A stretch of DNA of 64,000 nucleotides, taken from NCBI GenBank assembly GCA_037965595.1, contig CP150183.1, forward strand, positions 248,001 to 312,000. The letters are read 5' to 3'. Position 1 is the first letter of the stretch, and the number at the start of each line of letters is the position of its first letter. This stretch comes from Alkalihalobacillus sp. FSL W8-0930. Its GTDB lineage: Bacteria > Bacillota > Bacilli > Bacillales > Bacillaceae_D. Position numbers and translations under genes: made by a program. The notes below the pieces were generated by a model. The model did not search any database. It was not told the origin of the DNA and worked only from the letters and a program-made list of their open reading frames with translations. This document shows, piece after piece, positions 1 to 64,000 of this stretch.

Positions 1-26
1 ACTTGTCATGTCAGGGGGATTGCATT

Positions 27-881
27 TTATTTATTCACCTTTGTTAGTCCAGTCTCTTCCATACTCCAATCCCATAGCTTCTGAGCAAGTTCATCGTCAG
101 CTGCACGCTTTGAGATGTACGCTGGTTGTTCTTTTATAAAATATTTTCCTGTTACACCGTCTAGTTCGGAACTTGTAGCAAGATAAACAGCTGTTTTTGA
201 ACCTTGCTCGGGAGTAAGAAAAAACGGCTTAAGCATACGATGAATCGTCTTTCCGAATCCTGTATCCCGGTTCACTCCTAGATTTGTTGCAACGGCCCCC
301 GGGTGGAGAGCATTTACAGTCACACTTGTGCCTAACAATTCTTTTGCTAGCTTTCTAGCAAACAAAACATTGGCTAGCTTAGATTGTCCATACCCCTTCA
401 TCACATTAAATCCTGAATGTAATTGAAGATTATTAAAGTCAAGCTTGCCCCATTTGTGTGCACCTGATGAAACGATGACGATTCGACCATCAGAGGACTC
501 TTTGATTCTTCCAAGCAATAATTGAATCAGTAAAAAATGTCCAAGGTGATTGACACCTAACATTGATTCATAGCCATCTGCCGTCTCCTGTCGTTTTGTT
601 GAGACAACACCTGCATTAGCCACAAACATATCTAACGGTTGCTGGGATTCCAGAAATCGTTTTGCATACGAGCGAATATCATCGAATGAAGCAAGGTCAC
701 ATAGCTGCAATTCAACCGAACCCTTTGTCAGCTGCTGCTCCGCTTTTTTTAAGGCTTCTTTCCCGCGTTCCTCATTTCTACAGAGCATGATGACATGTAT
801 GTCTTGATTCGCAATGGCCACAGATGTAGCCAGTCCCATTCCAGAATTTGCACCGGTAACAATGGCTACTTTTCTATTCAT
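27..881 (-). CDS. SDR family NAD(P)-dependent oxidoreductase
   Basis: Short-chain dehydrogenase of 284 residues, cytoplasmic, of the retinol-dehydrogenase/WW-domain-oxidoreductase-like group. The glycine-rich cofactor motif TGANSGMG is at residues 9-16, the NAG motif near residue 90, and the catalytic YGQSK (YxxxK) near residue 168. The start at 881 (MNRKVAIV) is chosen because AAGGA lies about 10 nt upstream; a GTG at 890 is also possible. The gene is divergent from rap, with about 190 bp between them. The substrate cannot be read from the sequence. It is one of five SDR genes in the window and most resembles the one at 39414-40295. Confidence 0.9.
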   Translation of the reverse strand: MNRKVAIVTGANSGMGLATSVAIANQDIHVIMLCRNEERGKEALKKAEQQLTKGSVELQLCDLASFDDIRSYAKRFLESQQPLDMFVANAGVVSTKRQETADGYESMLGVNHLGHFLLIQLLLGRIKESSDGRIVIVSSGAHKWGKLDFNNLQLHSGFNVMKGYGQSKLANVLFARKLAKELLGTSVTVNALHPGAVATNLGVNRDTGFGKTIHRMLKPFFLTPEQGSKTAVYLATSSELDGVTGKYFIKEQPAYISKRAADDELAQKLWDWSMEETGLTKVNK

Positions 882-1070
882 AACAACCACATCCTTTTTA
901 ACCTCTCATTATCCGTCTATCTTACATTAGATACACTGTTATTGAATACAATAGTTGTTCTTTTTGAACGGTTTATCTATAAAAGAGATATGTATAACAT
1001 TGGGAAATACAAAAGGTATATATATTTGTTAATAAATGGACGATATACTATAGGTGAAGGAGGGTTTGTT

Positions 1071-2159
1071 ATGAAGGCTTTGATACCCGCTGAAGAAGTG
1101 GGGGTACAATGTGTAGATTGGTATAGATGTATTGTAGCCCAAGATTACGAGAAAGCGGATGCTTTACGAGTAAAAGCAAAAAAGTCTATTCAGAATATGC
1201 AACCAGATGACAAGGTAATCGCTTATTATTCGCTTGTAGAATACCGTCACAACTTAATGAGAAAAAACCTGGATAGTCAGTTAGACGAAAAAAAGTTAAA
1301 AGAGATCGGACAGATGGATCCCTTACTCAAGTTTTACTATTATTTTATGTCAGGACTTGGCGAGTTCTACAAAGCACATTATAAAGCGGCGATAAAGCTT
1401 TATATTAAAGCAGAGTCACTACTGGAGCATGTTGCAGATCCTTATGAACAGGCAGAATTCTTTCAACGTATCGGAGAAGGGTATTACCGTATTTATCAAT
1501 ATACCTTTGCTGAATCATATTTTGAAAGAGCTCTAGAAATCTTTAAGTCAGAACCAGATTATAAAGAAAAAGAATTAGATAATCGTCACTTACTTGCAGC
1601 AATCACGTCTGAAAGAAATCAGGAGAAAAAAGCAGAAGAACAATATATAAAACTAATTAAGATGGCTGAGGGTTATTCGGCGCCTTTAGCGTTAATTTAT
1701 CAAGGATTTGCCTTCCATTATTTAAGAAATAATCACCAAATCCAGGCAAAAGAGTGTATAATGAAAGCGTTAGATTCTCCTGGTCATTCATCTACCATTA
1801 ATGGGATGAAGAGTAAAGGTGAGCTTGCTTTTATCTATCTACGTATGGATAAAATGGATCAAGCCCTTCCTTTACTAGAAGAGGTTGAGTCTGAAGCGGA
1901 CAAGGTTAAAGATCTTGAATATCAATTGCGCTGCTTCATCAATCGTCATTTATATGTTGAGTTCAACCAGGATAAAGTAGACGATGCCATTAAGCGGATG
2001 GAAGAAGCAGAATTATATTTTGACGCAATCGAAGTCTGCCAGGACGTCTCTCGGTTTTATGAAAACCAACAGAACTATGCTAAAGCCTTGCATTACATGA
2101 AACGTGCTTTTCACTTAAAAGGTTTCCAATTTTCAATTGGGGGTGAAGTTGCAGAATGA
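1071..2159 (+). CDS. Rap family response-regulator aspartate phosphatase
   Basis: TPR-repeat protein of 362 residues resembling B. subtilis Rap proteins, which either dephosphorylate Spo0F-like regulators or sequester DNA-binding response regulators such as ComA. The N-terminal helical bundle carries the Rap-typical YSLVEYRH stretch, and helical TPR-like pairs (for example AAIKLYIKAESLL and AESYFERALEIF) fill the rest. The open frame extends upstream to about 795. The ATG at 1071 is the likely start because GAAGGAGG lies 6 nt before it and the upstream codons look like non-coding leader. The stop overlaps the start of a small exported peptide gene (phr), the classical rap-phr arrangement. Which response regulator it targets is unknown. 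Confidence 0.88.
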   Translation: MKALIPAEEVGVQCVDWYRCIVAQDYEKADALRVKAKKSIQNMQPDDKVIAYYSLVEYRHNLMRKNLDSQLDEKKLKEIGQMDPLLKFYYYFMSGLGEFYKAHYKAAIKLYIKAESLLEHVADPYEQAEFFQRIGEGYYRIYQYTFAESYFERALEIFKSEPDYKEKELDNRHLLAAITSERNQEKKAEEQYIKLIKMAEGYSAPLALIYQGFAFHYLRNNHQIQAKECIMKALDSPGHSSTINGMKSKGELAFIYLRMDKMDQALPLLEEVESEADKVKDLEYQLRCFINRHLYVEFNQDKVDDAIKRMEEAELYFDAIEVCQDVSRFYENQQNYAKALHYMKRAFHLKGFQFSIGGEVAE

Positions 2160-2278
2160 AAAAACAATTAACCGTTTTAGCATTGGCCATTTTGATTTGC
2201 ATATCTGGTCCATTTACATTGTCCGAAGGCCCTACTGATGTTGTAACACCACAAGGACAAGCCAATACAGGAAGATAA
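2156..2278 (+). CDS. Phr-type secreted signalling pre-peptide
   Basis: A 40-codon gene whose ATG overlaps the rap stop in an ATGA junction. The product begins MKKQ, has a hydrophobic export segment (about residues 5-22) and ends in a polar tail, GPTDVVTPQGQANTGR. This is the architecture of Phr precursors: exported by Sec, trimmed to a penta- or hexapeptide, and re-imported by Opp to inhibit the cognate Rap. The tail has no obvious pentapeptide with a basic residue at position 2, so the mature signal cannot be assigned; the C-terminal ANTGR or an internal segment are candidates. A hairpin terminator follows directly. Confidence 0.75.
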   Translation: MKKQLTVLALAILICISGPFTLSEGPTDVVTPQGQANTGR

Positions 2279-2284
2279 CTAGAA

Positions 2285-2317
2285 AGATGATTCTCCTAAG
2301 AGGATCATCTTTTTTTA
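2285..2317 (+). terminator. rho-independent terminator of rap-phr
   Basis: Arms AGATGATTCTCCT and AGGATCATCT form a stem that is followed by a run of seven T, starting 6 nt after the phr stop. Confidence 0.8.
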
Positions 2318-2416
2318 ATTTGAAGGCCTCATTGTTATAGAATGTTCTCCTCTCTTTTTTTGAATAATTATTCATTTTAATGTAATCTTATAAGTTGTAA
2401 AAGAAGGAGAATTCAT

Positions 2417-2698
2417 ATGGAAAACAACAACACATTAAATGATCATAAACATGTTTTAGCATTTATTATTCCATCTTTAATTGGAGCATTACTTTTCTTA
2501 ATCCCTTTACCAATAGGCACGGACGGGCAATGGACAGTTCTCATTGCATTTCTATCTAGTAATCTAGAATTATTTGTAAGTGGTGTAATTAACGAGATCT
2601 TAGCTATGATCTTGGTTCAATCGAGCGTCGGCGCACTAATTGGAGTAGGAACGGGTCTGGAAAGCAGTACCTCAATTTCACTTCTGGGATTGCAGTGA
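2417..2698 (+). pseudogene. YjiH-like membrane protein, 5' fragment (fused by deletion)
   Basis: The first ~75 codons encode a hydrophobic N-terminus (MENNNTLNDHKHVLAF, then IIPSLIGALLFLIPLPI) resembling the start of YjiH-type nucleoside-recognition/transport membrane proteins, which are normally several hundred residues long. Translation runs out of frame into aminotransferase sequence near 2645-2660 and stops at 2698. A good ribosome binding site (AAGGAGAA) precedes the ATG at 2417. The rest of the membrane protein gene is missing, so this is read as one side of a deletion junction. The family call rests on the N-terminal pattern only. Confidence 0.6.
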
Positions 2699-3827
2699 CA
2701 AATGTAGGACACAGACATCCAAAGGTTGTTGCTGCAATCAAGGAAATCAAGGATGCGGCCGATTACCTTACTCATGGGCCAATCGGTGTGATTCAATATG
2801 AATCCATTTTAAAACTAGCTGATGAACTAGCTGAGATTATGCCTGGGGATCTTGATTGCTTTTTCTTTGGAAATAGTGGGACAGAGGCAATTGAAGGTGC
2901 ATTAAAGCTTGCACGTCATGTGACAAAGAAACCCTTTGTCGTTTCATTTATTGGGGGATTCCATGGTAGAACGCTTGGATCAATGGCTGTAAGTAAATCA
3001 AAAAGCAAATATCGTTCTCATCAACATGTAAGTGGAACGTACCAATTGCCTTATTACCAACCTGGTGACTCAGAGAAAGAAGCGATTCAGAAATTGGATA
3101 TCGCAGCTGAACAATTGTTTGCACATCAAGTGCTACCAAGTGAAGTTGCTTTATGATTTTAGAGCCTGTTCTTGGTGAAGGGGGTTATATTATTCCTCCA
3201 AAATCATGGCTACAGCGTATTCGTCAAATTTGCGATGAGCATGGGATACTTTTAATTTTTGATGAAGTACAAACGGGTTTCGGTCGCACGGGTGAGTGGT
3301 TTGCCTCCCAAAGCCTTGAAGTCGTTTCGGACATTATGGCGGTCGCTAAGGGCATTGCATCAGGAATACCACTTAGTGCAACCGTGGCTAATCATAAGCT
3401 TATGCAACAATGGCCACTAGGTTCACATGCGACTACCTTTGGTGGAACTCCACTTGGTTGTGCTGCAGCCCTTGCTACAATTGAAGTCATCAAGGAAGAA
3501 AAATTACTTGAGAATACAAAGGTTGTAGGTGCTTATGCACGTGAGCAGCTAGAGGAATTACAAATGAAATATAAACGGATTGGAAATGTTCGCTCGATCG
3601 GATTAATGATTGGCATTGAAATTGTTGATCCTGATACTGGTTAGGGTGATGGACAAGCGGCGATGGAAATCCTAGATCTTGCATTACATGAAGGAGTTCT
3701 CTTTTATTTTAGTGGCAAGCACGGAGAGGTCATTCGCATGATCCCGCCACTAACGGTTACAAAGGAACAAATTGATGAAGGATTAGCTGGTCTTGAGAGA
3801 GCTATTAAAGCGTTTGAAAAGAATTGA
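2650..3827 (+). pseudogene. class III PLP-dependent aminotransferase, inactivated
   Basis: Remnant of a class III aminotransferase (GabT/ornithine or acetylornithine aminotransferase-like). From 2659 one frame reads [21 protein letters not shown], the expected N-terminal core, but the first ~40-50 residues are absent. Recognisable blocks follow: [31 protein letters not shown], the cofactor aspartate block [19 protein letters not shown], the PLP-lysine region [13 protein letters not shown], and [13 protein letters not shown]. The frame shifts near 3150 (EVAL then [11 protein letters not shown]) and a TAG at 3642-3644 interrupts it before the C-terminal part, which ends at 3827 ([12 protein letters not shown]). 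With three separate lesions the gene is not functional. Confidence 0.88.
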
Positions 3828-3860
3828 AATAAAGAAGCTAGATTAATCTTCAATAAAGAA

Positions 3861-3906
3861 TAGACAGGTATCTTAGAATTTGCTTAGATGCCTGTCTACT
3901 TTTTTG
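3861..3906. terminator. bidirectional hairpin terminator
   Basis: Arms TAGACAGGTATCT and AGATGCCTGTCTA are followed by CTTTTTT. It lies between the aminotransferase remnant (+) and the convergent VanZ-like gene (-). Confidence 0.75.
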
Positions 3907-3917
3907 TGGGCTTCATC

Positions 3918-4856
3918 TTAATTTAGAATAGATGAAATCCCTTTATTTAGTTCATAAAAGATGTTTTGACCCATATTCATTTCTGACAACTCTATATCCT
4001 TTAATATAACAGCAAACGGAATAGATTCTCCAGTTTCATCGGTGACTCTTATTTCTAATTCACTAATTCCTGCTATAGGTAATTGGAATGTCGTATCTTC
4101 TGTCTCATAATTATCTGAAAGGAAACTTATGCTATATATTTCTTCTTCAGTAGCGATAAATGAAAGATCTATTCTCTCCGGTAATTTATCCATATTTGCT
4201 AAAGTAGCGCTTCCCCTTAGTTCATCATAATGAGTATCTAAGAACTCAATTGTTGCTATGTTTTCTGTGAATCGATAATGGTCTTCTAATTTAAGATTGA
4301 AGTGAAGGTCAGGTGCTTCGCTTAACGGAATATAAGGACCTTCTCTTTCAAGATAATCGTTAAACGTAGAAACTAAAGATATTGTTAAAAGAGAGGTAAC
4401 AACTGCTGAAATAAAGATTTTTATCGTGTCTTTACTCGTTCGTTTGTGGTGTTTAGGAATGATTCGTTGTGATAAGTATCCGATGCTCGCTCCTAAGGTA
4501 TTTATAATAATATCATTGATATCAAAAGCTCCAAGTCCTGACAGTAATTGTACGAGTTCAACGATTGTAATAGATAGGATGAATAAAAGAATAAACTTAC
4601 TATATGTCGATCGAAACAAAAGAGGAATCATCACTCCAAAAGGAATGAATGCTAAAAAATTACCCATATTAAATAGCCATATAAAAAAAGTAGATCCATT
4701 AGGGAAAGCTAAAGGAATCGGTTCTAAAAACAAATTGTAACTCATCGAACGACTTAGATTTAATCTCCCAAATCCAAAAAATAGAAAATAGAGTGTTAAA
4801 AGTAGATAAAAGAAAAGAAACAGCACCATCCAATTGCGTTTTATAGTAGTAGTCAT
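3918..4856 (-). CDS. VanZ family membrane protein
   Basis: Protein of 312 residues with an N-terminal VanZ-type membrane domain of about five segments (residues ~8-170: LFLFFYLLLTLYFLFFGFGR, then LFNMGNFLAFIPFGVMIPLL, and LVQLLSGLGAFDINDIIINT, the conserved VanZ acidic/Asn block). A C-terminal extracytoplasmic domain of about 130 residues is rich in beta-strand-like sequence. VanZ itself gives low-level teicoplanin resistance by an unclear mechanism; most homologues are uncharacterised. The gene stands alone, with a terminator on its 3' side. The C-terminal extension is not part of the minimal VanZ domain and its role is unknown. Confidence 0.8.
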   Translation of the reverse strand: MTTTIKRNWMVLFLFFYLLLTLYFLFFGFGRLNLSRSMSYNLFLEPIPLAFPNGSTFFIWLFNMGNFLAFIPFGVMIPLLFRSTYSKFILLFILSITIVELVQLLSGLGAFDINDIIINTLGASIGYLSQRIIPKHHKRTSKDTIKIFISAVVTSLLTISLVSTFNDYLEREGPYIPLSEAPDLHFNLKLEDHYRFTENIATIEFLDTHYDELRGSATLANMDKLPERIDLSFIATEEEIYSISFLSDNYETEDTTFQLPIAGISELEIRVTDETGESIPFAVILKDIELSEMNMGQNIFYELNKGISSILN

Positions 4857-5009
4857 GTTTTCTCCTTAAACTTATATTTATCCATAAGTCTAATTGGTAA
4901 AGGTGACTCAATCGTGACACAAGAGTGTCAATCTAGTCACTTACTGATATGTTCTTATAATTACTTAATCGGTTTTAAAGTCCGTTCCAGTACGATAAAA
5001 GAGCAAAAT

Positions 5010-5038
5010 AAAAAAACAGGCAGTCACCTGTTTTTTTA
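5010..5038. terminator. bidirectional hairpin terminator
   Basis: AAAAAACAGG and CCTGTTTTTTT form a short GC-poor stem flanked by A and T runs, in the 660-bp space between the VanZ-like gene and the DUF3137 pair. Confidence 0.6.
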
Positions 5039-5097
5039 TCTTATATGACGGGTTCAATTATTTCATGAACTTCCCAGTGTAGTCGTTCGTTTGTGAC

Positions 5098-5220
5098 TCA
5101 GTTTAATTTCTTCGCTAGCAAAGATGCTTCAGAGAAGGTATTAAAGGTTTTATCCAATTGACTGCTTGAGTCCTTTAAGGTCTCCGTTGAACCATCAACG
5201 TTTCTTGTTAAAGAAAACAT
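5098..5220 (-). CDS. possible small ORF, perhaps a gene remnant
   Basis: Forty codons beginning MFSLTRNVDGSTETLKDSSS, preceded by GGAG 7 nt from the ATG, and ending in TGA. The same frame continues beyond the stop for 18 more codons (VTNERLHWEVHEIIEPVI) to a second stop at 5041, which could mean that a slightly longer gene acquired a stop. It has no recognised family. The remainder of the 4857-5520 interval shows only a terminator (5010-5038) and a small dyad at about 5236-5256 (TATAGCT and AGCTATA). Confidence 0.3.
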   Translation of the reverse strand: MFSLTRNVDGSTETLKDSSSQLDKTFNTFSEASLLAKKLN

Positions 5221-5520
5221 TCGGTCAACTCCAATTATAGCTATGCGTTAGCTATAGTTGCATCCTCTCATATATAACTACATTTTTAAACCCATGCGAT
5301 AAATTAAGACAAATTCTTTATTTGATTAAATATTGAGCTGAAGCAAATGCTTCAGTTCTTTTTGTAGGTACTTGTAAAAACATGTTTATATCTAACTTAA
5401 ATGGGATAAGGAAATAAGTCCTGTTGGAAAAAACCAGTGAAATCATACTCATTCCTCATGCAATGGTCAATTGTAGCCTTCACAATAAAAAGAGCGAGAT
5501 TTGTGGAAAGGAGTGGAAGG

Positions 5521-6654
5521 ATGAAGCAATTTCAGGATGCGTATGATTTGGAACGGTTTTCAAAATCAGAAGAGGAATTCGAAGCTTTTTACAAAGATGA
5601 TTTGCATCATTTAGCTGAGGAATTAGAGGAGAAACGGCTGCAGTTGCTTCGTGCCCATCGACGTCCGTATTGGATCCTACTGATGCTGACGATTGCAGCA
5701 GCGGTCTATATCTATTATTTCTTGGAATGGACGTACTTCTTGGCTATTCCTGGAGCGTGGATCTTCTACTGTCTGTTCTTTGGCATCAGCAAAGAAATGA
5801 AATTTCAGAAAGAAGAACGTCTGCTCAAGAGTCAGATCAAAGAAGAGCTACTAAAGAAAACGATCCATTTTATGAACCCGAATTTTGTGTATAAACCAAC
5901 CTATTTTGTCGCTTCCAAGCATTTTGTCGATGCGCATATTTTTGCAGATGCGTTTGATTATTATGGAGGAAACGATTTTGTTGAAGGCGATGTCGGGGAG
6001 GGGAATGAACGGACACGTCTCTTTTTCTCGGAGGTCACAGCCGACAAATTAGTGACATATGAACACCGCAAGCGAGTACGCCGTTGGAGAGAGGCCGCTT
6101 TTCAAGGGTTGTTTTTTGTCGCTGATTTTAACAAGGAGTTTGAGGGTCTCACAACCATCGTACCTAAGGAAAGAAGACCAAGCTGGTTCTCCAGATTTTT
6201 CACAAAGCGTGATGAAGAGATTTTAAAAGAGATGGAGACGATGGACCTCGAGTTTGATAAGACATTCACAGTGAAAACAACAGATGAAACAAAGGCCAGG
6301 TATATTTTAACGCCAGCTTTTAAAAAAAGACTCATGGAGTTTGCAAGTCAACAGCGTTCGAACAAATCGAATGCAAAATACCGGAAAAAAGAAGCGGCAA
6401 GGCAAGGGATGAATCAAATGAATGGTCGACTTGTACCGAAGAAACACCCCAAACCCTTCAAACGCGCAAAAAGCTACTTTACCTTCCTGGATGGGAAGAT
6501 GTATTTTATGCTACATACCAATCAGACTCATTTTGAATCAAACATCCATCAGAAAATTGATGAGAAGATGTTCAAGGAATATTATCAGGACATTAACCGG
6601 GCCATGCAGCTTGTTGATGACTTGAACTTAAACTTACGTATTTGGAATAAATGA
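5521..6654 (+). CDS. DUF3137 family membrane protein (copy 1)
   Basis: Protein of 377 residues. A charged cytoplasmic N-terminus (MKQFQDAYDLERFSKSEEEF) is followed by two adjacent hydrophobic segments at about residues 45-85, then a long soluble domain ending AKSYFTFLDGKMYFML...LNLNLRIWNK. This matches DUF3137 proteins, which often sit beside lemA; the function is unknown. The ATG at 5521 is preferred over upstream in-frame starts because AAGGAG lies 7 nt before it. A paralogue follows after 36 bp, then lemA, so the three genes probably form one operon. Confidence 0.82.
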   Translation: MKQFQDAYDLERFSKSEEEFEAFYKDDLHHLAEELEEKRLQLLRAHRRPYWILLMLTIAAAVYIYYFLEWTYFLAIPGAWIFYCLFFGISKEMKFQKEERLLKSQIKEELLKKTIHFMNPNFVYKPTYFVASKHFVDAHIFADAFDYYGGNDFVEGDVGEGNERTRLFFSEVTADKLVTYEHRKRVRRWREAAFQGLFFVADFNKEFEGLTTIVPKERRPSWFSRFFTKRDEEILKEMETMDLEFDKTFTVKTTDETKARYILTPAFKKRLMEFASQQRSNKSNAKYRKKEAARQGMNQMNGRLVPKKHPKPFKRAKSYFTFLDGKMYFMLHTNQTHFESNIHQKIDEKMFKEYYQDINRAMQLVDDLNLNLRIWNK

Positions 6655-6690
6655 AACGAAATGACCTGAATACTCGTATAAGGAGGAAGC

Positions 6691-7845
6691 ATGAGTAGCC
6701 TACAGTTTAAAGACGACTATATGCTTGAGCGTTTCTCTAAGTCGCCCGAGGAGTTTGAGGCATTTTACGATCAGGAATTAAAACAGATCGTCAAAGAGCT
6801 TGAAGCTGAGAGAATGAAGATGGTTGATCCATTTAAAAAGCTTGTTAAGAAGTATTGGATTCCTGCCCTTCTTGTAGCGATTGTCATGGCTATTATTGAT
6901 TTTTCTTTTCTTCTGATCCTTCCAGTTGGTCTCTTTGCACTCGCTCCAATGGTTAAAAAGAGATACGATGCATTCAACAGAAAGCGAGATGCCCTTGCCT
7001 CTCGTTTAAAAGAAGAAGTGCTAGGAAAAACCGTTCGATTTATGCATTCATCCTTTGCGTATAGATCAAACAGTGGCGTCTCCCGCTACAAATTTATTAA
7101 TGCTCATATTTTTGCGGATGAGTTTTCAACCTACAAGAGCAGCGACTATATAGTTGGCCGAATAGGAAATGAAGAGTCAGGTACGGAGGTTGAACTGTCT
7201 GAGGTAACGGCAGAGAAGGTCATGGTCTCTAGAGATCGAGAGGGTAACCTCGACCGAAAGGCATACTCTGTGTTTCAAGGGCTATTTTTTGTCGCTGACT
7301 TTAATAAAGACTTTCACGGACTCACAACAGTGGTACCAAAGGAAAAGGAAAAGAGCTTTCTCGCTCAGTTGTTTACAAAAGAAGATGAAGCGATCCTGCA
7401 ACCAGTGGAGACGATGGATTTGGAATTTGATGAGACATTTACGGTTAAATCGTCTGATGAAACGAAAGCACGCTATATTTTAACTCCTGCCTTTATGAGG
7501 CGGTTACTGGATTTCTCTACTAAACAACGAAAAAACCGGGTCAATCATCGTGCTGAATTATTGGACACGTTAAAAGAGGGAGTGGATCTGATCGTCAATC
7601 GAAAACGCCATGGCAGAACAACTCAAAAGGCGTTTGTTGCCCCTTTAGAGCATGCAAAAAGCTACTTTTCCTTCTTGGATGGGAAGATGTACTTTATGCT
7701 ACATACAGGAAGAAAACACTTTGAATTTAACTTACATGAGCCAATCGATAAAGAGCTCTTTATCGAATATTACGAGGATCTGAACCGGGCGATGGAGCTT
7801 GTTGACGAGTTAAATCTGAACTTACGTATCTGGAATAAGGAATAG
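6691..7845 (+). CDS. DUF3137 family membrane protein (copy 2)
   Basis: Protein of 384 residues, paralogous to the preceding gene along its whole length. Shared blocks include YMLERFSKSPEEFEAFY, HIFADEF, FQGLFFVADFNKDFHGLTT, METMDLEFDETFTVKSSDET with KARYILTPAF, and LNLNLRIWNK at the C-terminus. Two membrane segments lie at about residues 50-85. The two copies diverge most in the N-terminal third and in the linker before AKSYF. Start ATG 6691 has AAGGAGG upstream. The gene ends 16 bp before lemA. The duplication suggests a hetero-oligomer or divergence for different partners; this is inference. Confidence 0.82.
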   Translation: MSSLQFKDDYMLERFSKSPEEFEAFYDQELKQIVKELEAERMKMVDPFKKLVKKYWIPALLVAIVMAIIDFSFLLILPVGLFALAPMVKKRYDAFNRKRDALASRLKEEVLGKTVRFMHSSFAYRSNSGVSRYKFINAHIFADEFSTYKSSDYIVGRIGNEESGTEVELSEVTAEKVMVSRDREGNLDRKAYSVFQGLFFVADFNKDFHGLTTVVPKEKEKSFLAQLFTKEDEAILQPVETMDLEFDETFTVKSSDETKARYILTPAFMRRLLDFSTKQRKNRVNHRAELLDTLKEGVDLIVNRKRHGRTTQKAFVAPLEHAKSYFSFLDGKMYFMLHTGRKHFEFNLHEPIDKELFIEYYEDLNRAMELVDELNLNLRIWNKE

Positions 7846-7861
7846 AAAAGGAGAGAGGAAA

Positions 7862-8431
7862 ATGGGTACAATCATTCTTATTGTTGTAGGTATTATGTTA
7901 GCATCCATCATAGGTGTCGCCATCGTATACTACAATAAGTTTCAACGATATAACATTCATGTTGATAATGTCTTTGCGAATCTAGATGCTATCTTAATGC
8001 GCCGTGTAGATGAGCTGTCTAAACTGGTGGATGTTACACGCCAGCATGTGGAGGACGAAAACCAAGTCCTTCAAGGTGTCATCGGATTAAGGCAGCAAAT
8101 CATTGATGCGACAAATGTAGATGAAAAGGTAAAAGCGCACAACAATATGAACCGCCAGATCCCGGCATTTATGGCGCAAGCGGAGCGATATCCGGATATT
8201 AAATTTAGTGAAGCGTATAAGCACTTGCAGCGTTCCATTACAAATATTGAAGAGAACATTCAAGCTGCGCGTCATTCCTATAACCAATCAGTCGGTCGCT
8301 ACAATACAGAAGTGTCTACGTTCCCAGGCAACATCTTTGCCGGCATCTTCCGCTTTGGTCCAAGACCGATGTTCGAAGCACCACAAGAAAAACGTGAGGA
8401 TGTGGATCTGCGCGCGATGTTTAACCGATAA
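7862..8431 (+). CDS. LemA family protein
   Basis: Protein of 189 residues with one N-terminal membrane segment (IILIVVGIMLASIIGVAIVYY) and the alpha-helical LemA domain: YNKFQRYNIHVDNVFANLDA, RRVDELSKLVDVTRQHVEDE, RYPDIKFSEAYKHLQRSITN, and the terminal YNTEVSTFPGNIFAG. LemA proteins have a short extracytoplasmic N-terminus and a helical cytoplasmic bundle; their molecular role is not established. Start ATG has GGAGAGAGG upstream. The position after two DUF3137 genes fits the known LemA/DUF3137 association. Confidence 0.9.
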   Translation: MGTIILIVVGIMLASIIGVAIVYYNKFQRYNIHVDNVFANLDAILMRRVDELSKLVDVTRQHVEDENQVLQGVIGLRQQIIDATNVDEKVKAHNNMNRQIPAFMAQAERYPDIKFSEAYKHLQRSITNIEENIQAARHSYNQSVGRYNTEVSTFPGNIFAGIFRFGPRPMFEAPQEKREDVDLRAMFNR

Positions 8432-8492
8432 TGTTGTGTGCTGATGGAAGAAAATAGATTATACTTAAAGAAAAGGTATAGTAGGTGCCAGT

Positions 8493-8630
8493 ATGATTGA
8501 GATCTTATTCTTTATCTTTATGATTGTCTTCTTTATCAGCTCAAACAACATTGAAAAAAGCCTGAAACGAACGGAAGAACAGAACGAGCAGATCATTCAG
8601 TTGTTAAAAGAAAAACAGGAGAAAGAGTGA
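8493..8630 (+). CDS. small membrane-anchored peptide
   Basis: A 45-codon ORF: MIEILFFIFMIVFFISSNNI (one membrane segment) followed by a highly charged helix (EKSLKRTEEQNEQIIQLLKE). It lies 60 bp after lemA. GTAGG upstream could serve as a weak ribosome binding site. The stop codon lies inside the stem of the terminator at 8622-8654, so the gene would be the last of the DUF3137-lemA transcript. No family is recognised. Confidence 0.55.
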   Translation: MIEILFFIFMIVFFISSNNIEKSLKRTEEQNEQIIQLLKEKQEKE

Positions 8631-8654
8631 GGCGCGGTGCCTCACTCTTTTTTT
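8622..8654 (+). terminator. strong hairpin terminator
   Basis: A 12-bp perfect stem (AAAGAGTGAGGC with GCCTCACTCTTT), a 5-nt loop and a T run. The same 12-bp arms recur at 12441-12473. Confidence 0.9.
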
Positions 8655-8874
8655 GTGTTTGTAAATTGTTGGAAGGGCTCAGTTACTTAATTTCGGAATT
8701 CCAAAAGCAAAACTGATTATTTCTTTTAGATATATCTTACGGACTAAGGTCTATTCAAAAGTAATTTGAATAATCATTAACTATGATTTGCGTAATAACT
8801 GGTTGAACGTAGATTACGAGAATCTAGTAATTAAATCTGTATCAAAAAAAACTGGATTTAAGGGGGGTGTATGG

Positions 8875-9843
8875 TTGAAAACGAAAGATACGAAACATGA
8901 ATTGATTCATAAAAATCTTAAACCAATAAAGGGTGATCGAAAGAAATTAGTCTATTTTTTAAAGAGAGATTGGCAACTGTATGTATTACTCTTATTGCCT
9001 GTCCTGTTTGCATTTATCTTTAAATATATGCCCTTATCAGGACTACTCATTGCTTTTAAGGATTACAACATTATAAAGGGATTTTGGGCTAGCGAATGGG
9101 TCGGTTTTGATATATTTGTTGATCTGTTTAATAGACCAGAATTTGCAAAAGCGGTCCGTAATACGTTATTACTGAATGTCTCTGATTTAATCTTAAGTTT
9201 TACAGTACCCATTATGTTGGCTTTACTTCTCAATGAGGTCACGGGAAAAGTATTTAAAAGAGTAAACCAAACTGTTCTTTATTTACCTCACTTTTTATCA
9301 TGGGTCATCATTGGTGCTCTTGCTTATCAATTACTTGGCCTTGGAAGCGGCATGGTTAACAACCTTATAGAGCAGCTAGGAGGAAGTCGTATCCCCTTTC
9401 TTCAAGAGGATGTACATTGGCTAGTTAGTTATCTAGCGATCGGTGTATGGCAAGGGATGGGGTGGGGAACGATTATTTATCTTGCTGCAATGAGTGGCGT
9501 AAACCCAGAATTATACGAGGCTGCAACCGTCGATGGTGCAGGTAGATGGAGAAAAATGTGGCATGTTACGTTACCATGCATTCGACCTACAATTGTTGTT
9601 CTCTTAATTTTAAGTTTGGGAAATGTGATGGGGGGGTCATTCGAAAGGGTTTTTGCTCTACAGAATATGGCTTCAACAGAATTCACTACAACCATTCCTA
9701 TCTTGGTGTACCGTTGGGGACTCGAAAATGGAGATTTTAGTCGAGCTACTGCACTTGGTCTCTTTCAAGCCGTTATTGGACTTATCCTTGTGTTAGCTTC
9801 AGATAGAATAGCTAAAAAGATGGGAGAAGATGGGCTGCTATAA
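8875..9843 (+). CDS. carbohydrate ABC transporter permease, LplB/UgpA type
   Basis: Integral membrane permease of 322 residues with about six membrane segments and the cytoplasmic EAA loop (YEAATVDGAGRWRKMWHVTL) near residue 225 that docks on an ATPase. The N-terminal LLPVLFAFIFKYMPLSGLLIAF is typical of the LplB family of oligosaccharide importers. TTG 8875 is chosen because AAGGGGGGT lies just upstream; the frame is open back to 8788 but no ribosome binding site is seen there. It is followed by the second permease and the binding protein. No ATPase is present, so a shared MsmX-type ATPase is expected. Confidence 0.85.
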   Translation: MKTKDTKHELIHKNLKPIKGDRKKLVYFLKRDWQLYVLLLLPVLFAFIFKYMPLSGLLIAFKDYNIIKGFWASEWVGFDIFVDLFNRPEFAKAVRNTLLLNVSDLILSFTVPIMLALLLNEVTGKVFKRVNQTVLYLPHFLSWVIIGALAYQLLGLGSGMVNNLIEQLGGSRIPFLQEDVHWLVSYLAIGVWQGMGWGTIIYLAAMSGVNPELYEAATVDGAGRWRKMWHVTLPCIRPTIVVLLILSLGNVMGGSFERVFALQNMASTEFTTTIPILVYRWGLENGDFSRATALGLFQAVIGLILVLASDRIAKKMGEDGLL

Positions 9844-9899
9844 GGAACGTTTTACATTTCAATCACAGAAAAAATGATTAAGACGAAAGAGGGGGGAGT

Positions 9900-10796
9900 A
9901 TGAACGCAATTAATAAGAGCAAGATGGGCAAGCGTAAACGTTTTGATATTTGGGAACTTGTCATTCGTCTCATTCTAATTGTTATTTCTCTAACTTGTTT
10001 ACTTCCTTTTGTACATGTTCTTGTTAAATCGTTAAGTAGTGATGCATACGTTGTTGCAAATAATATCTTCCTTTGGCCTAAAGGGTTTACGCTTGATGCA
10101 TACACACAAATATTAACTGATAAGAGCATATTACAGTCTCTTTATGTAAGCGTTCTTATTACGGTTTTGTTTACGGTAATCGGCATGATTATTACGATTT
10201 GTGCAGCCTATCCACTATCGAGAAAACAATTAAAAGGTCGTACAACAATCACATTGTTGTTCATGATCACTCTGTACTTTACTGGTGGAATTATACCTGA
10301 CTATCTACTCGTAAATAAGTTAGGCATGCTTGATACGATATGGTCGCTTGTTCTTCCAGGCGCTTTTAGTGCATTCAATCTACTCATCTTAAAAACATCT
10401 ATCCAAAGTATTGTACCTGCTAGTTTAGAAGAATCAGCACGTATGGACGGAGCCGGACATTTTCGGATTTTGTGGAGTATCGTTTTGCCACTGATTAAGC
10501 CGATCATTGCCACACTTTCACTTTTCTATGCTGTAGGTCGTTGGAACAGCTATCAAGATGCGTTATTCTACATCAGATATGAAACGGAATTGCGCCCCCT
10601 ACAGTTGAAATTATATTATCTGGTTGTTCAAGCCAGCGAGAGCTTTCAAACCGAATTAACCCTTGTACAAACAAGTAGTCCTGAAACGCTGAGAGCGGCT
10701 GTTGTCATTTTCGCGACATTACCAATCCTTTGTATCTATCCATTTGTACAAAAGTATTTTGTGAAAGGCGTCATGATTGGATCTGTCAAAGAATAA
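9900..10796 (+). CDS. carbohydrate ABC transporter permease, YtcP/LplC type
   Basis: Second permease of 298 residues with six membrane segments (first: LVIRLILIVISLTCLLPFVH) and an EAA-loop variant, EESARMDGAGHFRILWSIVL, near residue 180. The C-terminus KYFVKGVMIGSVKE is characteristic of this family. Start ATG 9900 has GAGGGGGGAG immediately upstream. It lies 56 bp after the first permease and 18 bp before the binding protein, forming an importer operon. Confidence 0.88.
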   Translation: MNAINKSKMGKRKRFDIWELVIRLILIVISLTCLLPFVHVLVKSLSSDAYVVANNIFLWPKGFTLDAYTQILTDKSILQSLYVSVLITVLFTVIGMIITICAAYPLSRKQLKGRTTITLLFMITLYFTGGIIPDYLLVNKLGMLDTIWSLVLPGAFSAFNLLILKTSIQSIVPASLEESARMDGAGHFRILWSIVLPLIKPIIATLSLFYAVGRWNSYQDALFYIRYETELRPLQLKLYYLVVQASESFQTELTLVQTSSPETLRAAVVIFATLPILCIYPFVQKYFVKGVMIGSVKE

Positions 10797-10814
10797 TAAA
10801 GATGGGGGATAACT

Positions 10815-12428
10815 ATGAAAAGTAAATGGTTGAGTACTTTTACTGTTTTGGCTTTGGGAGGGCTTTTAGTTGCATGTTCAAATGACGCTGCGAATGATCC
10901 TAAACAAAACGATGATGGAACGAATTTACCTGACGATGAGATGAAGTTTACAGATACGGTTGAGTTAAGTATTCCTGTTTATGATCGAGCTTTTGAAGGC
11001 TGGAATGTATCTGATAATTTTTATACTCGTTGGATTCAAGAAGAATTTGGGGATGAACACAACATCTCTGTCAATTTTGTTCCGATAGCAAGAGCTAGTG
11101 AGGTAACGGACTTTCAACAGCTATTAGCAGCAGGAAACGCACCTGATGTTATTTTCCATTATGATATGCCACAAGCGTTGGCTTACTATGACAGTGATGT
11201 GTTGCAGCCGCTTGATACAGACGAACTGGCTAAGTATGCGCCGACATATTGGGAAAATCTAAAAGAGACGAATGAACAATTTGGTGTTGTAGATGATCAA
11301 AACATGTTCTTCTTTGCTGATCGACCAGATGTCAGTAATTATACAACCGTTATTCGTAAGGATTGGGTTGAACAAGTGGGTATGAAAGTGGAGGATTTAA
11401 CGTCACTTGAAAAGCTAAATGAAATGGCAGAGAAGTGGAAGGATGCAGGACTTGGTACGATGGGTGGAGGATTAACGGCTAATATTTTTAACTATAATTA
11501 TGCTTTCCGGGACTGGCCAATTGATCCAGAATACCGTGCGCTTTATTCAGACCTAATGGTAGCTGATTTTACAACGGAAGATACAGAACGTTGGCTTAAG
11601 AATTTAAGTTATCGGTACCATAATGGCCTAATAGATAAGGAATTTTACCTTCGTACAGATGCGAACCAAATAAAATCGGAGTTTGTAGCAGGTCGTACAG
11701 GTATAGTGGGAGAGTACATTTCTTATAATACGGATCTTTATACATCTACACTACAAAATAATCCAGAAGCTGAATTCGCTGTACTCCCACCATATGCTGA
11801 AATTCCAGAAGGAGGCGTACCACAAGGTCGAGCAAATTGGCCATTTGGCTTAATCATGGGAATCAATGAATCCGCCACTGAAGAAGAAAGAGTGGCTGTA
11901 TGGTTGTACCTAGAATGGATGAGTCAGCCTGAAAACCTATTTTTCTTGCAGAATGGGATAGAAGGTGAGAACTATACATTAGATTCAGATGGAATCCCAA
12001 TCATTGAAACAGAATTCAATGGTGAATCAGCTCTATCAATGAACAATAACAAGGATTATTGGGCACTTGTAACGGAAGCCCCTTATTTTGAGACTGAAGA
12101 ATTAACACGTAAAGCAATGGAAAGCTTCTGGTCACCTCCAGGTTTCGAATATATTGTTGATGATATGTTTAAGTATCAAGATGAAACAAGGGAGTATTCT
12201 ATACAAGATCCTTTATTCACAGTAGTCATAGATAGTCAAAATGATTATCAAGCTGACTTGAATGCATTATTCCAAGAACTTTATCTAATGGTCGTCATGG
12301 GGCCTGAAGATAAGTTTGATGAGAATTACGAAGCGGCCAAGGAGCGGTATTTAAATGCTGGCTACCAACAAATATTAGACGAGAAGCAAGCAGCCATTGA
12401 TGAAGGAAAGTTTAATTATTTTGAGTAA
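10815..12428 (+). CDS. extracellular solute-binding lipoprotein (LplA-like)
   Basis: Substrate-binding lipoprotein of 537 residues for the adjacent permeases. A signal peptide with lipobox LVAC places the lipidated Cys at residue 21, followed by an acidic linker. The mature protein carries the bilobal family-1 solute-binding fold: an NVSDNFYTRWIQEEFGDEHN region, then QQLLAAGNAPDVIFHYD, and a C-terminal helical part (AAKERYLNAGYQQILDEKQA). At about 540 residues it matches the large LplA/YtcQ group that binds complex oligosaccharides. A terminator follows at 12441. The neighbouring heparinase II/III and DUF2264 genes suggest an acidic or rhamnogalacturonan-like glycan; this is inference. Confidence 0.88.
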   Translation: MKSKWLSTFTVLALGGLLVACSNDAANDPKQNDDGTNLPDDEMKFTDTVELSIPVYDRAFEGWNVSDNFYTRWIQEEFGDEHNISVNFVPIARASEVTDFQQLLAAGNAPDVIFHYDMPQALAYYDSDVLQPLDTDELAKYAPTYWENLKETNEQFGVVDDQNMFFFADRPDVSNYTTVIRKDWVEQVGMKVEDLTSLEKLNEMAEKWKDAGLGTMGGGLTANIFNYNYAFRDWPIDPEYRALYSDLMVADFTTEDTERWLKNLSYRYHNGLIDKEFYLRTDANQIKSEFVAGRTGIVGEYISYNTDLYTSTLQNNPEAEFAVLPPYAEIPEGGVPQGRANWPFGLIMGINESATEEERVAVWLYLEWMSQPENLFFLQNGIEGENYTLDSDGIPIIETEFNGESALSMNNNKDYWALVTEAPYFETEELTRKAMESFWSPPGFEYIVDDMFKYQDETREYSIQDPLFTVVIDSQNDYQADLNALFQELYLMVVMGPEDKFDENYEAAKERYLNAGYQQILDEKQAAIDEGKFNYFE

Positions 12429-12440
12429 GAAAAGCATGAA

Positions 12441-12473
12441 AAAGAGTGAGGCGCGAGTGCCTCACTCTTTTTT
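12441..12473 (+). terminator. strong hairpin terminator after the ABC importer
   Basis: A 12-bp stem AAAGAGTGAGGC / GCCTCACTCTTT with loop GCGAGT, then a T run. The stem is identical to that of the terminator at 8622-8654. Confidence 0.9.
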
Positions 12474-12540
12474 GTTTTTCTAGCAGATAAAGAGGGTAAT
12501 GCTAAATTAATTGGGTTTAATTAGGAGGGAGCTTACTGCG

Positions 12541-12816
12541 ATGTATCGAACGTGTAGTCATTGCAATCGAGATGTACCGATGTGGAAAATCATCCTTTCC
12601 AATTGGCGTTCAGTAAAGTGTACACATTGTAAAAAACGAAATTACACAACCACTTCTACACAGAGGCTTCAAAACTATTTTCTACTGCCACTAGCAGCAC
12701 TAAGTGGAATTATAACGGGAATAGTAGTCGATTCATTAGTAGAGGTGTTGTTGTATGTATCTCTGTTTGTCTGCGTCTACTTATTGATTAGTCTGCCGTT
12801 TTATCGGTTAGAGTAG
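12541..12816 (+). CDS. small zinc-finger membrane protein (TIGR04104-like)
   Basis: Protein of 91 residues. The N-terminal zinc ribbon has CSHC and, about 20 residues later, CTHC (CxxC...CxxC) with the intervening MWKIILSNWRSVK typical of the TIGR04104 putative zinc-finger family. Two hydrophobic segments follow (about residues 40-60 and 63-85). ATG 12541 has AGGAGG 13 nt upstream, slightly far; a TTG at 12511 in the same frame is less likely. The stop codon directly abuts the stop of the convergent heparinase-like gene. Function unknown. Confidence 0.7.
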   Translation: MYRTCSHCNRDVPMWKIILSNWRSVKCTHCKKRNYTTTSTQRLQNYFLLPLAALSGIITGIVVDSLVEVLLYVSLFVCVYLLISLPFYRLE

Positions 12817-14598
12817 TTACTCCAAGTTAAACTGACACGTAAATGAAAATGCTCCTATTATTTTTTCGAAACTAAAATCAATCAGACTAAGTTCTTTCAT
12901 AATCCCAAAGTGATCTACTATCTTCTCTTTTTTTATGGTTGGAGTCAACTCTTGATCAAACGTTACATAAAGAGTTGAATCACCTTGAGCAATGGTGATT
13001 TTACCGGGTTCAACTTGAACGTTCTCTGCTAGACTCACAAATCGTTCGATAATAGAATCCGGTGCCGTAAGTATGAATGAATCTATCAAACGAACACACC
13101 CGAGCTCCCTATCTATCTCCCATTTTCGAGTAAACGACTGCAAAGAAGGAACGGAGTATGCATTGGTTAGGTCTAGTTGAAATTCGCTCTGTTGACCTTG
13201 ATTATGAAAGGAAAGAACCCTGGCACATGCATCAGCACCTTGCTGTTGAACACACCCCCCAATGAGAGGGACGGAATGGCCGTGTGATCCGTTTGAGAGC
13301 ATGTGATATCGGTCCGTACTGAAGGAAGCTTTTATGTAATGTCCCGCCCCGATGTCTGATAACATAGACACCCCATTCACATAGATCATGAACTGTCCCA
13401 GATCATTATGGTTGTGAGGCTCATCGTTATGTCCACCTTTTAGGGCTACGCCAGTTATTTGATTCTTATATTCAAAGGTTGAGAGGTACCACTGTGCCTC
13501 GAAAAAGTAGCTTGTGTGAGTGGGCCATACCCCGCCATCTTTCGTTTCGTCATACCAAATAAAATGACGAATGGCAGGAGCAAAACGGTAGCATGGGTCT
13601 GAATCAAATGTAGCGCAATCACTCGTCCTGGGAAGGTGTATTTGCTTGAAATGAGTATGCAGATAATGGCTAAGACCAAGAAGTGGTGAGGCCATTTCTA
13701 ACGCATCTGAGAAGTTAGCGACTGTATTCTCGCCCATAAAGACCTTTTCTTGAAATTGAGCGGTTTCGTTTAATTTAGGAAGCGCAAGTAGATCGATCTT
13801 ACCTTCTGTCTGCTTTTTTAGTAAATCCGCAAAGTAGATAAAGTACCCGAACCCATACTGCCAATAATGATAGCCCTCCTGACACACGCCTTCATCTGTT
13901 AACCCCAACACAAAGTAAGAGACGCTTTTAACACATCTATCAAGAATCAATTGACGTTCTTCTTCGGAATCCATTAAGTACATCGCACATGCACCAATCG
14001 AACCAGCGCATACAGCTGACCAATTATGAGTAGCCTGCTCCCACGGTTGTTCCACTTTTTGAAAGGGCTCAAGCACCCTTCTGCGAGTTTCGTAGTTTAT
14101 TCTATGCTTGATTAGAACGGGCAGTGTATCTTCGAACATTGTTAAAATTTCCGCTAAAGAAAAGGCTGTCTCGGCGGCAAATAAATCAATTTGTTGATGA
14201 GCTTCTAAATTATGATCAGACTTCTCAAATGCTGAGTCTTGTCTAAGATGGGCAGGCAAACACCACGTCCATTCACCACAAATGGCCCATATGGTTGAGT
14301 GAAGATGCGTACGGTACTCCAGGTGATCTGGATAGAGGTATGACAGAATTGAAAAGGTGGTAAGACGCTTGCGCCTTTCAAAGTAAAGCTGTTGATACGG
14401 GTCGCGATCTCCATTTATAAAATAAGCGTTAAATGAATCATAGTCTAGTTCAGGCATTGGCGTATGTAAAACAGATTGCGCATAGGTGGAGAGGTCTTTA
14501 ACCCAAATTTGCAGGAAGGAAGACTGCTGGATCTTCAGCTGAATTCGATTAGGTGAAATGGGTTCTCCATAAACATCTGTGAATAAGGATTTTTTCAT
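12817..14598 (-). CDS. heparinase II/III family protein (alginate-lyase-like toroid)
   Basis: Protein of 593 residues without a signal peptide, so probably cytoplasmic. The N-terminal half is an alpha-toroid (tryptophan-rich WTWCLPAHL, NWSAVCAGSIGACAMYL), and the C-terminal half carries the heparinase II/III signature ALKGGHNDEPHNHNDLGQF. Homologues are polysaccharide lyases that cleave uronic-acid-containing oligosaccharides by beta-elimination. Start ATG 14598 (MKKSLFTDVYG) has GGAGG at an 8-nt spacing; the upstream in-frame codons are not supported. It is divergent from the DUF2264 gene and convergent with the zinc-finger gene. Context suggests intracellular breakdown of imported oligosaccharides. 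Confidence 0.82.
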   Translation of the reverse strand: MKKSLFTDVYGEPISPNRIQLKIQQSSFLQIWVKDLSTYAQSVLHTPMPELDYDSFNAYFINGDRDPYQQLYFERRKRLTTFSILSYLYPDHLEYRTHLHSTIWAICGEWTWCLPAHLRQDSAFEKSDHNLEAHQQIDLFAAETAFSLAEILTMFEDTLPVLIKHRINYETRRRVLEPFQKVEQPWEQATHNWSAVCAGSIGACAMYLMDSEEERQLILDRCVKSVSYFVLGLTDEGVCQEGYHYWQYGFGYFIYFADLLKKQTEGKIDLLALPKLNETAQFQEKVFMGENTVANFSDALEMASPLLGLSHYLHTHFKQIHLPRTSDCATFDSDPCYRFAPAIRHFIWYDETKDGGVWPTHTSYFFEAQWYLSTFEYKNQITGVALKGGHNDEPHNHNDLGQFMIYVNGVSMLSDIGAGHYIKASFSTDRYHMLSNGSHGHSVPLIGGCVQQQGADACARVLSFHNQGQQSEFQLDLTNAYSVPSLQSFTRKWEIDRELGCVRLIDSFILTAPDSIIERFVSLAENVQVEPGKITIAQGDSTLYVTFDQELTPTIKKEKIVDHFGIMKELSLIDFSFEKIIGAFSFTCQFNLE

Positions 14599-14690
14599 AA
14601 AAAGCTCCTCCAATCTGCCCTAAAAGGGTACTTTTCTTCTATTGTAAGGGTTTACAATAGAAGAAATCAATTGAATGGAAGGGTGATCAT

Positions 14691-16517
14691 ATGAAACGTG
14701 AAAGTCTTCAAATGGGTGCAACGAAAGCAGATGCTGAGAAGTGGCTTCTTGAAATGGTTGATCCTGTGATGGCTGAGTTAAAAGAAGGTCATGCAGGAAT
14801 TCATTTAGGAGAGACAGGAGCATCATACGGCTCAAAAACAGCTCATATGGAAGCATTCTCTAGGCTATTCTGGGGAGTGGCTCCACTCGTAGCTGGTGGC
14901 AGTCATCCTCCCTATCTCGACCGACTCGTTGAAGGTGTTAGGAACGGAACGGACCCGAACCACTCTGAATATTGGGGAAAGCTGACTGATTATCATCAGA
15001 TGCTGGTAGAAATGTCCGTGTACGGCTATGCGCTTTGTTTAATGCCAGATCAGCTTTGGGGGAAGCTAACAAACAAGGAGCGAGATCATCTTGTTGCATG
15101 GCTGTCCCAAAGTAGTAAATACAAATGTCATGACTGCAACTGGCTGTTCTTCCCGGTTCTTGTTCAGTTGGGGTTAAAGCAAGTTGGCGCACCGTATTGC
15201 CAGCAAACGATTGATGATTCACTTGAACGGATGGAGGCTTTTTATCTGGGAAATGGCTGGTATGCTGACGGAGAAGATGCGCATCGTGACTATTACGTCC
15301 CATTTGCGATTCATTTTTATAGCCTTTTTTATGCAAAGGTAATGGAGGAGGATGATCCCGAACGAGCCAGTCTCTATAAAGAAAGGGCTAAACGTTTTGC
15401 CAAGGATTTTATCTACTGGTTTGCAGACGATGGACGTGCGATTCCGTATGGTCGCAGTATGACGTATCGTTTTGCCCAGGCTGCGTTCTGGAGTGCGATT
15501 GTTTATGCGGAGGTAGATGTTGCTCCTTATACACTTGGGGAGATAAAAGGTCTATTGTTTCGTCATCTTCGTGAGTGGATGGACCGACCGATTTTCGATG
15601 CAAGAGGTGTATTGACGATTGGGTACGAGTATCCGAATCTAGGGATGTCGGAAAACTATAATTCCCCGGGCTCACCGTACTGGGCACTCAAAACGTTCTT
15701 ATTTCTGGCGCTTTCAGATGATCATCCATTTTGGAAGACGGACGAACAGGAAATGCCAACGTTAACAGAAGTTCACGCACAAGCTGAAGCAAACAAAGTG
15801 CTGACTCGGCATAAGGGGCACGCAGCCATGTTTAATGCAGGTCACCTAAGGACAAATGACCATACTCATACCTCTGCCAAGTATGAGAAGTTTGTCTACT
15901 CGAGTCACTTTGGGTTTAGTGTTCCCCGGGCAGAATGGGGAATGGAGCAGGGTGCTTTTGATTCGATGCTTGCATTAAGCGAGCAGGACCAACTTTTTAG
16001 AGTGAAACGCTCGTCCACAACGATTCAACTCTCAAACTCATTAATCAAAATGGATTGGCAGCCATGGAAGGACGTCACAGTAGAAACATGGATTGTGCCT
16101 GGTCTTCCGTGTCATTTACGAGTTCACCGGATTCAAACAGCTAGGCCACTAACCGCTGCAGAAGGTGGATTTGCTGTTGGAGTTGATGAAGGGGAAAATG
16201 GATCATCCATCGTGGGAGAGGGCAAAGCGCTCTATTCGTATAGTGGTGGAACAAGTGGAATCAAGCGTCTGTATGGAACAGGAGAGGTGAAGCTGGTGTA
16301 TCCAAACATAAATACAAACATCATGAAGCCACGAACCAGTATTCCAACCGTTGTGAGTACATTAGAACCAGGAACACATATTCAAGCAGTTGCGGTGTAT
16401 GGAACGTCGGACGATTGCTACGATTCAGATTGGGACGCGTATTTTTCAGTTGAGGAAAAGGAAGGCACACTTACTTTTTACCAAAAAGGATTAGACGAAC
16501 CGATACTAACGATATAA
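14691..16517 (+). CDS. DUF2264 domain protein (predicted glycoside-active toroid)
   Basis: Protein of 608 residues whose N-terminal ~360 residues match DUF2264: FSRLFWGVAPLVAGG, CNWLFFPVLVQLGLK, WYADGEDAHRDYYVPFAIHF, and IPYGRSMTYRFAQAAFWSAI. The family is predicted to be an (alpha/alpha)6 toroid and recurs in pectin and rhamnogalacturonan utilisation loci. The C-terminal part is beta-rich. The ATG at 14691 has GGAAGG upstream. The divergent arrangement with the heparinase-like gene (93 bp apart) implies shared regulation, but no regulator gene is present in the cluster. Confidence 0.82.
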   Translation: MKRESLQMGATKADAEKWLLEMVDPVMAELKEGHAGIHLGETGASYGSKTAHMEAFSRLFWGVAPLVAGGSHPPYLDRLVEGVRNGTDPNHSEYWGKLTDYHQMLVEMSVYGYALCLMPDQLWGKLTNKERDHLVAWLSQSSKYKCHDCNWLFFPVLVQLGLKQVGAPYCQQTIDDSLERMEAFYLGNGWYADGEDAHRDYYVPFAIHFYSLFYAKVMEEDDPERASLYKERAKRFAKDFIYWFADDGRAIPYGRSMTYRFAQAAFWSAIVYAEVDVAPYTLGEIKGLLFRHLREWMDRPIFDARGVLTIGYEYPNLGMSENYNSPGSPYWALKTFLFLALSDDHPFWKTDEQEMPTLTEVHAQAEANKVLTRHKGHAAMFNAGHLRTNDHTHTSAKYEKFVYSSHFGFSVPRAEWGMEQGAFDSMLALSEQDQLFRVKRSSTTIQLSNSLIKMDWQPWKDVTVETWIVPGLPCHLRVHRIQTARPLTAAEGGFAVGVDEGENGSSIVGEGKALYSYSGGTSGIKRLYGTGEVKLVYPNINTNIMKPRTSIPTVVSTLEPGTHIQAVAVYGTSDDCYDSDWDAYFSVEEKEGTLTFYQKGLDEPILTI

Positions 16518-16521
16518 AGGA

Positions 16522-16559
16522 GAAACTCGACACCCAGAGAGGATGTCGAGTTTCTTTTT
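16522..16559. terminator. hairpin terminator
   Basis: Perfect 11-bp arms GAAACTCGACA and TGTCGAGTTTC followed by TTTTT, between the DUF2264 gene and the convergent amidase. Confidence 0.85.
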
Positions 16560-16564
16560 GTTAT

Positions 16565-17242
16565 TTAGTTAGGTTGGAACTGTACATATTGTGTATTGCC
16601 AGTGATAAAGAGACCACTGCGGAGCTCGTACATCTTTGAACCATTCACTACTAATTCGCGAACAAAGGTAAAGACCTCATCGCGGCTCACAGTCTGATAG
16701 CGGGCGTTCCAATCAGGTCGATTGTACACCCAAAGAGAGGACGCGAGCACCCGAACCGTTCCGATTGAGTCGTTACTACTGCCACCAACCTCTTGAATGA
16801 AGCTATTCCATACACTTAATAGATTAGCCGGGCAGTTCTTGCCTGTCCAATGCTGATGACTGACCACACGCGAAAGTGGGATGTTTAACTGATTCATCAT
16901 ACTTTGGATGAGTTCAATCGCTCTTTGGCGTGTTGCGGTAAAATCGCCATCTCTATTCACGCAAAGTTCAATTCCGATTGACTGGCTGTTCCCACTAGAA
17001 CCTGCGTGCCAGCCAACTTCATTTGTTGGCAGGTGCTGATAGATAACAGAGTCATCGACTGTATAGTGCCAAGAGACTTGGCGACTTTGGGCATCGGCCC
17101 CTTTTACATAGCGAGAATGCGTCTCTGCGTCTGCTCCCGGGCTGGTGTTGGCTGTTTCGTGCACGGTGATGTAGGTAGGGGTGAGGCTTGTCCCCGGTCG
17201 GTTTGAGTTACTCGTTGGAATAAAATCTTGGATGATGTTCAT
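16565..17242 (-). CDS. N-acetylmuramoyl-L-alanine amidase (Amidase_2) with SH3-like tail
   Basis: Protein of 225 residues. The N-terminal amidase-2 domain (residues ~8-145) has the first zinc ligand in YITVHETANTS, the substrate block GWHAGSSGNSQSIGIELCVN, and the second ligand set in SHQHWTGKNCPANLL. This is a phage- or plasmid-type peptidoglycan amidase resembling CwlA/XlyA. The C-terminal ~70 residues (VRVLASSLWVYNRPDWNARY onward) look like an SH3-type cell-wall-binding module. No signal peptide is seen. The start at 17242 follows the yvrJ-like stop by 1 nt and has GAGGAGG upstream. It is divergent from a split sigma factor. Confidence 0.88.
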   Translation of the reverse strand: MNIIQDFIPTSNSNRPGTSLTPTYITVHETANTSPGADAETHSRYVKGADAQSRQVSWHYTVDDSVIYQHLPTNEVGWHAGSSGNSQSIGIELCVNRDGDFTATRQRAIELIQSMMNQLNIPLSRVVSHQHWTGKNCPANLLSVWNSFIQEVGGSSNDSIGTVRVLASSLWVYNRPDWNARYQTVSRDEVFTFVRELVVNGSKMYELRSGLFITGNTQYVQFQPN

Positions 17243-17243
17243 G

Positions 17244-17408
17244 TTACTCGTCCTCCTCTTTTTTTGTTGCAAGCTTCCTAGTCAGGTCTTCAATGGCTAG
17301 CGTCTGTGCGGTGATTTGCTTTTCAAAACGAAACAATAGATACAAGGCAACAGCACTTGGAAATCCGACGTTCGCAAGCAGCATCGTCCATTCAGGCATA
17401 GTTCCCAT
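17244..17408 (-). CDS. yvrJ: YvrJ-like small membrane protein
   Basis: A 54-codon gene: MGTMPEWTMLLANVGFPSAV (membrane segment continuing ALYLLFRF) then a charged helix EKQITAQTLAIEDLTRKLAT. This fits the YvrJ family (NVGFP followed by a single membrane segment and a basic/acidic tail). AAAGGGGTG precedes the ATG. Its stop is 1 nt from the amidase start, so the two genes are translated together. In B. subtilis, yvrJ is located at the sigO-rsoA locus, which strengthens the reading of the divergent genes at 17601-18486. Confidence 0.72.
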   Translation of the reverse strand: MGTMPEWTMLLANVGFPSAVALYLLFRFEKQITAQTLAIEDLTRKLATKKEEDE

Positions 17409-17476
17409 CTTTTCACCCCTTTAAGAGAAGCTACTATATAAAGAGATCTCCACGAAAAAAAAATCAACTTATTTCC

Positions 17477-17535
17477 CAAATTGATAAGAACATATATTCG
17501 CTTTTTCTGTGTATAATGAGAACATAAGTTCTTAT
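17477..17535. promoter_or_regulatory. divergent promoter region of the SigO-like locus
   Basis: Between yvrJ and the sigma-like gene lies a TATAAT at 17512-17517 reading toward the sigma gene, and just after it a perfect small inverted repeat AGAACATAAGTTCT (17519-17532). A related AAGAACATA occurs about 30 bp upstream. These could be a promoter and an operator or a sigma-specific promoter; the assignment is tentative. Confidence 0.35.
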
Positions 17536-17600
17536 TTATTTTATAGAACATTGATTATTTATTGCTTGTCATCTCTTTAAAGAGAAAGGAGGTATGTTTA

Positions 17601-18221
17601 ATGGAGTTAGTAAACCAACGTGCCTATAAGGAATCAATTGAGGTCAGAGAGTTTGTCGCAACCTATGAAAAAGCATTGAACGCACCTGTTATACGTGCGT
17701 TTCTTGAAGAGGAACAACACATGAATCTGTTAATAGAGAGTATTGTAGAACCAACACCAAAAAATAGAGAGGCTGTGAATGAAAGCTTTCGAAGCTTTTA
17801 TATGGAGCTGCGATTAGTAAAATACCTATCTCAACTCATTCACTATTACTCCATTGATGTAAGCAAACGCTATAGGCGACACTTTGCAAGACATTCCTAT
17901 GTGATGGACCAACCGCTTTCAGATGATCACTCACTCTATCTTCACGATGTATTAGAATCGGAGGGTCCTAGTGTCGAGAGTCTTGTTACCGAGGGAGGGA
18001 GCGATTTGGAGCAAGTCATTGAGAACCCTTTACTATACAAGCATTTTCTCGCTCTCTCGGACAAGCAGAAGCAAGTACTCAACCTTTACTTTGTGGGTGG
18101 ACTCAGCCATAGAGTAATTGCTAAGAGGTTTGGAAGCACGCCGCAGAATATCTCTCAAATTGCGACAAGAGCTCTTGCAAAATTGAGATCAGCTATCAAT
18201 CAGGAGGACAAGCATGAGTAA
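17601..18221 (+). CDS. sigO: SigO-like sigma-factor subunit (region 4 component)
   Basis: Protein of 206 residues. The C-terminal part (about residues 145-200) is a sigma region 4-type helix-turn-helix: DKQKQVLNLYFVGGLSHRVI then AKRFGSTPQNISQIATRALA. The N-terminal part (MNLLIESIVEPTPKNREAVN, then a YMELRLVKYLSQLIHYYSID block) is not a canonical region 2 but matches what I recall of B. subtilis YvrI/SigO. SigO works only together with RsoA, which supplies region 2. The start ATG 17601 has AAAGGAGGT at a 7-nt spacing. It overlaps the downstream RsoA-like gene by 8 nt, showing translational coupling. Confidence 0.78.
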   Translation: MELVNQRAYKESIEVREFVATYEKALNAPVIRAFLEEEQHMNLLIESIVEPTPKNREAVNESFRSFYMELRLVKYLSQLIHYYSIDVSKRYRRHFARHSYVMDQPLSDDHSLYLHDVLESEGPSVESLVTEGGSDLEQVIENPLLYKHFLALSDKQKQVLNLYFVGGLSHRVIAKRFGSTPQNISQIATRALAKLRSAINQEDKHE

Positions 18222-18486
18222 CACAAAAAAAGATCTCATTCAAAAAATGGAACCAAAGATTAAGAAAAGCATTCGTCACATCCCTTGGCAGTACCGGGAA
18301 GACGTTGAACAAGAAATCAAGATGAAGGTGATGGAATCCATTGACAAAGTGAACACGTATGACGTCCCAAGTTTTTTTGAATACACAGCAAAAGAGAACA
18401 ACAAGAAAGCAGGAACAAGGAAAAAGAAAGCGAATAATAAGGGGAAAACGGAAGAGAGTAGGGTGACGGATGAATATGAATGCTAG
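18214..18486 (+). CDS. rsoA: RsoA-like sigma co-factor (region 2 component)
   Basis: Protein of 90 residues. MEPKIKKSIRHIPWQYREDVEQE resembles the core-binding/region 2 motif of sigma factors and the YvrHa/RsoA pattern of a YREDVEQEIKMKVME-type helix. The C-terminal third is a lysine-rich tail (KENNKKAGTRKKKANNKGK). The ATG lies inside the 3' end of the SigO-like gene. RsoA in B. subtilis binds SigO and together they form a functional sigma that activates oxdC and yvrJ. The family match is by pattern memory; the two-gene coupling and length strongly support it. Confidence 0.72.
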   Translation: MSNTKKDLIQKMEPKIKKSIRHIPWQYREDVEQEIKMKVMESIDKVNTYDVPSFFEYTAKENNKKAGTRKKKANNKGKTEESRVTDEYEC

Positions 18487-18895
18487 ACAAATCTTTGTGA
18501 ATCTCCCAGTCAAAGATCTTCAGAAATCAAAGGCCTTTTTTACAGAGGTAGGCTTTACATTTAATGAACAATTTGAAGATGAAAGCGCAACGTGTATGGT
18601 GGTTAACGAAACGATCTTTGTAATGCTCCTGGAAGAAGACCGCTACACATCGTTTACTAAAAAAGAAATCCCAAACACAAGCACCCACTCTGAAGCCATC
18701 GTCGCGCTCTCGCTGGATAGTCGCGAAGAAGTAGACGAAGTTGTGAACCGCGCATTCGCTGCAGGGGCGGGAACGTATAATGAACCACAGGATCACGGAT
18801 TCATGTATGGATGGAGCTTCGCAGACATCGACGGCCATCTGTGGGAGTTCTTTCATATGGACATGGCAGCAGCAGAAGCCGCAGCCAAGCAGTAA
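18470..18895 (+). CDS. VOC family protein (glyoxalase/dioxygenase fold)
   Basis: Protein of 141 residues resembling PhnB/lactoylglutathione-lyase-like VOC proteins: ARQIFVNLPVKDLQKSKAFF at the start, the metal-ligand-like block DHGFMYGWSFADIDGHLWEF near the end, with two beta-alpha-beta-beta-beta modules between. It overlaps the RsoA-like 3' end by 17 nt (start ATG 18470 or 18476), so it may be co-transcribed with the sigma pair. The substrate is unknown. T-rich sequence after the stop (18911-18926) could end transcription. Confidence 0.8.
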   Translation: MNMNARQIFVNLPVKDLQKSKAFFTEVGFTFNEQFEDESATCMVVNETIFVMLLEEDRYTSFTKKEIPNTSTHSEAIVALSLDSREEVDEVVNRAFAAGAGTYNEPQDHGFMYGWSFADIDGHLWEFFHMDMAAAEAAAKQ

Positions 18896-19081
18896 GTATC
18901 TTCGGATGCTTGCTGTTTTTTTTTTTGGGGTGAGGGGGAGAAGTGGAGCGTTAGCCAATTAAATTAGAGCGTTAACTAATCAAATCAATGCATTACGCAT
19001 CCTCATCCTTTTCAAACTCATTAATCCTTGATAAACTGAATATAATCTATTTTCTGAATTAATAAGAGGGGGTGCAACCCT

Positions 19082-19294
19082 GTGAGGCAGTTTATTCTAG
19101 GGTTATTGCTCTCATTTTTAGTGATAGGAATCTTAAGGTGGATCGGCGTTCCTTTCACCCCAGGTGATCTATTGCAGAACATGATCGGAGAACCAACTCC
19201 AATCAAATCAGTAGTGGTTATTCTTCTTGGGATAATCATCTTTTATCTAATCTTTCGTTCCATTCGTCATAAGACGCGAGAGAACGCATCTTAA
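19082..19294 (+). CDS. small two-span membrane protein
   Basis: A 70-codon ORF starting with GTG 19082, with AGGGGGT at an 8-nt spacing. The product has two hydrophobic segments (FILGLLLSFLVIGILRWIG and SVVVILLGIIIFYLIFRSI) separated by a short loop and a basic tail. No family is recognised. The gap between the VOC gene and this one carries a two-copy direct repeat GAGCGTTA(G/A)C(C/T)AAT at about 18945-18982. Confidence 0.5.
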   Translation: MRQFILGLLLSFLVIGILRWIGVPFTPGDLLQNMIGEPTPIKSVVVILLGIIIFYLIFRSIRHKTRENAS

Positions 19295-19350
19295 CTCTCA
19301 ATGTTTGAGAGTTTCTGAGTAATCTGATAAAATTAATATACATTCATATA

Positions 19351-19453
19351 TCTTATCAAGAGAGGCAGAGGGACTGGCCCTACGAAGCCCGGCAACCGAT
19401 TATTTATTCAGGTGCCAAATCCAGCAGAATGGAGATCATTCTGATAGATAAGG
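19351..19453 (+). promoter_or_regulatory. SAM-I (S-box) riboswitch aptamer
   Basis: The sequence contains the S-box landmarks in order: P1 5' strand CTTATC (19352-19357), AGAGAGGCAGAGGGACTGGC, GAAGCCCGGCAACC, GGTGCCAAATCCAGC and the P1 3' strand GATAAG (19447-19452). It is followed by a terminator hairpin at 19461-19490. S-box leaders shut transcription down when S-adenosylmethionine is plentiful, so the two downstream genes should be expressed under methionine or sulfur limitation. Confidence 0.95.
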
Positions 19454-19460
19454 AGTACGC

Positions 19461-19490
19461 ACACGTCTTCTTACAGAAGAGGTGTTTTTT
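19461..19490 (+). terminator. riboswitch-controlled terminator (SAM-I expression platform)
   Basis: ACACGTCTTCT and AGAAGAGGTGT (one mismatch) with a TAC loop and a run of T. It sits between the aptamer and the monooxygenase start codon. Confidence 0.85.
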
Positions 19491-19515
19491 ATTATAGAGA
19501 GTGGGGGCGTAATAG

Positions 19516-20571
19516 ATGAAGTATGGGTTTTGGCTACCTATTTTTGGAGGATGGTTACGCAATGTTCATGATGAGCAGATGCCGGCAACCTTTGAATATG
19601 CAAAGAAAGTCGTTCAAGCAGCGGAGGACTGGGGATATGATACCACTCTCCTTGCTGAGCTCTATTTAAACGATATAAAAGGTCCTGGTGAAGATGTACT
19701 GGAGGCATGGACCACGGCTGCGGCGCTTGCTGCGGTTACCTCTAAAATAGAACTTATGACAGCCATTCGTCCGGGTTTCCATAATCCGGCGACGACGGCA
19801 AAGATGGCGGCGAATATTGACCAGATTAGTAACGGCCGATTTACGTTAAATGTTGTGTCTGCTTGGTGGGCTGAGGAGGCGCGTCAATATGGCGGTGTAT
19901 TCACAGAGCATGATGAGCGCTATGCTCGAACCGAGGAGTTCATTGATGTATTAAAAGGGCTATGGACCGAGGAATCCTTCACGTACAATGGAACCTACTA
20001 TCAGCTAAAGGATACGAAGCTTTCACCAAAGCCTGTTCAGCGTCCGAACCCCATTCTTTATGCAGGTGGTGAGAGTGAGCAGGGCAAAACAACCATCGCT
20101 GAAAAATGTGACGCCTACGTCATGCATGGTGGTACGGTGGAAGAGATTCGCGCGAAGATTACTGATATGAAGGAACGCCGTAAGAAAACGGGGCACACGC
20201 CATTTTCACGTTTTGGGATGGCGGCTTACGTTATTTGCCGCGATACAGAAGAAGAGGCCCAGGCTGAGCTCGCTCGGATTACCGATGTGAAGGAATCGGA
20301 TGCCTATGCGGGGTACGATGATTTTACAAGCAAATCGCAGCTTGAACAGCAAATTAAGCTACAGGATTACTCGGTTTCCAACCGTGGTTTACGACCTGAA
20401 TTGATTGGGACACCAGAGATGATTGCCAAACGAATTCTTGAGTACGAAGAGGCAGGGCTTGATCTAGTACTCTTACAATGCTCGCCGCAATATGAGGAAA
20501 TGGAACGCTTCGCCCGCGACGTGATGCCAGTTGTTGAACAACTGAGAAAGCAAACAAAGGAGACAATCTAA
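19516..20571 (+). CDS. LLM class flavin-dependent monooxygenase, SfnG/SsuD-like
   Basis: Protein of 351 residues of the bacterial luciferase superfamily. It has the conserved TIM-barrel blocks MKYGFWLPIFGGWLRN, DQISNGRFTLNVVSAWW, FTEHDERYARTEEFIDVLKG and LSPKPVQRPNPILYAGG. The pattern is closest to SfnG (dimethylsulfone monooxygenase) and SsuD (alkanesulfonate monooxygenase), which use reduced FMN and O2 to release sulfite or sulfinate. The SAM-I riboswitch ahead of it independently indicates a sulfur-scavenging role. No flavin reductase gene is adjacent. It is coupled (1-nt gap) to an ATP-grasp gene. Confidence 0.88.
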   Translation: MKYGFWLPIFGGWLRNVHDEQMPATFEYAKKVVQAAEDWGYDTTLLAELYLNDIKGPGEDVLEAWTTAAALAAVTSKIELMTAIRPGFHNPATTAKMAANIDQISNGRFTLNVVSAWWAEEARQYGGVFTEHDERYARTEEFIDVLKGLWTEESFTYNGTYYQLKDTKLSPKPVQRPNPILYAGGESEQGKTTIAEKCDAYVMHGGTVEEIRAKITDMKERRKKTGHTPFSRFGMAAYVICRDTEEEAQAELARITDVKESDAYAGYDDFTSKSQLEQQIKLQDYSVSNRGLRPELIGTPEMIAKRILEYEEAGLDLVLLQCSPQYEEMERFARDVMPVVEQLRKQTKETI

Positions 20572-20572
20572 T

Positions 20573-21520
20573 ATGAAAAAGATCTACGTGATTCATGAAA
20601 ATCAGGAGTGGACCGTTCACTTATTTAACAGATTGGAAGAGTTGGGGCTTCCCTATGAGGATTGGCATTTAGGCAGTGGAGCCATTAACTTAAACGAGGC
20701 TCCTCCTGAAGGCATCTTTTATTCTCGTATGAGTGCTTCTTCTCACACACGAGGTCACCGGTATGCGCCTGAGCTTGCGGCAGCAGTGCTTTCGTGGCTG
20801 GAACGTCATGGGCGGACGGTGATTAATAATAGCCGGGCGCTACAGCTTGAGGTGAGTAAGGTCGTTCAATATATGGAGCTTGAGAAATTCGGCGTACGTA
20901 CACCAAAAACAGTGGCCGCTGTTGGTAAAGATCAAATCCTACAGGCTGCGGATACCTTTGAGGGACAAGCTTTTATTACGAAGCATAATCGTGCCGGAAA
21001 AGGGCTTGGTGTCCAATTGTTTCAGGACAAGCAGGCACTCCAAGCATATCTTGAAAGTGATACCTTTGAAGAGCCAGTCGACGGAATTACGTTACTACAG
21101 CAATACATTCAGGCACCGGAGCCATATATTACGCGTTGTGAGTTTGTAGGGGGAGAATTTGTGTATGCGGTGAGAGTGGATACGTCTGAAGGCTTTGAGC
21201 TATGCCCAGCAGATGCCTGCTCGATTGAAGACTTATTTTGTCCCGTTGGGGAAGAACCAAATGCGAAGTTCCAAATTGATCCAAGCTTTAACGAGCCTGT
21301 CCTCAGTCAATATGCTGAGGTATTAAAAGCAAATGGCGTTCAGATTGCCGGAATTGAGTGCATTCGTGATCAAGAAGGGAATCTGTATACGTATGACATT
21401 AATACAAACACAAACTACAACTCAGAAGCCGAGGAGAAAGCTGGCGTATTCGGCATGCTAGAGGTAGCGAAATATCTTGGTCTTCGTTTAAAAGAAGAAC
21501 AAGAAGCTCTTGTTTCATAA
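20573..21520 (+). CDS. ATP-grasp ligase (RimK-like), S-box regulated
   Basis: Protein of 315 residues with an ATP-grasp fold. The N-terminal ~100 residues are the pre-ATP domain (MKKIYVIHENQEWTVHLFNR). The central lysine block AFITKHNRAGKGLGVQLF binds ATP, LLQQYIQAPEPYITRCEFVG is a strand of the grasp, and the Mg-binding end is GIECIRDQEGNLYTYDINTN-TN, like the xDxNxN of RimK enzymes. Such ligases join an amine to a carboxylate or a peptide with ATP. It follows the monooxygenase by 1 nt and shares its riboswitch, so it probably acts on the same sulfur compound or its product. The substrate is unknown. Confidence 0.82.
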   Translation: MKKIYVIHENQEWTVHLFNRLEELGLPYEDWHLGSGAINLNEAPPEGIFYSRMSASSHTRGHRYAPELAAAVLSWLERHGRTVINNSRALQLEVSKVVQYMELEKFGVRTPKTVAAVGKDQILQAADTFEGQAFITKHNRAGKGLGVQLFQDKQALQAYLESDTFEEPVDGITLLQQYIQAPEPYITRCEFVGGEFVYAVRVDTSEGFELCPADACSIEDLFCPVGEEPNAKFQIDPSFNEPVLSQYAEVLKANGVQIAGIECIRDQEGNLYTYDINTNTNYNSEAEEKAGVFGMLEVAKYLGLRLKEEQEALVS

Positions 21521-21558
21521 AAAAACGTTCTGCATCCGTTAGGGTGCAGAACGTTTTT
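21521..21558. terminator. bidirectional hairpin terminator
   Basis: Perfect 14-bp arms AAAAACGTTCTGCA and TGCAGAACGTTTTT around a 10-nt loop, shared by the ATP-grasp gene and the convergent copD-like gene. Confidence 0.9.
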
Positions 21559-21563
21559 GTGTA

Positions 21564-23186
21564 TTAATGGTGAAACCCGCCACTCATTGAATCAAGCTCA
21601 AATGAGTCGAGCACATCGCCACTTTCATTAAGGATTTCCACCGTATGGGTTTCATACCAGCTCTCATCGCTGTCTGTGATCGAGACAAAGGTTTGGTCTT
21701 CGATTGGTGTAGTAACGGTTTCGCCAGAATAAATGATTCGTGCTTCGGTAGCCTCTGGAAGTGCTGTGTATCCAAAGGTTACATACGAAAATCTATAATT
21801 TGAGTTATGCCAAGTGCCTGTTTCAAAACGTTGAGTCTGCGTTCCATTTGTATTTGCACGACTAAACCCACCTTCTAAAACAAGTCCACTTAAAGGGATG
21901 CGAGTGAACTTCTCTTGGTTCACGGTCAGTTTTTCTAAGCCGAGATCTGTGTTATCCACCGTATAGATTGCGTAGGCAACATCTACACCAACATCTTCCC
22001 AAAGAACATCAATAGCAGCTTCTTCAGGATGACTCGCTGCGATGGCGTCCTCTATCTCAGAATACGACGTGTTATCTACATAGATTTCTCCAGGAGCAAG
22101 GGACATCATGATACCTATATATGAAGAAATGACCAGTAACCCCATCATAAGTGCAGAGAAAAAAGTTCCGCGCGTTAGCAATAAAATCGCCAGCCCAGCT
22201 AAAAAGAAAATAATAGATAGATAAAGAAATACAAACCCAATTGGTCCAGGTGAGAAGGACAGCAACTGAAACTGAGAAAGTGGTTCTTGAATGAATAGCT
22301 GAGTGATCCAGCTAACGGGCTCAGTTTGTAGCGTACGCAACACTTCGTGAGGGGGCTCAAGCTCAGACATAAACCCTGTCACAACGAAGATAAATAGTGC
22401 AATAACAGATTCAGCACGGAAAGACAGTTTTAACTGTGGCTCTGTCAGTCGAGGCTTCTTTAGACTGAGCATAATTAAATGCCTAAGCCCGAAAAATAGA
22501 AGTGGAACATACAGAATGTGTTTAATGAATAAAAGCTGACCATAAGATAACAGCCATCCATTAAAATAATCCTGAGTGACTTCCGTCAGTAAGAAAAAGC
22601 CTGTAAGCGACAGGAGTAATACCGCACCAGCAGCAACGGGTGAGAACCATTTATGAAGCGTTTGGCTATCGGGTAAGTTTTGTGCATACCAACCCATGAC
22701 AAATAATGGGCCAATCCAAGCAGCTACACTAATGAAATGGATAAAGGTAGAAACAAACCCCATCCAACCGGCGATGGACGTCCCGTGGCTTGCCCAACTT
22801 GCACATGTCATCAGAAGAACGGCTCCTGCTAGAAGAGCGTAATGAACCACTGGGGGCGATAGCTTTTTCATCCGACTTATAACGAACATACTAACGACAA
22901 CAACAATGGAAGCAATTAATGCTTGTCCAGCTGCGTATGTCAGTAAAACGGTTGTAACGGCATCAGACCACTTTGCCCCAAATTGGCTTGTCAGCGTATT
23001 GATTACATTCACAACCGGTACAGCAAGCAGGATCGGTATGGAAAGAAGGATACTTTCCACCGTTTGTCTGGATAACGTAATGTGTACCCGGAGTCTTTCT
23101 GGCAAGATCTGCAGAATGTAATATCCGGACACAATCGCAAACGCAATATATAGAAACACATTTGATAATTGAACAATGATAACCAT
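21564..23186 (-). CDS. CopD family membrane protein
   Basis: Protein of 540 residues. Residues ~1-390 form about nine or more membrane helices with the CopD pattern (HGTSIAGWMGFVSTFIHFIS and AAWIGPLFVMGWYAQ, histidines on adjacent helices, and KHILYVPLLFFGLRHLIML). The last ~150 residues form an extracytoplasmic domain. The family is associated with copper uptake or resistance (CopD, YcnJ). The methionine- and histidine-rich C-terminus ends SMSGGFHH. ATG 23186 has GGAGG at a 6-nt spacing. No CopC-like domain precedes it, so it is a CopD-only protein. Metal specificity is inferred from family. Confidence 0.78.
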   Translation of the reverse strand: MVIIVQLSNVFLYIAFAIVSGYYILQILPERLRVHITLSRQTVESILLSIPILLAVPVVNVINTLTSQFGAKWSDAVTTVLLTYAAGQALIASIVVVVSMFVISRMKKLSPPVVHYALLAGAVLLMTCASWASHGTSIAGWMGFVSTFIHFISVAAWIGPLFVMGWYAQNLPDSQTLHKWFSPVAAGAVLLLSLTGFFLLTEVTQDYFNGWLLSYGQLLFIKHILYVPLLFFGLRHLIMLSLKKPRLTEPQLKLSFRAESVIALFIFVVTGFMSELEPPHEVLRTLQTEPVSWITQLFIQEPLSQFQLLSFSPGPIGFVFLYLSIIFFLAGLAILLLTRGTFFSALMMGLLVISSYIGIMMSLAPGEIYVDNTSYSEIEDAIAASHPEEAAIDVLWEDVGVDVAYAIYTVDNTDLGLEKLTVNQEKFTRIPLSGLVLEGGFSRANTNGTQTQRFETGTWHNSNYRFSYVTFGYTALPEATEARIIYSGETVTTPIEDQTFVSITDSDESWYETHTVEILNESGDVLDSFELDSMSGGFHH

Positions 23187-23382
23187 GACCCGCCTCCAAC
23201 AGATAAGATCATTATTATTGTAACCACCACACTTAAAAAGAGACAAGCATCATAGTAAGGGAAACAGGTGATAAACCAATGAATGTGACGAACCTGTGCA
23301 CAGAAATCAATGAAACGTTTGTTTAAACTTTAGACAGTAAGGTAATGTGACGATGATCTTGCCTGATCGCTTCGTATGCACT

Positions 23383-23409
23383 ACACTATAGCAGTAGTTG
23401 CATAGTGTC
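23383..23409 (+). repeat. hairpin upstream of the purine riboswitch
   Basis: ACACTAT and ATAGTGT pair around a 12-nt loop directly before the aptamer. It could be an upstream helix of the leader RNA or a separate operator. Confidence 0.4.
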
Positions 23410-23411
23410 GT

Positions 23412-23481
23412 TATCATCGTATAGCCCCAATAATATGGATTGGGGGTTTCTAGTAGGAGCCATAAACTTCCTAGCTACGAG
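23412..23481 (+). promoter_or_regulatory. purine riboswitch aptamer, guanine type (C74)
   Basis: The aptamer has P2 CCCCAA...TTGGGG with loop TAATATGGA, the conserved J2/3 GTTTCTA (23446-23452), and P3 with loop GCCATAAA, all in register with the xpt aptamer. Joining J3/1 reads G-C-T-A, placing C at the specificity position (C74, base 23475), so guanine or hypoxanthine rather than adenine is the expected ligand. The base before it is G where xpt has A, a possible variation. P1 is short (TCGT with ACGA), plus weaker outer pairs. Confidence 0.9.
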
Positions 23482-23515
23482 AATAGGTTTGCCCTATTTT
23501 TGTAGCTATTTTTTG
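23472..23515 (+). terminator. riboswitch terminator overlapping aptamer P1 (ON-type platform)
   Basis: A 16-bp stem joins bases 23472-23487 to 23493-23508 (outer arms TAGCTAC/GTAGCTA, inner ATAGG/CCTAT with two G-U pairs), followed by six T. The 5' arm includes the aptamer J3/1 and the whole P1 3' strand, so ligand-bound aptamer and terminator cannot coexist. That predicts activation by ligand, as in the adenine pbuE switch. Confidence 0.8.
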
Positions 23516-23556
23516 TGGGCAAATCTTCTTTCATTTCAATGTGAGGAGTGATTAAA

Positions 23557-24894
23557 GTGGGAAGCATTTTAATTAAGCAAGCAGAATTGATTACGATGAA
23601 CAAGAATGAAGAATCGTTTGTAGGAGACCTTCTAATTGAGGGAACAACGATTAAAGCCATTGGATCAGACCTTGGGGATGTAGGTGCCGACAAGGTGATT
23701 GATGGCAGAGGCAGAACAGTGATCCCAGGATTTGTTCAAACTCATATCCATCTATGTCAAACAGCCTTCCGTGGTAAGGGGGATGACCTAGAATTAATGG
23801 ATTGGTTGCAAAAACGAATCTGGCCACTCGAAGCGGCGCATGATGAAGAATCGATTTATTATTCAGCAATGCTTGGAATTGGTGAGCTGATTCAAAGTGG
23901 AACCACCTCGATTGTTGATATGGAAACGGTCCATCATACGGATTCAGCCTTTCAGGCGATCTCTCAAACGGGCATTCGTGCATTAGCCGGAAAGGTCATG
24001 ATGGATAAGGGAACCGAAGTCCCTAAAGCATTACAAGAAAACACTCAGCAATCCATTCAGGAAAGCGTTGATTTATTAGAGAAGTGGCATAACCATGACC
24101 AAGGACGAATTCAATACGCCTTTACACCAAGGTTTGTTGTTTCATGCACAGAGCCTCTGTTAAAAGAAGTTCAATCCTTATCTGATCATTATCAGGTTAA
24201 GGTTCATACACATGCGTCGGAAAACCGTGGTGAGATTGAGATTGTGCAAGCGGAGACAGGTATGCGAAATGTGGTGTACTTGGATCATTTAGGACTGGCT
24301 AATGAACGATTGATCTTAGCGCACTGCGTCTGGCTGGATGAGCAGGAGAAGAAAATTCTTAAAGACCGTGGCGTAAAAGTGACACATTGTCCAGGCTCAA
24401 ACTTAAAGTTAGCTTCTGGTTTTGCGGAAATCCCAGATCTTTTAAGTCAGGATATTGCGGTAAGCCTTGGAGCGGATGGTGCACCATGTAATAACAACCT
24501 CGACATGTTTAATGAAATGCGACTCGCAGCCCTTATTCAAAAACCACTACACGGTCCAACGTCAATGGATGCAAGAACGGTCTTTCGTATGGCTACACTA
24601 GGTGGAGCGAAGGCGATTGGGCTGGAGAATGAGATTGGGAGTCTTGAAGTAGGCAAAAAAGCGGATATTGCCATTTTAAACTTAAATGATTTTCACACCT
24701 ATCCATCCTTTGATGTCGATACGATCTCTCGGATTGTTTATTCGGCTACACGTGCTGATGTCGAAACAACCATCATTAATGGAAAGATTGTCATGGAGAA
24801 CCGCATCATGAAAACACTTGATAAACAGCTTGTTCTAACTGAATCGAACCGAGTTATGAAGCGCTTAGTGAAGCGACTTCCGAAAATATCATAA
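23557..24894 (+). CDS. amidohydrolase (guanine deaminase / Trz-Atz family)
   Basis: Zinc-dependent deaminase of 445 residues in the amidohydrolase superfamily. The metal-binding HxH is in GFVQTHIHLCQTAFRGKGDD, further ligands are in VKVHTHASENRGEIEIV and ERLILAHCVWLDEQEKK, and the catalytic Asp is in AVSLGADGAPCNNNLDMFNE. The C-terminus has the beta-composite domain (IGSLEVGKKADIAILNL). The family includes guanine, 8-oxoguanine, 5'-deoxyadenosine and S-adenosylhomocysteine deaminases. The guanine riboswitch in its leader favours a purine substrate. GTG 23557 has GAGGAG at an 8-nt spacing; an in-frame GTG at 23548 overlaps that site and is unlikely. Confidence 0.85.
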   Translation: MGSILIKQAELITMNKNEESFVGDLLIEGTTIKAIGSDLGDVGADKVIDGRGRTVIPGFVQTHIHLCQTAFRGKGDDLELMDWLQKRIWPLEAAHDEESIYYSAMLGIGELIQSGTTSIVDMETVHHTDSAFQAISQTGIRALAGKVMMDKGTEVPKALQENTQQSIQESVDLLEKWHNHDQGRIQYAFTPRFVVSCTEPLLKEVQSLSDHYQVKVHTHASENRGEIEIVQAETGMRNVVYLDHLGLANERLILAHCVWLDEQEKKILKDRGVKVTHCPGSNLKLASGFAEIPDLLSQDIAVSLGADGAPCNNNLDMFNEMRLAALIQKPLHGPTSMDARTVFRMATLGGAKAIGLENEIGSLEVGKKADIAILNLNDFHTYPSFDVDTISRIVYSATRADVETTIINGKIVMENRIMKTLDKQLVLTESNRVMKRLVKRLPKIS

Positions 24895-24909
24895 CCATCA
24901 TTCATGCAT

Positions 24910-24966
24910 AGTCCCCCGGTCGAAGACAGATACTACAAACAAAATCTGTCGATCGGGGGACTTTTT
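24910..24966 (+). terminator. imperfect long hairpin ending in T5
   Basis: Arms AGTCCCCCGGTCGA...ACAGAT and ATCTGTCGATCGGGGGACT pair around a loop, followed by TTTTT. It terminates the amidohydrolase transcript and lies directly in front of the DUF421 gene's likely start. Confidence 0.7.
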
Positions 24967-24969
24967 AAG

Positions 24970-25632
24970 GTGGATGAAGTATTAGTCGCGCTGCTTCGGA
25001 CAGCCGTCGTGTTTTTCATGATTTTGACCTTCTTTCGTTTGACCGGAAAAAAAGATATTGGAGAAATTAGCGTTCTTGATATCGTCATTACATTACTCAT
25101 TGTAGACATTGCCGTCATCATGATTGAGGACACTGACATTTCATTTATGAAGGGGATTGCTCCCATTCTTCTGCTGTTTACCATTCAATATACCTTTTCG
25201 CGTATTTCATTAAAAAATCAAAAATTCCGCGATATTGTAGACGGCCGACCCGTGCTAATCATACGTGAAGGAAAGCTCCAGCAAGAGAACATGCGGAAAC
25301 AGTCATATAATCTCGATGATGTCCTGCTTCAGCTGCGAACGAAAGATGTGTTTGACATCTGTGACGTGGATTATGCGTTACTTGAAAGCTCCGGCGCATT
25401 GTCTGTTTACAAAAAAGGGGATCAGTCGCCATTTACACTGCCTTTTATATTGGATGGCATGGTGCAGGAAGAGCACTTAAGCATACTGGGTAAGGACTCA
25501 ACCTGGTTAAGGAATGAGCTTGAAGAAAATGGATACGAAAACTTTGATGACGTATTCTATTGTGGATTCACAAAAGAACAAAAGCTATATATAGAGAAAC
25601 GGATTAAGAAGGAGAAGAAAAATAAGGCTTAA
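24970..25632 (+). CDS. DUF421 family membrane protein (YetF-like)
   Basis: Protein of 220 residues. Three N-terminal membrane helices (VLVALLRTAVVFFMILTFF, SVLDIVITLLIVDIAVIMI, GIAPILLLFTIQYTFSRISL) are followed by a cytoplasmic domain with the DUF421 landmarks DGRPVLIIREGKLQQENMRK and DDVLLQLRTKDVFDICDVDY. The frame is open back to 24904, but that segment is covered by the terminator hairpin, so GTG 24970 is preferred; GGGGGA in the hairpin's 3' arm would be its ribosome binding site. The family has spore-resistance roles in some members and is otherwise unknown. Its 3' end overlaps the convergent gene by 29 nt. Confidence 0.75.
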   Translation: MDEVLVALLRTAVVFFMILTFFRLTGKKDIGEISVLDIVITLLIVDIAVIMIEDTDISFMKGIAPILLLFTIQYTFSRISLKNQKFRDIVDGRPVLIIREGKLQQENMRKQSYNLDDVLLQLRTKDVFDICDVDYALLESSGALSVYKKGDQSPFTLPFILDGMVQEEHLSILGKDSTWLRNELEENGYENFDDVFYCGFTKEQKLYIEKRIKKEKKNKA

Positions 25633-25945
25633 CGTTCATTTGAAGCACTTCTTCCAAATCCTCAAGTCGAATCAGATAATAGTCGACTGAATCCGGTATG
25701 TGTGTCTCCAGATCATTCTTTACCTGATCTGTATGTAAAACAAAGTGTGTTTCATCGATCGCTCGAATGGCAAGAGCTGCTTGAGTGACCGTAACAACCG
25801 TTATATCATCATGGAAATCCTCAGCTTCCATGCGCTCAAACGGGGCGTCTAATTGAACGGACAGAGGTGCATGAAGGCTCGTTGCAGGGAGCAACAACCA
25901 CTGAGGGAAGAGCTGACCGTCCATTTCTTCGTAATAGACTTTCAT
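25604..25945 (-). CDS. hypothetical protein
   Basis: Cytoplasmic protein of 113 residues, MKVYYEEMDGQLFPQWLLLP to QMNVKPYFSSPS. No signal peptide and no recognised family. The start at 25945 has AGGAGGT at a 6-nt spacing, an excellent site. The last 29 nt overlap the 3' end of the DUF421 gene on the other strand. The acidic, beta-alpha-like sequence gives no functional hint. Confidence 0.65.
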   Translation of the reverse strand: MKVYYEEMDGQLFPQWLLLPATSLHAPLSVQLDAPFERMEAEDFHDDITVVTVTQAALAIRAIDETHFVLHTDQVKNDLETHIPDSVDYYLIRLEDLEEVLQMNVKPYFSSPS

Positions 25946-25991
25946 GGGAGACCTCCTAGATCGTTTGGTACTAATAGTATAAACAATAAAA

Positions 25992-26052
25992 AAAGAGCTG
26001 TCTCCATTGGGTTCATTCAGAAATGAATGGCCTTGAAAGGAGACAGCTCTTT
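25992..26052 (-). terminator. long hairpin terminator (minus strand)
   Basis: Outer arms AAAGAGCTGTCTCC and GGAGACAGCTCTTT pair around an inner small hairpin (TTCATT/AATGAA). On the minus strand a T run follows, so it ends the yjcZ-like transcript. Confidence 0.8.
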
Positions 26053-26118
26053 GGTTAAATGTCATAGTGAAGATCGTCAATACTTACAAGTGAAGGATTG
26101 ACGGATCAGCTTCATTAC

Positions 26119-26295
26119 TTATTTGCAGTAAGAAGCACCAATGATTACAAGAAGAATGAATAGAACAACGATTAAAGCAAAACCGTTACCACAACCGCCG
26201 CTGTATCCTCCAACTGGTCCTTGTTGACCGTATCCGTAGCCACCGCCACAACCGTAGTCAGCGCCACCGTAGTTACCACCACCGAAGAAGCCCAT
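26119..26295 (-). CDS. YjcZ-like glycine-rich sporulation peptide
   Basis: A 58-residue peptide. A glycine/tyrosine-rich N-terminus (MGFFGGGNYGGADYGCGGGY, then GYGQQGPVGGYSGG) is followed by a membrane segment (FALIVVLFILLVIIGASY) and a CK end. This is the pattern of YjcZ/YhzJ-family peptides of spore-forming Bacilli. Start 26295 (MGFFGG) is chosen with AAAGGCGGTG upstream; an in-frame ATG 6 codons earlier is less likely. Confidence 0.8.
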   Translation of the reverse strand: MGFFGGGNYGGADYGCGGGYGYGQQGPVGGYSGGCGNGFALIVVLFILLVIIGASYCK

Positions 26296-26407
26296 GCGTA
26301 CACCGCCTTTCAAAGGGAATACTTTACTCTATGCATTCATGTAAGTTTGGCGACTGAAGTGGGCTGTTTTTTTGTTCTTCGGGCTAAATGACTAGGGGCG
26401 GATTGTG

Positions 26408-26590
26408 TTACTTACCTGAGCGTAGCTGGCTTTTCTTAAGTCCTGTTACGGCTCCGACAAGCGTAATGTCGATTCCGTAATCAAGCATACACTCAGCCAC
26501 TTCTAGTTTGGTCTCTTGACGCGCGGAGTAACGAACTTTTTCAAGGATAGTGAGTAGCTCTAGGTGTGATAAGTCAGGTTCCTTTTTCAT
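26408..26590 (-). CDS. small helical protein, possible DNA-binding/Rpn-tail-like
   Basis: A 60-codon ORF MKKEPDLSHLELLTILEKVR...GAVTGLKKSQLRSGK. The last ~35 residues resemble the helix-turn-helix-like tail of Rpn/PD-(D/E)XK transposase-type proteins (EVAECMLDYGIDITLVGAVT). GAGG lies 9 nt before the start. It could be a free-standing regulator or a residue of a larger gene; there is no nearby transposase. Confidence 0.55.
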   Translation of the reverse strand: MKKEPDLSHLELLTILEKVRYSARQETKLEVAECMLDYGIDITLVGAVTGLKKSQLRSGK

Positions 26591-26684
26591 CGAAATCATC
26601 CTCTTCGGTTTTCTTTTATTATACCGAATGTATGTTCGTAAAGGTAGTGAAAAAAACTTTTTTTAAAAAAGTTTTCAAAAACAC

Positions 26685-26713
26685 TTGTCTTATATTTGTG
26701 GATTGGGTATAAT
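26685..26713 (+). promoter_or_regulatory. sigma-A promoter of the tRNA cluster
   Basis: TTGTCT (26685-26690), a 17-bp spacer and TATAAT (26708-26713), 33 bp before tRNA-Glu. Confidence 0.75.
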
Positions 26714-26745
26714 AGCTTTTGTCAGTGATTGAGACACACACTTCT

Positions 26746-26820
26746 GGCCCGTTGGTCAAGCGGTTAAGACACCGCCCTTTCACGGCGGTATCACGGGTTC
26801 GATTCCCGTACGGGTCACCA
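26746..26820 (+). tRNA. tRNA-Glu (TTC)
   Basis: Cloverleaf of 75 nt with acceptor GGCCCGT/ACGGGTC, anticodon TTC in CCTTTCACG, T-loop GGGTTCGATTCCC and encoded CCA. It is the first gene of the cluster and is separated from the next by 195 nt. Confidence 0.97.
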
Positions 26821-27015
26821 TTTATATTTTCTTGAATAACCAGCGCTGTACATAGAGAAGCTAAGAGGAATTCAAAGCTTATCTGCAGTCAATAACGAAG
26901 AGAAGCAAGGAGTTTGAGGACACAAGTTTTCGAAAGAAGGAGCGTACCTTAGTACGTGACTGATTGAGAATAACGCAGTGGACGAAGAAATCCACCGCTT
27001 ATCTGAAGTTATAAT
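26821..27015 (+). repeat. structured-looking spacer between tRNA-Glu and tRNA-Val
   Basis: A 195-nt spacer far longer than the others in this cluster (8-20 nt). It contains two copies of GCTTATCTG(C/A)AGT exactly 120 bp apart (26877 and 26997), and GTACCTTAGTAC plus AACGCAGTGGACGAAG segments. It resembles spacer elements I recall near rRNA/tRNA clusters of alkaliphilic bacilli. No ORF is supported. Confidence 0.45.
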
Positions 27016-27091
27016 GGAGGATTAGCTCAGCTGGGAGAGCATCTGCCTTACAAGCAGAGGGTCGGCGGTTCGAGCCCGTCATCCTCCACCA
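27016..27091 (+). tRNA. tRNA-Val (TAC)
   Basis: 76 nt, acceptor GGAGGAT/ATCCTCC, D-arm AGCTCAGCTGGGAGAGC, anticodon TAC in CCTTACAAG, encoded CCA. Confidence 0.97.
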
Positions 27092-27111
27092 TATTATTTT
27101 TTTCTTTAGCT

Positions 27112-27196
27112 GGAGGGGTAGCGAAGTGGCTAAACGCGGCGGACTGTAAATCCGCTCCCTACGGGTTCGGCAGTTCGAATCTGCCCCCCTCCACCA
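27112..27196 (+). tRNA. tRNA-Tyr (GTA)
   Basis: 85 nt with a long variable arm (class II), acceptor GGAGGGG/CCCCTCC, anticodon GTA in ACTGTAAAT, encoded CCA. Confidence 0.97.
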
Positions 27197-27204
27197 TTTT
27201 TTGT

Positions 27205-27279
27205 TGGGCTATAGCCAAGCGGTAAGGCAACGGATTTTGATTCCGTCATTCCCTGGTTCGATCCCAGGTAGCCCAGCCA
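27205..27279 (+). tRNA. tRNA-Gln (TTG)
   Basis: 75 nt, acceptor TGGGCTA/TAGCCCA, anticodon TTG in TTTTGATT, encoded CCA after the G discriminator. Confidence 0.97.
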
Positions 27280-27297
27280 TTTCTTTAAACAAGACAT

Positions 27298-27370
27298 GAG
27301 CCATTAGCTCAGTTGGTAGAGCATCTGACTTTTAATCAGAGGGTCGAAGGTTCGAATCCTTCATGGCTCA
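27298..27370 (+). tRNA. tRNA-Lys (TTT), CCA not encoded
   Basis: 73 nt, acceptor GAGCCAT/ATGGCTC with discriminator A, anticodon TTT in CTTTTAATC. Unlike the other four, the gene is followed by CTTTTTTAATT rather than CCA, so CCA must be added by tRNA nucleotidyltransferase. Confidence 0.95.
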
Positions 27371-27406
27371 CTTTTTTAATTAAAATTTAATTACCTGGAT
27401 ATATAC

Positions 27407-27448
27407 AAGAAGCTGAATCTTCAATTTGGAGTAAGGCTTCTTTTTTTT
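27407..27448 (+). terminator. weak hairpin terminator after the tRNA cluster
   Basis: AAGAAGC and GCTTCTT pair around a 22-nt loop and are followed by eight T. Confidence 0.55.
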
Positions 27449-27453
27449 GTGTA

Positions 27454-27484
27454 AAATAAAAAAAGCATCTCATGTTAGAGATGG
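27454..27484 (-). terminator. terminator of the Spo0E-like gene (minus strand)
   Basis: CATCTC and GAGATG stem; on the minus strand it is followed by C and seven T. Confidence 0.65.
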
Positions 27485-27491
27485 CAAAGGA

Positions 27492-27656
27492 TTAATAACT
27501 TGTCATGGCTTTGTATTCGTTTAAAAGGTGATCTAATTCTTGGCTTCTATGGATCATATCTGGTGAACTGAGATCAACTGTTAGGGCCATTTTGTTTAAA
27601 TCATGGCGGACTCTCTCGATTTTGTGCAAGAGTATGTTTGTTTTCTTTGAAGACAT
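27492..27656 (-). CDS. Spo0E-like aspartyl-phosphate phosphatase
   Basis: A 54-residue protein with the two-helix Spo0E family pattern: an N-terminal helix (LLHKIERVRHDLNKMALTVD), a loop, and the active-site motif SQELD in HRSQELDHLLNEY. Spo0E-like proteins dephosphorylate Spo0A~P and delay sporulation. It begins MSSKKTNILL, with AAAGGGGTG upstream of the ATG at 27656. It lies between the tRNA cluster and sigW. Confidence 0.85.
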   Translation of the reverse strand: MSSKKTNILLHKIERVRHDLNKMALTVDLSSPDMIHRSQELDHLLNEYKAMTSY

Positions 27657-27777
27657 AACTTGTCACCCCTTTTCTGGGAAAATAGTCCGATTTTAACATC
27701 GATACATAATTACTACCCTAATTTTGTTCTTTAAAACCACTTTTTTCTGTTAAAATAAAAAAAGTGTAATAAAAAAC

Positions 27778-27802
27778 GAAACCTTTTTTAAGCCGGTACG
27801 TA
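27778..27802 (+). promoter_or_regulatory. SigW autoregulatory promoter
   Basis: GAAAC (27778-27782), a 16-bp spacer and CGTA (27799-27802), the SigW consensus (TGAAAC-N16-CGTA), 34 bp before the sigW start. Confidence 0.88.
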
Positions 27803-27836
27803 AACGGTACAGATTGAAGCGGTCAGGGGTATTGCT

Positions 27837-28400
27837 ATGGACACATTAGTTAAGAAATTAATCATTGAAGTGAAAAAAGGGGATACAGAATCCTTTAGTG
27901 AACTTGTTGAGTTATTTAAAGACAAGGTCTACCAAGTCGCTTATCGTATGGTTGGCCATCCGCAGGAAGCTCAGGATGTGGCCCAGGAGGCTTTTTTACG
28001 TGCCTATACGAACCTTGATAAGTTTGATATGGATCGCAAATTCTCTACATGGTTATTCCGAATCGCAACAAACGTTGCGATTGATCGGCTTCGGAAAAAG
28101 AAGCCTGACTTTTATCTGGAAGATAAGGTAAAGGGAACAGAAGGATTAACCTATGAATCACAGCTTGCTGCTGATCAGGAGCTTCCTGAGGATCAAGTTG
28201 TGAATTTAGAGATGCAGGAATGGATTCAGTCCGAGATTAATCAGTTACCCCTTAAGTACCGATCTGCTGTCATTTTAAAATATATGGAGGATTTATCACT
28301 GAAAGAAATAAGTGAAATCCTTGATATGCCGATTTCCACTGTGAAGACAAGGATACACCGTGGGCGAGAGGCACTTCGAAAACGAATGAGGAAGATATAA
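27837..28400 (+). CDS. sigW: ECF RNA polymerase sigma factor SigW
   Basis: Protein of 187 residues. Region 2 is at residues ~25-95 (YQVAYRMVGHPQEAQDVAQE, then FSTWLFRIATNVAIDRLRKK) and region 4 is near the C-terminus (LPLKYRSAVILKYMEDLSLK, then MPISTVKTRIHRGREALRKR). SigW controls genes against membrane-active antibiotics and alkaline/envelope stress. Its own promoter is visible upstream. The order sigW-rsiW-cdaA-cdaR-glmM is as in B. subtilis. Confidence 0.96.
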   Translation: MDTLVKKLIIEVKKGDTESFSELVELFKDKVYQVAYRMVGHPQEAQDVAQEAFLRAYTNLDKFDMDRKFSTWLFRIATNVAIDRLRKKKPDFYLEDKVKGTEGLTYESQLAADQELPEDQVVNLEMQEWIQSEINQLPLKYRSAVILKYMEDLSLKEISEILDMPISTVKTRIHRGREALRKRMRKI

Positions 28401-28418
28401 GGAAGGAGGCATGTTCCT

Positions 28419-29051
28419 ATGTCATGCGAGTCACATGTGCAAGGCTTAATTCATAAATATTTAGATGGAGATGCAACCGAAGTAGAGAAGAAAGAACTCT
28501 ATCTACATGTTGAAACCTGTGAAGAATGTGATTTGCATCTTCGAGAGCTTAAAAAAGTCATTGCCTTTACCCAAAGTGCATCTCATATCGAAGCTCCTGC
28601 TAACTTTACAGATCAAGTGATGGCGAAGCTGCCACCTAAAAAGCAAACTGTAAAATGGAAAAGCAAGATAAAGAAACATCCCATTCTTATAGCAGCTGCG
28701 ATCTTTTTCTTATTAATGTCAGGCTCCTTTTTGACATCTTGGTCAGGCAATTCTGAGAAGGTTACTGTTTCTGGATCGGGAAATATCCAAATTGATAAAG
28801 AATCTGGCGTTGTGACGATACCTGAAGGAGAAACCATTGAAGGGGATCTTGTTGTCCGAAATGGTCAGCTTGTTGTAGAAGGAAATGTAGAAGGAGATGT
28901 TCTCCTTGTAAATAGCAAGCCGTATTATGCATCAACCGGTGAAGTGGCTGGTGAGATTGAAGAAGTGAACCAGGCGCTTGAGTGGGTTTGGTATAATATG
29001 AAGAACATGTTTAATGAAACGGTTTCGATTTTTGATAATGATCGTGAATGA
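28419..29051 (+). CDS. rsiW: anti-sigma-W factor RsiW
   Basis: Protein of 210 residues. The cytoplasmic zinc anti-sigma domain (residues 1-70) contains the H-x3-C-x2-C motif HVETCEEC. A membrane helix follows (HPILIAAAIFFLLMSGSFLTSW), then an extracytoplasmic part that includes a bactofilin-like VVTIPEGETIEGDLVVRNG / GQLVVEGNVEGDVLLVNS repeat. RsiW holds SigW inactive until cleaved by PrsW and RasP. RBS AAGGAGG; 18 bp from sigW. A terminator follows at 29056. Confidence 0.95.
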   Translation: MSCESHVQGLIHKYLDGDATEVEKKELYLHVETCEECDLHLRELKKVIAFTQSASHIEAPANFTDQVMAKLPPKKQTVKWKSKIKKHPILIAAAIFFLLMSGSFLTSWSGNSEKVTVSGSGNIQIDKESGVVTIPEGETIEGDLVVRNGQLVVEGNVEGDVLLVNSKPYYASTGEVAGEIEEVNQALEWVWYNMKNMFNETVSIFDNDRE

Positions 29052-29055
29052 AAGT

Positions 29056-29089
29056 AGATCTTCGCCTGAATGGTGAAGGTCTTTTCTTT
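29056..29089 (+). terminator. terminator after rsiW
   Basis: AGATCTTCGCC and GGTGAAGGTCT form an 11-bp stem with G-U pairs, followed by TTTCTTT. Confidence 0.65.
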
Positions 29090-29303
29090 GAGGTTTCCAT
29101 CTAGTTCCACACAGTTTTCCATACATTCAGCGACAAGATCTATCTCAATTCTTATGCTTATATGGTATAATGAGGCAGCTAATGTCGTAAGGTAAGGGTA
29201 TAGCCCAATGAATGTTAGCCATTGGATGAATAATTAAGGTAGACAGGCTGCTATTCCTGTCTCGTTTGTATGAGTTTAGAATGATTTGTTTGGAGGAAAA
29301 GCA

Positions 29304-30149
29304 ATGCAGGCTATGCTTCCGTTTGATTTGCCGTTTGAGAATGTTGGTTGGCTAAGTTATTTTGGTCAAATTATTGATATATTGCTTGTGACATACGTGA
29401 TCTACAAGCTAATTATGATTATACGAGGAACCCGAGCTGTACAGCTTGTTAAAGGAATTACGGTTATCTTAATTGTATGGTTTATCAGTGGTTTCTTTGG
29501 ACTTAGGACACTTGAATTTATTATGTCGCAAACACTCACGTATGGGTTACTTGCTATTATCATTATCTTTCAGCCAGAGCTGAGAAGAGGTCTTGAGCAG
29601 TTAGGACGAGGGCGCTTTTTTGCGAGTCGAACCACTCCTAAAAATGAACCTGTACAAAAATCAATTGATGCCATAATTAAATCATGTACATACATGGGTA
29701 AACGAAGAATTGGAGCGCTTATTTCAATTGAACGAGAAACAGGATTAAGTGATTACGCAGAAACGGGTATCCCAATGAATGCGGATCTAACGTCTGAACT
29801 TCTCATTAATATCTTTATCCCAAATACGCCCTTGCATGATGGAGCGGTCATTCTTAAAAATGAGACTATTCTTGCGTCAGGCTGTTACTTGCCTTTATCT
29901 GAAAATCCATTCATTTCAAAAGAATTGGGTACTAGACACCGTGCGGCACTTGGGGTGAGTGAGGTTACAGATTGTATTACGATCATTGTATCTGAAGAAA
30001 CAGGAAATATCTCTGTTACGAAAAACGCAGAATTACACCGTGATTTAACGGAGGAAGAACTGCGTGAAATTCTAGAAAAATCAATGCTCTCTGAAGATAA
30101 AGCGTCAGCTCCATCACGCTTTAAGTGGGGAGGAAAGAAAAATGGATAG
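29304..30149 (+). CDS. cdaA: diadenylate cyclase CdaA
   Basis: Protein of 281 residues making c-di-AMP from two ATP at the membrane. Three N-terminal helices (QIIDILLVTYVIYKLIMII, then a LVKGITVILIVWFISGFF segment, ILTYGLLAIIIIF-like) are followed by the DAC domain with the catalytic DGA in PNTPLHDGAVIL and RHR in LGTRHRAALGVSE. ATG 29304 is chosen (MQAMLPF) because GGAGG precedes it by 7 nt; the frame is open 18 nt further. It overlaps cdaR by 8 nt. A TATAAT at 29166-29171 may belong to its promoter, but no clear -35 box is seen. Confidence 0.96.
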   Translation: MQAMLPFDLPFENVGWLSYFGQIIDILLVTYVIYKLIMIIRGTRAVQLVKGITVILIVWFISGFFGLRTLEFIMSQTLTYGLLAIIIIFQPELRRGLEQLGRGRFFASRTTPKNEPVQKSIDAIIKSCTYMGKRRIGALISIERETGLSDYAETGIPMNADLTSELLINIFIPNTPLHDGAVILKNETILASGCYLPLSENPFISKELGTRHRAALGVSEVTDCITIIVSEETGNISVTKNAELHRDLTEEELREILEKSMLSEDKASAPSRFKWGGKKNG

Positions 30150-31383
30150 GCTCTTTAATAGCCATTGGTTTGTACGGATCATTGCGTTCTTTGTAGCGCT
30201 GATGCTATTTGCCATGGTCAACCAGGATAACCTTGGTAATCAACCAAGTGTTTTGCCGACCATTAGCAATAGCTCCTATACACTTGAAGAAGTAGAGCTG
30301 AACGTAAACTATAATGAAGAAGAGTATGCTTTAACCGATGCCCCGGAGACCGTGCAAGTAAAGTTGAGTGGGTCGAGAAGTGCATTGGCTTATTTTCAAA
30401 TGATGAGACCAACGTATGAGGTTTTTGTTGATGCGACAGAGCTTGAAGAAGGCTCTCATCGTGCCCGGATTGAATATCGTGGATTCCCAAGTGAGCTGTC
30501 GGTAGCGGTCACACCAACAACAGCTAATATCGAGCTTCAAGAAATTCAAACCTCGTCCTTTCCTGTTCAGGTAGACCTATTGAATACAGATAGTGTGGAG
30601 GAAGGCTATACGGTTGGAACACCAATTGTTACGCCAATTAACGTAGATGTTACGAATGCTAGAGAATTTCTTTCGTATGCAGCAACAGCAAAGGTTTTTG
30701 TCGATATGGACAATGCTGAGGGCACGATAGAAGATGAATATCCTGTTCACATTTATAATTCGGATGGGATTGAGCTTGAAATGGATTCAAACCCTAACTT
30801 TGTAACGGTGCGCGTTCCAGTGACAAGTCCAAATAAACTGGTCCCTGTTAATATCAAACGAATAGGTAAACTGAAGGCTGGGTTAAGCATTGAACAAATT
30901 GAGCTTGAACCAGGTGATGTGACGGTTTATGGACCTGCCGATTATATTGAAAGTCTGGAGTCTCTCGGCGGAGTAGAATTAGATTTAAGCAAAATTGAGG
31001 AATCCACAACAATTGAGTTGGACGTGCCTGTTCCTGATGGAGCTGAACGAGTGGAGCCGAAACAGATATCCGTCAATGTGACAGTTGGAGAAGAAGAGGA
31101 ACGTGAACTCTCCGGTGTCCCGCTGAACATAATGGGAAGATCTGATGAAATGTCGGCCAGGCTCGCCGCAGATCAACCGGCATACATAAATGTAACGGCG
31201 TATGGAACAGAGGAGCAATTGAATCGTATGAGCACCTCAGATTTTCAGGCATATGTTGATATTAGTGAAGAAACTGCTGGAGAAAAAGAACTACCGATTG
31301 AATTTAATGGACCACAAAATATTCGATTTGAACCGGATGAATCTAAAAATGCAAAATTAACGATTACCGATCAGTCTGAGTAG
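30142..31383 (+). CDS. cdaR: CdaA regulatory protein CdaR (YbbR)
   Basis: Protein of 413 residues. One N-terminal membrane helix ([19 protein letters not shown]) is followed by four extracytoplasmic YbbR repeats (for example [39 protein letters not shown]). CdaR binds CdaA and modulates c-di-AMP synthesis. The ATG lies inside cdaA and the gene ends 22 bp before glmM. Translation coupling and gene order match the B. subtilis operon. Confidence 0.95.
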
Positions 31384-31405
31384 TAGAGTTGAAGGAGCGA
31401 TGACA

Positions 31406-32758
31406 ATGGGAGTATATTTTGGAACGGACGGTGTCAGGGGTGTAGCTAACACAGAGCTCACACCTGAACTTGCCTTTAAGCTTGGAAGAGTAGGGGGTTA
31501 CGTGTTAACCCAGCACAGTGAAGGGCAGCCCCGTGTTTTAATTGGAAGAGACACGCGTATCTCCGGCGAAATGCTTGAAAGTGCACTAGTAGCAGGACTT
31601 TTATCAATAGGTGCAGAGGTCATGCGTCTTGGTGTTATTTCAACACCAGGTGTGGCTTACCTAACAAAAAATATCAGTGCGGACGCAGGCGTCATGATTT
31701 CAGCCTCACATAATCCTGTGCCAGACAACGGAATTAAATTCTTCGGACCAGATGGCTTTAAGTTAAAGGACGCACAGGAAGCTGAAATTGAAGCGCTATT
31801 AGACGCTGAAGAAGATACACTTCCACGTCCAACAGGTGGAGCGCTTGGTCAAACAAATGATTACTTTGAAGGCGGCCACAAGTACATCCAGTTCTTAAAG
31901 CAAACGGTAGAGGATGACTTCTCAGGCATCCATGTTGCGCTTGACTGTGCAAACGGAGCAGCCTCTGCACTTGCAAGACATGTTTTCGCTGATCTTGACG
32001 CTGACATCTCTGCAATGGGCAGTACGCCAAATGGTGTAAACATTAATGAAGGCTGTGGGTCGACTCATCCAGAAGGACTCGCAGAATTCTTATTAGAAAA
32101 AGAAGCCGATATCGGATTGGCTTTTGATGGCGATGCTGACCGTCTAATTGCCGTTGATGAAAAAGGGCAAATTGTTGATGGCGATAAAATCATGTACATT
32201 TGCGCGAAGTACTTTAAAGAACATGGCCGACTGAACAACAGCACAGTAGTAACAACGGTTATGAGTAACCTTGGTTTCTACAAAGCACTTGAAGAAGCCG
32301 GTATTGATACAAAACAAACAGGCGTTGGCGATCGCTACGTAATGGAAGAAATGCGCAAAGGTAGCTTTAACCTGGGCGGCGAGCAATCTGGTCACATCAT
32401 TTTCCTTGATTACATCACCACAGGGGACGGAATCCTGTCTGCCCTACAACTTGTGAACATCATGAAAATGACAGGCAAAACGCTTTCAGAACTAGCAGAA
32501 CCAATGCAAGTCTTCCCGCAGCAGCTTGTGAACATCCGAGTAACGGATAAACACGCAGTCGAAGAAAACGCACTAGTAAAAGAAGCGATCGAAAAAGTAG
32601 AAGCAGAAATGAACGGAAACGGCCGCGTCCTCGTGCGCCCATCAGGCACAGAACCACTAGTACGTGTCATGGTAGAAGCTGAAACCGAAGAAAAATGCAC
32701 GAAATTCGTAGAAGACATCGCAGAAGTGGTACGCGCTGAGATGGGACTACAAGAATAG
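31406..32758 (+). CDS. glmM: phosphoglucosamine mutase GlmM
   Basis: Enzyme of 450 residues converting glucosamine-6-phosphate to glucosamine-1-phosphate for UDP-GlcNAc and peptidoglycan. The phosphoserine loop is [18 protein letters not shown] (about residue 100), the metal loop is [13 protein letters not shown], the sugar loop is [10 protein letters not shown], and the phosphate loop is [17 protein letters not shown] 31406 is preferred because GAAGGAG lies 8 nt upstream; an ATG at 31400 is too close to that site. GlmM also interacts with CdaA in related species. Confidence 0.96.
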
Positions 32759-32770
32759 AGACCGGCTTGT

Positions 32771-32812
32771 GCCGTCCTCTCGCCGTTTGGGTGAGGGGGC
32801 GGTTTTTTTGTG
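32771..32812 (+). terminator. terminator after glmM
   Basis: GCCGTCCTCTCGCC pairs with GGTGAGGGGGCGGT (several G-U pairs), followed by seven T. Confidence 0.75.
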
Positions 32813-32815
32813 TTG

Positions 32816-33010
32816 GTGCGCTGGAGTGAGGGTGAGGGGAATGCGCGAGTGGGGATGAAAGTGCGCGGGAACGAGGGTGGAGTGCGCGAGTGAGGATGAA
32901 GATGCGCGGGAATGAGGGTGAGGTGCGCGAGTGGGGATGAAAGTGCGCGGGAATGAGGGTGAGGTGCGCGGGAGTGAGGGGAAATGCGCTGGAATAAGGA
33001 AGAGGTGCGC
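32816..33010. repeat. tandem degenerate ~20-bp repeat array
   Basis: About nine units each starting TGCGC(G/T), of two alternating types: TGCGCGAGTGGGGATGAAAG and TGCGCGGGAATGAGGGTGAG, 20-22 bp long. The array is purine- and GC-rich on the plus strand, unlike its surroundings. It is contiguous with the 40-bp repeat array that follows. No ORF is supported. Confidence 0.8.
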
Positions 33011-33030
33011 TAATTTTAGCTTTAGTAACT

Positions 33031-33480
33031 CAGCAGAAGGCCCACAATTTTAAGCATTCGCAGGATTTTTGAGCAGAGAGCCCTCGTTTCTGAGCATTCG
33101 CAGGATTTTTGAGCAGAGAGCCCTCGATTTTGAGCATTTGCAGGATTTTTGAGCAGAAAGCCCTCGTTTCTGAGCATTTGCAGGATTTTTGAGCAGAGAG
33201 CCCTCGTTTCTGAGCATTTGCAGGATTTTTGAGCAGAGAGCCCTCGTTTCTGAGCATTTGCAGGATTTATGAGCAGAGAGCCCTCGATTTTGAGCATTCT
33301 CAGGATTTATGAGCAGAGAGCCCACAATTCTGAGCATTCGCAGGATTTCTGAGCGGAGAGCCCTCAATTTTAAGCATTCGCAGGATTTATGAGCAGAGAA
33401 CCCTCGATTTTGAGCATTTGCGGAAGTTTTGAGCAGAGAGCCCACAATTCTGAGCATTCGCAGGATTTTTGAGCATTTGC
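33031..33480. repeat. tandem 40-bp repeat array (11 units)
   Basis: Eleven contiguous units of exactly 40 bp start at 33031 and every 40 bp to 33431, with a partial unit at 33471. Each unit has the elements GAGCAGAGAGCCCTCG, a variable ATTT/TTTC pair, TGAGCATT(C/T)GCAGGATTT. Units differ from each other by a few substitutions and show no intervening spacers. Because 40 is not a multiple of three, the minus strand stays open in all frames, giving artefactual ORFs without ribosome binding sites. Confidence 0.93.
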
Positions 33481-33496
33481 TGAGCAAACCTTACCC

Positions 33497-33883
33497 TCAG
33501 CTCTTATGAATCTCTTCCGTCCCAGCCTCAACCGCGGTCATATAATATTGGCATTTATGATCAATGATCTCCATCGTCTTTTTTAGTTCTTCCATTTGTG
33601 CCTCTACTTTTGCTTTTCTTTCTAGAAACATCTCATATCTCTGGGTTAAAGAGGAGTCTCCTTCTTGGCACCATTGAATAAAGCCTTTAATTTCTTTAAG
33701 TGGCATACCAGTGAGCTTCAGGCATTGGATGATTTTTAGTGCTTCAATGTCTGAGTCTTTAAATAGGCGCTGGCCGCTTGGAGACCTTTCGACAAAAGGC
33801 ATGAGTCCTTCCTTATCATAGTAACGAAGGGTATGAACCGTTAAATCTAATGTTTCAGCCACTTCCCCAATTGAGTACGTCAT
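33497..33883 (-). CDS. MerR family regulator, AdhR-like
   Basis: Regulator of 128 residues: N-terminal winged HTH (MTYSIGEVAETLDLTVHTLR, then YYDKEGLMPFVERSPSGQRL), a single Cys at residue 54 in IIQCLKLTGMPLKEIK, and a C-terminal dimerisation coiled coil. The AdhR subgroup of B. subtilis senses formaldehyde and methylglyoxal through a Cys at the equivalent place. Start 33883 has AAGGAG upstream; codons before it are not supported. It is divergent from the alcohol dehydrogenase it probably controls, and an operator lies between them. Confidence 0.85.
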   Translation of the reverse strand: MTYSIGEVAETLDLTVHTLRYYDKEGLMPFVERSPSGQRLFKDSDIEALKIIQCLKLTGMPLKEIKGFIQWCQEGDSSLTQRYEMFLERKAKVEAQMEELKKTMEIIDHKCQYYMTAVEAGTEEIHKS

Positions 33884-33944
33884 AAAAAATCTCCTTTTCC
33901 TTATCGGTTTTTCAACCATCTTATCATGATCAGAGGGTTTAAGC

Positions 33945-33975
33945 TTGACCTAGAGTTAACTTTAGGGATTAATCT
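33945..33975 (+). promoter_or_regulatory. MerR-type promoter/operator of adh
   Basis: TTGACC (33945-33950), a 19-bp spacer and TAATCT (33970-33975). The spacer holds the dyad CCTAGAGTTAACTTTAGG (33949-33966), one mismatch from perfect. The long spacer with a dyad is the MerR-family architecture. Confidence 0.78.
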
Positions 33976-34033
33976 TACACTCATAAGGGAAAAGAACCCT
34001 TAGAATCTGAATTCATATGGAGGTCATACATTT

Positions 34034-35074
34034 ATGGTAAAAGCAAAAGCACGTGCAGTGGACGGTCCAGATAAAGGATTCCGAGAAGCGGAGATTACAA
34101 GACGTGATCTTGATCAACAGGATGTTCTAATTGAGATTAAGTTCGCTGGGATTTGCCACTCCGATATTCACACAGCTCATGGAGAGTGGGGCGAGGTGAA
34201 CTATCCTTTAGTTCCTGGTCATGAGATTGCTGGAATCGTAACAGAAGTTGGCCCAAATGTAACTAAGTTTAAAGTGGGCGACCGTGTCGGTGTTGGGTGT
34301 ATGGTTGATTCATGTGGAGAATGTGAAAACTGCCAAAAAGGCGATGAACAGTATTGTAATAAAGGAAATGTCCCTACATACGCTGGGGTTGATAAATATG
34401 GTGAGCCGACTCAAGGTGGGTACTCCACTCACATCGTGGTCACAGAAGGATTTGTTGTTCGCATCCCTGACAATATTGAACTGGATGCAGCAGCTCCGTT
34501 ACTATGTGCAGGAATTACGACGTTCTCCCCGTTAAACCGTTGGAATGCCGGTCCAGGAAAGAAAGTAGCAGTTGTTGGTATGGGTGGACTTGGTCATATG
34601 GCTGTGAAGATTGCGCATGCGATGGGAGCAGAGGTTACAGTTCTATCTCAAACGTTAAACAAGCAAGAAGATGGAATGAAATTTGGTGCAAAGGATTATT
34701 ATGCAACGAAGGATCCGGAAACCTTTGAGAAGCTTGCAGGTACATTTGATCTCATCATTAACACGGTCAGCGCAAAGATTGACGCCGGCGCGTACATTGG
34801 TCTTCTTGCCTTAGATGGCACGATGGTAAACGTAGGTGCACCACCTGAACCGTTATCTGTTCATGTGATGTCGTTAATTGGTCGTCGTCGTTCATTTGCA
34901 GGATCAATGATTGGTGGCATTCAAGAAACACAGGAGATGCTAGACTTTTGCGCGGAGCACAACATTGCTCCAAACATCGAAGTCATCTCTGCAGATGAAA
35001 TCGATCATGCGTATGATCGTGTGTTGAACTCTGATGTGAAATACCGTTTTGTAATTGATACGAGCACAATGTAA
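34034..35074 (+). CDS. zinc-dependent alcohol dehydrogenase, YahK/AdhA type
   Basis: Medium-chain dehydrogenase of 346 residues. The catalytic zinc block is [17 protein letters not shown], the GHE motif is [16 protein letters not shown], the structural zinc Cys set is [16 protein letters not shown], and the NADP(H) motif is [14 protein letters not shown]. Members reduce aldehydes with NADPH. Adjacent to an AdhR-like MerR gene, it probably detoxifies formaldehyde, methylglyoxal or other short aldehydes. RBS GGAGGT. A terminator follows. Confidence 0.92.
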
Positions 35075-35087
35075 TTAATGGGTGATG

Positions 35088-35123
35088 GGTGTCCCGACCG
35101 TGATGGAAGGGACACCTTTTTTT
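35088..35123. terminator. hairpin terminator
   Basis: GGTGTCCC and GGGACACC arms followed by seven T; placed between adh and the convergent acetyltransferase. Confidence 0.75.
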
Positions 35124-35685
35124 ATTCCTCAATGGATCTAATGACTTTGGCAGGTACTCCTGCAACAATTACGTTATCAGGAACATCTTTAGTAACAACG
35201 GCTCCGGCTGAAATGATGGAATTTTCACCAATCGTTACACCTGGCATGATGGTAGCTGCAATGCCAATCCAAGCATTGTTCTTTATGTTGATTGGCTTAG
35301 ATAGAGTGGATCTTCTTTCAGATGGAGAGATTGGATGATTCGTCGTCACAAGATTTACTTTCGGAGCAATTAATACATGATCACCGATTGTTATCCCTCC
35401 TCTATCCATGAATGTACATCCAGAATTAATAAAAACATGACTACCTACAGTTATGTTTTGTCCGAAGTCGGTGTAAAAGGGAGGAAGCAGTTCAAAGGTG
35501 GGGTTAATTTCCTGAGTAGTTAACTCAAAGAATTGTTTTCTTACGTCTTCAATTGCATGGTAGCCAGTATTCAGTTTAGCCACCAGCTCTTGCGCTCGCT
35601 CAATTGCTTGAGCCATTTTAGGGAATTCAGGATCTTGGATGGATATAGTCTCGCCGGCACGATCGCGATCAAAGATGTCATTCAT
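35122..35685 (-). CDS. sugar O-acetyltransferase, hexapeptide-repeat (Maa/LacA-like)
   Basis: Protein of 187 residues with an N-terminal Maa-type helical segment and left-handed beta-helix hexapeptide repeats (ITIGDHVLIAPKVNLVTTNH, IGIAATIMPGVTIGENSIIS). The catalytic His is in the TTNHPIS block and the C-terminal VPAKVIRSI is typical. It transfers acetyl from acetyl-CoA to sugars such as maltose or galactosides. It lies in the accessory segment between glmM and glmS. Confidence 0.88.
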   Translation of the reverse strand: MNDIFDRDRAGETISIQDPEFPKMAQAIERAQELVAKLNTGYHAIEDVRKQFFELTTQEINPTFELLPPFYTDFGQNITVGSHVFINSGCTFMDRGGITIGDHVLIAPKVNLVTTNHPISPSERRSTLSKPINIKNNAWIGIAATIMPGVTIGENSIISAGAVVTKDVPDNVIVAGVPAKVIRSIEE

Positions 35686-35824
35686 TTATTCTCACTCCTA
35701 TAAAAAAGTTTATATTTTTTAACGATAGCACTTAGAGGTAACTCTAGGTAAAGGCTCAATCAGAAACTTCACTACCAATTACCACAAAATTAGACAATTC
35801 CCCGAATTGCTCACCACCCGTGAC

Positions 35825-35849
35825 TTTACCGCATAGACTACACGGTAAA
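35825..35849. repeat. inverted repeat upstream of the glmS promoter
   Basis: TTTACCG and CGGTAAA separated by 11 nt, in the 185-bp intergenic stretch before the glmS promoter. No T run follows. Confidence 0.35.
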
Positions 35850-35870
35850 CCCCACTCTCCGCTTTATTTT

Positions 35871-35904
35871 CTTGATTGACGATAGGTTGTCAATCAAGTA
35901 TGAT
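35871..35904 (+). promoter_or_regulatory. glmS promoter with embedded inverted repeat
   Basis: TTGACG (35876-35881), a 17-bp spacer and TATGAT (35899-35904). A perfect 10-bp inverted repeat CTTGATTGAC/GTCAATCAAG (35871-35898) covers the -35 box and most of the spacer. Confidence 0.65.
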
Positions 35905-35949
35905 TATTTTGGATTAAATGAGAGGAGGATTGTGTAGAGTTAGTAAGCA

Positions 35950-36125
35950 ACATAAAGCGCCTGAACTGCCCCGCGTACGGATTTTGGGACAGTTGACGAG
36001 GAGAGGGTTTATCGATTTTTTCGGCGGATGCCCTCCGGTTGATGCATGACAACCGTCAAGCTTCTGGAAAAAGCATCAGGGTGACCTGGTGGACAAAGCT
36101 AGAAGTACCATGCCCATAAAAACTA
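35950..36125 (+). ncRNA. glmS ribozyme (GlcN6P-responsive, self-cleaving)
   Basis: The leader contains the glmS ribozyme core: the cleavage site before GCGCC (35956/35957), AGTTGACGAGGA, GGGTTTATCGA, TTCGGCGGATGCCCTCCGG and CATGACA. It is activated by glucosamine-6-phosphate, and cleavage leads to degradation of glmS mRNA. A GC-rich hairpin (GGGGGCAAG/CTTGCCCCC, about 36138-36173) lies between it and the glmS ribosome binding site. Confidence 0.96.
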
Positions 36126-36193
36126 AAACTGATAAGAGTGGGGGCAAGTATGCCCTCAGGTTGCTTGCCCCCGACTATGGGAGGTAACCATTT

Positions 36194-37996
36194 ATGTGTG
36201 GAATTGTAGGTTATGTAGGAACGGAAGATGCAAAGGAAATCTTGCTTCAAGGACTTGAAAAGCTTGAGTACCGTGGCTATGACTCAGCCGGTATCGCTCT
36301 AACAAACGAAGAGGGCGTACACGTATTCAAGGAAAAAGGCCGTATTGCGACTCTTCGTGATGCTGTGGACTCAGAAACCAGTGCAACTGTTGGGATCGGA
36401 CACACACGTTGGGCAACACACGGTGTACCAAGTCAATTGAACGCACACCCGCATCAGAGCTCAAGTGCCCGTTTCACTCTCGTACACAACGGTGTGATCG
36501 AGAACTACAAAGAACTTAAAGCAAACTACCTAAGTAACAAAGAACTAGTAAGTGATACGGATACAGAAGTCATTGTTCAAGTGATTGAGCACTTTGTAGA
36601 ACAAGGTCACAGCACAGAACAAGCCTTCCGTGAGACGTTATCCCTTCTTAAAGGTTCATACGCTCTTGCTTTAATTGATAAAGAAGACAAAGAAACGGTA
36701 TTTGTCGCTAAAAATAAAAGCCCACTTCTGATCGGAGTTGGCGAAGATGCGAATGTTATCGCGTCTGATGCAATGGCGATGCTTGCTGTAACAGATCAGT
36801 TTGTTGAGATCATGGATCAGGAGATTGTCATTGTTAAACGTGACTCGATCACAATCGAAACACTTGCTGGTGTGAAAGTTGAGCGCGAGCCTTACACAGC
36901 TGAGCTTGATATGAGTGACATCGAAAAGGGAACATACCCTCACTTTATGCTGAAGGAAATTGATGAGCAGCCGTTTGTTATGCGTAACATCATCCAAAAG
37001 TATCAAAATGAAGACGGTGGCCTACGTATCGATGCTGACATTCGTGAAGCCGTAAAAGCAAGCGACCGCATCTATATCATTGCAGCTGGAACAAGCTATC
37101 ACGCAGGTCTTGTTGGAAAGCAGCTTGTTGAAAAGCTTGCAAACCGTCCAGTTGAAGTGCATATCGCAAGTGAATTCTTGTACAATATGCCGTTATTATC
37201 AGAGAACCCACTCTTTATCTTCATCTCTCAAAGTGGTGAAACTGCCGACTCAAGAGGTGTATTAGTCGAAGTGAAAAAACAAGGCCACAAAGCCTTAACG
37301 ATCACAAACGTACCAGGATCTACGCTTTCTCGTGAAGCTGACTTCACGCTTCATACGTATGCTGGACCTGAAATTGCTGTTGCTTCTACAAAAGCATACA
37401 CAGCTCAAATTGCTGTTTTTGCCATCCTTGCCGTTGACGTAGCACGTTCTGCTGGTATCGAGTTAGACTTCGATCCATTACAAGAGCTAGGTATCGTTGC
37501 AAACGCAATGGAAGTACTAACAGCACAGAAGGAAGAGATGGAGAAAGTCGCTCGTGACTTCCTATCCGTTACACGTAACGCCTTCTTTATCGGTCGCGCA
37601 GCTGACTACCACGTAGTCGTTGAAGGCGCTTTGAAACTAAAAGAAATCTCTTACATCCAAGCAGAAGGCTTTGCTGGAGGAGAATTAAAGCACGGAACGA
37701 TTGCCCTAATTGAAGAAGGCACACCGGTCTTTGCATTAGCAACACAGCAGCACGTAAACCTAAGCATTCGCGGAAACGCCCAAGAAGTAGAAGCGCGTGG
37801 CGCCCACGTATGTACAATCAGCATGGAAGGCATGAACGAAGCAGACGACCAAATCGTCCTACCTCGTGTTCACGAACACCTAACTGCACTAGCAGCAGTT
37901 ATTCCATTGCAACTGATCTCTTACTACGCAGCACTTCACAGAGAGTGTGACGTGGATAAACCACGTAACCTTGCGAAGAGTGTTACGGTTGAGTAG
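36194..37996 (+). CDS. glmS: glutamine-fructose-6-phosphate aminotransferase GlmS
   Basis: Enzyme of 600 residues making glucosamine-6-phosphate from fructose-6-phosphate and glutamine. The N-terminal Ntn amidotransferase starts CGIVGYVG after the removed Met (Cys nucleophile) with GHTRWATHG; two SIS domains follow ([20 protein letters not shown] and [31 protein letters not shown]), and the C-terminus ends [22 protein letters not shown]. Regulated by the upstream ribozyme. Confidence 0.97.
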
Positions 37997-38023
37997 GTTG
38001 ATTTTAGATATAACAAGGGTTTA

Positions 38024-38123
38024 TTGACAATTATCAAAGCTGTCTATAATTTTTAAAGTTATTTAAATAGAAAGTTTGACATCTGTTCACTTATATTAAA
38101 AGTAAGTGAACAGATGTTTTTTT
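38024..38123 (+). terminator. terminator after glmS, preceded by a promoter-like sequence
   Basis: The perfect 15-bp stem ACATCTGTTCACTTA/TAAGTGAACAGATGT (38079-38117) with a T run ends the glmS transcript. Before it, TTGACA (38024) and TATAAT (38045) with a 15-bp spacer could instead start a ~75-nt RNA that ends in the same hairpin. Confidence 0.8.
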
Positions 38124-38272
38124 ATTATGTCAGAAAAAGTTGTGGGAATATTAGGAGGATTTGTACATCTTTTTTTAAAGGTCTTATATGATTTTGTAAG
38201 CTTCACACTCTTTATTAGAAGTGAATCCTTAATAGTTTGTTTCACCTTTATTTTTGAAATACTAGGCTAGAA

Positions 38273-39022
38273 TTATAAGGACATACCTGCATCAACGACT
38301 AATTCTGTTCCAGTTACGCGTTTTGCTTCGTCTGATGCTAAATAAAGTGCGCCATTTGCAAGGTCTTCCGGTTCTACAACTTCACCTAATGGAATCGATT
38401 CAATATACTTTTTAGCTAACTCAGGATCATCAAAAATAGCCTGTACCATTGGTGTTCTAGTTGTTCCAGGAATTAATGCATTTACGCGGATTTTATCCTT
38501 AGCTAGGATACCAGAAAATGTGTAAGACATCGTGCGTACTGCACCTTTTGAGCTCGCATATCCTGGATAATCTGTCGGTGTTAATGTACTGTTAGATCCG
38601 ACATTTACAATGCTTCCCTGTTTATTTTCTTTCATATAGGATACTGCATGCTTAATCATATAAAAAGTGCCGTATGCATTTACCTTAAAAATCTTATCAA
38701 ATTCTTCTGAATTAAACTGCTCAGCTGGATCGCTTGGCCCTGCATAGCCTGCATTATTTATTAAAATATCTAATTTACCGAATTTATGTACTGCGAAATC
38801 ATTGATGCTTTTAGCAATATCTTCACTTGAAATATCCCCGACAATATATTCAGCTATCCCGTTAGCTTGTTCAATTTCTTCCTTAACTTTTGCTACACCT
38901 TTGTCATTAATATCCGCAAGGACTACTTTAGCACCTTCTTTTGCAAAGCGCTTTGCAATTGCTGCTCCAATCCCGGATCCACTTCCTGTTACAATCGCGA
39001 CCTTGTTCTTTAATCTAGTCAT
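38273..39022 (-). CDS. SDR family oxidoreductase
   Basis: Classical short-chain dehydrogenase of 249 residues: TGSGSGIGAAIAKRFAKEGA cofactor motif, NNAGYAG near residue 85, catalytic Ser in IVNVGSNSTL and YASSK (YxxxK), and the C-terminal ALYLASDEAKRVTGTELVVD. The start at 39022 has AAGGAGGAG 7 nt upstream. The substrate is unknown (3-oxoacyl, diol or sugar). It sits alone, followed by the 391-bp region up to 39413. Confidence 0.9.
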   Translation of the reverse strand: MTRLKNKVAIVTGSGSGIGAAIAKRFAKEGAKVVLADINDKGVAKVKEEIEQANGIAEYIVGDISSEDIAKSINDFAVHKFGKLDILINNAGYAGPSDPAEQFNSEEFDKIFKVNAYGTFYMIKHAVSYMKENKQGSIVNVGSNSTLTPTDYPGYASSKGAVRTMSYTFSGILAKDKIRVNALIPGTTRTPMVQAIFDDPELAKKYIESIPLGEVVEPEDLANGALYLASDEAKRVTGTELVVDAGMSL

Positions 39023-39413
39023 TGAAAACTCCTCCTTATTAATCATGAAAAGGCAAGTAGTTTATGCCTATTCCATTATAGAATGAAACTAAAGTATACC
39101 GGTAACTATATGTATGAAAAGAAGAAAACACTCAATCAGCAAGTGTAAATGAACCATTCATAACTCCATCATTATCTTTTATCGGGCGTAACATAAAATC
39201 AGTTAATGGTTTTTCATGCTAAGCTGTCTTAATTTAATGTCTATTAACTTATTTCATTCTGGCTAATAAACTACAATTATTTTCTCTCCATTATTTAAAC
39301 TAAGTTCTTTCAAACCTATAAACTTTAAGTAAATGAAGATTCTTGTTAGATTTATATAAAGTATAGTAGTAAACTTACTTCAACATCCTCATAACAGGAA
39401 CAGGAGCCAACAC
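39023..39413. other. intergenic, no gene seen
   Basis: 391 bp between two divergent SDR genes. AT-rich sequence with no convincing ORF, tRNA or riboswitch motif. It must hold the two divergent promoters, but I cannot assign boxes with confidence. Confidence 0.6.
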
Positions 39414-40295
39414 ATGAACACTAAAATAGTCATCATTACTGGCGCAAACAGCGGTCTTGGCCTAGAAACAGCCAAGCACTTCGCAGGCCAAGGAAACCAG
39501 GTCATTCTAGCAGTAAGGAATACGGAAAAAGGTAAGAAAGCTAAAGAAGAAATCCTAAACGTATATCCAGAAGCAACGATTCAAGTGCATTCACTCGATC
39601 TTTCAAAGCTCCAAAGTGTACGAGAGTTTGCTGAAACAATCTCAAGCCAAGTAGAGGTCATTGACTTACTCATCAATAATGCTGGCGTGATGATGCCGCC
39701 GTATTCATTAACGGAGGACGGGTTTGAATTGCAGTTTGCCAGCAATCATCTAGGTCACTTTGCTTTGACGGGTTTACTACTTCCGTTACTTGAAAAAGGG
39801 GAAGCTTCTCGGGTTGTTACGTTGACATCAATTGCTCACCGGAATGGAGCTATTCAATTTGAGAACTTGCATGGAATGAGTGGGTATAAGAGCTTTGTCT
39901 TCTATGGACAGAGTAAACTAGCAAATATTTTGTTTGCCAAAGAGTTAGATAATCGCTTAAAGACATATCACTATAAAACCATTAGTGTAGCTGCGCATCC
40001 GGGGATATCGTCTACAAACCTGTTCACCTTAGGCAAGAAGAAAACACCTTGGTACGTTAAACCGTTTCTAAAATTGGTTAGTCAGCCCGCTGAGAAGGGG
40101 GCGCTACCTACCATTATGGCAGCGACAGATAAATCTCTTCTAGGTGGAGAATTGATCGGTCCAGATGGGGCAGGAGGTAGGAAAGGGAATCCTACGATCG
40201 AAGAGCCGAAGAAAGGGATCTATGACGATTCTAGAATGGAAAAGTTATGGGACATCTCGGAGGAGCTTACGGAAGTAAAATATCCATTTGAATAA
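39414..40295 (+). CDS. SDR family oxidoreductase (retinol-dehydrogenase-like)
   Basis: Protein of 293 residues: ITGANSGLGLETAKHFAGQG, NNAGVMMPPYSLTEDGFELQ, SLTSIAHRNG-type serine strand and YGQSKLANILFAKEL (YxxxK near residue 165). Closely patterned like the protein at 27-881 but with a longer C-terminus (PAEKGALPTIMAATDKSLLG, IGPDGAGGRKGNP). Start ATG has CAGGAG upstream. A terminator follows at 40301. Confidence 0.9.
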   Translation: MNTKIVIITGANSGLGLETAKHFAGQGNQVILAVRNTEKGKKAKEEILNVYPEATIQVHSLDLSKLQSVREFAETISSQVEVIDLLINNAGVMMPPYSLTEDGFELQFASNHLGHFALTGLLLPLLEKGEASRVVTLTSIAHRNGAIQFENLHGMSGYKSFVFYGQSKLANILFAKELDNRLKTYHYKTISVAAHPGISSTNLFTLGKKKTPWYVKPFLKLVSQPAEKGALPTIMAATDKSLLGGELIGPDGAGGRKGNPTIEEPKKGIYDDSRMEKLWDISEELTEVKYPFE

Positions 40296-40300
40296 GAACA

Positions 40301-40337
40301 AGACCACTGGACTCTAAAAAGTCAGTGGTCTTTCTTT
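40301..40337. terminator. hairpin terminator
   Basis: AGACCACTGGACT and AGTCAGTGGTCT arms followed by TTCTTTT. Confidence 0.8.
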
Positions 40338-40358
40338 TAATATGGATGAGCGTATAAA

Positions 40359-40802
40359 CTACTCTTGGACTACATCAACAGTTAACTGATCAAAAAACTC
40401 TCCATCTATATAAACGTTCAACTCCCAAAGTCCTGAGGAGGGGAACAATACAGTTGAGCGAGCGTGCCCATTGATTTCTTCACTTCGTGGTTCTAAGCTA
40501 TCATCATTAAAGGTAATTGGAGAGATAAATTTCTCATCGCCTTCTTGTCTTGCCTGTACTTCCCAATCTTTATATGCGATGTCTGTATCTCCCCAAAAAT
40601 GCCACATCCATTTTTGACCGTCTTCAGTAATGTCCTTCATACCAATGATGCCAATACTTCCTTCTTTTCCAAACATCTCTCCAAGTTCATGTTTAAAGAA
40701 CGGGCTGTTGTCGCTCCACTCTTCCATAACAGAATCATTCGAACAGGCTAATAAGAGTAGTGAAAGAATGAAGATTGTTATAAAAGAGACTGTCTTCTTC
40801 AT
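40359..40802 (-). CDS. lipoprotein of unknown function
   Basis: Protein of 147 residues with a signal peptide and lipobox LLLAC (Cys about 20). The mature domain (HELGEMFGKEGSIGIIGMKD, FPSSGLWELNVYIDGEFFDQ) has an immunoglobulin-like beta-sandwich appearance and resembles DUF4871-type Bacillus lipoproteins; that family call is tentative. RBS AGGAGGG precedes ATG 40802. Confidence 0.7.
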   Translation of the reverse strand: MKKTVSFITIFILSLLLLACSNDSVMEEWSDNSPFFKHELGEMFGKEGSIGIIGMKDITEDGQKWMWHFWGDTDIAYKDWEVQARQEGDEKFISPITFNDDSLEPRSEEINGHARSTVLFPSSGLWELNVYIDGEFFDQLTVDVVQE

Positions 40803-40943
40803 AAACCCTCCTTTTTAATATGAGTTGTTAGGCATTCATTTTTATTATATATTTCTTTAAAAAGGAACAGATTCCTTTTATTTGTTAAAATTATAATGAA
40901 TATAGCTTTTGATTGAGATACATTTCCATAGGAGTGAGGAAAG

Positions 40944-41966
40944 ATGAGAGTTGGCATTATCGGCGGTGGTTTTGGATTGAATGTTCAAGCTCCTATTATT
41001 AATCTACATCCATATATGGAGTTAATCGCGGTAAGTACAATGAACAGACATTACATTCCAAAAAATCTACTAGAGATGAAAAGTAAACCGAGGCATTATA
41101 GGAACTGGGTTGAGATGTTAAATGATGAAACACTAGATCTCTTGTTTGTAAGTTCTCTACCTATCTATCACTTTGAGATGGTAAAAGAAGCTATAAAAAG
41201 AGGGATCGAAGTCGTTTGCGAAAAACCTTTCACAATGAATAGGCATGAATCAAAAGAGCTTTTAAGTCTCTCGGAAAGATTCAAATCAAAAGTGATGATT
41301 GATTTTGAATGGCGCTACCTCCCGATACGACAAAAAATGAAGAAATTGATCCGAGATGATTTGGTTGGTGATCTATTGCATGTTGAGTATCACATCTCTA
41401 GCTCACAATATTAAAAGCTTCATTCTACTAAAAGAGGTTGGATGGGAGACAAACAAAAGTTTGGAGGCATGTTAGGTGCTTTAGGGACACATATGATTGA
41501 TTGTTTAAGGTGGCTTGCTCAAGATGAAGTCTCAAGTCTTAATGGGTTAACGCATACCCATGTTCCTGAAACATTAGGTGAAATAAGGGACGCTGATGAT
41601 GCTTTTTTTATTCATGGAAAGCTGAATAGTGGTACAACCTTCTCTCTACAGCTTATTACTGGTATCCATCATGGTGTAGGATCGTCTTTAAAGATATTTG
41701 GAAGAAAAGGTACACTTCATTTAGTTAATGATCAGCAACTTTACTTAGGAAAAGCAAATCAGGAACTAAAAGAAGTACCACTTGAACAACTAGAATCTGT
41801 ACCGACAAGCCTTTCTGATGAAGCAAAGGCATATTACTCAGCATTTCATCCGTTCTTACATAAGGTCTATCAATACATTCAAGATGATAATCTTGATGAC
41901 GATTTGCCCACAATAGAAGATGGGCATAAGAATCAACTAATATTAGATGAGATTCTAGGTACCTAA
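40944..41966 (+). pseudogene. Gfo/Idh/MocA oxidoreductase interrupted by one stop codon
   Basis: One frame of 341 codons with a single in-frame TAA at 41412-41414. The first part has the Rossmann start MRVGIIGGGFGLNVQAPIIN and the EKPFTMNRHESKELL motif, which includes the conserved EKP. The second part resumes GWMGDKQKFGGMLGALGTHM with the usual H-x-ID of the C-terminal domain. TAA in SSQY-stop-KLHSTKRGW is one base from GAA (Glu) or CAA/AAA. Everything else is intact, so the inactivation is recent or the call is a sequencing error. Substrate unknown. Confidence 0.88.
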
Positions 41967-42037
41967 AGAGATCTAGTCATCCCACTTCTCCCATACGCAT
42001 ATAAGATACTACACATAAGCCAAAGGGGAGATCGACT

Positions 42038-42385
42038 ATGCTACAACATTACCGCGCTACATTAAACGAAGCAGATACTAATCTTTCTGATTCATTAAGA
42101 TACGCCTTAATCTGTAGTATCAGAACGCCAGTTGATCAAGCTGTGATTGAGTTATACAAAGACGATATTCACGTACCTGGTACACTGCAATGGGCAGCTT
42201 ATGATACGAAGATCCTTAAAATCAAACAAGTATACGGGGTTGGTGGTCTGTACGAGGTTACGCTTCGAGTTTACCCATACTACAATGCGCATAACAGCTA
42301 TGGGGTAGACGAGGTTGTTGTGAACACGAATCAAGAGTTAATTCGTTACAGACATGTGCATACATATCCACTTCCAAAGAGGTAA
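42038..42385 (+). CDS. hypothetical protein
   Basis: Protein of 115 residues, MLQHYRATLNEADTNLSDSL to RYRHVHTYPLPKR, without signal peptide. A beta-strand-rich C-terminal half (YGVGGLYEVTLRVYPYYNAH, VDEVVVNTNQELIRYRHVHT) suggests a small adaptor-like fold. RBS AAAGGGGAG. No family recognised. A terminator follows at 42404. Confidence 0.65.
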   Translation: MLQHYRATLNEADTNLSDSLRYALICSIRTPVDQAVIELYKDDIHVPGTLQWAAYDTKILKIKQVYGVGGLYEVTLRVYPYYNAHNSYGVDEVVVNTNQELIRYRHVHTYPLPKR

Positions 42386-42403
42386 ATGTTTTTAGAGGAC
42401 GTA

Positions 42404-42440
42404 AAAGGAACTCAATCTAATAAGATCGAGTCCCGCCTTT
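42404..42440. terminator. bidirectional hairpin terminator
   Basis: Arms AAAGGAACTCAATCT and AGATCGAGTCCCGCCTTT with two mismatches around AATA. Confidence 0.6.
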
Positions 42441-42447
42441 AACACGT

Positions 42448-42732
42448 CTACACAAAATTAGCCCCAAAGTAAAAGAAGAAAGCAATGATTGCCAATGTGA
42501 TAAGCGTAATGATGAGCGCGAGCACAGGCAGAATGTTGCTTTCTTTTTTTGAGATGAAACTAAGGATCAAAAAGATGATGATCGCCACCAAACACACTGG
42601 CACAAATAAGTAATAAAGGGTGCCAGCAAATGTATTTAAGTATGGGGCGATTAAATCTAATAAGAGAATGTTGGAAATGAGTAGAATGCTTAAGATCAGG
42701 ACAGTGTAGGATCTCCAGGTTATCCTTTTCAA
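42448..42732 (-). CDS. small three-span membrane protein
   Basis: Protein of 94 residues with three hydrophobic segments (VLILSILLISNILLLDLI, TLYYLFVPVCLVAIIIFLIL, ILPVLALIITLITLAIIAFF). TTG 42732 is chosen because GGAGG lies 7 nt upstream; the frame opens slightly earlier. Unknown function. It follows the DUF3139-like gene on the same strand, separated by 24 bp. Confidence 0.65.
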   Translation of the reverse strand: MKRITWRSYTVLILSILLISNILLLDLIAPYLNTFAGTLYYLFVPVCLVAIIIFLILSFISKKESNILPVLALIITLITLAIIAFFFYFGANFV

Positions 42733-42756
42733 TCTACATCCTCCGTTCAATTAGTG

Positions 42757-43107
42757 TTATTCGTTATCCTCGGTGTGGTTGCCTTCGCCGTCTGTTCCTC
42801 CGATTTGCTGTACACCGATGTTGTCGTTATAGATGTATTGATATTCCTGGTCTTCATCTGCGAACGTGACAAAGGCTTGGTACGCGTCTTCTTCGTCATA
42901 TTTATCGCCGCTCCAGTCGTAATCTGTGCGAATCGATTCAATCTCTTCATCAGCATAATTCTGTTCTTCGGTTAGGTATTCATAGACCCTTTCTTCTGTG
43001 ATCGCTAGCTGGTCCTGGCTTCCGTTAAAAAAGTTGAACACAAGAATTCCCACACATGTTAGGGAAATGATTGCGACGATTGTGATGAACATACCTCTTT
43101 TTTTCAT
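42757..43107 (-). CDS. DUF3139-like membrane-anchored protein
   Basis: Protein of 116 residues with one N-terminal membrane helix (MFITIVAIISLTCVGILVFN) and an acidic extracytoplasmic domain (VYEYLTEEQNYADEEIESIR, DYDWSGDKYDEEDAYQAFVT) matching the DUF3139 pattern. RBS AAGGAGAA. Probably co-transcribed with the following small membrane protein. Confidence 0.75.
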   Translation of the reverse strand: MKKRGMFITIVAIISLTCVGILVFNFFNGSQDQLAITEERVYEYLTEEQNYADEEIESIRTDYDWSGDKYDEEDAYQAFVTFADEDQEYQYIYNDNIGVQQIGGTDGEGNHTEDNE

Positions 43108-43292
43108 ATGGATTCTCCTTAATCATTGTTATTCTACACGTACCGAGACTATACCCTGGTATTGATGTTCGTAAAACGTGAAAAGCTAGCGAACATGTAT
43201 CGTTAAAGGTAGAGCTGTTCATAAATGACTAGTTTTCCACTTGTAATCGTTTTATGATAGAGAATAGCAGAAGATAGTGAAAGGTGATATGA

Positions 43293-44648
43293 ATGAAAAA
43301 ACGAATAACGTGCCTTCTCCTAGCCACGATGGTTGGGTTAGCGGCCTGTAGTGATGAGGAAGAGCCATCCAATACAGACATACAAGATCAGACAGCCAGT
43401 GAGGACGAGGAAACAGAAGAAGTGCATGAGTCACCAGAGGATGTAGAGGTGGACCAGGAACCTGAAATTGAAGTGCAGGAGGATGTAGAGCAGGTCGAAT
43501 CGGATTCTGTAGAAGAGCTAATGAAACAGGAGCCAGGGGTTTATCACGGAGAAGCCTTTGATGAGGAAGCGGTACTCGAAGAAGTGAGAGGTTTTCCTGA
43601 AGGCCTTACCACTCAAGAAGCCTTTGATCGGATGCTCCAGCTACTGGCAGAAGATTTTAGAGAAGAACAGGCTTTATTTGAAAGCTTTGAAGAAGGAATG
43701 GAGACGCCAAAAGAAGAGCAGGATGAACTTGAAGAAGAAACATATCAGGGACTCAACATCCAGATTCTCATGGATGCAAGTGAAAGCATGGTAGCTGAGA
43801 TCGATGGAAAGCCGAAGATGGACATTGCGAAAGAAGCGGTACAAGCGTTTGCGGCCGATCTACCGGCTGAAGCAAATGTGGCCATTCATGTTTATGGACA
43901 CAAAGGAAGTAATCAAACAGAGGGCAAAGAGGAATCTTGTTCTCAAACAGAGACACTGTACCCATTAAATGAATACGAAGAAGAAGGTGTCCAAGCGGCA
44001 TTGGATTCGTTTCAGGCAGCAGGGTATGCGCCAATTGCTTTAGCCATTGAAGAAGCTGGAGCGCTGTTTCCTGAAGGTGGAGAGAACATCTTATACATTG
44101 TAAGTGGTGGGGAAGACACGTGCGAAGGAGATCCGGTTGAGACAACGAAGGCCCTCCAGGATTCTGGTGTATCACCGGTTGTTCATACCATTGGTTTTGA
44201 CGTGAATGATGAAGAACGTCAAGCACTTGAAACGATTGCTGATGCAGGAGAAGGTGAATACTTCAGCGTAGACAACGCAGAAATGTTGGACGAGTTGTTT
44301 AGTCAAGAATCAGAGAATCTGGAGCTAGCGTGGCTTCAATGGAGAAATGAAAACATTTTAAAAGGCTATGAAGCAAGAACCGAACAAATTCTTTCATTAT
44401 ATGAGGTTCAAAATGATGCAATTCAACGAGGATACGAGGAACGAAATCGAATCGTCTCAATCCTATACACAGTAAAACCCGACGTTGACTTTGATATCCA
44501 TGAAGTGAGGGACCTCGCACACGAACGAAGAGAGAAGCTCTCAGACTATATCGAAACAAAGAGCGCAGAGCTTCAGGAAAAAGTGAAAGAAGGAGCTGAT
44601 GAAAGACAAGAAGAAATCAGAAGGAACGCTTTGGACGATGAAAAATAA
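43293..44648 (+). CDS. von Willebrand factor A domain lipoprotein
   Basis: Protein of 451 residues. Signal peptide with lipobox GLAAC, then a highly acidic linker (about residues 21-70). The vWA domain (~residues 148-330) contains the MIDAS motif in IQILMDASESMVAEIDG and the threonine/aspartate positions in PIALAIEEAG. A charged coiled-coil tail follows. It resembles the YwmC/YwmD group of B. subtilis. Such surface vWA domains bind metal-dependent protein partners. A terminator follows. Confidence 0.85.
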   Translation: MKKRITCLLLATMVGLAACSDEEEPSNTDIQDQTASEDEETEEVHESPEDVEVDQEPEIEVQEDVEQVESDSVEELMKQEPGVYHGEAFDEEAVLEEVRGFPEGLTTQEAFDRMLQLLAEDFREEQALFESFEEGMETPKEEQDELEEETYQGLNIQILMDASESMVAEIDGKPKMDIAKEAVQAFAADLPAEANVAIHVYGHKGSNQTEGKEESCSQTETLYPLNEYEEEGVQAALDSFQAAGYAPIALAIEEAGALFPEGGENILYIVSGGEDTCEGDPVETTKALQDSGVSPVVHTIGFDVNDEERQALETIADAGEGEYFSVDNAEMLDELFSQESENLELAWLQWRNENILKGYEARTEQILSLYEVQNDAIQRGYEERNRIVSILYTVKPDVDFDIHEVRDLAHERREKLSDYIETKSAELQEKVKEGADERQEEIRRNALDDEK

Positions 44649-44654
44649 ATAGAA

Positions 44655-44686
44655 AAAAAGGACTTCTAGCAATAGAAGTTCTTTTT
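44655..44686. terminator. hairpin terminator
   Basis: AAAAAGGACTTCTA and TAGAAGTTCTTTTT arms around GCAA. Confidence 0.8.
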
Positions 44687-44753
44687 GATGCATGCAGTTT
44701 ACAATATTTTAGGTCACTAAAAAATAGTTAGAGTTTTTAGCGGTTTATTGGTG

Positions 44754-45389
44754 TTAGTTATTTTTCAATGAGTGTATTAATTCAAGATAGTATTGAGGTT
44801 GATGAGTTTTATATAGGTTGTACCATGCATGTAAAGTGTCTGGTGTCACAACCTCAAGTTTATTAAGTACTTCCCTAGCAAATTCAAGAGGTGCTATCCC
44901 AGAAGCAGTAATTAAATTTGCATCTGAGACGACAGATTCAAACTTATATTGGCCTTCTCCTTTATAGTTGGGACAGACCATTTTTGTATATTCTAAGTTG
45001 TTACTTGTATGATCTCTGGTATCTAAATTTCCCATATTCGCGAGCCCTTCAATCGCACCACAAATGGCAGCGACAATTGTACCACTCTCTAATGCTTGAG
45101 CAGTTCTTTTTAATATAGGTTGATGTATTTCATCGCTCCAAGTCGTTCCGCCTGGTAAAATTAAAAGATCATTACTTCCAAGAGTGCATTCATCAAGGGA
45201 AATATCTGGACTTATGCTAATTCCCCCCATTGTAGTAATTATTTCATTAGTCGTTCCTACTGTGATTATCTTAAGAGGTTCCAATCCTTTTTTAAAATAT
45301 CTACCTGTGTTTAATTCAGCGATTAAATATCCATATTCCCAGTCTGACATTGTATCAAATACATAGAGAAAAGCTTTTTTCGTTTGCAT
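44754..45389 (-). CDS. DJ-1/PfpI family protein (glutamine amidotransferase-like)
   Basis: Protein of 211 residues: the nucleophile-elbow Cys is in VAAICGAIEGLANMG, with the partner block LLILPGGTTWSDEIHQP upstream. This class I glutamine amidotransferase-like fold is common in AraC/ThiJ-like proteins of Bacilli. The ATG at 45389 has GGAG 9 nt upstream. It follows a WYL regulator gene on the same strand. The specific chemistry is unknown. Confidence 0.82.
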   Translation of the reverse strand: MQTKKAFLYVFDTMSDWEYGYLIAELNTGRYFKKGLEPLKIITVGTTNEIITTMGGISISPDISLDECTLGSNDLLILPGGTTWSDEIHQPILKRTAQALESGTIVAAICGAIEGLANMGNLDTRDHTSNNLEYTKMVCPNYKGEGQYKFESVVSDANLITASGIAPLEFAREVLNKLEVVTPDTLHAWYNLYKTHQPQYYLELIHSLKNN

Positions 45390-45431
45390 CCATTCACACT
45401 CCAATCACATTTGATATACACAGTATAAGAA

Positions 45432-45465
45432 AACATCCCTGACAGTCACCGTCAGGGATGTTTTT
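45432..45465. terminator. hairpin terminator
   Basis: AACATCCCTGAC and GTCAGGGATGTT arms with flanking A and T runs, between the WYL regulator and the DJ-1 gene. Confidence 0.75.
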
Positions 45466-46423
45466 ATTTTTCATGAAACGTTATTAAGTCGGATAGAATA
45501 TCAACAAGTCTTTTTTTAAGGCTGGCTGGCTCAATAACTTTAATTGACTTGTTAAATGGTAAAAGTATATAGGGGACATAGGTAAGTATCACATCTTCTT
45601 CTAATAGAAAAACGGCTTCATTAGAAGTTTGTTCTTTTAAATAATTACCTAAAAACCAATGTTGGCAAAGGTCAGCCAAAACTAATTCATCCCCACTAAC
45701 AACCAAAGAAACAACATCTTTATCTGCATAAGTAGGAAGAAGACCTTTAATAAAATGATCATGCGCGGAGAAATGATCTGGCTGATTGAATGTATCCTCG
45801 GTTAAAAACAGACTTTCCATTCGATCTACTCTAAAACTACGGATATCTTGCCTTAGGTGACAAAAGCCAATCACGTACCACTTCTTATTCCAATAGATTA
45901 TTCTGTATGGATCGACAAACCTGTCGTCTAATCGCTTATCGTCTCTTTTATGGTATAGAATCTTTACTGAATAGCTGGTAGCTATAGCCTCCTCCAACTT
46001 TTTTAAAAAAGACTCAATAGAAGATGGGCGTAAATGATTTATCACTTCAAGAGTGGCTAAGTGCTGGTTTGTTTTTGTTTCCTGTTCTGAATTTGAATAG
46101 TTACTTAGTTTGGAGAGCGCGTTATTTAGCGCTTCGCCGCCATAATATCCTGCTTCTTCTGCAAAAACAGCAGCGTGGAAAAGAGAAGTTTGCTCCTCGG
46201 AATTAAAAAATAGTGGGGCTTCAATAAAATTATTTAATAAGGTGTATCCACCATTGTGTCCAGGTTCTGAAATGATAGGCACACCGCTCGTTGTAAGGGT
46301 ATCAATATATCGGTAGACTGTCCGTATATTTATTTCTAGCTTATCCGATATTTGTTTTGCCGTTATTTTTTTATCTGAACGAAGCATCCATAGAATAGCT
46401 AACAAATTGTCTGTTTTAGGCAT
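45464..46423 (-). CDS. YafY-type HTH/WYL transcriptional regulator
   Basis: Protein of 319 residues. The N-terminal winged HTH (LAILWMLRSDKKITAKQISD, then LEINIRTVYRYIDTLTTSGV) is followed by the WYL domain (YRIIYWNKKWYVIGFCHLRQ, DIRSFRVDRMESLFL). WYL domains bind ligands, often nucleic acids or nucleotides. It is upstream of, and on the same strand as, the DJ-1 gene, separated by a terminator-like hairpin. Confidence 0.9.
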   Translation of the reverse strand: MPKTDNLLAILWMLRSDKKITAKQISDKLEINIRTVYRYIDTLTTSGVPIISEPGHNGGYTLLNNFIEAPLFFNSEEQTSLFHAAVFAEEAGYYGGEALNNALSKLSNYSNSEQETKTNQHLATLEVINHLRPSSIESFLKKLEEAIATSYSVKILYHKRDDKRLDDRFVDPYRIIYWNKKWYVIGFCHLRQDIRSFRVDRMESLFLTEDTFNQPDHFSAHDHFIKGLLPTYADKDVVSLVVSGDELVLADLCQHWFLGNYLKEQTSNEAVFLLEEDVILTYVPYILLPFNKSIKVIEPASLKKRLVDILSDLITFHEK

Positions 46424-46582
46424 ATAGAACCCACCTTAATATGAAAGAATTTAAGTAGTCCATTTCAACATACTACACCTCTACTCTAAATACATTTATT
46501 TTCCAATATATTTGTAAAAAAACGTAACAAGAATAAATCCTTGGCTTAAACAAAAGATAGAAACACCTATACCTTTAATGGA

Positions 46583-48031
46583 ATGTCAAAACGGTTACTT
46601 CGCGCACATAAGGTGGGTATTCATCATGAAACGGATGTGTCTAATTTGATTAAAAATATCTTGCTGACAATTATAGCTTTGTATGCTCTCTACGTTTTGT
46701 TTGGTGCGTACATTCTCTTTTTCCTCCCAATTTCTTATCACAAAAACACTGATAAGACACCCTTCAATCTATCCGAGGAAGTTCAAAATAAAGATCATGT
46801 GCTTCTTTTAGAAGATGGATTTGAGTCGGGGCAGGTTAGGATGCAAGCGATACGAGAAGCTCAGTCAAGTATAGACTTTATATCCTACTCGGTTCAAAAA
46901 GGAGAAACGTCACATCTCTTTATGGCGGAATTATTTGAGGCTGCTGATCGAGGGGTACACGTTCGGGTAGTATTAGATGGTTTATTCCATAATCTTCGTG
47001 GTGACTTGGGCGATGTGAGAGAAGCGATTGCCGCTCATCCAAATATGGAGCTTCGTTATTATGAGCCTTTCCAATTCTTTAAGCCGTGGTCTTGGCATAA
47101 TCGGTTACATGATAAGCTGCTTATAATCGATGAAACGTATGGAATTATTGGTGGGAGAAACATCGGTGATAAGTATCTCGCGCAAAATCGCCCAAAGGAT
47201 TACGTCTTTGACCGGGATGTCCTCGTCTATAACAAGGTTGAACAAGCAAACAGCTCGGTGAATGGGATGAAGGCCTATGCAAATGAGCTTTGGGACCATC
47301 CATTTACAAAACAAGAGAAGCATAGAATAAGCAAGAATCTATCTAAAGGTGAAGCCTTCAAGAAGCGATTAAAAGATAAAATGCAGAAAGCCCAGAAGGA
47401 AAACGATGCGTTTGTTCGACCGCTTGCAGATGATTGGACGAATCAAGCCGTGCAGGCAGATCACATTTCGTTTGTATCGAATCCCTTAACAAGACTTAAC
47501 AAATATCCGTATCTATGGGAAACATTTACGGAATTAGCTATGAATGCTGATTCTAAGGTGTATATGCAGACACCTTATGCCATCCCTACAAAACAAATGA
47601 TTGAAAGGGTTGGGATGCAGCCACATGTTCATCATGAGATGATAACCAACTCCATTCAACAGACGCCGAATCCTATGGCCTTCTCTGGTTATTTACGTAC
47701 GAGAGACGAGATTCTAAACAGTGGCGTTTTTATCTTTGAATATAGAGGTAATTACTCTATTCATGCAAAGTCATTTGTTATTGATGATAATCTGAGCATG
47801 GTTGGTTCATTTAATTTGGATGCCAGGTCAAGTTATCTAAACACAGAATCAGCTGTCTTAATACAAGGTTCTAAATTTGCTAAAGAACTTGAGAAACAGA
47901 TGGATCAAAAAAAGGAAAGCAGTGCTGTTCATTCCTTGAAAAATTCTCACACAGAGAGAAAAACAACGTTTAAAACGATCGCTATTAAGGTTTTATCTAA
48001 GATCTCTTTTTTGTGGAGAAATTTTTTATAA
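46583..48031 (+). CDS. phospholipase D family protein (cardiolipin synthase-like)
   Basis: Protein of 482 residues with one N-terminal membrane helix (ILLTIIALYALYVLFGAYIL) and two HKD motifs: HDKLLIIDETYGIIGGRNIG near residue 175 and HAKSFVIDDNLSMVGSFNLD near residue 398. The family includes cardiolipin and other phospholipid synthases; both catalytic sites are intact. No clear ribosome binding site precedes the ATG. It stands alone. Confidence 0.85.
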   Translation: MSKRLLRAHKVGIHHETDVSNLIKNILLTIIALYALYVLFGAYILFFLPISYHKNTDKTPFNLSEEVQNKDHVLLLEDGFESGQVRMQAIREAQSSIDFISYSVQKGETSHLFMAELFEAADRGVHVRVVLDGLFHNLRGDLGDVREAIAAHPNMELRYYEPFQFFKPWSWHNRLHDKLLIIDETYGIIGGRNIGDKYLAQNRPKDYVFDRDVLVYNKVEQANSSVNGMKAYANELWDHPFTKQEKHRISKNLSKGEAFKKRLKDKMQKAQKENDAFVRPLADDWTNQAVQADHISFVSNPLTRLNKYPYLWETFTELAMNADSKVYMQTPYAIPTKQMIERVGMQPHVHHEMITNSIQQTPNPMAFSGYLRTRDEILNSGVFIFEYRGNYSIHAKSFVIDDNLSMVGSFNLDARSSYLNTESAVLIQGSKFAKELEKQMDQKKESSAVHSLKNSHTERKTTFKTIAIKVLSKISFLWRNFL

Positions 48032-48131
48032 TAAATGGTTATTAAGGCATCATTAATCAACAGTAGACATTCATTTAACATCGTATCAGGAATTAACGGT
48101 GGTTAGGATTTTCCCAATGTTTTGCTTTGTA

Positions 48132-48141
48132 TACCATGGTA
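48132..48141. promoter_or_regulatory. palindrome TACCATGGTA upstream of the pectate lyase
   Basis: TACCATGGTA, a perfect 10-bp palindrome 125 bp before the pectate lyase start, within a 234-bp intergenic region without other clear signals. Confidence 0.3.
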
Positions 48142-48265
48142 CGCTTAGGATATCTACTACACAGGGGTGATGCCTATATCCTTTGCATAATGACTCGTTG
48201 GGTGCGCTTTGGAGCTGTTAGATTGTTGTTTCCATTCATTTAACCAAAACGATGCGAAAGTAGGG

Positions 48266-49279
48266 ATGAGTTTGAAATCAATCTTCTCCGTATTCATTGC
48301 CATGGTGCTCATGTTAAGTGTATTTACTGTTCCAGTCGAGGCAGGAAATGAAAGCGCTAACATTAACAATGCTAATTTTGCTATGCAAGGTTTTGCCACA
48401 CTGAATGGTGGCACAACTGGTGGTGCCGGTGGTACGACTGTAACCGTGACAACAGGAGATCAATTACTTGCCGCGTTAAAAAACAAACCAAGCAATACCC
48501 CTTTAACGATTTATGTAAATGGTACAATTACCCCCTCAAATACATCAGCTAGTAAAATCGACATAAAAGACATAAATGATGTTTCAATTCTCGGTGTAGG
48601 AACACGAGGAGAGTTTAATGGGATTGGTATAAAAGTGTGGCGTGCGAACAATATCATTATCCGTAACCTGAAGATTCACCATGTGAATACCGGGGATAAA
48701 GATGCTATTAGTATTGAAGGACCTTCTAAAAACATTTGGGTAGACCACAATGAACTCTATAACAGCTTAGACGTGCACAAGGATTATTACGATGGTCTGT
48801 TTGATGTGAAAAAAGACGCTGACTACATTACATTCTCGTGGAACTATGTGCATGATAGCTGGAAAAGTATGCTGATGGGCTCATCAGACACTGATTCATA
48901 TAACCGTAAAATCACTTTCCATAATAACTACTTTGAAAATTTGAACTCTCGCGTCCCTTCAGTACGCTTTGGTGAGGCTCATATTTTTAGCAACTACTAC
49001 AGCAACATTGTTGAAACGGGTATCAATTCTCGAATGGGTGCTAAGATACGAATTGAAGAGAATGCATTTGAGAACACACGTAACCCGATTACTAGCCGTG
49101 ATAGTAAACAGATTGGTTATTGGCATTTAATCAATAACACATTTAGCCAATCAACTGGTGATATCCCAACGTCTTCGACAACAACATACAACCCACCATA
49201 TTCGTATCAGGCGACTCCTGTAAGTCAGGTGAAAAATGTTGTACGTCAAAATGCAGGTGTTGGAGTCGTATCACCATGA
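48266..49279 (+). CDS. secreted pectate lyase (PL1-like)
   Basis: Protein of 337 residues. A Sec signal peptide ([20 protein letters not shown], cleavage likely after VEA) is followed by a parallel beta-helix of PL1 type: [40 protein letters not shown] with the Ca-binding [17 protein letters not shown], and the active-site segment [20 protein letters not shown]. It cleaves polygalacturonate outside the cell. The exact start is ambiguous (ATG 48266 or TTG 48272; AAGTAGGG is upstream of both). The product oligogalacturonides would need an importer; one oligosaccharide ABC system is 36 kb away in this window. Confidence 0.88.
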
Positions 49280-49284
49280 TTCTT

Positions 49285-49547
49285 AGAGGGCGGGACATAA
49301 CATTAATGTTGCGAGTCAAACACGACTATAGCAAATAAGGCGCTACAGGAGAATCCCTCGCACCTGCGGGAACGGCCTCAGCCCCTTTCGCGGGAAAAGC
49401 GCCGCTACAGTGTCTTCACCACGTTCTGTTCCGTAGGGAGTCTCGGGTTCTCCCTCCGCTTGTTCAAATAAAATCACGAAAGGCGAATGATTCTGCAATC
49501 GAATCATTCGCCTTTTCAATTTGATTTTTAGTTATGTCTCAGCCTCT
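49285..49547. mobile_element. MITE-like element with 17-bp terminal inverted repeats
   Basis: The ends AGAGGGCGGGACATAAC (49285-49301) and GTTATGTCTCAGCCTCT (49531-49547) are inverted repeats matching at 14 of 17 positions and enclose 263 bp. The interior is GC-richer than its surroundings (CGCACCTGCGGGAACGGCC and GTAGGGAGTCTCGGG-like segments) and holds a terminator hairpin near its right end. No ORF. The GGGACATAA end motif occurs in many intergenic repeats of Bacilli, from memory. Confidence 0.6.
49479..49516. terminator. hairpin terminator
   Basis: AAAGGCGAATGATT and AATCATTCGCCTTT arms, bidirectional, between the pectate lyase and the DUF418 gene. Confidence 0.75.
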
Positions 49548-49574
49548 TTTCTATTATGAAGCTGTTTGATCCAA

Positions 49575-50687
49575 TCATGACCATCTTCTCATTAACATTT
49601 CGATTGGTCCTCTACTATATTTTCTTCTCCAAAAAGCTGAGAAAATGATACTTACGATGAAAAAACCACAAGCATAAAGAAAGATAGGCAAAAGTGGTTG
49701 GGCCACGTATCCATTATACAGAACGACTTTATCAAAGAGCAGTAGAATGACGATTCCAATAACGACGTGACTTACATAATGGGTTAATGTTAATTGGCCT
49801 GTGTAGATAAGAGAACGAATGAGAGGGTTATTTGACCATTTGGTAACGATGTAGATAGATAACATAATCACCAGTAGCGCAGACGCTGAATTAGAGAGCA
49901 GATAAAAGATATTTGGTGGGAACGGTCCTGTTTCAAAGATGAAAAGCGCACTTTCCATATCCAAAATGGATTTTGAAAAAAGGTGAATGAAGATTCTAGA
50001 TAGAAGCTCTGTTGTGGTGAGCAAGGTTAAACTCATAAGGAGTATGATTTTTCTTGTTCTGGCATCTGATAAATTCAAACGCCCTATTAGCATACCGATC
50101 AGTAAAAAGCCAAACCATGGAAAAATAGGGTGGTATCCATTAAAAAATAAGTTTCTAAGAAATCCTGTCACAGTCCAGAAATCAAGATACTCTAAAAAGG
50201 GCTGAGTTGGATTCCATCCATGCATATAGTTAAAGAAGACTTGGCAGAACTGAGCGACAAGGGCAATAGTCGCAAGGAGTACTATAATAAATTTTGGTGA
50301 GGTTAGGATTATAAAAGCTGCAAAACACATAAAAAAACCATAATAGTGTAAGATGTCTCCTGACCAACCAATGCTGTATAACAGCATACCGAGTACAAAT
50401 AAGAAAAGGGATCGCTTTAGTAATGAGGTTCTGGCATTCTGAATGACTGATTGCTCTGCTGTGACACGTGCTTTCCTGGTCATCAATGTAATCCCGATAC
50501 CAGCCAACGTAACAAACGTAGCCGCGGCTCTTCCTTCAAATAAGTTGGTGAACCAGACCAATGCAGGCGCACCGTTGCCCTGTGCTCCAGTAGACACCAT
50601 GAAATTCATGACCAGCATTCCAAACATTGCTAGTGCACGAGCAAAGTCTAACCCTTCTATACGATGATGATTTAGACTATTGTTCAT
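49575..50687 (-). CDS. DUF418 family membrane protein
   Basis: Protein of 370 residues with about ten membrane helices, beginning RIEGLDFARALAMFGMLVMN and ending with the DUF418-typical TGQLTLTHYVSHVVIGIVIL then RKYSRGPIEMLMRRWS. The family is related to acyltransferase-3/heparan acetyltransferase-like membrane proteins; its function is unknown. It overlaps the end of the tetR-type gene by 11 nt and is the last gene of that operon. Confidence 0.85.
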   Translation of the reverse strand: MNNSLNHHRIEGLDFARALAMFGMLVMNFMVSTGAQGNGAPALVWFTNLFEGRAAATFVTLAGIGITLMTRKARVTAEQSVIQNARTSLLKRSLFLFVLGMLLYSIGWSGDILHYYGFFMCFAAFIILTSPKFIIVLLATIALVAQFCQVFFNYMHGWNPTQPFLEYLDFWTVTGFLRNLFFNGYHPIFPWFGFLLIGMLIGRLNLSDARTRKIILLMSLTLLTTTELLSRIFIHLFSKSILDMESALFIFETGPFPPNIFYLLSNSASALLVIMLSIYIVTKWSNNPLIRSLIYTGQLTLTHYVSHVVIGIVILLLFDKVVLYNGYVAQPLLPIFLYACGFFIVSIIFSAFWRRKYSRGPIEMLMRRWS

Positions 50688-51273
50688 ATGTTTCTATGCC
50701 TCTTAGCGTATTATCTACAGCTTCACGCCACACCTGTTCAAATTCTAATGTTGTGTCGGATAAGATGTAATTTGTAATGTTATCAAAGACAAGTGCAAGC
50801 AATTGTGACTTAATTAAAATGTTTTCATTCTTGATTGCTTTCACTTTAACAGCATGCTTAAACAGATTATAGAAGGCATTAAAGAAATCCTGTTGAATGT
50901 CTCTGATTTTCTCAGAGTAGTAAGAGTCACGAGAGGCTAACAAGATGTATTGGTTAAATAATTGATTAAACTGCAGATTTTGCTCTTGAAGAGAAATCGC
51001 TTTTTCACCGATGCTATACAACATGGTACGCAGGTTCGTATCATTCATTTCGTTTAGGTCTGCATAAGTGATTGACTGTATTTCTTTAGCTATGATGTCG
51101 AAGAGGGCTTTAATCAGTTCATCTTTTGATTTGAAATAGTAATAAACAGCTGGTTTCGTTATGCCTACTTCTGCTGCGATGTGAGCCATGCTTGTGTGAT
51201 CAAACCCTTTTTCCGAGAACATAGAAAAGGCCGTTTCAATAATTTGTTTGTACGTTTGTTCCTTGTTGCGCAT
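50677..51273 (-). CDS. TetR/AcrR family regulator
   Basis: Protein of 198 residues: N-terminal HTH (ETAFSMFSEKGFDHTSMAHI then AAEVGITKPAVYYYFKSKDE) and a variable helical ligand domain. RBS AGGAGGAG. Divergent from an AAA ATPase gene; a perfect 26-bp palindrome covers its promoter region, so it probably represses itself and the DUF418 gene. The ligand is unknown. Confidence 0.92.
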   Translation of the reverse strand: MRNKEQTYKQIIETAFSMFSEKGFDHTSMAHIAAEVGITKPAVYYYFKSKDELIKALFDIIAKEIQSITYADLNEMNDTNLRTMLYSIGEKAISLQEQNLQFNQLFNQYILLASRDSYYSEKIRDIQQDFFNAFYNLFKHAVKVKAIKNENILIKSQLLALVFDNITNYILSDTTLEFEQVWREAVDNTLRGIETYEQ

Positions 51274-51286
51274 ATGATCTCCTCCT

Positions 51287-51312
51287 TTATTTACTTACCG
51301 GTAAGTAAATAA
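51287..51312. promoter_or_regulatory. perfect 26-bp palindrome, TetR operator
   Basis: Each 13-nt half is TTATTTACTTACC and its exact complement, meeting at ACCGGT. It lies 14 bp upstream of the tetR-like start, just ahead of the ribosome binding site. Confidence 0.8.
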
Positions 51313-51434
51313 TATGATGAATTTATGTTAAATGCAACTGATTTTTTCAATCTATCGCATCAAAATCAGGAAAAGAAGATGGTATAGTGTGAAAAGATGA
51401 AGTAGTTGAAAATAAATTGTAGGAGGGGGAAGTC

Positions 51435-52175
51435 ATGTATTTAAAAAAGATCAAATTATTACGTGAAAAGATCTCAGGTCACAATGAATATCCTTTCTCG
51501 ATCCCGTGTATGAAGCATTTTGATGAACTAAATCTAACCAAAGCCGTTACTTTTTTTGTGGGTGAAAACGGCTCAGGAAAGTCGACGATGTTAGAGGGAA
51601 TTGCTGATAAATGTGATTTTAATACAGCGGGAGGAGGCAGGGGAAACCAATATGAGGTGCATGCTTCCCAATCAGCATTAGGAGACTATCTTCGGTTAGG
51701 ATGGATGCCTAAGACTGGTGACGGCTTTTTTTTAAGAGCTGAATCCTTTTATCAATTTGCTTCTCATTTGGATCAATTAAAAGAAGATGACCCTTCCTAC
51801 AGTTATGGCCGTTACGGTGGACAATCCTTACACGAACAATCGCACGGAGAATCGTTTCTTTCTTTGTTTAAAAATCGGTTTGATTGTAAGGCTCTCTATT
51901 TACTCGATGAACCAGAGGCTGCGTTATCTCCTGCCAGACAACTCGTTTTTCTAAGAGTCATTCATGACCTGGCCACAAAGGAAAACGCGCAATTTATTAT
52001 TGCTACTCATTCTCCTATCCTACTTGGCTATCCAGATGCAGAGATCTATAGCTTTGATCATCAGACGATCGATTTGATTGATTACCAAATGACAGATCAT
52101 TACCAGATCACTCACTACTTTCTTCAGAATCGTGAAAGAATGCTATTAGAGCTTTTAAAGGATGAAGATGAGTGA
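51435..52175 (+). CDS. AAA/ABC-type ATPase (COG3910-like)
   Basis: Protein of 246 residues: Walker A in AVTFFVGENGSGKSTMLEGI, the signature-like GGQSLHEQSHGESF, Walker B in ALYLLDEPEAALSPARQLVF, and the H-loop in FIIATHSPILL. The family is uncharacterised, with an SMC/RecF-like nucleotide fold and no transporter partner nearby. RBS AGGAGGGGG. It ends 280 bp before the TPP-controlled operon. Confidence 0.85.
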   Translation: MYLKKIKLLREKISGHNEYPFSIPCMKHFDELNLTKAVTFFVGENGSGKSTMLEGIADKCDFNTAGGGRGNQYEVHASQSALGDYLRLGWMPKTGDGFFLRAESFYQFASHLDQLKEDDPSYSYGRYGGQSLHEQSHGESFLSLFKNRFDCKALYLLDEPEAALSPARQLVFLRVIHDLATKENAQFIIATHSPILLGYPDAEIYSFDHQTIDLIDYQMTDHYQITHYFLQNRERMLLELLKDEDE

Positions 52176-52255
52176 ATTAAATCTTTACGCACTAATTAAT
52201 CTAAGGTATAGTAAAGCCAATGTGAAAGCGTTACCCAATAATTGAATAGTCAAGA

Positions 52256-52340
52256 AGCACTAGGGGTGTTTTTAACTGAGATGAGTGTATACTCGAACCC
52301 TTTGAACCTGAACTAGGTAAGACTAGCGGAGGAAAGTGCC
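52256..52340 (+). promoter_or_regulatory. TPP riboswitch (THI element)
   Basis: The stretch contains the THI landmarks: GCACTAGGGGTG, CTGAGATGA, ACCCTTTGAACCTGAACTAG and AGCGGAGGAAAGTGC, with P1 formed by GCAC/GTGC. It is followed by a terminator at 52395-52428. TPP binding is expected to end transcription early, so the operon below should be on when thiamine is scarce. Confidence 0.95.
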
Positions 52341-52394
52341 AAGCTTCAATACATAGTTACCGTGTATTTGTGTTTCATTGGTATGTATTAGTTT

Positions 52395-52428
52395 GCGCAG
52401 CGTTCCTACAGGAGTGCTGCGCTTTTTC
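52395..52428 (+). terminator. riboswitch-controlled terminator (TPP expression platform)
   Basis: GCGCAGC and GCTGCGC with a 14-nt loop, then TTTTT, between the aptamer and the SDR start codon. Confidence 0.85.
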
Positions 52429-52462
52429 GTTTATCTAACAAAAACATAGAGGAGTGGACAGA

Positions 52463-53215
52463 ATGACAAGAACAGTCGTTGTAACAGGTGGAAGCAGAGG
52501 ACTAGGAGAAACAATTGTACGAACGCTGGCGGGGCAAGGGTTTCAAGTTGTCATAAACTATTATCAAAGCAAGGCAGCTGCAGAAGCGTTGGTGGCTGAG
52601 ATTGGAGAAGACAAGGCTTGTGCTATTCAAGCAGATGTAACGAATCGGGCAGAAGTGGATCAACTAATTGAACAAGCGACGGCTTACTTTGGGAAGGTTG
52701 ATGTAGTGGTTAACAATGCGTTAGTTGATTTCAAGTTTGATCCTACAAAACAGAAGTCGTTTATAGAGCTTTCATGGGAGGATTATCAGAAGCAGGTTGA
52801 TGGAACGTTGAAAGCTGCTTTTAACGTGATTCAAAGTGTCGTTCCTCAGTTTATTGAACGAAAAGAAGGAGCGATTATTAATATCGGAACGAACCTATTC
52901 CAGAATCCGGTTGTTCCTTACCATGAATACACAACGGCGAAAGCGGGCTTAATTGGATTTACTCGGAACATTGCGGCTGAACTTGGTGTGCATGGAATTA
53001 AAGCAAACGTGGTTTCAGGCGGTTTGTTAAAAACGACGGATGCTAGTGCAGTGACAACTCCTGAAGTGTTTGATCTAATTGCCCAATCTACTCCACTTAA
53101 AAAAGTAACCGAGACTCAGGATGTAGCGAATATGGTTGCGTATTTGGCATCGGAGCATGCAACTGGGATGACTGGTCAGAACATTACAGTAGATGGCGGA
53201 CTGACGATGAACTAA
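52463..53215 (+). CDS. SDR family oxidoreductase under TPP control
   Basis: Protein of 250 residues with the classical SDR motifs: VTGGSRGLGETIVRTLAGQG, VVNNALVDFKFD (an NNAL variant of NNAG), YHEYTTAKAGLIGFTR (YxxxK) and the C-terminal TGQNITVDGGLTMN. The start ATG has GAGGAG 8 nt upstream. It is followed at 14 bp by a flavin monooxygenase, both under one TPP riboswitch, so the pair should act on a thiamine-related compound. An SDR is among the thiamine-regulated genes I recall from comparative genomics (oarX), but I cannot verify identity. Confidence 0.85.
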   Translation: MTRTVVVTGGSRGLGETIVRTLAGQGFQVVINYYQSKAAAEALVAEIGEDKACAIQADVTNRAEVDQLIEQATAYFGKVDVVVNNALVDFKFDPTKQKSFIELSWEDYQKQVDGTLKAAFNVIQSVVPQFIERKEGAIINIGTNLFQNPVVPYHEYTTAKAGLIGFTRNIAAELGVHGIKANVVSGGLLKTTDASAVTTPEVFDLIAQSTPLKKVTETQDVANMVAYLASEHATGMTGQNITVDGGLTMN

Positions 53216-53229
53216 GTGAGGTGAGTGAT

Positions 53230-54543
53230 GTGGTAAAGAAACAAATACATCTAGGTGTTTTACTATATGGATGTGGACATCATCAAGCGGCTTGGATGAT
53301 GCCTGATTCTAGTATCGAGCAGGTTGGCAAGATTTCATATTACCAGTCGCTCGGGCAACTTGCGGAGAAGGGGTACTTTGATGCGATCTTTTTTGCGGAC
53401 AACCAAGCATTTAAAGGAAATGATTCTAGTGAAATGCCTGCCTTTTGGTTTGATCCGATCGTGAATTTAACGGCTATCTCTCAAGTGACCACCCATGTTG
53501 GATTAGTCTCAACCATTTCAAGTACCTTTTCTAATCCATTTACAGCGGCCAGACAGATTTTAAGCTTGGATCACCTGACGAACGGACGTGTAGGATGGAA
53601 TCTGGTGACCTCAATGACAGATATTGAAGCCAAAAATCACGGGATGGACGCGCTGCCCCCACGTGCGGAGCGGTATCAGAAGGCTGATGAGTTTGCGGCG
53701 GTTATGGATAAGTTGTTTCTTTCATGGGAGGAAGAGGCGTTTTTACATGATAGGGATGCAGGGAGTATCATCGATCCATCAGAGATAGAGCCCATTCATC
53801 ATCAGGGGACACATTTTAATGTGCATGGACCTTCTACGACGCCACGTAGTCCTCAGGGTAAACCAGTCTCGATGCAAGCAGGAGCATCAAAAGAAGGCAT
53901 TGCCTTAGCGACAAAATATGCAGATGCTGTTTACTCTGTCTCGTGGAATTTGAAGCAAGCAAAAACGTTCCGAGCTAAGCTAGACCATCAGATTCAGCAA
54001 AGTGAGAACCCAACTAAGAAGATAAAAGTCTTACCTGGACTCGTTACGTATGTTGGTCGTACATATGAAGAAGCCTTAGAGAAAAAAGCAGCGCTAGATG
54101 AACGACTGCCGATTGAGACTGCTTTAAAACAACTCAGCTTCTTTACGCAACAGGACTGCTACAATTGGGAACTTGATGAAAAGGTACCACCTTTACCACC
54201 GGTAGAAGAGTTTACAGGTCCCGTTGGTCGCTACGAAACCGTTCTAGAAATTATACAGGATACCGACCCGACGGTGAGAGAATTAATAGGATACCTAAGT
54301 GCAGGTGGTGGGCACCTTACACTCATTGGAACACCAAAGGACATCGTAAATCAAATGAAAAAATGGGTGGAAGCCGGAGTAGCTGACGGATTTAACTTAA
54401 TGCCTCCAACCTTACCTGGAAGTTTAGATGACTTTGTAGAGCTAGTGGTTCCTGAATTGCAGCGAGTAGGTTTGTTTAGAGAGGCTTATAGTGGTCATAG
54501 CTTTCGTGAGCATCTGGGTTTGCAGCTGCATAATAGCAAGTAG
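53230..54543 (+). CDS. LLM class monooxygenase, NtaA/SnaA/DszA type, under TPP control
   Basis: Protein of 437 residues. Family blocks: the N-terminal IHLGVLLYGCGHHQAAWMMP, ARQILSLDHLTNGRVGWNLV, ERYQKADEFAAVMDKLFLSW, GPSTTPRSPQGKPVSMQAGA and the C-terminal LIGTPKDIVNQMKKWVEAGV. The family uses FMNH2 from a separate reductase to oxygenate sulfur or nitrogen heterocycles. GTG 53230 is chosen with GAGG 9 nt upstream; GTG 53221 is too close to it. With the SDR it forms a TPP-regulated unit whose substrate is probably a thiamine-derived heterocycle; this is inference. Confidence 0.88.
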   Translation: MVKKQIHLGVLLYGCGHHQAAWMMPDSSIEQVGKISYYQSLGQLAEKGYFDAIFFADNQAFKGNDSSEMPAFWFDPIVNLTAISQVTTHVGLVSTISSTFSNPFTAARQILSLDHLTNGRVGWNLVTSMTDIEAKNHGMDALPPRAERYQKADEFAAVMDKLFLSWEEEAFLHDRDAGSIIDPSEIEPIHHQGTHFNVHGPSTTPRSPQGKPVSMQAGASKEGIALATKYADAVYSVSWNLKQAKTFRAKLDHQIQQSENPTKKIKVLPGLVTYVGRTYEEALEKKAALDERLPIETALKQLSFFTQQDCYNWELDEKVPPLPPVEEFTGPVGRYETVLEIIQDTDPTVRELIGYLSAGGGHLTLIGTPKDIVNQMKKWVEAGVADGFNLMPPTLPGSLDDFVELVVPELQRVGLFREAYSGHSFREHLGLQLHNSK

Positions 54544-54640
54544 GCCTAAAGTGTGAGCGTTCTATTAGGTTATACATGAGTTTAGATCTATAATGAGTTT
54601 GTAATATTTTTTTAAATCTAATAACTCAGAGGTGATTTAA

Positions 54641-55423
54641 TTGGGAAATCAAGAACAAGAATTTACAGGTAAAGTTGCAGTTGTAACTGGTGGCGCATCA
54701 GGGATCGGATTTAGTATCGTAGATCGTCTTATAAAAGAAGGTGCAAAGGTTGCAGCAGGTGACATAAACGTGGAGCGTCTAGAAGAATTGAAGTCGGAGT
54801 TCGGTGATCAATTTCTTGGTGTGAAGGTAGATGTAACGAAAGAAGAAGATATTGAAGCACTAGTCTCTCAAGCTGTGGAAGCATTTGGTCGTGTAGACTA
54901 TGGTTTTAACGTCGCAGGTGCACAAAAGATGGCTCCGATTGCGGACATGCCTGTAGAGGACTGGGATTTCACAGTTGATCTATGTCTGAAGGGTGTTTTC
55001 CTATCAATGAAGCACCAGGCAAGACAGATGAAAAAACAGGGTGGAGGAGCCATTGTGAATGTAGCTTCCCTAAACTCACATGTACCAATGTATGCTGGTT
55101 CTGCTTACGCATCTGCTAAAGCTGGTGTTGAGATGCTAACTAAAAACGGTGCACTTGAATTAGCAAGAGAAAACATAAGAGTAAATGCAATTTTACCAGG
55201 ATTAGTCGATTCACCACTTACTGCATCATTATTGGAACAAGATGATATTAATAAAGCTTATATGGAACGTATTCCAATGGAACGCCCAGCTAAACCAGAC
55301 GAAATTGCTGGACCAGCTATATTTCTTGTAAGTAAGGATGCTGGATACATTTCAGGTTCAAGCTTGTTAGTTGATGGAGCTTGGGCGACATCGGGTTATC
55401 CAGATATGAGCCGTTTTATGTAA
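54641..55423 (+). CDS. SDR family oxidoreductase
   Basis: Protein of 260 residues: TGGASGIGFSIVDRLIKEGA, FNVAGAQKMAPI (NVAG in place of NNAG), YASAKAGVEMLTKNG (YxxxK) and VSKDAGYISGSSLLVDGAWA. TTG 54641 with AGAGGTGAT upstream is the only supported start. Separated from the TPP operon by about 100 bp without a clear terminator, it could be read with it or alone. Confidence 0.88.
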   Translation: MGNQEQEFTGKVAVVTGGASGIGFSIVDRLIKEGAKVAAGDINVERLEELKSEFGDQFLGVKVDVTKEEDIEALVSQAVEAFGRVDYGFNVAGAQKMAPIADMPVEDWDFTVDLCLKGVFLSMKHQARQMKKQGGGAIVNVASLNSHVPMYAGSAYASAKAGVEMLTKNGALELARENIRVNAILPGLVDSPLTASLLEQDDINKAYMERIPMERPAKPDEIAGPAIFLVSKDAGYISGSSLLVDGAWATSGYPDMSRFM

Positions 55424-55435
55424 TGTAAATAACGG

Positions 55436-55467
55436 CAGGGTAGATCACAGATCTATCCTGTTTTTTT
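55436..55467. terminator. hairpin terminator
   Basis: CAGGGTAGAT and ATCTATCCTG arms followed by seven T. Confidence 0.85.
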
Positions 55468-55528
55468 AGGTTAAATAGAGTATACGCTTATGCTAAACTA
55501 GAGATATTCCAAGATATGGAGGTTGCAC

Positions 55529-56683
55529 ATGACCATTCGACGTTTAGAAGATGATGAATTTGAACAAGCATATGCGTTAGATTGTTACGCCTTTCAAGTA
55601 GATGATCCGGAAGAATCTCGTGCTCGGGCGAAGCGCTCGTGGAAGGATGCGACGACCTACGGCGAGGTAGAGGGTGGAAAGGTTCTTGCAAAAGTAGAGC
55701 TGTTGGATTTTGATGTAAATGTATTCGGTCAAACGATGAGAATGGGTGGCATTGCCGGAGTGGCGTCATATCCTGAGCAGCGGCGCAAGGGACTCATCAC
55801 TCAGCTGATGAGCTATACACTAAAAACGATGAGAGAAGAAGGGCATGTGCTTTCTTATCTTCATCCATTTGCGGTAGGGTTTTATCGTAAATTCGGCTGG
55901 GAAATTGCGTTTGATGAAGCGACTTATACACTCCAGCCTTCCGAGTTTCCGAAGCCAGACCGAACACTCGAAGGAGAGTTTGAACGAGTGCCTTTTTCTG
56001 ACTCTCGAATCCGTACAGTGTATGAGCAAAGCTGTAGTCATGGAATGCTTGTCCGCGAGAGCTGGTGGTGGGAAGCACTAATGGAGAAATACGCGAAGTA
56101 TGAGACGGTTCTTTATACTGATTCAAAAGGCGTGCCCACGGCTTACATGGTGTATAAAGTGAAAGGCCATCGGTTTGAGACAGAAGAGCTTGTCTATAGA
56201 GAGAGTAGAGGGTTGAAGGCTCTGCTTTCATTTATTGGTCAGCATGATTCAATGGTTGAGTCTGTTGAAATAACAGCAGCTGGTTCAGAGCATGTGGCAT
56301 ATGTTCTTCCGGACCCAAAAGCAAAGGCAGTGATTCATCCTTACTTTATGGCACGAATTGTTGATGTTGAAGCATTCTTCAAAGAGTTTCCGTTTACCGA
56401 GGGAACAGGAATGAGCTTCACGCTTCAAGTTGAGGACCCCTATGCTGAATGGAATGATCGGACATTCTCGGTCTCGAGTGAAGACGGGTATGTAAGCTGC
56501 GAAGTATCATCCGAGGAACCGACCATATCGATGAGTATCCAGACATTAACTAGCTTGATGCTAGGCTACAGAAGACCTTCATTTTATCTGAAGCAAGGCT
56601 TGATCAAAGGCGATAACGAAGCGATCCAACACTTTGTGTCACTTATTCCCGGAGACGAGCCAGCTTTGATTGATTTCTTTTAA
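55529..56683 (+). CDS. GNAT acetyltransferase, Eis-like
   Basis: Protein of 384 residues with tandem GNAT-like domains and a sterol-carrier-like C-terminus, the Eis architecture: ACGIAGVASYPEQRRKGLIT-type AcCoA loop (GGIAGVASYPEQRRKGLITQ), LHPFAVGFYRKFGWEIAFDE, and a C-terminal SIQTLTSLMLGYRRPSFYLK. The family acetylates amines, including aminoglycosides in some bacteria. ATG 55529 has GGAGG 6 nt upstream; upstream in-frame codons are not needed. Confidence 0.88.
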   Translation: MTIRRLEDDEFEQAYALDCYAFQVDDPEESRARAKRSWKDATTYGEVEGGKVLAKVELLDFDVNVFGQTMRMGGIAGVASYPEQRRKGLITQLMSYTLKTMREEGHVLSYLHPFAVGFYRKFGWEIAFDEATYTLQPSEFPKPDRTLEGEFERVPFSDSRIRTVYEQSCSHGMLVRESWWWEALMEKYAKYETVLYTDSKGVPTAYMVYKVKGHRFETEELVYRESRGLKALLSFIGQHDSMVESVEITAAGSEHVAYVLPDPKAKAVIHPYFMARIVDVEAFFKEFPFTEGTGMSFTLQVEDPYAEWNDRTFSVSSEDGYVSCEVSSEEPTISMSIQTLTSLMLGYRRPSFYLKQGLIKGDNEAIQHFVSLIPGDEPALIDFF

Positions 56684-56691
56684 AAGAAAGA

Positions 56692-56725
56692 AGCGACCAG
56701 TCTACGTAGGACCGGTCGCTATTTT
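56692..56725. terminator. bidirectional hairpin terminator
   Basis: AGCGACC and GGTCGCT pair around a loop with CTACGTAG, with flanking A and T runs. Confidence 0.7.
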
Positions 56726-56727
56726 AC

Positions 56728-57414
56728 TTACTTTTGAAGCTGTTTTAACACAAGGTCTGCAACGGGACCACCAGAAGCCGGGTTCTGACCGGTAACTAGG
56801 CGTCCATCTTCAACAGCGTATGGTGCAAAAGGCTTGTCTGCTTTTTGGAAACGTGCACCACGCTTAACTAGTTCTGTTTCAGCGAGGTATGGCAGGTACT
56901 CATCAAGTTCTACAGCCTTTTCTTCTTCGTTTGTGAATCCTGTCACCACTTTATCAGCAATCAGGTAGTTTCCTTCTTCTGTTTTAAGGTTTAATAACGC
57001 AACCGCACCGTGGCATACAGAAGAAATGATTCCGCCATTATTGTAAATGGTTTGGCTAATCTTTTGTAGACCTTCGTTTTCAGGGAAGTCCCAGACGGTT
57101 CCGTGACCACCTGCATAATAAATCGCTGCATAATCAGCAGGGTTTACTTCTTCAGGTGTTAATGTGTTTCCAAGCTTCTTCATGAATTTAGGATTCAGAT
57201 AGAACTCCCAGTCAATCTCTTCAGCCGCAGCCAGACTATGAGGATCAATTGGTGTGTAGCCACCTTTTGGACTCACATAATCCACCTCGAACCCAGCGTC
57301 TTCTACCTTTTTGACAAAGTGTACAGCTTCTCCTAACCATAAGCCGGTCGCTCTATTTAAATCCGGATATTTTGGAAAACTACTTACAGCAACAAGAATT
57401 TTGTTAGACATCAA
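56728..57414 (-). CDS. DJ-1/PfpI (Hsp31-like) detoxification protein
   Basis: Protein of 228 residues with the Hsp31-type nucleophile block IISSVCHGAVALLNL and the upstream catalytic region AIYYAGGHGTVWDFPENEGL. The family includes methylglyoxal-handling glyoxalase III/deglycase-type and general stress proteins. It is divergent from a MerR gene and has a 19-bp-spaced MerR-type promoter (57440-57470). In B. subtilis the AdhR-controlled yraA is a protein of this superfamily. Confidence 0.85.
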   Translation of the reverse strand: MMSNKILVAVSSFPKYPDLNRATGLWLGEAVHFVKKVEDAGFEVDYVSPKGGYTPIDPHSLAAAEEIDWEFYLNPKFMKKLGNTLTPEEVNPADYAAIYYAGGHGTVWDFPENEGLQKISQTIYNNGGIISSVCHGAVALLNLKTEEGNYLIADKVVTGFTNEEEKAVELDEYLPYLAETELVKRGARFQKADKPFAPYAVEDGRLVTGQNPASGGPVADLVLKQLQK

Positions 57415-57439
57415 ATCACTCCTCTATTAAGATGAATGT

Positions 57440-57470
57440 ATCATACTACTTAAAGTGCACTTTAAGTCAA
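57440..57470 (-). promoter_or_regulatory. MerR-type promoter/operator of the DJ-1 gene
   Basis: On the minus strand TTGACT (57465-57470), a 19-bp spacer and TATGAT (57440-57445). The spacer contains the perfect palindrome CTTAAAGTGCACTTTAAG (57449-57466). The half-site CTTAAAG-type matches that of the adh promoter at 33945-33975 in design. Confidence 0.85.
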
Positions 57471-57488
57471 AGGAAAGGACTTGCTTAG

Positions 57489-57908
57489 TTGAACCATTAC
57501 TCAATGAACGAAATTAAAGAAAAGCTTGGCCTGTCAGCATCAACGTTACGTTATTATGAAAAAGAACAATTAATTCCAGCAATCAACCGTGACTCATCAG
57601 GAAATAGAAGCTACACAGATACAGACATTGAATGGATTACGTTTATCAAAACATTGCGTGATACCGACATGCCGATACGAGTGATAAAGGAATATGTGGT
57701 CATGTTCCAAGAGGGGGCAGATACGATAACTGCAAGGAAAGAGTTAATGGCAGCACATGCAGAAAAGGTGCAGCAAGAGATTGACCAGAAGCTAGCCAGT
57801 CTTAAGGTGCTCCAAAAGAAGGTGAAGTATTACGACACGATTGACCGACGGAAGCAGAGATTGAGTGAGCGGGTGTTCCATACGCAAAAAAACTCGTCCC
57901 ACACATAG
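57489..57908 (+). CDS. MerR family regulator (AdhR-like paralogue)
   Basis: Protein of 139 residues: winged HTH LGLSASTLRYYEKEQLIPAI, NRDSSGNRSYTDTDIEWITF, then a coiled-coil dimerisation tail. TTG 57489 is the likely start; ATG 57504 is an alternative. At the place where the regulator at 33497 has its sensing Cys (IIQC), this one has FIKT, i.e. no Cys, so its signal must be read differently. Divergent from the DJ-1 gene it probably activates. Confidence 0.85.
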   Translation: MNHYSMNEIKEKLGLSASTLRYYEKEQLIPAINRDSSGNRSYTDTDIEWITFIKTLRDTDMPIRVIKEYVVMFQEGADTITARKELMAAHAEKVQQEIDQKLASLKVLQKKVKYYDTIDRRKQRLSERVFHTQKNSSHT

Positions 57909-57919
57909 GACGAGTTTTT
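57886..57919. terminator. hairpin terminator overlapping the MerR stop
   Basis: AAAAACTCGTCC and GGACGAGTTTTT arms; the MerR stop codon lies at the base of the stem. It serves both this gene and the convergent ahpF. Confidence 0.8.
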
Positions 57920-57931
57920 ACTTCATCTATC

Positions 57932-59461
57932 TTAATTCCGAATGAGATAGTCAAATGCACCGAGTGAGGCAGTAGCACCTGATCCCATGGAAATAATGAT
58001 TTGGTTGTACGCGCTATCGGTGCAATCGCCGGCAGCGAATAGACCTTTGACGCTTGTAGCGCCTTGCTTATCTACTACGATCTCGCCCATACGATTACGT
58101 TCAACAGACTCATCTAACCATTCTGTGTTAGGCACGAGACCAATTTGAACGAACACACCTTGTAAGGCAACGTGATGGATTTCATCCGTAGCACGATCTT
58201 TGTACGAAATTCCGTTTACACTTGTGTCGCCAGTGATCTCGGTTGTTTGTGCGTTCGTGATTACCGTGACGTTTGGTAGGCTATTCACACGATCTTGAAG
58301 AACGCTGTCTGCTTTAAGCTCAGGTGCGAATTCAAGAACAGTCACGTGGTTAACGATCCCCGCAAGGTCAATTGCTGCTTCAATTCCAGAGTTTCCTCCA
58401 CCGATAACAGCAACATCTTTGCCTTCAAATAATGGACCGTCACAGTGTGGGCAGTAAGCCACACCTTTATTCTTAAATTCTTCTTCACCAGGTACGCCAA
58501 CATTTCTCCAGCGTGCACCAGTAGAGAGGATGACTGTTTTCGCTTTAAGCACGGCATCGTTCTCAAGCGTTACCTCAAACAGATCCTTTTTCTCCAAATG
58601 CTTCGCTTTTTGCAGGTTCATGATGTCCACACTGTAGTTCTTCACATGCTCCTCAAGGCTTGCAGCAAGCTTTGGACCTTCCGTATGAGGAACACTGATG
58701 AAGTTCTCAATGCTTAATGTATCCATTACTTGACCACCAAAGCGCTCAGCAACAATCCCAGTACGAATTCCTTTGCGGGCAGCATAAATCGCAGCACTTG
58801 AACCAGCTGGACCACCGCCAACAACAAGAACATCAAATGGATCTTTAGAAGCTAGCTCTTTCGCGTCAACGCCAACACCCATTTTAGCAATGATTTCTTC
58901 CGTGCTCATGCGACCACTTCCGAACGATTGACCGTTTAAAAAGACGCTTGGTACAGCCATAACCTGCTTATCCTCAACCTCATCTTTAAAGGCTGCTCCG
59001 TCAATCATGGTGTGCGTAATATTAGGGTTCAATACACTCATCATGTTTAACGCCTGAACCACGTCAGGGCAGTTATGACACGTTAAGCTAATATATGATT
59101 CAAAGTGAAATTCACCTTTAATTTGTTTGATTTGATCAATAACCGATTGATCCACTTTTGGAGCTCTACCACTCACTTGAAGCAATGCCAAGACAAGAGA
59201 TGTGAACTCATGACCTAAAGGAACACCGGCGAATGTTACGCCAGTGTCCTCTCCTACACGGTTTACACTAAAACTTGGCGTTCTGGGTAGAGCAGCCTTT
59301 TCAATCGTAATTCTCTCAGACATAGCAGAAAGTTCATCGAGAAGAGCGATCATATCTGTTGATACTTTATCGTCTCCTGCGTTCACTTTAATCACAATGT
59401 CATTTTCTAAAAGCTGCATATATTGATTGAGCTGTGACTTAATCTCTGTATCCAGAACCAT
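57932..59461 (-). CDS. ahpF: alkyl hydroperoxide reductase subunit F
   Basis: Flavoprotein of 509 residues that passes electrons from NAD(P)H to AhpC. The N-terminal double-thioredoxin-like domain has the Cys pair in [18 protein letters not shown], the FAD motif is in [20 protein letters not shown], the redox CxxC is in [20 protein letters not shown], and the NAD(P)H motif is [13 protein letters not shown]. It follows ahpC by 15 nt in the same operon. RBS AAGGAG. Confidence 0.97.
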
Positions 59462-59476
59462 GTTTTACGACACTCC

Positions 59477-60040
59477 TTAGATTTTACCTACTAGATCAAG
59501 GCTAGGTGTAAGTGTTTCTGTTCCTTCTTCCCATTTTGCAGGACATACTTCACCTGGATTGTTACGAACATATTGAGCTGCTTTGATTTTGTTTACTAGG
59601 ATGCTTGCATCACGGCCAATACCGTCTGCATTCACCTCAACTGTTTGAATGATACCATCCGGATCAATAACAAACGTACCACGATCAGCAAGACCTGAAG
59701 CTTCGTTTAATACTTGGAAGTTACGAGAAATCGTTTGAGATGGATCACCAATCATTGTGTACGTGATCTTACCGATTTTCTCTGAGCTATCATGCCAACC
59801 TTTGTGAACGAAGTGAGTATCTGTTGAAACAGAGTATACTTCTGCACCAAGTGCTTTTAAATCTGCATATTGGTTTTGTAGATCCTCAAGTTCTGTTGGG
59901 CAAACAAAGCTGAAGTCAGCAGGGTAGAAGCAAACAACGCTCCATTGACCTTTAAAGCTATCATTTGTTACCTCAACAAACTCACCATTTTTGTAAGCTT
60001 GTGCTGTGAATGGAAGTACTTCTGAACCGATAAGTGACAT
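59477..60040 (-). CDS. ahpC: alkyl hydroperoxide reductase subunit C
   Basis: Typical 2-Cys peroxiredoxin of 187 residues reducing H2O2, organic hydroperoxides and peroxynitrite. The peroxidatic Cys is in [19 protein letters not shown] and the resolving Cys in [20 protein letters not shown] precedes the start [10 protein letters not shown] at 10 nt. A promoter with possible PerR-type control lies upstream. Confidence 0.97.
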
Positions 60041-60107
60041 AAATAAACATCCTCCTAATATGAACATTAAGCCATTGCTTAATGATATTTATTCTAATTA
60101 CATACTT

Positions 60108-60136
60108 ATTATTAAATAATTATTACTGTTTGTCAA
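60108..60136 (-). promoter_or_regulatory. ahpC promoter with a PerR-box-like sequence
   Basis: Minus-strand TTGACA (60131-60136) and AATAAT (60108-60113) with a 17-bp spacer. The spacer and -10 region contain ATTATTAAATAAT (perfect 13-bp dyad, 60108-60120) and ATAATTATTA (60116-60125), which partly matches the PerR consensus. PerR control of ahpCF is usual in Bacilli; the box itself is imperfect. Confidence 0.45.
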
Positions 60137-60207
60137 CAAGTATGATCGAACTTTTTTATCAAAAATATAAGCTGTTTTGCGTAATAGTAGGATAAATCCC
60201 ATTTCAG

Positions 60208-60239
60208 CATTATCATTTAGTGCCTTTACAATGATAATG
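60208..60239. repeat. 10-bp inverted repeat between ahpC and the lipoprotein genes
   Basis: CATTATCATT and AATGATAATG are perfect arms around a 12-nt loop, resembling paired Fur-type half-sites (TGATAAT), 69 bp before the lipoprotein start. Confidence 0.4.
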
Positions 60240-60307
60240 AATAAATCACAAATTACCCTTTTAGCCCAAGCTCTATACGGGTAAGGTAAAAAAAGGGAGG
60301 GATTAAA

Positions 60308-61336
60308 TTGAAAAAGGTAACAGCAATAACTGGTATGGTTTCGGTTGCTTGTATCCTTGTTGGTTGTAATACCTCAAATGAACAAACTCAAAACACGGAA
60401 TCGGTTGAAAATAACACGGAGGAACAAACGGAAGGGAGTGGAACGGATACTCAAGAGGATGAAGGAGCGGAAATAGAAGCAGATGAATCGAGTGAACCAG
60501 ACGAACTGAGTGACACAGAGGACGAGAAGGAAGACGCATATGAGGAAGTACAGGAAAGTGAGAATTATACGATTCAGACGGATTACATGGACGCAACGAC
60601 TGAGTTCATTACAACATTCTCAATTAATCGAGAGGGAGATTTAGACGGATCACGAGAAGAACGTCTTGAGAGGTCCTTATTTGAAAGTGATCCTTCTGAA
60701 CAGGATATTTTAGACTCATTTACTGAACTGTCATTAGAAGGGGATGCCCTAACCGTTGAACTCAATACAACGGAATATACTTATCTTTCATTATCTTCAG
60801 CAATGCATGGTATGTTTTTTCAGTCCTTTTCAGCCATAAGTGATTTATATGGTGTGAATGAAGCAGTCTTCTTAGATCCTGACGGGGTGAATGAAGTAAC
60901 TGTCGCAGATCGATTAATTGATCAAACGATGAACATTGAAGAAGAAAGAGGTCTAACACGTGGCTATTATACCCTCTACGATACAGAACTCGAACAGACC
61001 TTATTCTTATCCGGTGGTCAATTGGATGAAAACGTTACAGGAGCCGATGGAGAGCCGTTGAACTTCGAAGAAACCATAGAAGAAATGAAAACAGTTAATG
61101 AACATGAATTGTCCTACTCAACGGCAATTGTAGAAGGAATTGAAATCGATGATGTCTCTTTTGAAAATGAGGTCGCATCGGTCCATTACACAGTGGATGA
61201 AGATCTTGTCACAGAATCCGACCAAATTGTGTTCGCAAATGCTATGCAGCTGACAGCCTTAGACTTTCATGCAACCGAGCTTGAGCTTGTAAATGAAACA
61301 GAGCGAAGAATAGTGAACTATCCATTGATTAAATGA
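60308..61336 (+). CDS. acidic lipoprotein, GerMN-like C-terminal part
   Basis: Protein of 342 residues. Signal peptide with lipobox LVGC (Cys20), then an extremely acidic linker (about residues 25-85). The rest has two related parts with YT/FSIN strands and a C-terminus (DQIVFANAMQLTALDFHATE) somewhat like GerMN domains; this is a weak resemblance. TTG 60308 is supported by GGAGGG. Followed 16 bp later by a second lipoprotein gene. Function unknown. Confidence 0.72.
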   Translation: MKKVTAITGMVSVACILVGCNTSNEQTQNTESVENNTEEQTEGSGTDTQEDEGAEIEADESSEPDELSDTEDEKEDAYEEVQESENYTIQTDYMDATTEFITTFSINREGDLDGSREERLERSLFESDPSEQDILDSFTELSLEGDALTVELNTTEYTYLSLSSAMHGMFFQSFSAISDLYGVNEAVFLDPDGVNEVTVADRLIDQTMNIEEERGLTRGYYTLYDTELEQTLFLSGGQLDENVTGADGEPLNFEETIEEMKTVNEHELSYSTAIVEGIEIDDVSFENEVASVHYTVDEDLVTESDQIVFANAMQLTALDFHATELELVNETERRIVNYPLIK

Positions 61337-61352
61337 GAGCTGAGGTGACAGG

Positions 61353-61841
61353 ATGAAGAAGATAGCCATGGTTTTTATACTGTTCTTATTAGTAGGATGC
61401 TCGAGTAACGCCATTCAAGGTGACCAGTCCGAAGAAGCAGGCGCTGAGCCATTACAGGATGAAGCTCCTATCGTTTCAATCTTTAATTCAACGAACGAAG
61501 AACTAGAGTCGGAATCAAATGTCGTTTGTTGGAATGACTGTACCGAATCAAACACCTCCCAAGAAAGTGAAGACAGATCTGCAAGGGCTACAGAATTCGT
61601 AAATGAAGTAGAGCTTGAAGAAACGCTCGAAATTGAGCTAAGTGAGGATACACAGCACACAGTTACACATCACCTCATGACATACAGAGGTGCTACCTTA
61701 ACGGAAGGAGAATTGGAAGGGAATACGTTTGACGTTCAAAGTCTCGATGAAAATCAATATGCAGTCATTACTTATTTTCTAGACGAGGCTGAAGATGTAA
61801 TTGGTCAGATTGAAACGGTGTTCGCCGTAGTAATTAAGTAA
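61353..61841 (+). CDS. small acidic lipoprotein
   Basis: Protein of 162 residues with lipobox LLVGC (Cys16), then an acidic low-complexity region with three Cys (one in the anchor, two in a VCWNDC motif near residue 60) and a beta-rich C-terminal part. Expressed with the previous lipoprotein; a terminator follows. No family recognised. Confidence 0.65.
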   Translation: MKKIAMVFILFLLVGCSSNAIQGDQSEEAGAEPLQDEAPIVSIFNSTNEELESESNVVCWNDCTESNTSQESEDRSARATEFVNEVELEETLEIELSEDTQHTVTHHLMTYRGATLTEGELEGNTFDVQSLDENQYAVITYFLDEAEDVIGQIETVFAVVIK

Positions 61842-61846
61842 AAACG

Positions 61847-61875
61847 AACCGTGCCCTTGTCGGGGACGGTTTTTT
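61847..61875 (+). terminator. terminator after the lipoprotein pair
   Basis: AACCGTGCCC and GGGGACGGTT arms (one mismatch) followed by TTTTT. Confidence 0.8.
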
Positions 61876-61923
61876 GATTAGCTCATAGAGGCTAAAGCTC
61901 CACTTCAAATCTGTTCCCCCTTT

Positions 61924-61965
61924 TTCTTTAGAATTCTTAAGGTTTTCTTTTCTTCTTCTTATGAT
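61924..61965 (+). promoter_or_regulatory. direct-repeat box and -10 of the kinase operon
   Basis: TTCTTTA, GATTCTTAAGG-type and TTTTCTTT elements repeat at about 10-bp spacing (61924-61950), followed by TATGAT (61960-61965). A near-identical 27-bp box is repeated at 63407-63433 in front of the ligase gene. The layout is typical of OmpR-family response-regulator sites. Confidence 0.65.
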
Positions 61966-62003
61966 TAGATGGATATGCTCAGATAGGAAGGAGATGAGGA
62001 GAG

Positions 62004-62249
62004 TTGATAAGAAAATTGATTGCTAGTATATGCTGTTTGGTCCCTATCATACTGTTTAGTGCACCTGCTTCAATTACTAATGATAAACAAGTCATATTGC
62101 TTCATAGTCATGACGATAAAATAGAAGAGATGAACACGATGTGGGATGATCTTGTTTTTGCGGATTCGGATCCTATGAGTAATGGTATGCTAGATACATT
62201 ACGTGTTTGGTTGAGTGCAGAATCAATCGGGAGAGGAAGAGTTGATTGA
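62004..62249 (+). CDS. small secreted protein preceding the sensor kinase
   Basis: An 81-codon gene with TTG start (GAGGAGAG upstream). The first ~25 residues are a signal peptide (LIASICCLVPIILFSAPAS); the mature part is acidic, with no recognised family (VILLHSHDDKIEEMNTMWDD). It overlaps the kinase gene by 4 nt, so it is translationally coupled to it. It occupies the place where a response-regulator gene would be expected. Confidence 0.6.
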   Translation: MIRKLIASICCLVPIILFSAPASITNDKQVILLHSHDDKIEEMNTMWDDLVFADSDPMSNGMLDTLRVWLSAESIGRGRVD

Positions 62250-63358
62250 ATAAACGGTATGTGGCTCTTATGTTTAAAGTGTTTTTGATGATGTTGCTTA
62301 GTGGCTTTGTAACGAGTGTGGCCATTGCAGGATTGTATTTTCTGTATTGGATATCTAGGACTGAATATATGAACATGTTTGATCGAATTGCTGTTGCTTT
62401 TGGTAGTGCAATGAATTTTTATGGAGATGAATTTTTTAATCTCGTCACTTTTTTATTTTTTGCTGGTATCATTCTATGTTTTATTTTTATTTCTCATAGA
62501 TATATCCGTTATTTCGTGAAAATTGAAGCGGATCTCAAAAAAATGGCAAGCGGGGAGCTTTCTCAACGTGTTGAAGTGAAAGAGAATCATGAGCTTGGAC
62601 ACCTAGCGGCTCAGGTAAATCAGCTAATTAAAAAGCTTGAAACAACCGTGCAAGAGGAGCGAATTTCTGAACAGTCCAAAACAGAATTAATTACGAATGT
62701 CTCACATGATCTTAGGACGCCGCTAACCTCCATTATGGGTTATCTTGATTTAATTCAGAGAGATCAATACAAAGATGAGGTGACTCTTAGATATTACACG
62801 GACATTGCTTATGATAAAACAAAGCAAATGAACACCATGGTGAACGATCTTTTTGAATATATACGTACAAAGAATCCAAAGTTAGTTTTGAACAAAGAAG
62901 AGATTGATTTAAAAGAGATTATTAACCAGATGGCAACCCATTTCTATCTGCAGATGAAAAAGGCAAACTTGAGTTTTAGAATGAGTCTACCTGAACATGA
63001 AGTCAAGCAGACGGTGGATGGTGAAAAGCTCTCAAGAGTGTTTGGTAATATTATTGAGAATGCAATTAAATATGGAGCGGATGCCCCGCACATTGACATT
63101 CGATTAAATCAGCTAAATGAAAAGGTTGAAGTTGAAATCCGAAACTACGGGGAGCCTATTGCCCAAGCTGAACTGCCATTTTTATTTGAACGGTTTTACC
63201 GTGTGGATCAGTCTAGAACAAAGGACACTGGTGGATCCGGTTTAGGGCTTGCGATTGCAAAAAACATTGTTGAACTGCATGGTGGAGGCATACGTGTGAC
63301 GAGTGATCAAGAAGGTACAGCATTTTACGTGACCTTGCCTGCCTTGAAAGGACATTAA
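62246..63358 (+). CDS. VanS-like sensor histidine kinase
   Basis: Protein of 370 residues. Two N-terminal membrane helices (about residues 10-35 and 62-85), a HAMP linker, the HisKA dimerisation box NVSHDLRTPLTSIMGYLDLI, and the ATPase boxes NIIENAIKYG (N) and TGGSGLGLAIAKNIVELHGG (G). The pattern is close to VanS/PhoR-type kinases. No response regulator is adjacent. TTG 62246 is the supported start, coupled to the preceding small gene. A D-Ala-D-X ligase follows after 137 bp. Confidence 0.87.
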   Translation: MNKRYVALMFKVFLMMLLSGFVTSVAIAGLYFLYWISRTEYMNMFDRIAVAFGSAMNFYGDEFFNLVTFLFFAGIILCFIFISHRYIRYFVKIEADLKKMASGELSQRVEVKENHELGHLAAQVNQLIKKLETTVQEERISEQSKTELITNVSHDLRTPLTSIMGYLDLIQRDQYKDEVTLRYYTDIAYDKTKQMNTMVNDLFEYIRTKNPKLVLNKEEIDLKEIINQMATHFYLQMKKANLSFRMSLPEHEVKQTVDGEKLSRVFGNIIENAIKYGADAPHIDIRLNQLNEKVEVEIRNYGEPIAQAELPFLFERFYRVDQSRTKDTGGSGLGLAIAKNIVELHGGGIRVTSDQEGTAFYVTLPALKGH

Positions 63359-63360
63359 GT

Positions 63361-63399
63361 CTTTACAGAATGTTTTTCTGTAAAGGCTTTTTTTTAACT
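63361..63399 (+). terminator. terminator after the kinase gene
   Basis: Perfect 10-bp arms CTTTACAGAA and TTCTGTAAAG followed by GGCTTTTTTTT. Confidence 0.85.
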
Positions 63400-63406
63400 T
63401 TTTTCA

Positions 63407-63462
63407 TTCTTTAAGATTCTTAAGGTTTTCTTTCTGCTTTCTTAAATGGTTTTTTTTATGAT
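63407..63462 (+). promoter_or_regulatory. direct-repeat box and -10 of the ligase gene
   Basis: TTCTTTAAGA, TTCTTAAGGT and TTTCTTTCTG in tandem at ~10-bp spacing (63407-63436), another TTCTTAAATGG near 63440, and TATGAT (63457-63462). Bases 63407-63433 match 61924-61950 at about 25 of 27 positions. Confidence 0.65.
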
Positions 63463-63495
63463 GAACTCACTAACAAATGAGTGGAGAGATGACCC

Positions 63496-64000
63496 GTGGA
63501 ACGAAAAACAGTAGCTATTCTTTTTGGAGGCGTATCAAGTGAACATGAGGTGTCCTTACAATCAGCCGCAGCGGTGATTGATGCGATATCAGTAACAAAG
63601 TACAATGTCATCCAAATTGGGATTACGAAGGAAGGCAGTTGGTATAAGTTTGATGGAATTAGTCAACAGATTAAGGATGGAAGTTGGGCAAGAAGTCCCT
63701 TTTTGAAACGAGTGGTTGTCAGCCTCGATCATTATAAGCCAGGTCTCATTTTATTAGAGAATGAAAGCATCACTTACATACATATCGACTGTTACTTTCC
63801 TGTACTTCATGGAAAAAACGGGGAAGACGGTACGATTCAGGGTCTATTGGATATCGCAAACATCCCGTATGTAGGCTGCGGTACATTAAGTTCCGCTCTT
63901 TGTATGGACAAAGTGATCGCGCAACAATTAGTGAAGAGCGCGGGCATTGGTACCACCGACTTTATCTCATTTGGTCGATATGAGTATCAATTTGAACAGG
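63496..64000 (+). CDS. D-alanine--D-X ligase, VanG/Ddl type (cut by window end)
   Basis: The first 168 codons are in the window. The N-terminal glycine-rich motif is VAILFGGVSSEHEVSLQSAA, then the active-site region YFPVLHGKNGEDGTIQGLLD and IPYVGCGTLSSALCMDKVIA. The pattern is closer to VanG/VanB-type D-Ala-D-Ser or D-Lac ligases than to the housekeeping Ddl, but the specificity loop lies beyond the window. GTG start with GGAGAG upstream. Preceded by a box shared with the kinase operon. Confidence 0.85.
   Translation, partial: MERKTVAILFGGVSSEHEVSLQSAAAVIDAISVTKYNVIQIGITKEGSWYKFDGISQQIKDGSWARSPFLKRVVVSLDHYKPGLILLENESITYIHIDCYFPVLHGKNGEDGTIQGLLDIANIPYVGCGTLSSALCMDKVIAQQLVKSAGIGTTDFISFGRYEYQFEQ

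Follow-up and report, generated by a model that had tools for sequence, protein, structure and literature searches.

A SigO-RsoA-type locus of Alkalihalobacillus with twin promoter elements, an SOS-type box and a putative YvrJ-amidase release cassette

Among described systems, the SigO-RsoA (YvrI-YvrHa) pair of B. subtilis is the first point of reference for the locus reported here. SigO-RsoA transcribes oxdC-yvrL, yvrJ and its own operon (PMC8103513), OxdC is described as expressed under acid and as reaching the wall (PMC8254039), and yvrI has been counted among the cell-envelope stress factors (PMC4670728) and, in another paper, assigned to YvrH and not to LexA (PMC3600796). The present locus resembles that of B. 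subtilis in its tandem genes for a sigma factor split into region 4 and region 2, in a divergent yvrJ followed by an enzyme gene whose product lacks a hydrophobic N-terminus (judged by hydropathy, also for OxdC), and, by eye, in its promoters. It differs in encoding an amidase and not OxdC, in an added VOC gene and in that no YvrL-like gene was seen. Four Bacillus-type loci in our comparison, with RsoA above cut-off, also carry a divergent yvrJ and then oxdC (oxalate decarboxylase family at E 1.4e−179 or better in the three scanned; split over two ORFs in L092), so that the amidase described here stands in the oxdC position.

A second point of reference is provided by the UviA/UviB/Bcn5 and large clostridial toxin loci, which combine a sigma factor, a small holin, an endolysin and signal-less cargo, and for which holin-dependent release of signal-less proteins is discussed (PMC9527704; word-start searches for "yvr" and "oxalate" in that text gave 0 hits). 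Our locus shares with the UviA-UviB-Bcn5 and TcdR/TcdE-type loci a dedicated sigma factor, a small holin-like protein and an endolysin, whereas its sigma factor is split in two, homology between YvrJ and BhlA is unsupported and no bacteriocin gene was recognised at the locus. Phage holin-endolysin cassettes are alike in that the amidase matches a PHROG lysis family and the YvrJ family matches the holin family phrog_4898, but the present locus has its own sigma factor. Megacin A-216 of Bacillus megaterium is a damage-inducible, lysis-released PLA2 bacteriocin associated with two small regulatory ORFs; PLA2-like genes lie near some SigO-RsoA loci, while the locus analysed here is without one.

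The stretch of DNA that we analysed (the window, 64 kb) comprises positions 248001-312000 of the 3.885-Mb single-contig genome of Alkalihalobacillus sp. FSL W8-0930, whose closest named relatives by RsoA gene are Alkalicoccobacillus gibsonii, A. murimartini and A. porphyridii. In window coordinates, the locus has the following features:

16521-16555, minus strand: terminator-like hairpin 3' of the amidase gene (terminator scan)
16565-17242, minus strand: N-acetylmuramoyl-L-alanine amidase gene, 225 aa, endolysin-like; 1-bp gap to yvrJ
17244-17408, minus strand: yvrJ gene, 54 aa, with one short hydrophobic segment by eye; holin-like
17439-17467, minus strand: SigO-type promoter element of yvrJ-amidase, TTGATT-N14-ATCTCTTTA
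17487-17500, no strand: second SOS-like box, AGAACATATATTCG, with one half-site mismatch
17512-17517, plus strand: TATAAT, possible SigA −10 between both boxes, invariant in five genomes
17519-17532, no strand: SOS (LexA)-type box, AGAACATAAGTTCT, the sole perfect GAACN4GTTC in the 64-kb window
17551-17579, plus strand: SigO-type promoter element of sigO-rsoA-voc, TTGATT-N14-ATCTCTTTA
17601-18221, plus strand: sigO-like gene for the sigma region 4 subunit, 206 aa from ATG
18214-18486, plus strand: rsoA-like gene for the sigma region 2-like subunit, 90 aa; 8-bp overlap with sigO
18470-18895, plus strand: VOC/glyoxalase-like gene (Pfam Glyoxalase/VOC, E 2.8e−12); 17-bp overlap with rsoA
18887-18918, plus strand: terminator-like hairpin 3' of the VOC gene (terminator scan)

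All five genes are open in the window, an alternative TTG start of the sigO-like gene being possible at 17562. The ORFs, their coordinates, overlaps and order agree with the preliminary description, which had also placed a yvrJ-like gene divergent from the sigma pair and a VOC gene after rsoA; both arrangements are kept in all five congeneric loci (the window and L022-L025), with the amidase and VOC readings each broken across two frames in L024. Because the RsoA gene was found in 5/5 genomes of the genus (and in 17/41 of the family and 51/398 of the class) and has the same neighbours in all five of these loci, this layout is not a product of chance. The flanking hairpins are weak evidence alone, as the terminator scan yielded 4 such sites against 2.6 ± 1.9 in shuffles, and none of the five locus proteins matched a PADLOC defence system at E 0.01. 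On balance we think it probable, if by no means assured, that a split sigma factor serves here as a self-amplifying, SOS-triggered switch, with a cassette for wall lysis or release as its target.

Profile searches agreed with the proposed SigO/RsoA design, in which a sigma region 4 protein and a region 2-like protein are separate products of adjacent genes. The SigO-like protein matched Pfam Sigma70_r4 (E 2.4e−10) and TIGR02937 (E 2.1e−14), and the 90-residue protein, for which a failure to match RsoA had been named as refuting the design, does match the RsoA profile NF041489 of NCBIfam (E 6.5e−12), although its 45.3 bits lie under the equivalog cut-off of 100, as do the 53.9 bits of its PRK14082 match (E 1.2e−14) under a cut-off of 86. 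The pair is by homology a SigO-RsoA pair, which we place outside the B. subtilis-type equivalog because RsoA misses the NF041489 cut-off. AlphaFold modelled the RsoA-like protein as three helices (mean pLDDT 82.6), and five of its six Foldseek matches were ECF sigma region 2 or sigmaE, all at E ≥ 2.3 and none significant; the SigO-like model (mean pLDDT 76.8) had sigma factors and isolated region 4 domains among its matches, the best at E 9.8e−3 and none at or below 0.001. The two proteins would presumably act together as one sigma factor complex.

For comparison we collected 127 RsoA hits in stretches of up to 20 kb, 125 of which have a SigO-like gene directly alongside. These 125 pairs are a chosen subset, to which the class search contributed 39 stretches and the order search 60, picked from the listed, better-scoring places chiefly to spread across genera. 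Twelve named loci were dropped as duplicates (L041-L045, L048 and L050-L055), L100 and L108 were left out for having no RsoA hit, and L134 and L152, with an RsoA hit and no adjacent SigO-like gene within the limits used, were left out of the pairs. The order search (169/397 genomes) was not used as a frequency because many of its matches lie near E 1e−5 and may be other sigma factors. YvrJ lies within 2.5 kb at 91/125 SigO-RsoA loci; the 127 hits divide into SigO-YvrJ-RsoA (50), YvrJ on the opposite strand (27), SigO-RsoA-YvrJ (9), YvrJ-SigO-RsoA (5) and 36 others, 35 of them without YvrJ and 1 unclassified. Phage records gave no match to RsoA and one partial match to SigO, and IMG/VR gave no locus with SigO and one with an RsoA alignment.

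The 192-bp intergenic region between sigO and yvrJ is alignable across the five congeneric genomes, and TTGNTT-N14-ATCTCTTTA precedes both divergent genes, on opposite strands and with the same spacing. The distance from element to start codon is 21-22 nt on the sigO side and 30-33 nt on the yvrJ side in the five genomes. The window, L022 and L023 follow this pattern without a mismatch on either side (0/0 for sigO/yvrJ); L024 departs from it by one base on each side (1/1), the change being identical, and L025 by two on the yvrJ side only (0/2). The best 36-mer shared by the two sides in the window had 26/36 identities, against a shuffle mean of 20.6, and was equalled in 1/200 shuffles, while the score of the shared 32-mer was reached in 0/200. 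The 36-mer search independently recovered the element in L022, L023 and L024 (0/100 shuffles each) and did not do so in L025; in the 32-mer test, the L023 score was reached in 5-6/200 shuffles and the top pick in L024 was a palindrome instead. At other divergent loci, including those of the Bacillus type, 32-mer matches were mostly not above shuffles and several top matches were self-matching palindromes, and we therefore restrict the twin-promoter claim to this genus. By eye, however, the oxdC promoter of the Bacillus-type loci, GTTGAC-N15-ATCACTTA, is close to GTTGAT-N15-ATCTCTTTA here.

The exact pattern occurs at 2 places in the 3.885-Mb genome, both at this locus, and the 8 one-mismatch places all fall within mechanically found ORFs of at least 100 aa; as the pattern was derived from these two sites, only the absence of other exact sites is informative. 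A search for a wider regulon in the same genome with up to two mismatches gave 162 sites (81 + 81) against 103 in the control and was uninformative. The regulatory link that had been suggested, from the sigma pair to its own gene and to yvrJ-amidase, gains support from these conserved, same-spaced elements on both transcription units, both of which SigO-RsoA is predicted to use.

We then considered the two products of the divergent unit. The amidase matched Amidase_2 (E 5.7e−27) and is nearest to phage lysis amidases and endolysins in PHROG (lysis amidase, E 6.8e−48). With a hydropathy maximum of 0.08 over its first 60 residues it has no hydrophobic N-terminus, the lack of an export signal being judged from hydropathy and not by a trained predictor; with an Amidase_2 domain and no N-terminal export signal on this measure, it fits the Amidase_2 type of phage endolysin. 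The binding tail ascribed to it (residues 162-220) did not hold up, as this part matched DUF5776 only, at E 0.011 and under its cut-off. The YvrJ of the window matched PF12841 at E 3.6e−12 (46.1 bits against a gathering cut-off of 29.5) and phrog_4898, annotated as holin, only at E 0.0019, whereas 24 of the 26 aligned YvrJ members matched phrog_4898, with a best E of 2.2e−9. Comparison of these 26 sequences by hhalign with eight BhlA sequences (BhlA/UviB holins, PF10960) gave no significant alignment; a relationship by descent to BhlA/UviB is thus unsupported on profile comparison, and we treat the likeness as analogy only.

A holin role of YvrJ is suggested by its family's matches, and an alternative is that YvrJ acts on the split sigma factor as a small regulator in the membrane (a tether, anti-factor or co-factor), with the amidase leaving the cell otherwise or acting after lysis. 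The placement of yvrJ between sigO and rsoA at 50/127 RsoA hits, like the absent BhlA profile match, fits such a regulator. The 24/26 matches to a holin family do not, nor does the occurrence of YvrJ without sigO-rsoA: YvrJ is present in 136/398 class genomes, and the genome studied here has a second yvrJ beside DUF2922 and DUF1659 genes. The position of yvrJ directly ahead of an amidase gene, in the window and again in L154, where yvrJ and an Amidase_2 gene are divergent as in the window, also speaks against a regulator, which we regard as possible but on the unlikely side. Both the frequent place of YvrJ between sigO and rsoA and its occurrence apart from them could nevertheless point to a regulatory or other role.

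Wall hydrolases are not confined to this locus. Amidase_2 turned up at 10 loci: Pfam identified it in the window, L057, L121, L154, L160 and L183, and a profile search in the four congeneric loci. A background of 46 in 30 genomes (about 120 Mb) would lead one to expect about 0.4 among 125 loci, and nine were seen that are not viral, spread over four genera. Pfam identified Amidase_3 at L096, L115, L139, L166, L181, L182 and L184, with the order sigO-rsoA-M15 peptidase-Amidase_3-yvrJ at L139, where the M15 peptidase carries a PG-binding part, and Rv2525c-like hydrolases are found at L136 and L140. Plasmid pN447-3.3 of Priestia megaterium has the order Amidase_3-yvrJ-sigO-rsoA-peptidoglycan-binding protein. 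An S8 protease is encoded no more than 4 kb away at 17 loci (by Pfam for seven, among the matches listed for the others) against about 2 expected, the background being 212 in the same 30 genomes, which were hand-chosen and include linked cases; the S8 cluster covers 20 loci, of which L105, L136 and L186 have only short proteins, and L152 among the remaining 17 is outside the 125 pairs. PLA2-like proteins near SigO-RsoA (L027, L238) gave weak PF00068 matches under the cut-off. At most of the 125 SigO-RsoA loci, no wall hydrolase was identified nearby.

Most of these wall hydrolases and S8 proteases are without an obvious signal sequence, but L124 and L172 (Amidase_3 cluster) have a hydrophobic N-terminus, as do, on the longest ORF, L128 and the second L096 copy; several S8 proteases resemble intracellular subtilisins by eye, so that their missing signal may have another cause. 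A wall hydrolase as target instead of the oxalate decarboxylase of B. subtilis, as first suggested, is not peculiar to the locus, because signal-less wall hydrolases, often with YvrJ, stand beside SigO-RsoA in other genera and on the Priestia plasmid.

Such company also raises the reading of the locus as the remnant of a module from a prophage or of a bacteriocin module from a plasmid, one that kept its lysis genes, lost its cargo and perhaps no longer works. Several observations would suit a relic: in one viral contig about 1.5 kb separate sigO-rsoA from an endolysin-like amidase, on plasmids the module comes with S8 protease or PLA2-like genes, the PHROG matches are to phage families, and in L024 neither the amidase nor the VOC reading stays within one frame. 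All five window genes are nevertheless open, five genomes have conserved the promoter elements, and of eight proteins scanned with Pfam at 14691-20571 only YvrJ and the amidase are phage-like; we consider a relic improbable.

A probable input to the proposed switch, absent from the preliminary description, lies upstream of sigO. The perfect box lies between the two promoters and has the form of the Bacillus LexA box, whose consensus we take to be CGAACRNRYGTTYC; GAACATAAGTTCT is identical in the five congeneric genomes. The second box is kept in position and not entirely in sequence in these genomes, and is weak alone because 22 places in the 64 kb have at most one mismatch. For the TATAAT at 17512-17517, the scanner gave no acceptable sigma-70 −35 partner.

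A perfect box was present between −350 and +60 of the sigO start at 82/125 SigO-RsoA loci, against 5/1333 control ORFs in the same stretches (mechanical, at least 100 aa, minus those starting within 800 nt of the sigO start). Boxed loci come from 41 genus-level groups, a viral contig counting as one; the total of 66 groups is an upper bound, since a genus may count twice where a named locus and a G genome share it. The median position is −73, and positions extend up to +46 because the start codon is uncertain, the longest ORF start having been used in counting. The box core fits RNRY on either strand in 62/82. Six plasmid loci were inspected later. In five of them a perfect box is found no further than about 130 nt from the annotated sigO start, and in the sixth it lies beyond an IS element inserted before sigO. 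The region upstream of the genome's own lexA has three one-mismatch boxes, as read by eye.

The perfect box is absent from 43/125 loci, including 4/4 Bacillus-type loci with oxdC, in which respect the window differs from them. The strict pattern MGAACNTNNGTTCK was not enriched in the genome studied here: it has 4 forward-strand places, one of which is within an ORF, and the reversed-pattern control gave 6. No paper linking SigO/YvrI to LexA or SOS was found in a literature search that did not include key B. subtilis work; papers containing both terms, PMC4670728 and PMC3600796 among them, mention them separately. Considering that an SOS-type box lies upstream of sigO both here and at 82/125 related loci, the circuit probably has a DNA-damage input, with LexA predicted to bind the box, and the "self-contained" circuit of the preliminary description is not supported. 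A self-contained SigO/RsoA circuit that senses acid or envelope stress and remodels the wall through the amidase, with neither SOS control nor lysis, can draw on the SigO/RsoA homology, on yvrJ-oxdC in the same place at Bacillus-type loci, on OxdC appearing under acid and reaching the wall (PMC8254039) and on the grouping of YvrI with envelope-stress factors (PMC4670728), but it is decidedly improbable against a perfect SOS-type box kept in five genomes and present at 82/125 loci and an endolysin-like amidase without a hydrophobic N-terminus.

An SOS-triggered split-sigma switch would, from what the sequence offers, run as follows. In the undamaged cell, LexA bound to the boxes beside the TATAAT (17487-17532) would hold sigO-rsoA low, and DNA damage would allow the two genes to be read. 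SigO, contacting the −35 element through region 4, and RsoA, contacting the −10 element through region 2, would then form one sigma factor, whose holoenzyme would amplify its own operon from the conserved element at 17551-17579 and turn on yvrJ-amidase from that at 17439-17467. As a holin-like protein, YvrJ would finally let the amidase get to the wall despite its lack of an obvious export signal, and the cassette would bring about lysis or leakage.

Extended to the family, the same reasoning leads to a proposal that we offer tentatively and hold with some doubt: in most Bacilli that carry it, SigO-RsoA would be a LexA-controlled switch for YvrJ-dependent release, with YvrJ as the holin freeing signal-less enzymes (amidases, other wall hydrolases, S8 proteases, PLA2-like proteins and the OxdC of B. 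subtilis). The clostridial secretion loci with sigma factor, holin and endolysin would thereby have an equivalent in Bacilli. The acid-stress OxdC circuit would then be a derived branch in which SOS control was lost; the arrangement with oxdC, where 4/4 Bacillus-type loci lack a perfect box, may be the derived one. We found no description of a damage-triggered SigO-RsoA lysis or release switch in the literature searched.

Work on this two-subunit sigma factor has so far treated it as an unusual regulator of the acid-stress response of B. subtilis, whereas most of the family members examined here have an SOS-type box and an adjoining YvrJ, often together with hydrolases without obvious export signals. 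If the proposal is true, it would give a reason for the existence of the sigma factor and a role to the uncharacterised YvrJ family, it would offer a possible route by which OxdC, which has no hydrophobic N-terminus, reaches the wall, and it would mean that many Bacilli carry a damage-triggered switch for lysis or release.

At 11 SigO-RsoA loci of the Shouchella group (L026, L028-L030, L032, L033 and L036-L040), YvrJ was not found within 2.5 kb, and a perfect SOS-type box, the putative LexA site upstream of sigO, was retained in 10 of them. The same 11 loci adjoin a gene that looks glycosidase-like by eye, and sugar-transport genes lie beside most of them.

Other SigO-RsoA loci were accompanied by genes for phospholipase A2 (PLA2)-like proteins, each with a weak PF00068 match and evocative of megacin A:

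L027, 9617-10336: PLA2-like protein near SigO-RsoA
L034, 8283-9002: PLA2-like protein near SigO-RsoA
L238, 2389-3114 (plasmid locus): PLA2-like protein near SigO-RsoA

Small glutaredoxin genes were repeatedly observed near SigO-YvrJ-RsoA (L102, L103 and the plasmid loci L236, L237 and L238), accompanied by S8 protease or PLA2-like genes. Two SigO-RsoA pairs were arranged in tandem in L119 (6446-11741), with a glutaredoxin-like gene near each pair and members of the protein cluster containing the PLA2-like proteins also nearby. The two pairs in L035 (6417-8516), from one Shouchella-group genome, were arranged back to back, with no YvrJ within 2.5 kb of this double locus.

The genome containing the window carries a second YvrJ gene (L108, 7986-8585; G000:C1:1490839-1491438) beside DUF2922 and DUF1659 genes, and neither sigO nor rsoA had a match in the surrounding 16-kb stretch L108. 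Another strict SOS-type box of this genome (L231, G000:C1:240436) lies immediately 5' of a small uncharacterised gene. Within the window, a SAM (S-box) riboswitch at 19350-19454 precedes the gene at 19516 that encodes a luciferase-like monooxygenase, and the following RNA elements were also detected:

23397-23497: purine riboswitch
35945-36116: glmS ribozyme
52252-52351: TPP riboswitch
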